Notes under the pieces: model-generated
The model's input: only the letters and a program-made list of their open reading frames with translations
Told to the model about the DNA's origin: nothing
The model's database searches: none
Position numbers and translations under genes: made by a program
DNA from: a virus
Virus record (IMG/VR): IMGVR_UViG_3300008110_000166
Location: 1-25,379 of that record
Length of the DNA: 25,379 nt
Strand: one strand, 5' to 3'
Shown: in pieces, positions 1 through 25,379 of the stretch
How positions within the stretch are numbered: position 1 is the stretch's first letter
Layout of the letters: every line of letters begins with the position of its first letter

Positions 1-1200
1 ACGCCAGATACGGAAGAGACGCTGCCTGAAGAAACAGGAACAGAAGAGACCCTGCCAGATACAGAAGATGAAACACTGCCATCAGAAACAGAAACGGAAA
101 CAGAATCAGGTCCACTAGATGAGCCTAGTGCCGAAGCTGAAGAAATCCAAGATGCAATTGATGACCTTCCAATTGATGCTTCACCTGATGAAATAGCGGA
201 AATAGTAGGAGAAGCGCTGATTGACGCTACGGCAGAAGAAGCGGCAGAAGTCCTAACTACGTTATTTGAGGAAGCAACGCAAGAAGAGGTTGTGGCCATT
301 CTTGCAACCGTATTTGAGGATGCATCAAGCGAGGAAGTTGTGGCAATCCTTTCTGAGACATTTACTGACGGAGCAACAGACGAAGAAGTAGCTGCTGTTA
401 CAGAAGCATTGCTTTCAGACGGAGCCACAGAAGAAGCAGTATCAACACTTGTTGACGTGCTTGAAAGTGGCGTGATTGACGAATCGCAGGTAGAAGCAGT
501 AATTGATGCAATTCTTCAAGAAGAAATAAATGATGAAGTTGCAACAGCACTTGCTACTAGCTCCGCAGTTATTCAAAACATTACCGCCGAACAAGCAACA
601 GACATCTTTGAATCAGTTCCAGTTGGTGAATTGTCTTCAACCGAGGGTGCAGAAATAGTTAATGCTGTACAGGACGCCCCTGTAGAAGTAAGAGAATCAT
701 TCGAAGAAGAAATTAACGTATTCGCCGGTGTATTCGATGACTATGTAGCTGTTGGCTCGACAATCGATGTTGGTGCTAGAAGAAGCATTGTTGCAGTAAA
801 CTTGGTAGCCAGTTCAGTCGCGACAGCTGCTGCAGGTCTTGCAGCGCAGGCGCCTACTGGTGGAAGTTCTCCATCATCTGGACAATCTCCGAAATCTGAC
901 GTTAAAGCACGCAGAGAGGACGAGGAAGCCCAGGAGGGCGGAGAATTGGCTGGCGACGGCCTTGATTGGATTGCAATGATGTCAATCTTCAAGATTGTCA
1001 ACGGTAAAAGAAAACTTGATTGGAGCGCATTTATGAAGAAATTCCTTTACTCATTTATGAATCTAGGTTGGACGATTGCTGGAGCTGTGGTTCTTTTCTA
1101 CACGCTTTCAGGAACGACAAGAAACATTGCAATGTGGTCATTTGGTATCGCATTCGTTGCCGCAATGTACCTGGCGATGAAAGAGCCTGAAGGCGAATAG
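1..1200 (+). CDS. Acidic helical-repeat protein with C-terminal membrane anchor (5' end missing)
   Basis: The frame is open from base 1, so the N-terminus lies outside the window; 399 codons remain. The first ~35 residues are a low-complexity Thr/Glu/Pro stretch with ETLP repeats. They are followed by degenerate helical repeats of about 15 residues of the type (T/S)xEEVxxxLxxxF, very rich in Glu, Asp and Ala, to about residue 225. A basic, Ser/Gly-rich linker follows, then two hydrophobic segments (about residues 353-372 and 376-392) that look like membrane helices near the C-terminus. It lies just upstream of the endolysin on the same strand. I do not recognise a family with certainty; surface or secreted proteins of freshwater actinobacteria seem to have similar repeats (from memory). 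It may be a virion or host-surface-interacting protein, but that is inference. Confidence 0.75.
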   Translation, partial: TPDTEETLPEETGTEETLPDTEDETLPSETETETESGPLDEPSAEAEEIQDAIDDLPIDASPDEIAEIVGEALIDATAEEAAEVLTTLFEEATQEEVVAILATVFEDASSEEVVAILSETFTDGATDEEVAAVTEALLSDGATEEAVSTLVDVLESGVIDESQVEAVIDAILQEEINDEVATALATSSAVIQNITAEQATDIFESVPVGELSSTEGAEIVNAVQDAPVEVRESFEEEINVFAGVFDDYVAVGSTIDVGARRSIVAVNLVASSVATAAAGLAAQAPTGGSSPSSGQSPKSDVKARREDEEAQEGGELAGDGLDWIAMMSIFKIVNGKRKLDWSAFMKKFLYSFMNLGWTIAGAVVLFYTLSGTTRNIAMWSFGIAFVAAMYLAMKEPEGE

Positions 1201-1289
1201 TCTTTTTATTGCCTAATAATAATTGCCTTCTAATGTAAAATACTATGCACCGTTAGTGGTGTATAGGCTTTTTACAGAAAGACTTGACA

Positions 1290-2057
1290 ATGAACAAACT
1301 CGCTTGGGACTACATCGTCCCTGTAGTTCTTCCAAAAGACCTTAAAGGTATAGAGCCAGGGAAACTTCCAGCCAACCTGCTAAAGGCTGTTCCTGGTGGC
1401 GGGAAGATGCACTGGATTGCCGCATCTGCATGGACTGCAATGGTCGAGAAGGCGAAGTCTGAAGGGGTTGAGCTAAAACCGACTTCCAGCGGCGACACAT
1501 ATCGCGATTACGAGAGCCAGAAAAAAGGATTTTTGACCCGCTACCAACTTGAGCCAGTGGCCGGAACCAGCACAAAAACATTTGAGGGTAAGACTTGGTA
1601 CCTCAAGAAGGGCATGGCCATGTTGGCCACACCTGGTAAGTCGCAGCATAACCTCGGCTTGGCCGTTGACGTTCATTCAGCATCAGAACCAAAGCGCCTT
1701 AACTGGCTAATTGCGAATGTTAAAGAGTTCGGTTTCTCGTGGGAAGTAGTTCCATCTGAGCCATGGCACCTTCGCTATGTAAGCGGAGACAACGCTCCAG
1801 CAGCGGTAAAGGCATGGATGGACGCTAACGGAGTTACAGCCCCAGCAGGTGGCGCACCAGCAGCAGCCCCAGCAGGTGGCTCTGGTGAAATAAATAAACT
1901 GCAAGAAGCCCTTGCCGCTAAGGGCTTCTACAAAGGTGCAATCAATGGTCAGAAGGATGCGGCAACAGACGCTGCAATCAAAGCTTTCAAGGTTGCAAAC
2001 AAGCTTGCAGCCGACTCTGTTGTTGGTCCAAAAGTAAAAGAACTGCTCGGACTGTAA
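1290..2057 (+). CDS. Endolysin: M15-family D-Ala-D-Ala carboxypeptidase-like with C-terminal peptidoglycan-binding domain
   Basis: This 255-aa protein most likely cleaves cell-wall peptidoglycan at lysis. The zinc-peptidase core carries the M15/VanY signature: Arg72 in a TYRDYE segment, SQHNLGLAVD with H120 and D127 as metal ligands, and EPWHLRY with catalytic E157 and ligand H160. An Ala/Pro/Gly-rich linker (about 181-198) leads to a C-terminal PG_binding_1 domain (about 199-254; KLQEAL, GFYKGAINGQ, AIKAFK). The ATG at 1290 is preferred over an in-frame TTG six bases upstream because AGAAAG lies at a suitable distance. No signal peptide is visible, so export would depend on the holin-like genes downstream. 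Cytosolic cleavage of peptide cross-links is the family role; lysis is inferred from context. Confidence 0.93.
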   Translation: MNKLAWDYIVPVVLPKDLKGIEPGKLPANLLKAVPGGGKMHWIAASAWTAMVEKAKSEGVELKPTSSGDTYRDYESQKKGFLTRYQLEPVAGTSTKTFEGKTWYLKKGMAMLATPGKSQHNLGLAVDVHSASEPKRLNWLIANVKEFGFSWEVVPSEPWHLRYVSGDNAPAAVKAWMDANGVTAPAGGAPAAAPAGGSGEINKLQEALAAKGFYKGAINGQKDAATDAAIKAFKVANKLAADSVVGPKVKELLGL

Positions 2058-2061
2058 AGCC

Positions 2062-2310
2062 ATGACCGAGATAATTGTTGCGCTTGTTGGTGTTATTGGT
2101 CTTATAGCCGTAGCCCTAATTGAAAAAGACCGCCGTTCTTCAAAGCTGATGTGGGAAGAGAACAAAGCAGACCACAACTACGTAGTGGAAAAAATTGAAA
2201 CTCTTGGCAAAAGCCTTGGGCGTTCGATAGATAAGACCAATAAGTCATTGGACAGAGTTGAAGACAAGTTGGATACACATATCCGTGACCATGCAATAGG
2301 TGACCTCTAA
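2062..2310 (+). CDS. Small membrane protein with coiled-coil tail, lysis-associated
   Basis: The 82-aa protein has one N-terminal membrane helix (about residues 3-20, IIVALVGVIGLIAVAL). A charged, heptad-like helix follows (about 35-75; VEKIETLGKSLGRSIDK, LDRVEDKL). It begins four bases after the endolysin stop and its own stop overlaps the next start (TAATG), so it is translated as part of the lysis operon. Single-helix proteins with cytoplasmic coiled coils are common next to actinophage endolysins and are often annotated as holin or minor membrane proteins. A holin-accessory or spanin-like role is possible but not shown. Confidence 0.8.
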   Translation: MTEIIVALVGVIGLIAVALIEKDRRSSKLMWEENKADHNYVVEKIETLGKSLGRSIDKTNKSLDRVEDKLDTHIRDHAIGDL

Positions 2311-2543
2311 TGGCAAACAAGAAACCAGCTAAACGAAACATTACAAATTCCGCTCCTTCTGCCCCAAAGATTGATGACGGCATCAACGTACTTTACGTAG
2401 GGGCTGGAAAATCTGTATTTCACAAATGCCCAGTGTGCTCACGCTCAACCGGCAAAGGAATCGTAAGAGAATACAAAAATGAGCTTTACTGCTCACGCGG
2501 ATGTGTTATGTCACATAAGTCGAAAACGGAAGTTGCAGCATGA
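2310..2543 (+). CDS. Small zinc-ribbon protein
   Basis: A 77-aa basic protein with an unstructured Lys/Pro/Ala-rich N-terminus and a treble-clef-like cluster: KCPVCSR (CxxC) and, 22 residues later, YCSRGCVMSHK (CxxxC plus His). The start overlaps the preceding stop (TAATG) and its stop overlaps the following holin-like start (ATGA), so it is translationally coupled in the lysis operon. The four Cys probably bind zinc. No enzymatic motif is visible and the function is unknown; a nucleic-acid or structural role is equally possible. Confidence 0.8.
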   Translation: MANKKPAKRNITNSAPSAPKIDDGINVLYVGAGKSVFHKCPVCSRSTGKGIVREYKNELYCSRGCVMSHKSKTEVAA

Positions 2544-2806
2544 AAAAGGATTTGTTTGTAAATGTTCTTCTCAGAATTCTTGCTACTTTTGCTGCATCCG
2601 GCCTGGGAGTTATCGGTGCAGGAACTATCGCTGGTGTTCCGGTACTCAAGGCTGTCTTCATGGCTGGAATTGCAGGGGTTGCAGTCGTAGTTGAAGGACT
2701 CTCACGCGCATTCCTTGAGGATGGAAAACTTTCAAGTTCTGAAATCAATGATGTGTTCAACAAGGTTGACAAGAAAGCTCCAGCAAAGGCTAGTGATGCC
2801 CGGTAG
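2540..2806 (+). CDS. Putative holin
   Basis: The 88-aa protein has a positively charged start (MKKD), two closely spaced Gly/Ala/Val-rich membrane segments (about 8-31 and 35-55) and a short charged C-terminus. The size, topology and position three genes after the endolysin fit a class II holin of the r1t/actinophage type, which would let the signal-less endolysin cross the membrane. The start overlaps the previous stop (ATGA). Its 3' end overlaps a Cys-rich ORF in another frame. Assignment rests on topology and context only. Confidence 0.72.
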   Translation: MKKDLFVNVLLRILATFAASGLGVIGAGTIAGVPVLKAVFMAGIAGVAVVVEGLSRAFLEDGKLSSSEINDVFNKVDKKAPAKASDAR

Positions 2807-2921
2807 CCACGAAAAGTCTGAGTGCCAATGTGCACATTGCAGTTGTGAAACTTGGTGCGCGAACGATTGTCCTTGCGCCGAATTGATGGGTGCCAGTGCA
2901 TGCACAAGTCAACACGATTAA
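2796..2921 (+). CDS. Nested Cys-rich microprotein, metallothionein-like spacing
   Basis: A 41-residue frame overlaps the last 11 bases of the holin-like gene and the first 22 bases of the lipoprotein gene. It fills what would otherwise be an unexplained 93-base gap in a tightly packed operon. Eight Cys lie between residues 10 and 36, seven of them in a block reading CQCAHCSC...CANDCPC. CxC and CxxC spacing of this sort is typical of metallothioneins and other metal-cluster peptides. No Shine-Dalgarno of good quality is visible, but overlapping starts are the rule in this operon. Unknown function; it could also be a chance frame. Confidence 0.5.
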   Translation: MPGSHEKSECQCAHCSCETWCANDCPCAELMGASACTSQHD

Positions 2922-3136
2922 TCAAACTTCTTCCAATCATGCTGATTGCAATTTCAGCCTGTGGTTATGACGGAAAATATCGTTACTCATGCCAAGACCC
3001 AGAAAATTGGGGAACAAAGGAATGTGAGCCACCAATATGCGAAGTAGATGGAAACTGCACAAAAACTTTGCTTGGATGGGACCCAACAGAAACAACAGTA
3101 GAAATAATTCCGACCGAGGAGACGGTAGCGCCATGA
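2900..3136 (+). CDS. Small secreted lipoprotein
   Basis: From the ATG at 2900 the 78-aa product begins with a basic region (MHKSTRLIK), a hydrophobic stretch (LLPIMLIAI) and a lipobox ending ISAC. This is a clear lipoprotein signal with Cys20 as the modified residue. The mature part is acidic and contains five further Cys, suggesting disulfides outside the membrane. The C-terminus is Thr/Glu-rich. The stop overlaps the next start (ATGA). Placement in a lysis region suggests an outer-face membrane factor, for example superinfection exclusion or a lysis accessory; this is inference. A longer in-frame start at 2852 would bury the signal peptide and is rejected. Confidence 0.75.
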   Translation: MHKSTRLIKLLPIMLIAISACGYDGKYRYSCQDPENWGTKECEPPICEVDGNCTKTLLGWDPTETTVEIIPTEETVAP

Positions 3137-3414
3137 AAAACAGACTTACTCCAGCAGAGCTCGATGCTCGCCTTAAATTCGTCGTTGGATGCGTTCTGGC
3201 TGGTGTTTTGTGCCTGACAACAATTGGCGTCCTCTACGCTCTCGTATTCGTCACACAGCCAATAGGTGCTCAGGCAGAAAACGACAAAATGTTCTTCAGC
3301 GTGCTTTCATCGGTTGCAACATTTATCACCGGAACGCTTGCCGGACTGATGATTTCAACAGGCAGAAATACTGACGATAAAAACGGGAACGGCATTCCAG
3401 ACGACCAGGAATAG
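3133..3414 (+). CDS. Two-helix membrane protein (second holin-like or accessory)
   Basis: The 93-aa protein has two membrane segments (about residues 16-39, VVGCVLAGVLCLTTIGVL, and 57-76, VATFITGTLAGLMI). They are separated by a short polar loop and followed by a hydrophilic tail with a DKNGNGIPDDQ end that resembles a Ca-binding dockerin-like loop. The ATG overlaps the lipoprotein stop (ATGA). Proteins with this layout are frequent in actinophage lysis or tail-end clusters. It could be the true holin, an antiholin or an unrelated membrane protein. Confidence 0.78.
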   Translation: MKNRLTPAELDARLKFVVGCVLAGVLCLTTIGVLYALVFVTQPIGAQAENDKMFFSVLSSVATFITGTLAGLMISTGRNTDDKNGNGIPDDQE

Positions 3415-3422
3415 CTGGTAGC

Positions 3423-3438
3423 CTCTCCACAGGGAGAG
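3423..3438 (+). promoter_or_regulatory. Hairpin occluding the ribosome-binding site of the 3441 gene
   Basis: CTCTCC, a four-base loop, and GGAGAG form a perfect 6-bp stem ending two bases before the ATG at 3441. The right arm is the only Shine-Dalgarno-like sequence, so folding would hide it. The stop of the upstream gene is only nine bases before the left arm, so terminating ribosomes could open the hairpin. This is inference from base pairing. Confidence 0.45.
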
Positions 3439-3440
3439 AC

Positions 3441-3674
3441 ATGCCATACAAAGACCCGGAAAATGCGCGGCAATGGCAGCGCGATAATCAGCATAAGCGC
3501 AATACCCGAGCGCGCAAAGATTACGAGCGAGAGCGTAAAAACAAGAAACGCATTGAGTCGTACTCGCTCTTGCCGGAGCCAGAAAGAACACAAAAACTTT
3601 TGGCTAACGCTAGACGCAGAGCATACCAGATGAGATGGACTCAGGAAAAGAAGACTAATTATCGCGTCCCCTAG
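3441..3674 (+). CDS. Small highly basic protein of unknown function
   Basis: The 77-aa product begins MPYKDPENARQWQRDNQ and is dominated by Arg, Lys, Gln and Glu; it is probably one or two long helices. The MPYKDPE...R opening is often seen in phage HNH-type and other small DNA-binding proteins, but no HNH or zinc-binding residues follow (there is no Cys). A nucleic-acid-binding role is plausible from charge only. It is preceded by a strong GGGAGAG ribosome-binding site held in a hairpin. A gap of 73 bases follows before the next gene. Confidence 0.68.
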   Translation: MPYKDPENARQWQRDNQHKRNTRARKDYERERKNKKRIESYSLLPEPERTQKLLANARRRAYQMRWTQEKKTNYRVP

Positions 3675-3747
3675 TTCCTGTATCTCGGTGGTATTTTCTT
3701 TGTAACCGCCTTATTTGGGATGACCCGATTTTTTGAAATTTATCTAA

Positions 3748-4077
3748 ATGGAACAGACTAACCGCTTTGAAATGATGTGGCACGATGATGGCCACTCGCT
3801 GCGCTTAAGGATAAATAAATCAGAACTAGAAATAATGGAGGTCATTTGTCCTGATTTACCGGGCAAAAAGTGCTTTCATGAAGAACATGACTGTGTTGTT
3901 AAGTATTTCGTAAATAGGTTTGGAATGGAATGCAACGCCGGAATGTGTCCTGCTGCAGAGGTATTAGACATCTGCTGGACGATACTTGGAAATAAGAGAG
4001 ACCTTGACGTATGCCAGGTATGGTTCATGCCAAAAACAGACGAACTCTTTTCTGCTTGGCTTATCGCCTCTAGATAG
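3748..4077 (+). CDS. Hypothetical protein, Cys-containing
   Basis: A 109-aa protein with no family that I recognise. It has six Cys and several His (CPDLPGKKCFHEEHDC, ECNAGMC), which might bind metal. The start is uncertain: no clear Shine-Dalgarno precedes the ATG at 3748, and an in-frame ATG pair occurs eight codons later. It ends three bases before the convergent regulator gene at 4081, with no obvious terminator between them. Confidence 0.6.
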   Translation: MEQTNRFEMMWHDDGHSLRLRINKSELEIMEVICPDLPGKKCFHEEHDCVVKYFVNRFGMECNAGMCPAAEVLDICWTILGNKRDLDVCQVWFMPKTDELFSAWLIASR

Positions 4078-4080
4078 TTT

Positions 4081-4527
4081 CTAAAACGGGTCGTCCTCGT
4101 TTTGCGATTCACCTTTTCCAATCGATGAAATAGCGCCGAAAAACTTTTGAACGTCTTGGTGCTGCAGAATGAGTCTTGTATTCACTTTATAAATATTCTG
4201 CCTATTTACTTTTGTTTTTGTTATTAAACCAACAGAAACCAAACTCTTAATCGTTTTGTCTATCATTGTTTCACTCATGTCGAGGTAAACAGATATCGCT
4301 CGCTGGGTCATGGTCGGGTCATCAAGTAAAACCACGAGCACTTTCCCAGCAGTGGACAACAGGTCGACAGTATCTTCAGTGTGATATCTAAACACTTTCT
4401 TTTTATCAAGCGCTTCCATCACTAACTCGACGGCCCCAGGGCCATCATCAACAGAACTCCCCTTTAGCGCTAGCTCTATCGCTTTCCTAACCTCTTCGGC
4501 TCTGCTTTCACTTTTCACCAGAATCAC
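4081..4527 (-). CDS. Winged-helix (MarR/ArsR-like) transcriptional regulator
   Basis: The 148-aa protein contains a DNA-binding winged helix at about residues 60-118: TAGKVLVVLLDDPTMTQRAISVYLDMSETMIDKTIKSL is helix-turn-helix-like, followed by VGLITKTKVNRQNIYKVN as wing. It is the only - strand gene between 1 and 7137 and is divergent from the 4663-6962 block. It is therefore a good candidate for a repressor acting on the 135-bp intergenic region 4528-4662. The start is a GTG with a poor ribosome-binding site; a second GTG lies three codons later. Whether it acts as an immunity repressor or a late-gene switch cannot be told. Confidence 0.75.
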   Translation of the reverse strand: MILVKSESRAEEVRKAIELALKGSSVDDGPGAVELVMEALDKKKVFRYHTEDTVDLLSTAGKVLVVLLDDPTMTQRAISVYLDMSETMIDKTIKSLVSVGLITKTKVNRQNIYKVNTRLILQHQDVQKFFGAISSIGKGESQNEDDPF

Positions 4528-4662
4528 CCGACCAGTGCTTTACCGACAGATAACAAGCATGTAATATCTCAGAGAGCACACAGTTGCCCCAACCAGGTAA
4601 CACTTGTGTGCTATTGTGAATAGGTGCGAATTCCATATACAAGGGGAGAATAGCAGGAAATT

Positions 4663-4947
4663 ATGGCACTCAAAGACACACTCAGCGCCCTCGCGGCAAA
4701 ACCAAATGGTCTTGGATACTGTAAATTTGGTGTGATTTTTATTAATCAGGATAAAGACACTCAGTCTGCAATGACGGACGTACTTCGCAGTGGCGCTTCA
4801 ACGCTTGATATCACAAGAGCATTAAACGCGGATGGCATTTCCATCCGGAGAGAGTTCATCGGAGAAAAGCGCCGATGTTTCAATGACCCAAGCATCATTT
4901 GTTGCCTGGGTGAAAAGCGACCAGATTTCCCAACAGAGGAGAAGTGA
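4663..4947 (+). CDS. Small helix-turn-helix protein upstream of the metallophosphoesterase
   Basis: This 94-aa protein contains a segment (about residues 38-66) of the form TDVLRSGASTLDITRALNADGISIRREFIGEKRR. That resembles the short HTH modules encoded immediately before metallophosphoesterase-type genes in actinophages, where a DNA-recognition helix is followed by a basic patch. AAGGGGAG lies upstream of the ATG, somewhat distant, and AGCAGGAA is nearer. Its stop (TGA) ends one base before the next ATG, so the two genes are probably translated together. A DNA-binding role is inferred. Confidence 0.72.
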   Translation: MALKDTLSALAAKPNGLGYCKFGVIFINQDKDTQSAMTDVLRSGASTLDITRALNADGISIRREFIGEKRRCFNDPSIICCLGEKRPDFPTEEK

Positions 4948-4948
4948 A

Positions 4949-6124
4949 ATGACGTCCAAGAAAATGCAAAACCTGACAAATCTGGCTACGCAGAAAAAAC
5001 ACGAGTCTGCCCATGCTGCCACGCTGGGGGCGCTTGCAGACATGTTGAAGCGCAAAAACATCAACCTTGACGACATTGGGGAGATTAAAAAGGTTTCTAT
5101 TTACCAGCAGGTCACCAAGGATGAAATGGGCGAAACCCAGATTCACGACCTAGCTGCAATCAAGTTCTCGCCCAAGTGGGAAACTGGTCCCGAGTGGCCA
5201 GTAATGCAGCAAGGGCCATCAATACAACTACAAAAGCCAACGACAAAACCGAAGAAGCCAACCGCCTTCAAGAACTGCGTAATCCTACCTGATATACAGC
5301 TTGGTTACTTCAGGAACAAGGCTGGCGTCCTTGAGCCAACCCACGACGAAAAGGCTATTTCTATCGCACTTGCTGTTGTTGCAGACCAGCAACCAGACCT
5401 TGTCGTCTTGCTCGGAGACAACTTGGACCTTCCAGAAATGGGCAAGTACATCACCTACCCTGCATACGCACAGACGACTCAGGCAACCATCGACAGGGCA
5501 ACCACGCTTTGTGCAGAACTACGGAATGCCGCTCCACACGCCAGGATTATTTGGCTCGCTGGAAACCATGAAGAGCGTATGCCGAAGTTCCTCGTTATGA
5601 ACGCGGCAGCAGCCTATGGCTTGAGACAGGGTGGAGCGCCAGATTCATGGCCAGTTCTCTCGGTCCCATTCCTCTGCAGAATGGATGATTTCAAGATTGA
5701 ATACCGACCGGGGTACCCGGCCTCTGACTTCTGGGTTAACGAAAAGCTCAGAATTATCCACGGAGACAAAGTCAAGTCATCAGGCTCAACGGCCCACATG
5801 TACCTGAATGCCGAAAAAACTTCAGTGATATACGGACATATCCACAGAATCGAGATGGCGTTCAAGACTAGAGAAGACTATGACGGCCCACGAACCATCA
5901 TGGCCGCTTCCCCTGGATGTCTAGCCAGAATCGATGGGGCCATTCCGTCTACAAAAGGCGGCGTAGACCTCGACGGACGACCGCTAACTCGTTACGAGAA
6001 TTGGCAACAGGGACTCGCTGTTGTAAAGTATGAAGAGAAAGGTGAGCACAAGTTCACCTACGATAACATCACGATATACGGCGGCTGGGCAATGTACCAG
6101 GGCAAGGAATACGACTTCCGATGA
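4949..6124 (+). CDS. Calcineurin-like metallophosphoesterase
   Basis: The 391-aa protein has a ~100-residue N-terminal extension followed by a calcineurin-like phosphoesterase core with the metal-binding motifs in order. These are D115-I-Q117 (the usual second residue pair DxH appears as DxQ), GDN with D157, GNHEE with H207, HGD at 271-273 and GHIHR at 296-300. The family includes Mre11/SbcD-type nucleases and phosphodiesterases, and a DxQ first motif occurs in some members. The start is the ATG at 4949 with a strong GAGGAG site; a longer in-frame frame from 4832 overlaps the upstream gene and is rejected. Its stop overlaps the next start (ATGA). DNA end processing is likely but the substrate is unproven. 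Confidence 0.88.
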   Translation: MTSKKMQNLTNLATQKKHESAHAATLGALADMLKRKNINLDDIGEIKKVSIYQQVTKDEMGETQIHDLAAIKFSPKWETGPEWPVMQQGPSIQLQKPTTKPKKPTAFKNCVILPDIQLGYFRNKAGVLEPTHDEKAISIALAVVADQQPDLVVLLGDNLDLPEMGKYITYPAYAQTTQATIDRATTLCAELRNAAPHARIIWLAGNHEERMPKFLVMNAAAAYGLRQGGAPDSWPVLSVPFLCRMDDFKIEYRPGYPASDFWVNEKLRIIHGDKVKSSGSTAHMYLNAEKTSVIYGHIHRIEMAFKTREDYDGPRTIMAASPGCLARIDGAIPSTKGGVDLDGRPLTRYENWQQGLAVVKYEEKGEHKFTYDNITIYGGWAMYQGKEYDFR

Positions 6125-6333
6125 GAGACTTCGATGAGTACGACAACGAGATGGACCTTATCCGCCATTCGCTGGATGAACTCGTCAAGATGGGTTTGGT
6201 AGAAATCGTAGGAATCACCCCTAACGGAGAGTGGCTGTATGGAACAACCGAACTGGGGAACGAGCTTGCTAGCAAGCCGAGCTTCATTGAGGCTATGAAA
6301 TCACTTGAAGAAATTTTGGACGACGAGGAATAA
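6121..6333 (+). CDS. Small acidic winged-helix-like protein
   Basis: The 70-aa acidic protein reads like half of a winged helix: a helix (DLIRHSLDELVKMGLVEIVG), a beta hairpin (NGEWLYGTTELG) and a C-terminal helix ending in an acidic tail. The LGLVE...W.YxxTE(L)G pattern resembles small DNA-binding or plasmid-type wHTH proteins. The ATG overlaps the metallophosphoesterase stop (ATGA), and the next gene begins two bases after its own stop, so it is part of a coupled set of three. Specific role unknown. Confidence 0.72.
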   Translation: MRDFDEYDNEMDLIRHSLDELVKMGLVEIVGITPNGEWLYGTTELGNELASKPSFIEAMKSLEEILDDEE

Positions 6334-6335
6334 TT

Positions 6336-6962
6336 ATGACAACACTGGTTGCTATACAGGGTGATGGCTTTGCTTTTGCCTGCGTAGACTCCCAGGTCTC
6401 AGATGTCAGCGACGATGGCTACGCAACACAAATCGCCACATTGAGAGAGTCATCTTCCAAGTTGGGGTATAACGGCAGGTATCTACTGGGTGCTGCCGGA
6501 GATGTACGAGCAATCAACATTCTTCACCATGCCTTCAACCCACCCGTCGCGCCGCCAAATCTCAAAGGAAAGAAGCTAGACCAGTTCGTTACAGTTAAAT
6601 TTATCCCAAGCCTCAGAGAATGCTTTGAAGCACAGGGATACGCAAGCGCCGATAACGAAAACAAGACCCATGTTGCCGAACACGGCTCAGTCATCTTTAT
6701 GGCGATAAACGGAACTATTTACATCATTGACGGAGACTACTCATGGATATCGGACGTCAATGGAATGTACGCGATTGGCAGTGGAGCACAGTATGCGCTA
6801 GGGGCGCTGCATGTACTGACACCGAAATCCAAGATGACTATGGCTACAGCCAAGAAAATTGGCATCAAGGCGCTGGCGACAGCAGCCAAGTTCGACCCCT
6901 ATACTGGCGCTCCATACCATTCCTTTACTAACGGCACAGAGAAGAAGCCAAGAACAACCTAA
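6336..6962 (+). CDS. Ntn-hydrolase, proteasome beta / HslV-like peptidase
   Basis: The 208-aa protein begins MTTLVAIQ, matching the HslV/proteasome-beta start in which the Thr exposed after Met removal is the nucleophile. D18 (Asp17 in mature numbering), K42 within SSSKLGYNGRYLLGAAGD, and YAIGSGAQYALGALH (the Gly-Ser-Gly active-site loop) fit the family in order. No propeptide is present. Length is slightly above that of HslV. It follows the metallophosphoesterase set by two bases and ends at a hairpin terminator. No ATPase partner of the HslU type is seen nearby. It may degrade host or phage proteins or act in head maturation; those roles are guesses. Confidence 0.82.
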   Translation: MTTLVAIQGDGFAFACVDSQVSDVSDDGYATQIATLRESSSKLGYNGRYLLGAAGDVRAINILHHAFNPPVAPPNLKGKKLDQFVTVKFIPSLRECFEAQGYASADNENKTHVAEHGSVIFMAINGTIYIIDGDYSWISDVNGMYAIGSGAQYALGALHVLTPKSKMTMATAKKIGIKALATAAKFDPYTGAPYHSFTNGTEKKPRTT

Positions 6963-6971
6963 TACCGGGTT

Positions 6972-6998
6972 AAAAAGCGTGTATATCACGCTGTTTTT
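6972..6998 (+). terminator. Rho-independent terminator after the HslV-like gene
   Basis: GCGTG, a five-base loop and CACGC form a stem flanked by AAAAA on the left and TGTTTTT on the right. It lies ten bases after the stop at 6962. The A/T flanks make it usable in both directions, so it could also stop leftward transcription. Confidence 0.8.
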
Positions 6999-7056
6999 CA
7001 AACGTTTTTTGACGCTACAGAAAAAGTATTTTGTACTTGAATTTTGTCATTGTATA

Positions 7057-7077
7057 AACCCTTTTGTAATAAGGGTT
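7057..7077. terminator. AACCCTT/AAGGGTT hairpin between convergent genes
   Basis: A perfect 7-bp inverted repeat (AACCCTT, seven-base loop, AAGGGTT) sits 60 bases after the first terminator and 60 bases beyond the end of the leftward gene that stops at 7137. It lacks a good T-run. It is probably a terminator for the leftward gene or a second barrier, with lower certainty. Confidence 0.45.
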
Positions 7078-7136
7078 CTACACGACAAGCAAGCGCGCCT
7101 TATTTCTTAGTTAAATTTATCCGATACTTCTTTGGT

Positions 7137-7436
7137 CTACTCACCACGCCTAAACGCCATTATCTGAGCATGTGAGAAGCAGTCTTTACCAAATGCCGTA
7201 GAACCAAGTATGTTCTGCTTTGTTGCCTTTGGGCGAACCGGCGTACCTTCACTGTCAACCTTGCTTGAAGCCTTTCTCTTTGCGCGACGGTTAGCAGTTG
7301 ACAACAGGTTATGACAAAGCTTGCACTCTCTTGCTACACGACCGTTTCCTTTGTTGCGCATCCTTACGTTCTCTTCAGTCAGTTCATGACCGCGCTTGCA
7401 ATGCGTCTTTAGTTCTCGAATTTTTGTCTCAGCCAT
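7137..7436 (-). CDS. Zinc-knuckle protein resembling the N-terminal part of phage HNH/homing endonucleases
   Basis: The 99-aa basic protein begins MAETKIRELKTHCKRGHELTEENVRMR and continues ARECKLCHN. The CxRGHxLtxxNv...CxxC pattern is the zinc-binding motif that precedes HNH cores in many phage endonucleases, but no HNH catalytic residues follow, so it may be a truncated or non-catalytic DNA-binding relative. The start is taken at 7436; upstream codons in the same frame extend over a region without similarity. A TATGGT lies six bases before the ATG and no Shine-Dalgarno is visible, so leaderless expression is possible. Confidence 0.65.
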   Translation of the reverse strand: MAETKIRELKTHCKRGHELTEENVRMRNKGNGRVARECKLCHNLLSTANRRAKRKASSKVDSEGTPVRPKATKQNILGSTAFGKDCFSHAQIMAFRRGE

Positions 7437-7653
7437 GAACACACCATACCCCATATCCGAGGTACGAAGCGAACAGTAGGGAAACAAAACGCGCCTTATT
7501 TGCCTTCCATGTTTCCAAAGTCCGCATAATGCTCTATGTACTCCTAATAGAGGAAGAGAGACAACAAGCGCCATCATCAGAACAATGGCATTCACATGGG
7601 CACTTTCAATTGTGTTTAAATAAACAAGCTTCACAAAAGATAGGCGTAAAATA

Positions 7654-7989
7654 ATGTCCCAACAAAAAAAGGGTAAAAAAAATACCCCAATTAGTTCTTC
7701 GTCAGATATACAAAAAAACGACTGGTTTGAACTAGCTGCATGTAGAGGGAAAGGGCAATTAATGTTCCCCAAAGAACATAAGGATATTACCTACATTGCT
7801 CAAGCGAGGGCTATCTGTAAAGCCTGTCCGGTGAAGAAGACCTGCCTGGAGTACGCCTTAGAGTTTCCACCTGCAGATATGCATGGGGTATGGGCTGGGT
7901 TGACCAGTAGGCAACTAGCTGCAGAGCAGAGAAGAAGAAAGATAAAGCCAATCAGGCCAACATTGGCGCAGATGTGGGGAGACCAATGA
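7654..7989 (+). CDS. WhiB-family Fe-S transcription factor
   Basis: The 111-aa protein has the complete WhiB signature: C30, then C55-x2-C58-x5-C64 (ICKACPVKKTCLEYAL), the GVWAGLT turn at 78-84 and a basic C-terminal tail (QRRRKIKP). Four Cys would hold a [4Fe-4S] cluster. WhiB proteins bind the primary sigma factor and alter promoter choice in actinobacteria, and phage copies such as WhiBTM4 can down-regulate host whiB genes. The family is essentially confined to actinobacteria and their phages, so this gene is the best host indicator in the window. It could act on the shared promoters of the right arm, but that is speculation. Confidence 0.95.
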   Translation: MSQQKKGKKNTPISSSSDIQKNDWFELAACRGKGQLMFPKEHKDITYIAQARAICKACPVKKTCLEYALEFPPADMHGVWAGLTSRQLAAEQRRRKIKPIRPTLAQMWGDQ

Positions 7990-8075
7990 CTAGGGCGTAT
8001 GTATGCGGATGCGTCAAGATGCTCCCACTAGATAACCCAATATGCGGTGAGAAGCCAGACCCAGATGACGACTAG
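7986..8075 (+). CDS. 29-codon ORF overlapping whiB and the convergent gene
   Basis: The ATG overlaps the WhiB stop (ATGA) and the TAG overlaps the stop of the convergent 8072 gene by four bases, so the frame exactly fills the gap. The product MTRAYVCGCVKML... contains three Cys (CGC and a later ICG) and an acidic PDPDDD tail. Tight coupling suggests translation, but it is short enough to be chance. Confidence 0.45.
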   Translation: MTRAYVCGCVKMLPLDNPICGEKPDPDDD

Positions 8076-8416
8076 TTAACGCGGATGTTGCAGGTCTTAC
8101 AGAACTGAAACTGTCCAACTTCTTCAAGAACCATATCGCAGGACGTTTTGCCACAAGGAGTCAGGACGTGTTCTCCTCGGATATAGCCAGCAAGAGTCTC
8201 TTCGAACGTAGGGAGTTTGAACTGGGCAGGGCCTGGCTCTGGAATACCCCGCTCGTTACGCACAAAGGTTAAAGCACAGTAGACCATTAACTCGTTTACA
8301 GAAACCCCTATTGACTCTGCGTACTTGACTATCTCGTTCTTTTGAGCCCCAGTAAGAGTTAAAGCAATGCCGTACTTGCGGTCTGGGTATTTGGCGAGCT
8401 TGCGTTTACGCGCCAT
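8072..8416 (-). CDS. Ribbon-helix-helix-like protein with C-terminal Cys cluster
   Basis: The 114-aa protein begins MARKRKLAKYPDRKYGIALTL, where a beta strand is followed by two helices (AQKNEIVKYAESIGVSVNELMVYC). This matches the RHH/Arc-MetJ DNA-binding layout. The C-terminal part has CGKTSCD and FCKTCN, which could bind one zinc. Its start overlaps the upstream RHH gene by 11 bases, so they are translationally coupled. Probably an operator-binding regulator; target unknown. Confidence 0.75.
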   Translation of the reverse strand: MARKRKLAKYPDRKYGIALTLTGAQKNEIVKYAESIGVSVNELMVYCALTFVRNERGIPEPGPAQFKLPTFEETLAGYIRGEHVLTPCGKTSCDMVLEEVGQFQFCKTCNIRVN

Positions 8417-8576
8417 CTCGTAGCACTAATGACTTGATGTAGTCAGTCAGGGTTAGGTCAACTGCATCGGCCTGAACTATGAGGCGCTCTTTAAACTCTC
8501 TTGACACCTTGAGAGTGATGGTGGTGGTCTCAGAAGTCGGGTGGACAACTGGACGGCCTGGATTTCTTTTCATCAT
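8406..8576 (-). CDS. Short ribbon-helix-helix protein
   Basis: From the ATG at 8576 the 56-aa product reads MMKRNPGRPVVHPTSETTTITLKV, then a helix-turn-helix stretch (EFKERLIVQADAVDLTLTDYIKSLVL). The TTTITLKVS strand followed by two helices is a typical CopG/Arc-type RHH fold. The start overlaps the stop of the 43-aa membrane ORF upstream (TAATG). The pair of adjacent RHH proteins may form a heteromer; this is inference. A longer frame reaching 8663 runs antisense-free but covers the upstream ORF and is rejected. Confidence 0.78.
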   Translation of the reverse strand: MMKRNPGRPVVHPTSETTTITLKVSREFKERLIVQADAVDLTLTDYIKSLVLRDGA

Positions 8577-8707
8577 TATCCCCAAACTAAGCGGTAGGAG
8601 GTTACGAGAGACACAACCACTGCGACCCGAACCATAAAGGGAAGGCTGGAAAACGATGCCCACCAGATGGCTACAACGGTCAGAAGGATTGCGAGGAATG
8701 GGCTCAT
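8576..8707 (-). CDS. 43-aa membrane microprotein
   Basis: The start overlaps the upstream stop (ATGA at 8707-8704) and the stop overlaps the downstream start (TAATG at 8578-8574), so this frame is locked between two genes. The product begins MSPFLAILLTVVAIWWASF and continues with a second hydrophobic stretch (VRVAVVVSLVTSYRL), giving one or two membrane helices with little else. Coupled overlaps at both ends make translation likely despite the small size. Function unknown. Confidence 0.68.
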   Translation of the reverse strand: MSPFLAILLTVVAIWWASFSSLPFMVRVAVVVSLVTSYRLVWG

Positions 8708-8943
8708 AAAGGGAAACCTAGCACGAAGATAATGCGCAAAAAGTGCAGAAAATTGACCAAAACGAGGATTCCTGAGAGTGCCATCAAAAACAGTGCAAAA
8801 AAGACGAAAAAGTTTGGACTCAGTCCAGATGTTGGCTGTGCCAGGGCTCCCGGAAGAAAAGGGCGAAAAAAGGCTGAAAAGCTTGCGCCCGCCCCTGTTT
8901 TTAGTTTTTTAAAAAATTTTGTTGTTGTTGTTGTGCGGTTCAT
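8704..8943 (-). CDS. Small Phe/Leu-rich membrane protein
   Basis: The 79-aa product has a basic N-terminus (MNRTTTTTKFFKKLK) and a long hydrophobic C-terminal half (FFVFFALFLMALSGILVLVNFLHFL), probably one or two membrane helices. The ATG shares a base with the stop of the replisome-organizer-like gene (TGATG) and its stop overlaps the next start (ATGA). The coding strand contains A/T homopolymer runs (TTTTTTAAAAAA) where slippage could occur. The function is unknown; it might tether replication proteins to the membrane, but there is no direct sign. Confidence 0.65.
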   Translation of the reverse strand: MNRTTTTTKFFKKLKTGAGASFSAFFRPFLPGALAQPTSGLSPNFFVFFALFLMALSGILVLVNFLHFLRIIFVLGFPL

Positions 8944-9434
8944 CAGGCCGGCGTCTCTTCGGTTGGTGCGTTCTCTACAATCACGTACTTCTCGCGCTCG
9001 AGCCGCTCTACGTTCTTCTCGTATACGCGCACGAAGACTTCTCTGTCTCCGTTCGTGTGCATGTTGTATGCCGATTCCCCTAATTCTTTAAGGGTATTTC
9101 TTAATGCCTCATCGAATGGGGGTCTTTCTGTTTGGGCACCAGAATTTACCTCTCTTATTACGGACGTAAAAATACCCCAAGCGGAATACCCATCTAAAAA
9201 TGGGGGTATTTTTGTTTGCATATCTATTGTGGCGCGTCGTACGTCGCCCGGCCTGGGCATGAACTTCTCGTGTGTGGCGAGTCGGATAAACCCGCGCTTT
9301 GCGTCCTCGTACTCCAGGTCGTGCAGGAGTTCGAACCAGGCGCGGTAGACCGTCTGCTCGTCGATGATTAACAGTTTCTGGTTATATGTTGCATATACCT
9401 GTTGGACGAGTTCTATGAGTTCGGTCTTTTTCAA
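8943..9434 (-). CDS. Replisome organizer / helicase-loader-like protein
   Basis: The 163-aa protein has the layout of small phage replication proteins of the G39P / helicase-loader group. An N-terminal helical domain (ELIELVQQVYATY...VYRAWFELLHDLEYEDAKRGFIRL) is followed by the hallmark MPRPGDVRRATIDM. A Glu/Arg-rich C-terminal helix probably contacts the helicase. It uses a TTG start whose first bases overlap the stop of the upstream gene (TTGA). No helicase or primase is in the window, so its partner would be elsewhere or host DnaB. The family assignment is by pattern memory. Confidence 0.72.
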   Translation of the reverse strand: MKKTELIELVQQVYATYNQKLLIIDEQTVYRAWFELLHDLEYEDAKRGFIRLATHEKFMPRPGDVRRATIDMQTKIPPFLDGYSAWGIFTSVIREVNSGAQTERPPFDEALRNTLKELGESAYNMHTNGDREVFVRVYEKNVERLEREKYVIVENAPTEETPA

Positions 9435-9835
9435 AAGGGGTCTGCTCCAGATTCTTTATTGAAACGTTCGTGTAATTCTAGAAATCTATCAATTTGTTTG
9501 GGTCCTCTGAGGATGAGCTCGATGTCGTCGTAGATGCGGTTCTGGGGGTTCCTGCCCATATGCCACTCTGAGAACTTACATCCCTCTATTGCGCGCTTGC
9601 AGTCTTCTACCCCATAGTCGAATATGGCAGCACCTATGGCTACGGTGCGGATGTGATTAAGCACGGAGTTCTTGCGTTTCCCCATTGTTTGTACCCAGTG
9701 GTCGAAGACAATCTGAATAGCGTCTTTTGAGACCTTTTTATATTTGGCTGATTTTTGTTGGGTCTCTATACGTGGGCGTTTTTGTGGGCCGTTTTTCTTT
9801 GGGGTATTAAAATCGGGGAATAATTCTTCGGACAT
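9431..9835 (-). CDS. Phage replication-initiation-like protein
   Basis: From the ATG at 9835 (GGAAAGGA at ideal spacing) the 134-aa product has a basic N-terminus (NTPKKNGPQKRPRIE). A helical domain follows (IQIVFDHWVQTMGKRKNSVLNHIRTVAIGAAIF), then a C-terminal motif (GRNPQNRIYDDIELILRG...IDRFLELHERF). That last motif is typical of small replication proteins near the helicase loader in actinophages. It is the first gene of the five-gene leftward operon ending at 8072. The Shine-Dalgarno lies inside a copy of the GGTGGTGGAAAG repeat. Confidence 0.7.
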   Translation of the reverse strand: MSEELFPDFNTPKKNGPQKRPRIETQQKSAKYKKVSKDAIQIVFDHWVQTMGKRKNSVLNHIRTVAIGAAIFDYGVEDCKRAIEGCKFSEWHMGRNPQNRIYDDIELILRGPKQIDRFLELHERFNKESGADPF

Positions 9836-9843
9836 AGTATTCC

Positions 9844-9857
9844 TTTCCACCACCGAA
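9844..9857 (-). promoter_or_regulatory. GGTGG-motif copy at the replication operon ribosome-binding site
   Basis: On the - strand TTCGGTGGTGGAAAGGA runs into the Shine-Dalgarno of the 9835 gene. It matches the core of the dispersed asymmetric motif GACGGTGGYGGAAAG but lacks the leading GAC. A protein bound here would block translation or early elongation into the replication operon. Confidence 0.45.
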
Positions 9858-9982
9858 TTGTAGACAGAGTTATCCTTAAGCCTCTGTCGTATCTCGACGT
9901 TTTCTCATTTCCGTTTTTGTTTATCTTGGAAGGAAGATGCGGCCCGTGTTTGAGTGGAGACATTCTTCAGGTCAAACCCTTA

Positions 9983-9999
9983 CCCCTCCTTTGGAGGGG
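9983..9999. terminator. CCCCTCC/GGAGGGG hairpin
   Basis: A perfect 7-bp GC-rich stem with a TTT loop lies in the long leader of the replication operon, 150 bases upstream of its first gene on the - strand. No T-run follows in either direction. It could be an attenuator or part of a structured RNA. Confidence 0.35.
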
Positions 10000-10146
10000 G
10001 GTCTGGGGGGAACCTTTAGCTTAAATCCCATTTTGGGCATGCCAAAGAGAACCCTCGGACTCCCCGAGCGTTGCAAAAGATGCAGTTAGTTGTAGGGCCT
10101 ACATATACATCGGTAGCGAACCGACGGGTGAGAAGTTAGCACGTCC

Positions 10147-10163
10147 TTTCCACCACCGTCAAA
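10147..10163 (-). promoter_or_regulatory. TTGACGGTGGTGGAAAG motif, possible -35 region
   Basis: A full copy of the dispersed motif. Its TTGACG could serve as a -35 hexamer: TAACTT (TANNNT) follows after exactly 18 bp on the - strand, the same spacing as in the promoter family of the right arm. If so, a regulator binding the motif would cover the -35 box. Confidence 0.5.
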
Positions 10164-10307
10164 CACAGAAGCAGAAATTTTCAATATTTTTTTGGCAGCT
10201 TGCCGGCCAGGAAAAGTGGGTTCCCCGGCGGGGCTTTAGGGGCGTGATATATTCTATGCTCACGGATGCGAGGTGGGTTTCCCCCTTCTTGTCTCACTAA
10301 GTATCCG

Positions 10308-10364
10308 GCCCCAGGGTTGAAGGTAGTTCGTGTTTGTAGGTGGCGCGACTAACTCCCCTGGGGC
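10308..10364 (-). terminator. GCCCCAGGG/CCCTGGGGC stem-loop after the 10375 gene
   Basis: A perfect 9-bp GC stem closes a 39-base loop, beginning 11 bases after the stop of the leftward gene at 10375. The gene-end position suits a terminator for that gene, although the large loop and missing T-run are unusual. A structured RNA is the alternative. Confidence 0.45.
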
Positions 10365-10374
10365 ACTTTCGCTT

Positions 10375-10746
10375 TTAGCCCTGGTCTGGCTTCTTCCACC
10401 ACCGACGCTTGGTTAGTTCGTCGAATAGGTCTTGCATTGCCTGTTGATTAACTGGTCCGTCTTTAGGAATGTCGAGATTAAACAAACTTGATTTAATAAA
10501 CATCTGGCTATTCTTTAGACCCTGGGACGTTCTGGCCGGCTGCGAATAATTCTGTTTTTTTCCGATTTTTTCTTCGAGCTCGTCGATGCGAAATTCTGCA
10601 GAAATCAAGTCATTTCCAACTTCGAAGATGTCACGGTTCAAAATGTAGTGAGAATCTTTAATTTCTTTAAGCCGAAGATGCACGTATATCAAATCCAGCA
10701 AGTTCAAGATTCCCAGGCCGGCCACAAAAATCATCAAAAAATTCAT
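10375..10746 (-). CDS. Membrane-anchored coiled-coil protein
   Basis: The 123-aa product has a single N-terminal membrane helix (FLMIFVAGLGILNLLDLIYV), then a long amphipathic helix (KEIKDSHYILNRDIFEVGNDLISAEFRIDELEEKIG) and a polar C-terminus ending KRRWWKKPDQ. The start at 10746 is chosen because AAAGGA precedes it at eight bases. A longer frame to 10839 would translate a GGTGG-motif copy as FIDGGGR and is judged to be leader. Unknown function; the architecture resembles phage spanin-like or membrane-tethered accessory proteins. Confidence 0.65.
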   Translation of the reverse strand: MNFLMIFVAGLGILNLLDLIYVHLRLKEIKDSHYILNRDIFEVGNDLISAEFRIDELEEKIGKKQNYSQPARTSQGLKNSQMFIKSSLFNLDIPKDGPVNQQAMQDLFDELTKRRWWKKPDQG

Positions 10747-10805
10747 CTTTTTATCCTTTTCTATTCCGGCATTCCGGAGCTCAGAACTGTATGCGGAACG
10801 GGTTC

Positions 10806-10824
10806 TTCCACCACCGTCAATAAA
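10806..10824 (-). promoter_or_regulatory. TTATTGACGGTGGTGGAA motif upstream of the 10746 gene
   Basis: A full-length copy of the dispersed motif lies about 60 bases upstream of the coiled-coil protein start. TTGACG may be a -35 box, but the nearest TANNNT (TACAGT) is 23 bp away, which is too far. It is therefore more likely an operator or stoperator-type site than the core promoter. Confidence 0.45.
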
Positions 10825-10964
10825 AACTGATGCTGCCATGGTTCAAAAATCCGATTTTTTTGAACTAAGCATCCGGTTGATGCTGCGGTAATAATTTCTC
10901 CTATTGCCATAGTGTTAATAGTCCAAATCTGCTGGGGATATCCCTCAGCTCGACATCAAAATGT

Positions 10965-11558
10965 TTACTTTTTCTCAGTTTCTGCCGCCGGCAAATCAAG
11001 CAAGAACCATTGTCTTTCCCACATCATTCCGATGGCAGAGTACCCAATCACATCGATGAAGTTATCCACCACCGATTCGTTCTCTGGGACTCGACCTGAC
11101 GTCAGGAGGTTCTCTAAACGCGCGACTTTATCGTGACTCCTCACGAGGAGGCCAGCACGGCCGAATCTTGCAATATTCTCATGGCCGTAATCGCGCTGCT
11201 TTCTTACAAGAATGTCAGTTATTTGATTAACTAGCTCGAGGAGCTCAGGACCTTCATCCGGGAAATCTTTAAAAATATTGTTCTTTTTGCCGGCCCTGGC
11301 CGCCAGGCTGCCGAACGTTCTCCAGAATTCTGCAGCTTTTACAGTTCCGACGAAGCTCTTCGAGCCAGGTCCCATTTGGTCGATGACGTAGTCGATGTAC
11401 CCGCGGAGGTCTTTAATCTCTCCGGTGCCGCCATCTTTAAAATAAGCCAGAATTTGGTAGACACACGTGCGCGCAGCATCAGCCCAATCTTTTGGAACTT
11501 CAGCTGATGTCCTTTCCGCCACCGTCGAAAAACTAGTGATGTTTTCTGTATTGCTCAT
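10965..11558 (-). CDS. DUF1599/MazG-like nucleotide-metabolism protein
   Basis: The 197-aa protein carries the helical motif VRKQRDYGHENIARFG...VRSHDKVARLENLL...VVDNFIDVIGYSAIGMMW (about residues 120-185). This matches the DUF1599 / Nmad1 family of phage-encoded MazG-like proteins, in which Glu and Asp residues of such helices coordinate Mg for nucleotide hydrolysis or modification. The N-terminal 100 residues are unassigned. The start at 11558 overlaps the upstream stop (ATGA) with GGGGAG nearby. A role in nucleotide-pool control is family-based inference. Confidence 0.72.
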   Translation of the reverse strand: MSNTENITSFSTVAERTSAEVPKDWADAARTCVYQILAYFKDGGTGEIKDLRGYIDYVIDQMGPGSKSFVGTVKAAEFWRTFGSLAARAGKKNNIFKDFPDEGPELLELVNQITDILVRKQRDYGHENIARFGRAGLLVRSHDKVARLENLLTSGRVPENESVVDNFIDVIGYSAIGMMWERQWFLLDLPAAETEKK

Positions 11559-11989
11559 TCGAATTCTCCCCACGTAGATGGACGGTCATGATAACAGCTT
11601 GCGACCTCATCGACAAGTTCGCCGACACGTTGCTCCCAGAGTTCATCACGGAGCCCCGCATCCTCCTCTTCCGTTTCTTGGACAATCTGGTCAATGAAGT
11701 CCCTGTTGTATACAGCAATGACAACGTCATCCGTCGCGCCAGGAAATATCTCTGGACCGCGCTTTCCATTAAGTGCTGATGGAGGCGCCCAAATAGCTTT
11801 GTATACGACATCTCCATCTGAAGAAACAAAGATGACATTCGAGTCTTTATCATCTGTTTCATCGAGTTCTGAGCTGATTGTGTTTTCTAAGTCACGTGAA
11901 ATTCCTGCGCGCCGCACGGCCGCAAGGAGCTCATCTTTTGACTCGAATGTTGTAGAGAATTCGAATCTCTCGTCCTCAGGGTCATTCAT
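11555..11989 (-). CDS. Acidic hypothetical protein
   Basis: A 144-aa very acidic protein (ELDETDDKD, QETEEEDAG). It has alternating beta strands in the middle (NVIFVSSDGDVVYKAIWAPP, DDVVIAVYNRDF) and a helical C-terminus. I recognise no family; the charge resembles DNA-mimic proteins but so do many phage proteins. It starts with AGAGGT upstream and its stop overlaps the DUF1599-like start, so the two are translated together. It is divergent from the gene at 12076, with only about 85 bp between them. Confidence 0.65.
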   Translation of the reverse strand: MNDPEDERFEFSTTFESKDELLAAVRRAGISRDLENTISSELDETDDKDSNVIFVSSDGDVVYKAIWAPPSALNGKRGPEIFPGATDDVVIAVYNRDFIDQIVQETEEEDAGLRDELWEQRVGELVDEVASCYHDRPSTWGEFE

Positions 11990-12075
11990 CTGGTTACCTC
12001 TGTCAAGTGTTGTGGGATAATAAAAAATAACGCGTCATCCACATGGCCCATGGGCCCACGAATAATATCTTGTCT

Positions 12076-12447
12076 ATGGATAACACTACACGCTTCAATG
12101 CATACATCAAAGCCCTGCAGCAATTTTCTACTCGTGAAGGACATTGCAATGTTCCTGCTGTTCATGTAGAAACCGTTGATGGAAACGACATCACTCTGGG
12201 AGCATGGGTTGGCTATGTGCGTCAGCGTCGTAGAAAAAACCAACTTTCTGATGACAGAGCTGCGGCCATCCAGGCTGTTTCTGGTTGGCAGTGGGGACCG
12301 CTGAAGCCTGGTCCGGCCACAGATTCCTCCAGAAATACCGAAATTTTGCAAATGCGCGCTGCGGGTTCTTCGCTCCGCCAGATTGCAGATAAGTTTGACC
12401 TCAGCCGCCAGAGAGTCCATCAAATTGTAAAAAACGTGCAATTTTGA
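12076..12447 (+). CDS. Orphan helicase-associated domain fused to a sigma-like HTH
   Basis: Residues about 4-65 match the helicase-associated (HA) domain: FSTREGHCNVPAVHV, LGAWVGYVRQRRRKNQLSDDRAAAIQAVSGWQW. They are normally found in tandem at the ends of DEAD-type helicases, here alone. Residues about 82-120 (NTEILQMRAAGSSLRQIADKFDLSRQRVHQIVKN) are a sigma-70 region-4-like HTH. Two DNA-binding modules and no enzyme suggest a regulator or DNA-binding accessory. The start may instead be 12043, adding 11 residues. It is the only + strand gene of this kind amid leftward genes. Confidence 0.78.
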   Translation: MDNTTRFNAYIKALQQFSTREGHCNVPAVHVETVDGNDITLGAWVGYVRQRRRKNQLSDDRAAAIQAVSGWQWGPLKPGPATDSSRNTEILQMRAAGSSLRQIADKFDLSRQRVHQIVKNVQF

Positions 12448-12473
12448 TACCTGGCAGCCGGCAGCTTTGACAT

Positions 12474-12663
12474 CAAAAAGATGAACTTTTTGCAGAAAAG
12501 TGCAGCTGAACTTCGACGGAGATTTAGTTAAAAAAGTTGATTTTTTCTTCGCCGCAGCATCCCGGGGGGTGGAGAGAAAAACTGCAAAAAAGTTTGGTTT
12601 TTGTCCTGCGCCGGCAGCTGCTCGAACGTTCGCAAAATCTTCAAAAAGTTCACTTTCTTGAAG
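12474..12663. repeat. Array of four A-tract/T-tract hairpins spaced 55-57 bp
   Basis: Four short inverted repeats lie at 12474-12492 (CAAAAAG/CTTTTTG), 12530-12546 (AAAAAA/TTTTTT), 12585-12603 (CAAAAA/TTTTTG) and 12639-12663 (CTTCAA/TTGAAG with inner AAG/CTT). Their centres are about 12483, 12538, 12594 and 12651, that is 55, 56 and 57 bp apart. Loops are 5-6 bases and mostly GTT-rich; GC-rich spacers separate them. Regular phasing near 5.3 helical turns suggests bent DNA or iteron-type protein sites, for example a replication origin, although successive terminators cannot be excluded. Confidence 0.6.
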
Positions 12664-12700
12664 GGTGTAACAGAGTTTAGATGCTGAGTAGACTCTCATC

Positions 12701-12961
12701 ATGGAAATAAACAATCCCTTTCCCCCACCGTCAATAAAAGAAGAGGTAGTCACAGTGTCAACTGCGAAAATCCTTGGCGGCCTTGCAATGTTCGTTATTG
12801 TTGCTGGCCTGTACGCCGTCATCTTGAACGGCTTGCTGTTCATCGTCGAGCGCGGCGGCGTAATCGACTGGGACTTTAGTCTCTTTGATATTTTTCTTGG
12901 CGTACTTTTCGTACAATTCATTCGTGTTCTGGATGCTGTCTGGCGGCGTCGCCTTCAATAA
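12701..12961 (+). CDS. Small two-helix membrane protein
   Basis: The 86-aa product has two membrane segments (about 25-50, LGGLAMFVIVAGLYAVILNGLLFIV, and 62-76, DIFLGVLFVQFIRVL) and a basic C-terminus (WRRRLQ). The start is uncertain: the ATG at 12701 lies next to a GGTGG-motif copy translated as FPPPSIK, while a GTG at 12753 has GAGG upstream and would skip the motif. It overlaps the end of the convergent gene by 44 bases. Function unknown. Confidence 0.6.
   Translation: MEINNPFPPPSIKEEVVTVSTAKILGGLAMFVIVAGLYAVILNGLLFIVERGGVIDWDFSLFDIFLGVLFVQFIRVLDAVWRRRLQ
12719..12738 (-). promoter_or_regulatory. TTTATTGACGGTGGGGGAAA motif
   Basis: A near-consensus copy of the dispersed motif, read on the - strand, with one change (GGGGG in place of GGYGG). 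It overlaps the putative 5' end of the rightward membrane gene. The orientation is the same as in all other copies although the local gene is on the other strand. Confidence 0.4.
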
Positions 12962-13253
12962 CTCTGAGTTCTGGAGCAGGCCTGTAAGTAGTTGGATGGT
13001 TTGATTTACACATCTCTAGATGCTCAATCTGCTGAGTTAAATTAATCCATTGCCCATCGAGTGGCTTGCGTAAATTTGTAGATTCCTCTTTGCTGAAGCG
13101 CGTCGCGCCAGCGAGGGTGACCCAGCCCATCTCATTCGACCAATACAAATCTCCATCTTCATCATCTAGATGTGGGGACATGCATAGAAGTACATACTCA
13201 TCCTCTTTGTGGATGGCTTTATTCTCTACCGCGGTTAAATGCGCGCGTCTCAC
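12918..13253 (-). CDS. Hypothetical protein
   Basis: A 111-aa protein with an acidic stretch followed by DLYWSNEMGWVTLAGATRFSKEE. This resembles short beta-rich modules found in small actinophage proteins, but I cannot name a family. It uses GTG, overlapping the stop of the 55-aa gene upstream (GTGTGA). It is the last gene of a three-gene leftward operon, and its 3' end overlaps the convergent membrane gene. Confidence 0.65.
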   Translation of the reverse strand: MRRAHLTAVENKAIHKEDEYVLLCMSPHLDDEDGDLYWSNEMGWVTLAGATRFSKEESTNLRKPLDGQWINLTQQIEHLEMCKSNHPTTYRPAPELRVIEGDAARQHPEHE

Positions 13254-13417
13254 ACGGGCTCCTCTTGTTTGGTGAGTTCTTCAATTGCGTCAGCAGACAA
13301 CAATATACGAATGTCGAGCAAGATGTCCATCATTTCAGAAGCCGCAACTATTTGCTTGCCGGCACAAAGCGTCAATGCCTTATCGATGAGCCCCGCTACT
13401 TCCCGGTCCAATTTCAT
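13250..13417 (-). CDS. 55-aa hypothetical protein
   Basis: The frame starts with an ATG overlapping the upstream stop (TAATG at 13419-13415) and ends in a TGA overlapping the downstream GTG start, so both junctions are coupled. The product (MKLDREVAGLIDKALTL...) is predicted to be two or three helices with one Cys and an acidic C-terminus. I do not recognise it; the locked overlaps are the main evidence. Confidence 0.68.
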   Translation of the reverse strand: MKLDREVAGLIDKALTLCAGKQIVAASEMMDILLDIRILLSADAIEELTKQEEPV

Positions 13418-13638
13418 TAGTATCTCCCAATATTCGCTAGGTCGCCGACAATCGACATGAAGTCAATCCCGTCGTTGAACATCATCAACTCGTAATCAAT
13501 CTGTGCTTTTTCTTGGGTGTAGTCACCCTTGTTCACATCTTCAAGAATCCCCGATAGAACGTGGATTGAATGCTCAAGAGAAGCCTTGAGTTCAGCAACG
13601 AGTTCTGTGACTCGCTCTTGGTACTGCTGTTCGTCCAT
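13417..13638 (-). CDS. Small acidic helical protein
   Basis: The 73-aa product is mainly helical (YQERVTELVAELKASLEHSIHVLSGILEDV) and acidic, without recognisable motif. AAAGGA lies at good distance from the ATG and an ACTACTAAC leader element precedes it. A TAAAAT at 13666-13671 is a likely -10 box, although its -35 is not of the shared family. It opens the 13638-12918 operon. Confidence 0.7.
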   Translation of the reverse strand: MDEQQYQERVTELVAELKASLEHSIHVLSGILEDVNKGDYTQEKAQIDYELMMFNDGIDFMSIVGDLANIGRY

Positions 13639-13665
13639 AAATATTCCTTTGTTAGTAGTACTTCA

Positions 13666-13695
13666 ATTTTACTAGTAGTTCGGTGTATCCCACCG
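13666..13695 (-). promoter_or_regulatory. Probable promoter of the 13638 operon with inverted repeat over the -35
   Basis: TAAAAT (13666-13671) lies about 28 bases before the ATG, followed by a leader with the ACTACTAAC element. At the -35 position there is no TTGGTA box but a perfect inverted repeat CGGTG/CACCG (13681-13695). A repressor or alternative folding could act there. Confidence 0.45.
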
Positions 13696-13741
13696 AGCGC
13701 GTTGAAAGGAGGTAAAGAGCGCGAATCGGTGGGCATACACC
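13682..13741. repeat. Long imperfect inverted repeat between transcription units
   Basis: The left arm GGTGTATCCCACCGAGCGCG pairs with the right arm GCGCGAATCGGTGGGCATACACC, giving a stem of about 18 bp with small bulges around a loop of about 17 bases that contains AAAGGAGG. It lies between the VWA gene and the 13638 gene. It may be a terminator, or a structured element overlapping the downstream promoter. Confidence 0.6.
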
Positions 13742-13743
13742 CA

Positions 13744-13802
13744 GCCCGTGGCACGAAGCCACTGGCTTGAGGTGACTGGTCGCAACCACACGGCCAGCCA
13801 CC
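13744..13802 (-). terminator. Two hairpins after the VWA gene
   Basis: GGTG-A-CTGG/CCAG-C-CACC (13771-13802) and GCC-C-GTGGC/GCCAC-T-GGC (13744-13766) lie 12 to 70 bases beyond the VWA stop at 13814. Both are GC-rich stems with one mismatch. There is no U-run. They are the likely transcription end of the MoxR-VWA operon. Confidence 0.5.
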
Positions 13803-13813
13803 ACACCGCCAGT

Positions 13814-15355
13814 CTAGTCCAGCCGACTCCCGACCACCTTCTTGTAAGTGGTCTTCATCATGTCGGGATAGATAGACACTGCCTTGTCACCTTTTTGCAA
13901 TTTCTTGAGTTGGGCGATTGCGTCGTCAACATGGGGAACAACCACGATGTTGTTCTTGCGCACGAAGTCAATGCACTGCATAGCAAGTTGGTCAAAGTAG
14001 TTTTGTCGCGGACCGCAGACTCCACCATCAGTCACCCAAATCATCGGAGTACGAGAGTTCTTGCGCTGTCTGTGACCCCACTCAATCGCAGGGAAGTCAA
14101 CACCGTTGCCCCAACCGACTGCTGGAAGTTCTGCAACCATCTTTCCCTTTTCAGCAACAATCCACATATTCGGTACTTGTGTACCACGATTGCGGTCTGA
14201 ATAGACAGCGACAGTTGCTCCAGGAGCGTTTTCAATAATCTGCTTTAGTTGCTCTTTTCGGAACGACATAGAACCACTTCCGTCAATGATTACGACTCCA
14301 CCAGTACCTTTAATGGTTTTGTCAAAGATTCTCATCTGCGGGTCGGTGACGAGTCGGTGCATACGGCGTGGGCGAAGTCCAACATTGGAAGCAATCTTTT
14401 TCTTTCCAAGTGAACCTTTGCTCATCACTGGCATTGGGCATTTCTCAATTACGAGTTCGCCCCAGTGTGGTACGACTCCGTGAGTTGGCGATGAAGGTGT
14501 AATTCCCGAATAAGGATTACCGTCCATCTTGCCTTCCTCTGAACCAACGATTCCCTTGGACGAGTGCTTGCCCTCTCCACTTGAAGTGGACTCGCCTTCC
14601 TCGCCCTCGGCAGGTTCATCTTGACCAGCACCCTTTGCTTTCTTTGCACGCTCGGCTTCACGCTTGGCACGCTCTGCTTCTTTTTCTTTTGCAATCTGTT
14701 CAGGTGACTTTTCCGCGAGACGGTCAACCCAAGTGGCGATTCGTTCAGTGTGCGCGAAGCCCATTGGTGAAAGTCCGCTATTAGGGTCCACATCAGTAGA
14801 AGCCAAGTCGCCGTACTTCTTCTTAGCCTTCTGCATTTCTTTCACTGCACGCTTGGAGATATCCAGCAGGATTACTCCCCACTCGCGGTTGTGACGACGA
14901 ACGCCAGTCAAGAACGCTTTGTTGGACGCAGTGCCAGCAGTAGCGATTGCCATACGGACGCACGCGCCCCAGTCTTTTAGTGCAGTCAAGCGTTCACCAT
15001 CGGCAGTTTCGCCACCATCGGCGAGTACGTTTTTCATGTCAAAGCCGACTTGTTGGCACAAGAAGTTCACGCGCAATTCCTCAACAACAGTGAGAGAGTC
15101 GTGACTTGCAATCTTGCGATTCACCCATGCTCGCCAGTCACCAGCAGGTGAGACTTTGGCGTGCATGAGTTCGTGCGCTCGGATACAACGCGAGAGTTCG
15201 TCCTTGTGAGTCGGAACACTCATCTCACGGTCCACGATGTTCGTGGAAGGTTCACCGCGCACTGGTCGGCACTCATCTACCGACCAGCGACCGTTCTTGG
15301 TGTCCTTGCGCGAAAGCAGTTCAGGCTCTGCGAAGAGTTTGGTTCGGTGCGTCAT
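13814..15355 (-). CDS. VWA-domain protein with N-terminal HExxH motif, MoxR partner
   Basis: The 513-aa protein has three parts. The N-terminal region carries HELMH at 61-65 and, about 27 residues on, EELRVNF, the arrangement of zinc metallopeptidases (HExxH plus a downstream Glu). A Lys/Glu/Ala-rich linker with a Ser/Gly/Glu low-complexity stretch spans about 215-275. The C-terminal von Willebrand A domain has the MIDAS motif DGSGSM at 358-363 and a later TDGG. The layout resembles CobT/YeaD-type proteins that work with MoxR AAA+ ATPases. Its ATG overlaps the ATPase stop (TAATG). The target is unknown; remodelling or cleavage of a host or phage protein is inferred. Confidence 0.85.
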   Translation of the reverse strand: MTHRTKLFAEPELLSRKDTKNGRWSVDECRPVRGEPSTNIVDREMSVPTHKDELSRCIRAHELMHAKVSPAGDWRAWVNRKIASHDSLTVVEELRVNFLCQQVGFDMKNVLADGGETADGERLTALKDWGACVRMAIATAGTASNKAFLTGVRRHNREWGVILLDISKRAVKEMQKAKKKYGDLASTDVDPNSGLSPMGFAHTERIATWVDRLAEKSPEQIAKEKEAERAKREAERAKKAKGAGQDEPAEGEEGESTSSGEGKHSSKGIVGSEEGKMDGNPYSGITPSSPTHGVVPHWGELVIEKCPMPVMSKGSLGKKKIASNVGLRPRRMHRLVTDPQMRIFDKTIKGTGGVVIIDGSGSMSFRKEQLKQIIENAPGATVAVYSDRNRGTQVPNMWIVAEKGKMVAELPAVGWGNGVDFPAIEWGHRQRKNSRTPMIWVTDGGVCGPRQNYFDQLAMQCIDFVRKNNIVVVPHVDDAIAQLKKLQKGDKAVSIYPDMMKTTYKKVVGSRLD

Positions 15356-16074
15356 TAGCGCGACACTCCGTTCACTGCAAGCGCGTCAAGGATTGACTCG
15401 GCACGCTCACCGAAAGTGAGTTGTGCTGAACGCTCTGCACCCAGTGACTTGCGAAGTTTGTCAAACTCCAAGAAAGCACGCAGTGAGATTCGTCGTTCGC
15501 CAGCGTCAGCCATAGCGACTGCATAACCACGAAGGTCAGGTGAAAGACGCAAGAGAGCGTTCGGGTGAGGTTCGTTGATACGAATCTTGATTGGGAAGCG
15601 GTCAGTGAGTGCCGTTGGCAATTCACCCATCTGCTCAACATTGGTGGTCATAATTGCACTGAATCCAGCAAGCGGACGATAGGTAGCACCAGTGTCAGGG
15701 TGTTCCCACGAAGCCGATTCAGGTGAGTCAAGCATGGCGAGCAACTGTGCGTACACATCGCCCGAAGCCTTGTCAATTTCGTCCACGATGAGACGACCAC
15801 CGCTCGTTCCGTCACCTTGCCACGCTTTGAGGGCAGAACCGTCCACCCACTTGACTCCACCCTTGCCATCAGGCATGAATGAGCCAGTCACATCAAGGTT
15901 GGTCATGTCTTCTGTGCAGACGAGACGGAACGCGCCCGAAGCGACATTTCCGATGGTCAGACCTGCGAAGGTCTTGCCGATTCCCGATGGACCGTACAGA
16001 ATCACACGGTCTGTGCCGTTGTTCAGTACATCTTCTAGGTCCTGCCAGCACTGGGGCAGTTTGTTGGTTTCCAT
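15355..16074 (-). CDS. MoxR-type AAA+ ATPase
   Basis: The 239-aa ATPase has Walker A GPSGIGKT (28-35), Walker B LIVDEID (95-101), sensor-1 MTTN (142-145) and an arginine-finger-like LTDRF (156-160). It is shorter than cellular MoxR proteins and lacks much of their C-terminal lid. It is coupled to the VWA gene (TAATG), the typical MoxR-VWA pairing in which the ATPase acts as a chaperone or metal-insertion motor. The 5' leader has AAAGGAG and a CCGAGATTCGG hairpin. Two promoters of the shared family lie in tandem upstream, the only doubled case in the window. Confidence 0.92.
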   Translation of the reverse strand: METNKLPQCWQDLEDVLNNGTDRVILYGPSGIGKTFAGLTIGNVASGAFRLVCTEDMTNLDVTGSFMPDGKGGVKWVDGSALKAWQGDGTSGGRLIVDEIDKASGDVYAQLLAMLDSPESASWEHPDTGATYRPLAGFSAIMTTNVEQMGELPTALTDRFPIKIRINEPHPNALLRLSPDLRGYAVAMADAGERRISLRAFLEFDKLRKSLGAERSAQLTFGERAESILDALAVNGVSR

Positions 16075-16124
16075 ATTGGTATTGCTCCTTTACCGAATCT
16101 CGGTAGTAGTTGGTTGTTGGTATC

Positions 16125-16154
16125 ACCGTAACGAACACGCAGGACAGATACAAA
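16125..16154 (-). promoter_or_regulatory. Family promoter P1 (proximal, MoxR operon)
   Basis: TTTGTA, 18-bp spacer starting TCTGTCCTGCGTG, TACGGT, read on the - strand. The first base pair of the -35 differs from TTGGTA as in P12. Leader with AACTACTACC and AAAGGAG follows. Confidence 0.75.
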
Positions 16155-16192
16155 ATTGCTCTGACTCGCTCGCCCGTCTTGGCTTGAGAAGG

Positions 16193-16222
16193 ACACTAAC
16201 CAACACGCAGGACAGATACCAA
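16193..16222 (-). promoter_or_regulatory. Family promoter P2 (distal, MoxR operon)
   Basis: TTGGTA, 18-bp spacer starting TCTGTCCTGCGTG, TAGTGT. It lies 68 bp upstream of P1 in the same orientation, so the MoxR-VWA operon has two copies of the promoter. Confidence 0.75.
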
Positions 16223-16263
16223 GGTTTTTTAAGGGCCGTGTTAGGCCGACCTAACATCGAAGG

Positions 16264-16305
16264 CCGGGGCTATGAGGCCGGCAGGGGCGCGAGCTGGAGC
16301 CCCGG
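16264..16305 (-). terminator. AGCCCCGG/CCGGGGCT stem-loop
   Basis: A perfect 8-bp stem encloses a GC-rich loop with further pairing potential, seven bases beyond the stop of the gene ending at 16312. A smaller TTAGG/CCTAA hairpin and a T/A run (TTAAAAAACC on the - strand) follow. It separates the six-gene operon from the MoxR promoters. Confidence 0.7.
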
Positions 16306-16311
16306 GGTTGA

Positions 16312-16494
16312 TTAGTTACAACCGCAACAGTCGGAACAGAAAACTACTTCGCCGTGTTCCGGACAACTAGCACGACGCGCTTCACAAATAATGCAATTTT
16401 CTCGAGATTCGGCCGCCGATGCTGCGCGGGCAGCCTTCTTTTCTCCGCGATTTTTTCCGACTTTATAGACGACGTATGCGCCGAAGAGTCCCAT
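16312..16494 (-). CDS. Small membrane-associated protein with Cys-rich tail
   Basis: The 60-aa product begins MGLFGAYVVYKVGKNRGEKKAA, a short hydrophobic start followed by a basic segment. It has a C-terminal cluster of eight Cys (NCIICEARRASCPEHG, FCSDCCGC) with one His that probably binds two metals. The ATG overlaps the upstream stop (TAATG). A longer frame from 16539 would overlap the upstream gene and is rejected. Unknown function. Confidence 0.72.
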   Translation of the reverse strand: MGLFGAYVVYKVGKNRGEKKAARAASAAESRENCIICEARRASCPEHGEVVFCSDCCGCN

Positions 16495-16934
16495 TAGATT
16501 CCTGCTTCTCGGTCTGCTTTCGCGTCGCGTACTTCCCACAGCCCTTTTTTTATCTTGCGAAAAGTTGGACTTTCTTGCAGATATTTAAGTGTCGTCTGGT
16601 ACGAGAACCCAGATTGCTCAGCAAGTTGCTCAGTAGTGAACTGCTCAAAATGGTGCTGGGTTGACCACTTCAGGAACGCGTCCCATTTATCTGCGCGCTT
16701 CTCTACGCGCACCTCTTCCGCCACCGAAGTTTCTTCATCAAAACTCACACCACAATAAACTGGCGCGACTTCAGTAATGATTGATTCGGGTATGCCGTAT
16801 GAAATCAGTTGGCGAACTGGGTTTCCTTTCCCAGCGTCGCGATTCCAAACATAGAGCACATGCAGTGCACGGGTGTAATCGCTGATTTTTTGCGACACTT
16901 CTCGTGGAACACCGTCATAGTAAATCGCGTGCAT
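16494..16934 (-). CDS. HTH-containing hypothetical protein
   Basis: The 146-aa product has an N-terminal domain without a recognised family (residues 1-85). A winged-helix-like C-terminal region follows (about 98-140): FTTEQLAEQSGFSYQTTLKYLQ, then FRKIKKGLWEV as wing. This suggests DNA binding. Its ATG directly abuts a GCCGGGTG/CACCCGGC hairpin (16935-16958) with no free Shine-Dalgarno, so its translation may be controlled by that structure. One GGTGG-motif copy occurs inside the coding region at 16716-16728. Confidence 0.68.
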   Translation of the reverse strand: MHAIYYDGVPREVSQKISDYTRALHVLYVWNRDAGKGNPVRQLISYGIPESIITEVAPVYCGVSFDEETSVAEEVRVEKRADKWDAFLKWSTQHHFEQFTTEQLAEQSGFSYQTTLKYLQESPTFRKIKKGLWEVRDAKADREAGI

Positions 16935-16958
16935 GCCGGGTGCTACTACCCACCCGGC
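16935..16958 (-). terminator. GCCGGGTG/CACCCGGC hairpin abutting the 16934 start codon
   Basis: A perfect 8-bp GC stem with an 8-base loop separates the gene stopping at 16972 from the ATG at 16934, which follows the stem without a gap. It may terminate part of the operon transcript or restrict translation of the next gene. Confidence 0.5.
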
Positions 16959-16971
16959 CGCACGGCGGGCA

Positions 16972-17226
16972 TCAGACCTTCAGCGCGTAGTACGCGTACG
17001 CCTGCACCCCTAGTTTCCCTTCGACATGAAACTTAATGCGGAGGTAATCGATAGCGCGTTGGACGTCTTCTCGAGTGTATTTAAACTCCGGGTCATTCCA
17101 ATACCGGTCGAGGGCTAGGTCCTCGAGGGCCGCTTCGATTACTTCATTGCCGGTTACCGAATGCGTATATCCATGCTCTTCGATGAGCCCCGCTATCTCC
17201 GCGTACAAATCCATTTCATTACTCAT
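16972..17226 (-). CDS. Small hypothetical protein
   Basis: An 84-aa helical, acidic protein (MSNEMDLYAEIAGLIEEHGYTHSV, then VIEAALEDLALDRYW and a tail rich in Tyr). I do not recognise it. Its start overlaps the stop of the upstream gene by eight bases, so translation is coupled. It belongs to the operon driven from P3. Confidence 0.65.
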   Translation of the reverse strand: MSNEMDLYAEIAGLIEEHGYTHSVTGNEVIEAALEDLALDRYWNDPEFKYTREDVQRAIDYLRIKFHVEGKLGVQAYAYYALKV

Positions 17227-17629
17227 TGTCTGACCTCAACATTTCATACAGCCCATCAACTACAGAGTCGATATTCTCTTCGGCAACCTTGGTGTTGTGG
17301 CTTTCAATCTTTTCCTCAACCGCTCCCATCCCCTCAAGGAACATCTCGTGGAGGTTGTCAATGATTTGGTTGTCTTCTTCAGAGAACTTGGGCCCGATTG
17401 GCACCCACTTTATTTGCGCTTCTCCGTTACCGAGCATGTCAAATAAGTCTTGAGTGTCCTTGAGTTCCGCCAAGCGCTTCTTGGAGAACATGCGATTTTT
17501 TGAATCAAATAATGCAGTTCTTCCGCGCCGTCCAAAGTCTGAGTAGATAGAGACTGCTTCAAGAAGTAACTCAAGTTGGGCAAGTGTGAACTTATGTGAA
17601 GTACTTACTGTGATGTCGTTTTCGCTCAT
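17219..17629 (-). CDS. Hypothetical protein, helical
   Basis: A 136-aa protein with MSENDITVSTSHKFTLAQLELLLEAVSIY at the N-terminus and an amphipathic acidic C-terminus (EKIESHNTKVAEENIDSVVDGLYEML). No known motif is visible. The ATG follows the upstream stop directly. Predicted soluble. Confidence 0.65.
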   Translation of the reverse strand: MSENDITVSTSHKFTLAQLELLLEAVSIYSDFGRRGRTALFDSKNRMFSKKRLAELKDTQDLFDMLGNGEAQIKWVPIGPKFSEEDNQIIDNLHEMFLEGMGAVEEKIESHNTKVAEENIDSVVDGLYEMLRSDNE

Positions 17630-17848
17630 TTATATAATCCTTTGCGAGAATTGAAACCATTCTTCGTATGTCATTCCGATTGTACCGACGAACTCCGCGT
17701 TGTCGTAGAAGTCAATGATGATTCCCTCAACTGTGAACTTCACTTGTAGCAATCGCGGTGATGGGTCGTCATGTGTACTGGTGTAGACGGTCACCGTCTT
17801 GTCAGCATGCAGATTCACATCGTGTGTGATTTCAGTGTCGTGACTCAT
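17630..17848 (-). CDS. Small beta-rich hypothetical protein
   Basis: A 72-aa protein that looks mostly beta-stranded (KTVTVYTSTHDDPSPRLLQVKFTVEG, IIIDFYDNAEFVGTIGMTYEEW). The start overlaps the DUF4314-like stop (ATGA). The TYEEWxxF ending resembles small phage or plasmid proteins, but I cannot name a family. No catalytic residues are evident. Confidence 0.65.
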   Translation of the reverse strand: MSHDTEITHDVNLHADKTVTVYTSTHDDPSPRLLQVKFTVEGIIIDFYDNAEFVGTIGMTYEEWFQFSQRII

Positions 17849-18249
17849 CGGTCAACTTTACCGTGGATTTTCCCGTAAATGTCAACGAGTTCGCACATTA
17901 CTTCATCAAGCGACATTGTGAACGGCCAAGAGTGTGAATTGAGTTCGTTCTCAAACTCATCAGAAGACTGTGGCCACATGTCAATAAGTTTGACTCCTTC
18001 AACGATGAATTTCTTGAATTGTTCTAAGAACGCATCGCGCTCTGGAAGAATCTCAAAGATGTCAACACTGCTCAAGAGTGACAGGTTGCTCCCATCGTCC
18101 CACTTGACATGTGTCGTCGTGTCTCCAAAGAAAGTGTCTATCGCGAAGCCCGTGACGGTCCCCATGGAACCAGTCTTGAGTTTGGTGTATCGGTCGTCGG
18201 TCTGAATCAACCGAACGCGTCGGCCGACGATGTTGTCGGTGGTGGTCAT
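17845..18249 (-). CDS. DUF4314-domain protein
   Basis: From the ATG at 18249 (AAGGAG at ideal spacing) the 134-aa product begins with IVGRRVRLIQTDDRYTKLKTGSMGTVTGF...THVKWDDGSNLSLL. This is the DUF4314 signature, a small SH3/KOW-like barrel, at residues 7-68. The remaining half is helical and unassigned. The domain is common in phages and mobile elements, with no established activity. It is the first gene of the six-gene operon under P3. Codons upstream of 18249 in the same frame lie in the promoter leader. Confidence 0.8.
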   Translation of the reverse strand: MTTTDNIVGRRVRLIQTDDRYTKLKTGSMGTVTGFAIDTFFGDTTTHVKWDDGSNLSLLSSVDIFEILPERDAFLEQFKKFIVEGVKLIDMWPQSSDEFENELNSHSWPFTMSLDEVMCELVDIYGKIHGKVDR

Positions 18250-18286
18250 AATTGCTCCTTGTAGTAGTAGTGACCCGTGCCTTAGC

Positions 18287-18316
18287 ATTTTAGCCAAGGC
18301 ACAGGTCAGATACCAA
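18287..18316 (-). promoter_or_regulatory. Family promoter P3 (DUF4314 operon)
   Basis: TTGGTA, 18-bp spacer starting TCTGACCTGTG, TAAAAT. The -35 begins three bases after the stop codon of the XRE gene, with no terminator between them. Leader contains ACTACTACTAC and AAGGAG. Confidence 0.8.
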
Positions 18317-18318
18317 AA

Positions 18319-18537
18319 TCAGATTCCCTCAAGAACCTCTGAAGGCTTGACCTTGAGTGCCTTGCAGACACGAATGAGTGTGGACAGGTTCGGTGAGAAG
18401 TGTCCGTTCTCAATGCGGTTCACTGTCTTGCGCTCAATTCCTGCCTTCTGTGCCAGCATGTCTTGGGAAAGTTCTCGGTCAAGACGAAGAGCCTTGAGGC
18501 GAGCGCTAACACGAAGTTCTTTCTTGTCGGTATTCAT
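18319..18537 (-). CDS. XRE-family HTH regulator
   Basis: The 72-aa protein is a single Cro/CI-type HTH: LKALRLDRELSQDMLAQKAGIERKTVNRIENGHFSPNLSTLIRVCKALKVKPSEVL, with the classical SQxxLAxxxGIxRxTVxxIEnG recognition pattern at about 24-46. It has no oligomerisation or peptidase domain. AAGGAGCAAT precedes the ATG. No family promoter lies directly upstream, so it is probably co-transcribed with the 19258 gene from P4. It could be a Cro-like repressor of the surrounding promoters; this is inference. Confidence 0.88.
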   Translation of the reverse strand: MNTDKKELRVSARLKALRLDRELSQDMLAQKAGIERKTVNRIENGHFSPNLSTLIRVCKALKVKPSEVLEGI

Positions 18538-18574
18538 GATTGCTCCTTGGTTGTTGTTGGTGTTATCCCCAGCC

Positions 18575-19258
18575 CTAAGACTGGGAAATCTCTGCTTCGT
18601 TCATATCCTCGGTCATGGCTTCAGCCAACTCAAAGATAATTCCGTCTTTCCACTCGCTGTACTTCTCGTCCCAGTTCTCGTCATCGTCGTCGTATTCAGG
18701 CTGACCTTGCATGTCATGTTCGCCTTCGCCAATGATTTCTCCGTTGCGAATGACCATGTATCCAGCAAAGAAGTCTGCTTCCTCGGTCATGTGGAATCCG
18801 AAGAGAAGTTCCGGAAATTGTGTGGAGATGTTCTTGATAAGACCGACACACGGCCCCCATGCACTCTCCCAGTTGACAAGGATTGCCTTGCTGTTTTCGT
18901 CAAATGTGTCCTCGTCAAAGTCCACTCGGCAAGCACCCCACTTGGAGTCCCAGTTCTCTAATGCCCAGTCGTACCAGTCCTTATGACCGTACTTGGCGAT
19001 GTTCTTTGCTTGCTGTTCTTCCAGCGCAATCTGTTCAGGCTTCTTCGTTCCGTCCTCATTCATTCCGTAGCCACCCGAAATGGTTTCGTGGAGTTCGGTT
19101 GGAATCGGGAAGAGTTGGTTCATGTCCCAGTAGTTCCTGTTGTAACTAGGCAGGGCTTCCCATTCGGCGGTTCGCTCAACACGCATAGCGTCAATGAATC
19201 GCTTTAGTTCTTTGTTGCTTCCACGGACCTCGCCGTATTGTGAGCACCAGTTTGGCAT
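18575..19258 (-). CDS. DUF1281 / ferredoxin-like-fold phage protein
   Basis: The 227-aa protein begins MPNWCSQYGEVRGSNKELKRFI, with an LFPIPTEL segment and KYGHKDWYDWALENWDSKWGA. These motifs mark the phage family annotated as DUF1281 (YubB-like ferredoxin-fold). The C-terminus is very acidic (DDDDENWDEKY). The function of the family is unknown. The start has AAGGAG nine bases upstream and the leader has CCTACTACTAC. Confidence 0.8.
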   Translation of the reverse strand: MPNWCSQYGEVRGSNKELKRFIDAMRVERTAEWEALPSYNRNYWDMNQLFPIPTELHETISGGYGMNEDGTKKPEQIALEEQQAKNIAKYGHKDWYDWALENWDSKWGACRVDFDEDTFDENSKAILVNWESAWGPCVGLIKNISTQFPELLFGFHMTEEADFFAGYMVIRNGEIIGEGEHDMQGQPEYDDDDENWDEKYSEWKDGIIFELAEAMTEDMNEAEISQS

Positions 19259-19291
19259 TTCATTCTCCTTGTGTAGTAGTAGGTGTTAGTA

Positions 19292-19321
19292 ATGGTATCG
19301 GGCGCACAGGTCAGATACCAA
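19292..19321 (-). promoter_or_regulatory. Family promoter P4 (19258 gene)
   Basis: TTGGTA, 18-bp spacer starting TCTGACCTGTG, TACCAT. The -35 lies two bases after the stop of the preceding gene, so transcription units are back to back without a terminator. Confidence 0.8.
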
Positions 19322-19323
19322 CC

Positions 19324-19824
19324 TTAGTACCACGCGTCCAGCCCACCACATTCATCTGCCGACCAGCGGAGATACCAAATGGCGTACTTGACTTCAGTGG
19401 TGACATCTTCTTTCTGAAGCATGATAGGCAAGCCCATCTTGTTCATCTGCTCTTCCATCACGGTAGCAAGTGCTCGGCAACTGTCAGGAGACTTGAAAGT
19501 TCCTTCCTCATTGTCGCCGTAGAAGTTGTGCTCGTTGTCGTCAATTTCCAATGCTTCCAAGAGATAGTTTCCATACTTGCCTCTGTACCAGCAGTGAGTT
19601 CCAAACATTCCAGTTACAGAACCGCCAGCCAAACCCGACTTCTCAAAGGCAATTGTGTATGGACAAAGTTTCTGCCCAATGGTTTGTTCACAGTTGGTTT
19701 GCTTTATTGGCAGACCAGTTGTGTCGTCAAGGATTTCGTTCCCGTCCTTGTCGTGAAGCGATACCTTGACAGCAGTGCCAAGTCGCTCACATGGATATCG
19801 GTGTGGGATATTGTCTAAGCCCAT
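19324..19824 (-). CDS. Hypothetical protein, Cys/Trp/Tyr-rich
   Basis: From the ATG at 19824 (AAGGAG nearby) the 166-aa product starts MGLDNIPHRYPC and contains several Cys (RYPCERLG, QTNCEQ, QKLCPYT, THCWYRG, DSCRAL). No family is recognised with confidence; the pattern might indicate a metal-binding or disulfide-containing protein. It is transcribed alone from P5. The frame upstream to 19869 covers the promoter leader and is rejected. Confidence 0.7.
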   Translation of the reverse strand: MGLDNIPHRYPCERLGTAVKVSLHDKDGNEILDDTTGLPIKQTNCEQTIGQKLCPYTIAFEKSGLAGGSVTGMFGTHCWYRGKYGNYLLEALEIDDNEHNFYGDNEEGTFKSPDSCRALATVMEEQMNKMGLPIMLQKEDVTTEVKYAIWYLRWSADECGGLDAWY

Positions 19825-19853
19825 TAGTAACTCCTTAGTAGTAGGTACTATGA

Positions 19854-19883
19854 AGCGTACACATGGCACAGGTCAGATACCAA
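19854..19883 (-). promoter_or_regulatory. Family promoter P5 (19824 gene)
   Basis: TTGGTA, 18-bp spacer starting TCTGACCTGTG, TACGCT; leader with CCTACTACTAAGGAG. A GACGGTGGCGGAAAG copy lies just upstream of the -35. Confidence 0.8.
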
Positions 19884-19890
19884 CTCCTGC

Positions 19891-19911
19891 TTTCCGCCAC
19901 CGTCATAATAA
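19891..19911 (-). promoter_or_regulatory. ATGACGGTGGCGGAAAG motif upstream of P5
   Basis: A copy of the dispersed motif ends seven bases before the -35 box of P5. Copies upstream of P8 and P11 end five bases before theirs, suggesting a regulator site touching the promoter. Confidence 0.55.
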
Positions 19912-19992
19912 ACAGAAAGATTTATCCAGTCCCCGCCGCCGATGGTGACTGCAGACGACTGCTAACTCCTGCTAGCACCGGTGGCCGGCAAG

Positions 19993-20006
19993 CGAACATA
20001 CGTTCG
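19993..20006. promoter_or_regulatory. CGAACATACGTTCG palindrome (SOS-box-like)
   Basis: Perfect CGAAC-N4-GTTCG palindrome of the form bound by LexA in many actinobacteria. It lies one base from an AGCCCC terminator stem and about 110 bp upstream of P5. LexA binding is inferred from the consensus only. Confidence 0.45.
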
Positions 20007-20007
20007 C

Positions 20008-20040
20008 AAGCCCCGCGAGTCTGCCATGGGCCCGGGGCTT
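20008..20040 (-). terminator. AAGCCCCG...CGGGGCTT stem-loop
   Basis: An 8-bp perfect stem with inner GC pairing, 14 bases after the stop of the gene ending at 20054. No U-run. One of the repeated AGCCCC family of gene-end hairpins. Confidence 0.65.
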
Positions 20041-20053
20041 CAGCTTGAAAAAA

Positions 20054-20386
20054 CTAGTTGTCGATGTACACAAGCCAAGCGTGGGTAATGCGCCAGCCGT
20101 CGTGGCTCTCGGTCAGGATGAACCGAATCAACTCCCAGAAGCCGTCGAGATAGTAGAAGATGTCGCTGTCTTCAACTCCGAATGCGTCGAAGTATGCGGC
20201 TTCATCACTGATTCCTTCGATGGTGTACGGGTCAATCGAGAATGACATATACCGAATGAGACGTCTGTCGGTATCCCAGTCAATCAGCGTGTCTGCTCCA
20301 ATGAGCGTTGCTCCCTTGACGCGGACATTCAGCCAATACTGATACATCAGATAGATGATTCTGCTCAGTGCTCTAATTATGGTCAT
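20054..20386 (-). CDS. Hypothetical protein with hydrophobic N-terminus
   Basis: The 110-aa product begins MTIIRALSRIIYLMYQYWLNVRVKG, a basic and hydrophobic stretch that could lie at the membrane. An acidic, aromatic-rich remainder follows (DIFYYLDGFWELIRFIL). No family recognised. Its ATG overlaps the previous stop (ATGA); it is the last gene of a three-gene operon from P6. Confidence 0.62.
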   Translation of the reverse strand: MTIIRALSRIIYLMYQYWLNVRVKGATLIGADTLIDWDTDRRLIRYMSFSIDPYTIEGISDEAAYFDAFGVEDSDIFYYLDGFWELIRFILTESHDGWRITHAWLVYIDN

Positions 20387-20616
20387 AGGTCAATCTGCTT
20401 TGCGAAGGATATGAGAGTTTCTACTAACTCTACACACTCCCAGTCGTTTGCGTCTTCGCCGTCTATGTCTTTGACTGTGAGAATGCCATCGAGAATGAAT
20501 CCAGCGAATCCATCAAGCATGTCTTGAGTTGGCTCTGACACTCCCTGTACTACGCCAATGACTGGCACGAGATATTTCTCGCACCAGCCATCAACGGTAA
20601 GTTTCTCGGAACTCAT
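20383..20616 (-). CDS. 77-aa acidic hypothetical protein
   Basis: From the ATG at 20616, overlapping the upstream stop (TGATG), the product (MSSEKLTVDGWCEKYLVPVIG...) is acidic and helical with two Cys. A longer frame to 20739 lies inside the upstream gene and is rejected. Its stop overlaps the next start (ATGA). Function unknown. Confidence 0.65.
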   Translation of the reverse strand: MSSEKLTVDGWCEKYLVPVIGVVQGVSEPTQDMLDGFAGFILDGILTVKDIDGEDANDWECVELVETLISFAKQIDL

Positions 20617-21134
20617 CAGCAAATTTGGAATCCACCGCAGTCCATCAAGAACTCGGCGAACTCCTTCACATTCTCTTGGCTGAACGGATAACCCGCCATA
20701 AACGATTCCTGCGTGCCTACACCGTGACAAGCATTGCAAGTGCCGTGCGTGCGTCCAGTAAGAATCTGAATCTCTGGAGAGAGTTCAGCCTCTGGCATTC
20801 CCATTTCCACGCCGATTTTGTCAGTGCGGATTCCAGTGCAGTCGCAGATGTTGCAAGCCTCACGGGGAAGCGAAGCACGCCACTCGTTGTAGTTGCGCTC
20901 GTACTCGGCGACTTTGCCCTCGTTGATGTCGTCCAAGAGAGCGATAGCCAGCAAGAGTGACTGCTCTTCATCAAGCCCGTCGCCGTCGTTGGAATCCCAG
21001 TACTCGCAGTGTTCTGCGATATGTGGGTGATTCTCTTGGACATAGCCCGAAAGCGGACGCCAGTACCACACATTGTTGCGGAAGTAACTGCCCTTCTCGC
21101 TCTTTGGATTTACTCCGATTACATCCATTCCCAT
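20616..21134 (-). CDS. Phage protein with DnaJ-like zinc-finger motif
   Basis: The 172-aa product begins MGMDVIGVNPKSEKGSYFRNNVWYWRPL, an opening frequent in phage proteins of unknown role. Its C-terminal half has CNICDCTGIR and, about 40 residues on, CNACHGVGT, the CxxCxGxG-type repeats of DnaJ zinc fingers. These four Cys pairs probably bind one zinc each in part. It heads the 21134-20054 operon, with AAAGGAG upstream. A protein-binding role is suggested by the finger, not shown. Confidence 0.72.
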   Translation of the reverse strand: MGMDVIGVNPKSEKGSYFRNNVWYWRPLSGYVQENHPHIAEHCEYWDSNDGDGLDEEQSLLLAIALLDDINEGKVAEYERNYNEWRASLPREACNICDCTGIRTDKIGVEMGMPEAELSPEIQILTGRTHGTCNACHGVGTQESFMAGYPFSQENVKEFAEFLMDCGGFQIC

Positions 21135-21164
21135 TGCATTTCTCCTTTGTAGTAGGTGCTAATC

Positions 21165-21194
21165 ACTTTACTTGACACGCAGGACAGATACCAA
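21165..21194 (-). promoter_or_regulatory. Family promoter P6 (21134 operon)
   Basis: TTGGTA, 18-bp spacer starting TCTGTCCTGCGTG, TAAAGT; leader CACCTACTACAAAGGAG. Preceded on the - strand by imperfect hairpins around 21197-21258 (AGCCCC, GGGGTT) that may end the upstream unit. Confidence 0.8.
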
Positions 21195-21263
21195 GCCTCG
21201 AGGCGAAGCCCCGCGCGGACCCGCGACAAGGCGACTGGGGTTGCCAGCCGCCCTGCCAGTAGG

Positions 21264-21689
21264 TCAGGACAATTCTTCAATGCTGATGAATGGGCTGACA
21301 TACCCACTCGTTGGGTTCAGCATGGCGTGGTGCATGTTGATGAACGTTTCAAACCCGTACTCCACGAGTTCAGTTCCATTCTCCGATTCACCTATGACGG
21401 TGCGCTCATCCCAATTCACTACGAGTAGGTCGCCATACTCATTGTCGCCCTTGTAGTCCTTGCCTGCGAATAGACCAAACCCGTACTCCGAGTTCCAGTC
21501 GTTGCCGACAATCTGCGAGATGGCAATGCGTGTCGCATATGACGAGTCGTTCCAGCGTGGCTGTGCTTTGACGATTGCGCTCGCCAAGGCTTCCAAACGG
21601 GATGAACCACCCCAATGTGAATAGAGCCAAATTGTCTCTTCCTTGCGTTCCGATGTTTCACGGAATCCAAACACACAACGGTCGCCCAT
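21264..21689 (-). CDS. Hypothetical phage protein
   Basis: From the ATG at 21689 (GAAAGGA seven bases upstream) the 141-aa product starts MGDRCVFGFRETSERKEETIWLYSHWGG. It contains a central segment (VGNDWNSEYGFGLFAGK...EYGDLLVVNWDERTVI) with many aromatic residues. It resembles a family of small phage proteins I have seen but cannot name. It is transcribed alone from P7. Codons upstream belong to the leader and to the neighbouring module. Confidence 0.7.
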   Translation of the reverse strand: MGDRCVFGFRETSERKEETIWLYSHWGGSSRLEALASAIVKAQPRWNDSSYATRIAISQIVGNDWNSEYGFGLFAGKDYKGDNEYGDLLVVNWDERTVIGESENGTELVEYGFETFINMHHAMLNPTSGYVSPFISIEELS

Positions 21690-21727
21690 GTGAGTTCCTT
21701 TCAGTAGTAGGTGTACTTGCCCTATTG

Positions 21728-21757
21728 ACATTAGCCATGACGCAGGACAGATACCAA
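21728..21757 (-). promoter_or_regulatory. Family promoter P7 (21689 gene)
   Basis: TTGGTA, 18-bp spacer starting TCTGTCCTGCGTC, TAATGT; leader ACACCTACTACTGAAAGGA. Confidence 0.8.
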
Positions 21758-21768
21758 ACGACAGATTC

Positions 21769-21861
21769 AGCCCCGCGGCCGGATTGTCGCGGCCAATACC
21801 GGGGCTCGAGCCGAGACGCGAGAGAACCCCACCAGCCGAAGGGTGGCTGATGGGGTCTCTC
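21769..21861 (-). terminator. Two tandem stem-loops after the 21877 gene
   Basis: The gene-proximal hairpin (21820-21861) pairs GAGAG..CCCCA..CAGCC with GGCTG..TGGGG..CTCTC with small bulges. The second (21769-21806) is an AGCCCCG/CGGGGCT family stem. Together they separate this gene from P7. Confidence 0.7.
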
Positions 21862-21876
21862 TTGGGGTGGGTGTCG

Positions 21877-22314
21877 TCAGAAGAACAACGACTGGACTGC
21901 TTCGGCAAGCGAACCCCGAGCCTCACCCTCATCGGTGATGGTGTCGTCGGGTGTGTCTTGGAAGCGAAGCACGCTCGCCATACCGTCACGGCTGGCACAT
22001 ACGACCAGTCGCACACGGCGACGCTGTGGGTGTTGCGATGGTGCTACTTCATCGTCATCGTCATCGCCTGAGAGCGGTGAAGCCCAACCGCAGGTGACGA
22101 CCACAATGAAGTCGCTCACGCGTGCCACATCTTTGCTGTCGCTTTCGTTCAGCAAGTCGTACACATCTCCGTGTTCGCTTGCCAGCGTCAGGGTGTATCC
22201 CTGCTCGCCGTTGATAAGCGAGTAGAGCCGTGACTTGTCCAATGAGAAGGTCTGTCCCAACTCATCTGCGACCAGCCTCTCAGCCAGTTCGGCAGTTTCC
22301 AGTATTGCGCCCAT
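21877..22314 (-). CDS. Hypothetical protein with acidic insert
   Basis: A 145-aa protein: helical N-terminus (ILETAELAERLVADELG), beta-rich middle (YTLTLASEHGDVYDLL, VVVTCGWASPL), an Asp-run (GDDDDDE) and a basic segment (RRRVRLVV), then an acidic tail. No known motif recognised. It is transcribed alone from P8, with GAAAGGA before the ATG. Confidence 0.68.
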   Translation of the reverse strand: MGAILETAELAERLVADELGQTFSLDKSRLYSLINGEQGYTLTLASEHGDVYDLLNESDSKDVARVSDFIVVVTCGWASPLSGDDDDDEVAPSQHPQRRRVRLVVCASRDGMASVLRFQDTPDDTITDEGEARGSLAEAVQSLFF

Positions 22315-22350
22315 TTGGTGTCCTTTCGGTAGTAGTGGTAGGCAGTATCT

Positions 22351-22380
22351 AGATTAGGGGACACGCAGGACAGATACCAA
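22351..22380 (-). promoter_or_regulatory. Family promoter P8 (22314 gene)
   Basis: TTGGTA, 18-bp spacer starting TCTGTCCTGCGTG, TAATCT; leader with CTACTACCGAAAGGA. A GACGGTGGCGGAAAG copy ends five bases upstream of the -35. Confidence 0.8.
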
Positions 22381-22385
22381 GTCGC

Positions 22386-22403
22386 TTTCCGCCACCGTCA
22401 TAG
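22386..22403 (-). promoter_or_regulatory. TATGACGGTGGCGGAAA motif upstream of P8
   Basis: A copy of the dispersed motif, in the same orientation as at P5 and P11 and at almost the same distance from the -35 box. Confidence 0.55.
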
Positions 22404-22407
22404 TTAT

Positions 22408-22452
22408 GGGGCAGGTCTCAGGGCAGGGCTTCAGGGCAGGGGTGAAGGGGGT
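22408..22452 (+). repeat. G-run tandem repeat, possible G-quadruplex
   Basis: The + strand has GGGGCAGG, GGGCAGGG, GGGCAGGGG and GGGGG runs as about three 12-bp repeats of CAGGGCAGGNNT. Four or more G-tracts in 45 bases could fold into a quadruplex. No ORF covers it. Confidence 0.45.
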
Positions 22453-22477
22453 CGAATGGTGGCCGTGTCGCCGCGAC

Positions 22478-22491
22478 CGAACATACGTTCG
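22478..22491. promoter_or_regulatory. CGAACATACGTTCG palindrome (SOS-box-like)
   Basis: Identical to the palindrome at 19993 and again two bases from an AGCCCC terminator stem. Lies about 100 bp upstream of P8. Confidence 0.45.
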
Positions 22492-22493
22492 CT

Positions 22494-22524
22494 AGCCCCG
22501 CGGCCGGACGTGTAGGCCGGGGCT
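22494..22524 (-). terminator. AGCCCCG..GGCC..GGCC..GGGGCT stem-loop
   Basis: A strong GC hairpin of the AGCCCC family, about 45 bases after the stop of the 22569 gene, with CCGGCC/GGCCGG extending the stem. Confidence 0.68.
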
Positions 22525-22568
22525 CCTGGCACGCAATCAGCTAGTACTGAATGCGGCTCTCGAGTTTG

Positions 22569-22949
22569 TCACTCATCGGGATTCTCCGTCTTCGTCACGG
22601 TCATCGTTCCGCTTGCGTCGTGGTGCGAGAGGTGAACGGTCAGCACATCACCATCAAGGCTGAGTCGCATAGTCCACACGCTATTCACACCAATTGAGTC
22701 AATCAGTGATTCCACAGTGTCGGCGTGGAATACTCCACTCACACGGCGATTCCACAGTGGCAGACCATCACAGCGCCACCATCCATCAGGATTGTTTTCC
22801 ATGAAGTCAGCGAGTTCATAAGAGAGGTTGGTCATCTCATCATCCCAACAACCGTAGCAATATTCCGATGGTGAAGATTCTTGCGTTTCTTCGTCAAAGT
22901 TTTCACAGATACAGGTGTTGGTTAGTTCGTAGGTAAAGGTAGTAGTCAT
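22569..22949 (-). CDS. Hypothetical Cys/Trp-rich protein, leaderless start
   Basis: The 126-aa product starts MTTTFTYELTNTCICENFDEE and has CYGCWDDE and a later WWRCDG; the five Cys could bind metal. The remaining half is beta-rich (TMRLSLDGDVLTVHLSHHD). The start at 22949 lies only six bases after the TACGTT -10 box of P9, and there is no Shine-Dalgarno. The mRNA is therefore probably leaderless, which is common in actinobacteria. A longer frame to 22985 would include the promoter. No family recognised. Confidence 0.7.
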   Translation of the reverse strand: MTTTFTYELTNTCICENFDEETQESSPSEYCYGCWDDEMTNLSYELADFMENNPDGWWRCDGLPLWNRRVSGVFHADTVESLIDSIGVNSVWTMRLSLDGDVLTVHLSHHDASGTMTVTKTENPDE

Positions 22950-22955
22950 GCCACA

Positions 22956-22985
22956 AACGTACAGACCACGCAGGGCAGATACCAA
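22956..22985 (-). promoter_or_regulatory. Family promoter P9 (leaderless 22949 gene)
   Basis: TTGGTA, 18-bp spacer starting TCTGCCCTGCGTG, TACGTT. The ATG begins seven bases after the last base of the -10 box, at the expected start point of transcription. Confidence 0.8.
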
Positions 22986-23007
22986 ACCACCAAGTCATCC
23001 ATTGGGG

Positions 23008-23068
23008 AGCCCCGCATTGGCATATTCTTTACTTGTGGATGAACTCAGAGAGCGGCGAGCGCGGGGCT
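23008..23068. terminator. AGCCCCGC/GCGGGGCT stem with 45-base loop
   Basis: A perfect 8-bp AGCCCC-family stem, but with a long loop containing the possible GTG start of a + strand ORF. It is the only long-loop member of the family. Confidence 0.5.
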
Positions 23069-23208
23069 TACAGAAAAAAATAGACGCACTTTCTATTGTT
23101 ATTGCCAACCTAATCGTGGCAGTGGAGAAAGTGGAGAGAGACAATGCCGACCTCTCGGCGAGCCTCACACGCTCTCGGTGGAGAGTGGTGAAAGGTCGGG
23201 GAGACTAG
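23035..23208 (+). CDS. Possible + strand coiled-coil microprotein
   Basis: A frame of 57 residues on the opposite strand from all its neighbours, from a GTG at 23035. It reads like a heptad helix (VDELRERRARGLQKKIDALSIVIANLIVAVEKVERD) ending RWRVVKGRGD. No Shine-Dalgarno or promoter is visible and its ends overlap two terminator-like stems. The amphipathic pattern is the only support. Confidence 0.3.
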   Translation: MDELRERRARGLQKKIDALSIVIANLIVAVEKVERDNADLSASLTRSRWRVVKGRGD

Positions 23209-23218
23209 CCCCCCGACC
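23194..23218 (-). terminator. GGTCGGGG/CCCCGACC hairpin after the 23231 gene
   Basis: A perfect 8-bp GC stem with a 9-base loop, 13 bases beyond the stop at 23231. Works structurally in either direction. Confidence 0.65.
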
Positions 23219-23230
23219 CATCACAGCCGA

Positions 23231-23620
23231 CTAGACGGCGACGCTTGTGGAGACAGCCACAGCCTCTCGTACATCAATTCTGACATACGGAGTTGGGCGC
23301 ACGCACGCTTCCTCAATGGTTGCGCTAATGCTTCCTGCCTCTCTCGCCTTGTCAAACTCCTTCGGCTCAACGACAGTCTTAGTGACTTCGCCGAACACTT
23401 TGGCATTGACAAGACCTTCCAGCGTTGCCACATCAAAGTTGCGACGGACAGCCTCAACAAGGCTCACGACCTTGCCGTCTGCTTCCACAGTCGTTTCGCC
23501 ACACTCGGCTGACGCTTGGATAAGCAGTTCCTTCGCAACAGCGACGGCTTGCTCGGCGGTTTTCAGGACTGCGATAGCCTGAACATACTGCCGACCTGCG
23601 GTAGAAAGTTGCTTGGACAT
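23231..23620 (-). CDS. Hypothetical helical protein
   Basis: A 129-aa Ala/Val/Glu-rich protein; the first 40 residues (LSTAGRQYVQAIAVLKTAEQAVAVAKELLIQASA) look like a long amphipathic helix, and the middle (VEAVRRNFDVATLEGLVN) another. No motif recognised. The leader is longer than usual, with CCTACTAC and GAAGGGGGTG before the ATG. Transcribed alone from P10. Confidence 0.68.
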   Translation of the reverse strand: MSKQLSTAGRQYVQAIAVLKTAEQAVAVAKELLIQASAECGETTVEADGKVVSLVEAVRRNFDVATLEGLVNAKVFGEVTKTVVEPKEFDKAREAGSISATIEEACVRPTPYVRIDVREAVAVSTSVAV

Positions 23621-23660
23621 AATTTTTCACCCCCTTCGGTGTCTGTAGTAGGTACTCATC

Positions 23661-23690
23661 ACATTATCGGACACACAGGACAGATACCAA
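23661..23690 (-). promoter_or_regulatory. Family promoter P10 (23620 gene)
   Basis: TTGGTA, 18-bp spacer starting TCTGTCCTGTGTG, TAATGT; leader GTACCTACTAC. Confidence 0.8.
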
Positions 23691-23707
23691 CATCACTTGA
23701 CACTGGG

Positions 23708-23721
23708 CGAACAGGCGTTCG
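23708..23721. promoter_or_regulatory. CGAACAGGCGTTCG palindrome (SOS-box-like)
   Basis: CGAAC-N4-GTTCG with a different centre from its relatives, two bases from the AGCCCC stem at 23724 and 18 bp upstream of the P10 -35 box. Confidence 0.42.
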
Positions 23722-23723
23722 GT

Positions 23724-23809
23724 AGCCCCGCGCCCTCGACCTACTGGGTAATCCAGCCGGGGCTTCGCAGCAAGAAAGGCTGGAGTAGGTTTCCCCACCC
23801 CAGCCTTTC
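23724..23809 (-). terminator. Two tandem stem-loops after the 23828 gene
   Basis: The first is a perfect 10-bp stem GAAAGGCTGG/CCAGCCTTTC (23774-23809) beginning 19 bases after the stop. The second is an AGCCCCG/CGGGGCT family stem (23724-23764). The T/A-rich outer part of the first favours true termination. Confidence 0.72.
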
Positions 23810-23827
23810 GCGTTCCCGTTGGAAGGG

Positions 23828-24256
23828 TTACAGGAACTTGCTCACGCTCGCCATTGTGGAGGCATTGACGAACTCTTGGTCGGTGAGTTTCAGAACGCGA
23901 ATGGCGTTGCTGATTTCCTCAATGTCGCGCTCATAAGTCCACTTTGCGTAGGCTTCTGGTTGCTTTGGCTCGTCTGGAAGTGAGCCTGATGGCAGTAGCA
24001 AGGTGACGCTGAACGCGGTCTTACCCTTGGTCTTGTTGTGGCGTTCGTGCCACTCGTTGCGAGAGGCTTCCTCCACAGTCCCTTTGCCAGCCTTGATGAG
24101 TTTCAGGACTGCGAGGTTGTAAGCCTCCACAGCCTTCTCGTACTTGGCTTGTTCCTGCTCTTGACTGGCGTAACGCTTGTCGCGTGTTGCCTTGGCTTCC
24201 TCAAGTGCCTTGACGAGAACACCCGTCTTGACCTTGACTTGTAATGACTTGCCCAT
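23828..24256 (-). CDS. Coiled-coil hypothetical protein
   Basis: A 142-aa protein with a charged heptad-like helix (ALEEAKATRDKRYASQEQEQAKYEKAVEAYNLAVLKLIKAG), then SRNEWHERHNKTKG and an acidic helical C-terminus. It is predicted soluble and helical, with no family. AAAGGAG precedes the ATG. Transcribed alone from P11. Confidence 0.7.
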   Translation of the reverse strand: MGKSLQVKVKTGVLVKALEEAKATRDKRYASQEQEQAKYEKAVEAYNLAVLKLIKAGKGTVEEASRNEWHERHNKTKGKTAFSVTLLLPSGSLPDEPKQPEAYAKWTYERDIEEISNAIRVLKLTDQEFVNASTMASVSKFL

Positions 24257-24295
24257 AGGTCATCTCCTTTGTGTAGTAGTTGGTAGGCACAGACG

Positions 24296-24325
24296 AGACT
24301 ACGGTACGCACAGGACAGATACCAA
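24296..24325 (-). promoter_or_regulatory. Family promoter P11 (24256 gene)
   Basis: TTGGTA, 18-bp spacer starting TCTGTCCTGTGCG, TAGTCT; leader with CTACCAACTACTAC and AAAGGAG. Confidence 0.8.
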
Positions 24326-24330
24326 AGGGC

Positions 24331-24347
24331 TTTCCGCCACCGTCAAT
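24331..24347 (-). promoter_or_regulatory. TTGACGGTGGCGGAAAG motif upstream of P11
   Basis: A full-consensus copy of the dispersed motif ending five bases before the P11 -35 box, in the same orientation as all other copies. Confidence 0.58.
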
Positions 24348-24391
24348 GATAAAGGCGACCTTTGAGCGACCCTGCCAGCGACAGCAAGCAC

Positions 24392-24447
24392 CGAACACTT
24401 GTTCGCCCTGCCGACAAGCGAACACTTGTTCGCCGAACATACGTTCG
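24392..24447. promoter_or_regulatory. Cluster of three CGAAC-N4-GTTCG palindromes
   Basis: CGAACACTTGTTCG (24392-24405), CGAACACTTGTTCG (24419-24432) and CGAACATACGTTCG (24434-24447) lie within 56 bases. All match the actinobacterial SOS-box form GAAC-N4-GTTC, the last two almost adjoining. Three sites suggest cooperative binding of a dimeric regulator such as LexA, or a phage protein copying it. Confidence 0.5.
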
Positions 24448-24450
24448 CCC

Positions 24451-24520
24451 AGCCCCGCTTCCCCAGTTCGCCCGAGTGGGGCGGGGCTCTAACTGAAGAA
24501 TGACCCGGTGGGGGACCGGG
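24451..24520 (-). terminator. Two tandem stem-loops after the 24538 gene
   Basis: CCCGGT/ACCGGG with GGCC extension (24504-24520) begins 17 bases after the stop. The AGCCCCGC..CCCCA/TGGGG..CGGGGCT family stem (24451-24488, two-base bulge) follows. Confidence 0.68.
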
Positions 24521-24537
24521 CCATCCTTCGCCTACGC

Positions 24538-25011
24538 CTACTGGGCGATTTGTTCGGGCAACGTTCCGTCAGTGAACCACTGGTCCATCTGTTCGTCGGT
24601 CATGCCGATTACTGTCGGAGCGAAATCCATGTTCGCAATCTGTTCCGAGAGAATGTTCCTCATCTCTTCGTTCGTGTTCATTGCCTTGACGAGGTCAGCA
24701 AACTCTTCCGAGATGAATCGGTCGGGAGCGTTGTAATCTTCGCCATCACTCTCGCCGTCTTCGTTCAACGTGCCAACGAGTACAAGCGGTCCAACTAGTG
24801 GACGATTGAATGCGTACGAGGCGTAGACGTTCGGCTCGAGCCCGATGAGTAGACCTTCGTCGTGAACGTAACCGATTACGTCTTCCCATTGACGCGTTGA
24901 CACGCTGTCGATGTAACCGCCGATTACTTCGACGATTCGCTTATATGAATCATCGCCAAGTTCGAACGTGAATGCATTCCCATCAGGGAGCACCGCCACT
25001 GCTATTGACAT
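24538..25011 (-). CDS. DUF3846-like phage protein
   Basis: The 157-aa protein has the layout of the small phage DUF3846 family: a beta start (AVLPDGNAFTFELG), an IGGYIDSV segment, then VHDEGLLIGLEPNVYA and a LVGPLVLVGTLNEDGE strand. These are followed by an acidic helical tail. The family is widespread in phages and mobile elements without known activity. It has GGAAGGAA before the ATG and is transcribed from P12. Identification is by motif memory. Confidence 0.75.
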   Translation of the reverse strand: MSIAVAVLPDGNAFTFELGDDSYKRIVEVIGGYIDSVSTRQWEDVIGYVHDEGLLIGLEPNVYASYAFNRPLVGPLVLVGTLNEDGESDGEDYNAPDRFISEEFADLVKAMNTNEEMRNILSEQIANMDFAPTVIGMTDEQMDQWFTDGTLPEQIAQ

Positions 25012-25041
25012 TTCATTTCCTTCCGTGTAGTAGTTGATTTA

Positions 25042-25071
25042 AATCTATCGCCTGCGCAGGACAGATACAAA
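25042..25071 (-). promoter_or_regulatory. Family promoter P12 (25011 gene)
   Basis: TTTGTA, 18-bp spacer starting TCTGTCCTGCGCA, TAGATT; leader AACTACTACACGGAAGGA. The -35 carries the same T as P1. Confidence 0.72.
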
Positions 25072-25095
25072 GGCAGCTCTCTGCAGCCCCGGCTC

Positions 25096-25287
25096 TCACT
25101 CCGACAACTCTCCGCCGATACTGGCCTGACAGTTTCCGCAAGTGATGAGCCCGTAGTCGGTTGATACCACGTGACAGCCATTCCAGCCAGCGTATGAAAA
25201 GTCAGCGCGAGCGCAAGTGTCCGAGCAATACCAGCGAGCGTCAATGACATTCCCGTCGGCGTCGTCAATGGTGACTAGGTGAGCCAT
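25096..25287 (-). CDS. Small zinc-ribbon-like protein
   Basis: The 63-aa product reads MAHLVTIDDADGNVIDARWYCSDTCARADF and later LITCGNCQAS, giving CxxxC and CxxC pairs plausible for one zinc site. The ATG overlaps the stop of the upstream partial gene (TAATG). It resembles small phage proteins that recognise Cys-rich partners, but no family is named. Confidence 0.72.
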   Translation of the reverse strand: MAHLVTIDDADGNVIDARWYCSDTCARADFSYAGWNGCHVVSTDYGLITCGNCQASIGGELSE

Positions 25288-25379
25288 TAGCGTCCACCTA
25301 GTTCCTGATATTTAGCCTCTGCCTCATCATAGGTTCGGCAGTAGTGACCGTGATACGCCTCAAATCCATTCGGGCGAGC
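25287..25379 (-). CDS. C-terminal end of a leftward gene (start beyond the window)
   Basis: The last 30 codons of a frame running into the window from the right end, ending TAA that overlaps the next ATG (TAATG). The tail (GFEAYHGHYCRTYDEAEAKYQELG) is helical and contains one Cys; nothing more can be said about the protein. Confidence 0.6.
   Translation of the reverse strand, partial: ARPNGFEAYHGHYCRTYDEAEAKYQELGGR

Follow-up and report, generated by a model that had tools for sequence, protein, structure and literature searches.

A gap of 253 bp without genes (12448-12700) in the phage sequence analysed here holds a regular array of four A-tract/T-tract inverted repeats, which is non-random and confined to one region. 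Judged from alignments of related loci it is also evolutionarily maintained, and the reading preferred here, held with a confidence somewhat short of even, is that of a putative DNA-level, multi-copy protein-binding locus in the replication module, read by the shape of its DNA. For uncultured phages of actinobacteria, little has been established about the cis-acting sites of replication and regulation, and the array is a compact, comparative and testable candidate. The term “window” denotes the whole stretch of DNA that was analysed, 25,379 nt, corresponding to bases 1-25379 of a 90,420-bp IMG/VR virus record.

The array and its genomic setting

The gap separates the gene for an HTH protein with a helicase-associated (HA) domain from that for a small two-helix protein. 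The main features are as follows, with the bit scores of units 0 to 4 taken from a motif that excludes the window's own sites:

8943-9434, - strand: helicase-loader-like protein (phrog_2289, phrog_9804)
9431-9853, - strand: replication-initiation O-like protein (repO), matching the C-terminal part of family profiles
10729-10981: three further sites of the same motif, starting at 10729, 10842 and 10955, twice 113 bp apart (113 being twice 56.5)
12043-12447, + strand: HA and homeodomain-like/sigma-70-region-4-like HTH protein, 134 aa
12429-12445: array unit 0, AAAAAACGTGCAATTTT, covering the final codons of the HA-HTH gene, 17.6 bits
12474-12492: array unit 1, CAAAAAGATGAACTTTTTG, motif match on the - strand, 23.6 bits
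12530-12546: array unit 2, AAAAAAGTTGATTTTTT, 23.8 bits
12585-12603: array unit 3, CAAAAAAGTTTGGTTTTTG, 21.3 bits
12640-12662: array unit 4, TTCAAAAAGTTCACTTTCTTGAA, 20.0 bits
12689-12694, + strand: putative -10 box TAGACT, 6 nt before the ATG at 12701, of a possible leaderless promoter (alignment by eye)
12701-12961, + strand: small protein of 86 aa with two apparent membrane helices (by eye)
18319-18537: Cro-like protein

The four repeats in the gap, centred at about 12483, 12538, 12594 and 12651 and hence 55, 56 and 57 bp apart, are present as an earlier note on this DNA, made from the letters alone, had described them. Its description of the gap as otherwise GC-rich holds for the spacers (54% GC), but not for the gap as a whole, which at 44% lies below the genome's 48%. 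Each unit forms a roughly 23-bp palindrome with the consensus TTCAAAAAAGTnAnTTTTTTGA (42 sites aligned), most of the information being in the tracts. Unit 0 lies about 46 bp from unit 1, and most array-bearing relatives also have a weaker unit at this position.

Chance is a poor explanation for these sites, as had been supposed. The gap has four, against a mean of 0.40 and a maximum of three in 500 dinucleotide shuffles (none of the 500 reaches four), and a scanning motif built only from relatives' sites, with those of the window left out, has its top matches in this region, although the definition of the site class itself came from the window and preceded the comparison with relatives. The nine best matches in the 90-kb phage (10729, 10842, 10955, 11264, 12422, 12472, 12523, 12579 and 12640) include the five array units, score at least 17.6 bits and all fall within 10.73-12.67 kb; the next-best site scores 15.2 bits. 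In relatives of 172 and 160 kb, the strongest motif sites are likewise in the same single gap. The trio spaced at 113 bp extends between the start of g10375 and the 3' end of g10965, and was not seen above 17 bits in one array-bearing relative, L015.

The genes flanking the two short rightward genes (HA-HTH and small membrane protein) run mainly leftward. They include the replication-initiation-like genes that had been noted about 3 kb to the left, which prove to be an O-like initiator and a helicase-loader-like gene. A WhiB protein (7654-7989), a proteasome-subunit-like protein (6336-6962) and a D-Ala-D-Ala carboxypeptidase gene, also found in the phage, together point to a phage of an actinobacterial host. 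Neither the HTH nor the helicase-loader protein has a match in cultured phages.

Conservation in relatives

With the HTH protein as query, 22 and then 80 viral loci were retrieved from IMG/VR relatives, the second scan having turned up 253 relatives. The module order (whiB, helicase-loader-like, repO, g10965, g11555, HTH, small membrane gene, cobT-like, AAA) is kept down to about 36-40% protein identity. In most relatives without the array, the HTH gene and the next ORF overlap or abut; in the window and in loci L014-L027, the HTH and small membrane genes are separated by about 190-334 nt that hold the array. Arrays in this same gap occur in at least eight genotypes, which are monophyletic and form one clade with two sublineages, and the regular spacing recurs in homologous loci, where its absence would, by the earlier note's own test, have refuted that note's interpretation. 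Among more distant relatives that keep this gene order, most have no comparable array, in a scan whose p-values are inflated by the choice of the best window and serve for ranking only. A similarity search with the gap against 50,697 phage records gave chance matches only (E of 0.8 or more). The bare spacing pattern, sought in viral contigs, is not specific: the matches listed are probably mostly due to chance in AT-rich genomes.

Within the clade, the arrays have three to six units, with spacings of about 43-47 or 52-58 bp and with spacers that diverge. Identity in aligned pairs is 81-100% for the A/T tracts, 64-97% for the spacers and 54-89% for the cores; in the two close pairs (L016/L017 and L020/L026) the corresponding values are 92-94%, 79-85% and 64-65%, and the difference between tracts and spacers gives a Fisher p of 0.012. 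The 4-5 bp core between the tracts is thus the least conserved part of the unit, and cores also differ between units while the tracts stay. Part of the regularity may stem from copying, since L015 has a recent 54-bp tandem duplication.

In two sister phages, L251 and L065, there is no array in the gap after the HTH gene, and four units lie in a different gap, where a conserved structured RNA (see below) precedes them by a few tens of nt and a leftward gene has its 3' end. Their spacings are 46.5, 43.5 and 63 bp in L251 and 46, 60.5 and 45.5 bp in L065; a third phage, L028, has fewer and weaker sites, also downstream of the conserved RNA. CTTCTG stands before most L251 units, and the same flank is found on some units of L017-L019, which suggests that these arrays are related modules. 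At both positions, what immediately precedes the array is a unit transcribed rightward, the HTH gene in one case and the conserved RNA in the other, within the leftward block. The best-supported reading of these comparisons is that the array can occupy one or the other of two places within the replication module.

Spacing and bending

The earlier note had taken the spacing to be near a whole number of helical turns. At 10.5 bp per turn the window's spacings are 5.24, 5.33 and 5.43 turns, and this part of the description falls away. Over eight arrays the two spacing classes are about 10 bp apart, most intervals amount to 4.3-4.5 or 5.2-5.5 turns, and the spacings, taken modulo 10.5 bp, are clustered (R = 0.69), offset by roughly one third of a turn; this test can be suggestive only, because the intervals share ancestry and are not independent, and periods from 9.5 to 12 bp give the same R.

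Curvature was predicted with a wedge model. The expectation of bent DNA was borne out locally, single units reaching the genome's 99.99th percentile over lengths of 31-42 bp, but not at long range, where the region reaches only the 98th percentile over 168-220 bp. Because the spacings are 5.2-5.4 turns rather than whole turns, the strong local bends do not add up: in this model the array is a set of strong single bends, not one long curve.

A proposed shape-read protein-binding array

On the preferred reading, the array would be a docking platform for a DNA-binding protein, probably one that recognizes each unit mainly by shape: paired A- and T-tracts are expected to be rigid, locally bent and narrow-grooved, and recognition by shape is made probable by the retention of the tracts while the core between them drifts. 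Because the units recur at the turn fractions given above in most intervals, the angular offset between proteins bound to neighboring units would stay roughly constant, at about one third of a turn, and such proteins could stack, perhaps cooperatively, into one twisted nucleoprotein complex. The most likely purpose of such a complex would be to act as a transcriptional boundary or regulator within the replication module, preferred because both array positions directly follow a rightward transcription unit within a block of leftward genes.

As for the protein, in six phages of the group there was no match to Lsr2 above the cut-off and no HU/IHF gene. The HA-HTH protein is unlikely to be a dedicated array binder, as its recognition helix, LSRQRVHQIV, does not vary among relatives, whether or not they have the array.

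A more ambitious version is doubtful: that the array represents a new type of movable cis-acting nucleoprotein locus (an origin, a centromere-like element or a boundary element), with units recognized by A-tract shape at a constant fraction of a helical turn, a complex winding as a superhelix, and one of two module positions occupied in sister lineages. The array offers a defined unit, defined spacing classes, natural variants of three to six units, a relocated version and array-free relatives, and could show how a multi-protein complex is specified by the shape of A-tracts rather than by exact sequence.

Alternative explanations

Another possibility, suggested by the origin-like layout that had been pointed out earlier, is that the units are iterons: a phage initiator would bind them and open the AT-rich units, and the O-like protein and helicase loader would be recruited. 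Some of that layout stands, with O-like and helicase-loader-like genes about 3 kb away in a gene order conserved in relatives and with the top motif sites all in one 2-kb stretch of the genome. Known iterons are spaced more closely than the array's 45-57 bp. Most relatives sharing the same replication genes have no array, which is confined to a clade and shifted or weaker in the sister phages, and RepO (140 aa) matches only C-terminal profile segments (positions 172-274 of 315 and 106-222 of 248), the N-terminal iteron-binding domain not being seen. GC skew, proposed as a source of origin evidence, follows gene direction rather than the array and lends no support. The array's several inverted repeats, their bent A-tracts and the nearby O-like and loader genes do recall ori-lambda, in which inverted-repeat iterons and bending are both found (PMC5043065). 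The array differs from a lambda-type origin in its wide spacing, the lambda iterons being close-packed, in its absence from most relatives, and in its position, about 2.6 kb from repO rather than inside the O gene; sister-phage arrays are nearer to repO, but still outside it. The non-coding DNA adjoining repO (9854-10374) shows conservation in those relatives that were inspected, and would be the better origin candidate. Because the array is clade-specific while that DNA is conserved, an origin is less favored: possible, but rather unlikely.

A further alternative is a role as an upstream activating region, UP-element-like curved DNA or a set of operators, for the putative leaderless promoter of the small membrane gene. 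In the array clade this gene is split from the HTH gene, a TAnnnT-N6/7-ATG arrangement recurs before it (alignment by eye), and the last unit is centered about 50-60 bp before its start codon. The sister arrays, on the other hand, are placed between two 3' ends, that of the conserved RNA and that of a leftward gene, rather than in front of a promoter, and four to six units over 250 bp are more than an UP element needs. Strong local A-tract bends and a last unit near a putative promoter (in the window's clade) are shared with phased A-tract DNA and UP elements; units about 5.3 turns apart, whose bends are not additive, and an array also found away from promoters are not. A promoter role is judged quite improbable, although in the window's clade alone, where the array is upstream of the putative leaderless promoter, it may apply. 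Confinement to one clade, the variation from three to six units and the 54-bp duplication in L015 could also reflect a largely neutral or selfish AT-rich repeat, spread by tandem copying in a weakly constrained gap. The greater conservation of tracts than of spacers, the persistence of tracts where cores diverge between units, and two spacing classes about one helical turn apart argue against this, and make it more improbable still. Finally, the units come after the 3' ends of rightward transcription units, and the + strand of the window's gap folds better than its shuffles (z about -3.0), as would be expected of terminators or a structured RNA. The relatives, though, share no common fold, their minimum-energy structures differing and their + strand z values (-0.3 to -2.65) being mostly unremarkable; the stems are A-U-rich, and no terminator-like site, with a GC-rich stem and a U-run, is found within 12448-12700. 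Rfam has no match for the gap, and an element acting as RNA, the least probable of these explanations, is highly improbable.

Several known kinds of site were also compared with the array. A coding function was rejected, as spacings of 55, 56 and 57 bp are not multiples of three and shift the frame; an antisense ORF at 11986-12921 runs through the HA-HTH gene and was taken as spurious. The stoperators of L5-type actinophages are asymmetric 13-mers scattered through the genome and bound by the phage repressor. The array resembles them in having many copies of a short, probably protein-bound site in a phage genome, but its site is a palindromic A/T-tract, and its copies are clustered in 2 kb of 90 kb (10.73-12.67 kb, at 17.6 bits or more). 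Silencing sites of the H-NS-like proteins Lsr2 and CgpS share with it AT-rich DNA in an actinobacterial phage. Nucleation by these proteins depends on long AT stretches with multiple A/T steps (PMC7002338), whereas the AT stretches of the array are 6-8 bp long with 0-1 A/T steps, against a genome mean of 2.4 for lengths of 6-9. Such sites also have a distinct drop in GC near a transcription start; here the drop is moderate, the 50-bp minimum, 32% at 12520, being at the 1.9th percentile and about 180 bp before the putative transcription start. By published rules, nucleation of this kind is not supported for the region.

Other elements near repO and elsewhere in the window

The conserved RNA mentioned above is a structured RNA candidate at 10250-10380 (+ strand), next to repO in many relatives. 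It has a promoter-like TGnTAnnnT, followed by a hairpin whose loop is C-rich, CCCCCTTTC, a long GC-rich stem that carries GTAGGTGG close to its own loop (invariant in 22 aligned sequences), and a U-rich end. Compensating changes occur in the stem (CCCCAGGG/CCCCTGGGG and CCCTTGGG/CCCCAAGGG); Rfam has no match for it. A second conserved non-coding block upstream of repO, at 9976-10140, from CCTTTGGAGGGGGTCTGGGGGAACCTTT onward, is found in relatives with and without the array. Together, these two elements would be the better candidate for an origin or an RNA in this region.

A repeated motif, TTTCCACCACCGTC, is present in + orientation at 9845, 10148, 10394, 10806, 11514, 12720, 19892, 22387 and 24332; elsewhere in the 90 kb there are only matches with two mismatches. 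Read on the - strand, GGTGGTGGAAAGGA precedes the start codons of repO and other leftward genes, and may be their ribosome-binding region; the C-rich loop of the RNA candidate could pair with it. In the right part of the window, another repeated motif, CAGG(A/T)CAGATACCAA, is found at 19880, 22375 and 24320, just before copies of the CCACCGTC motif.
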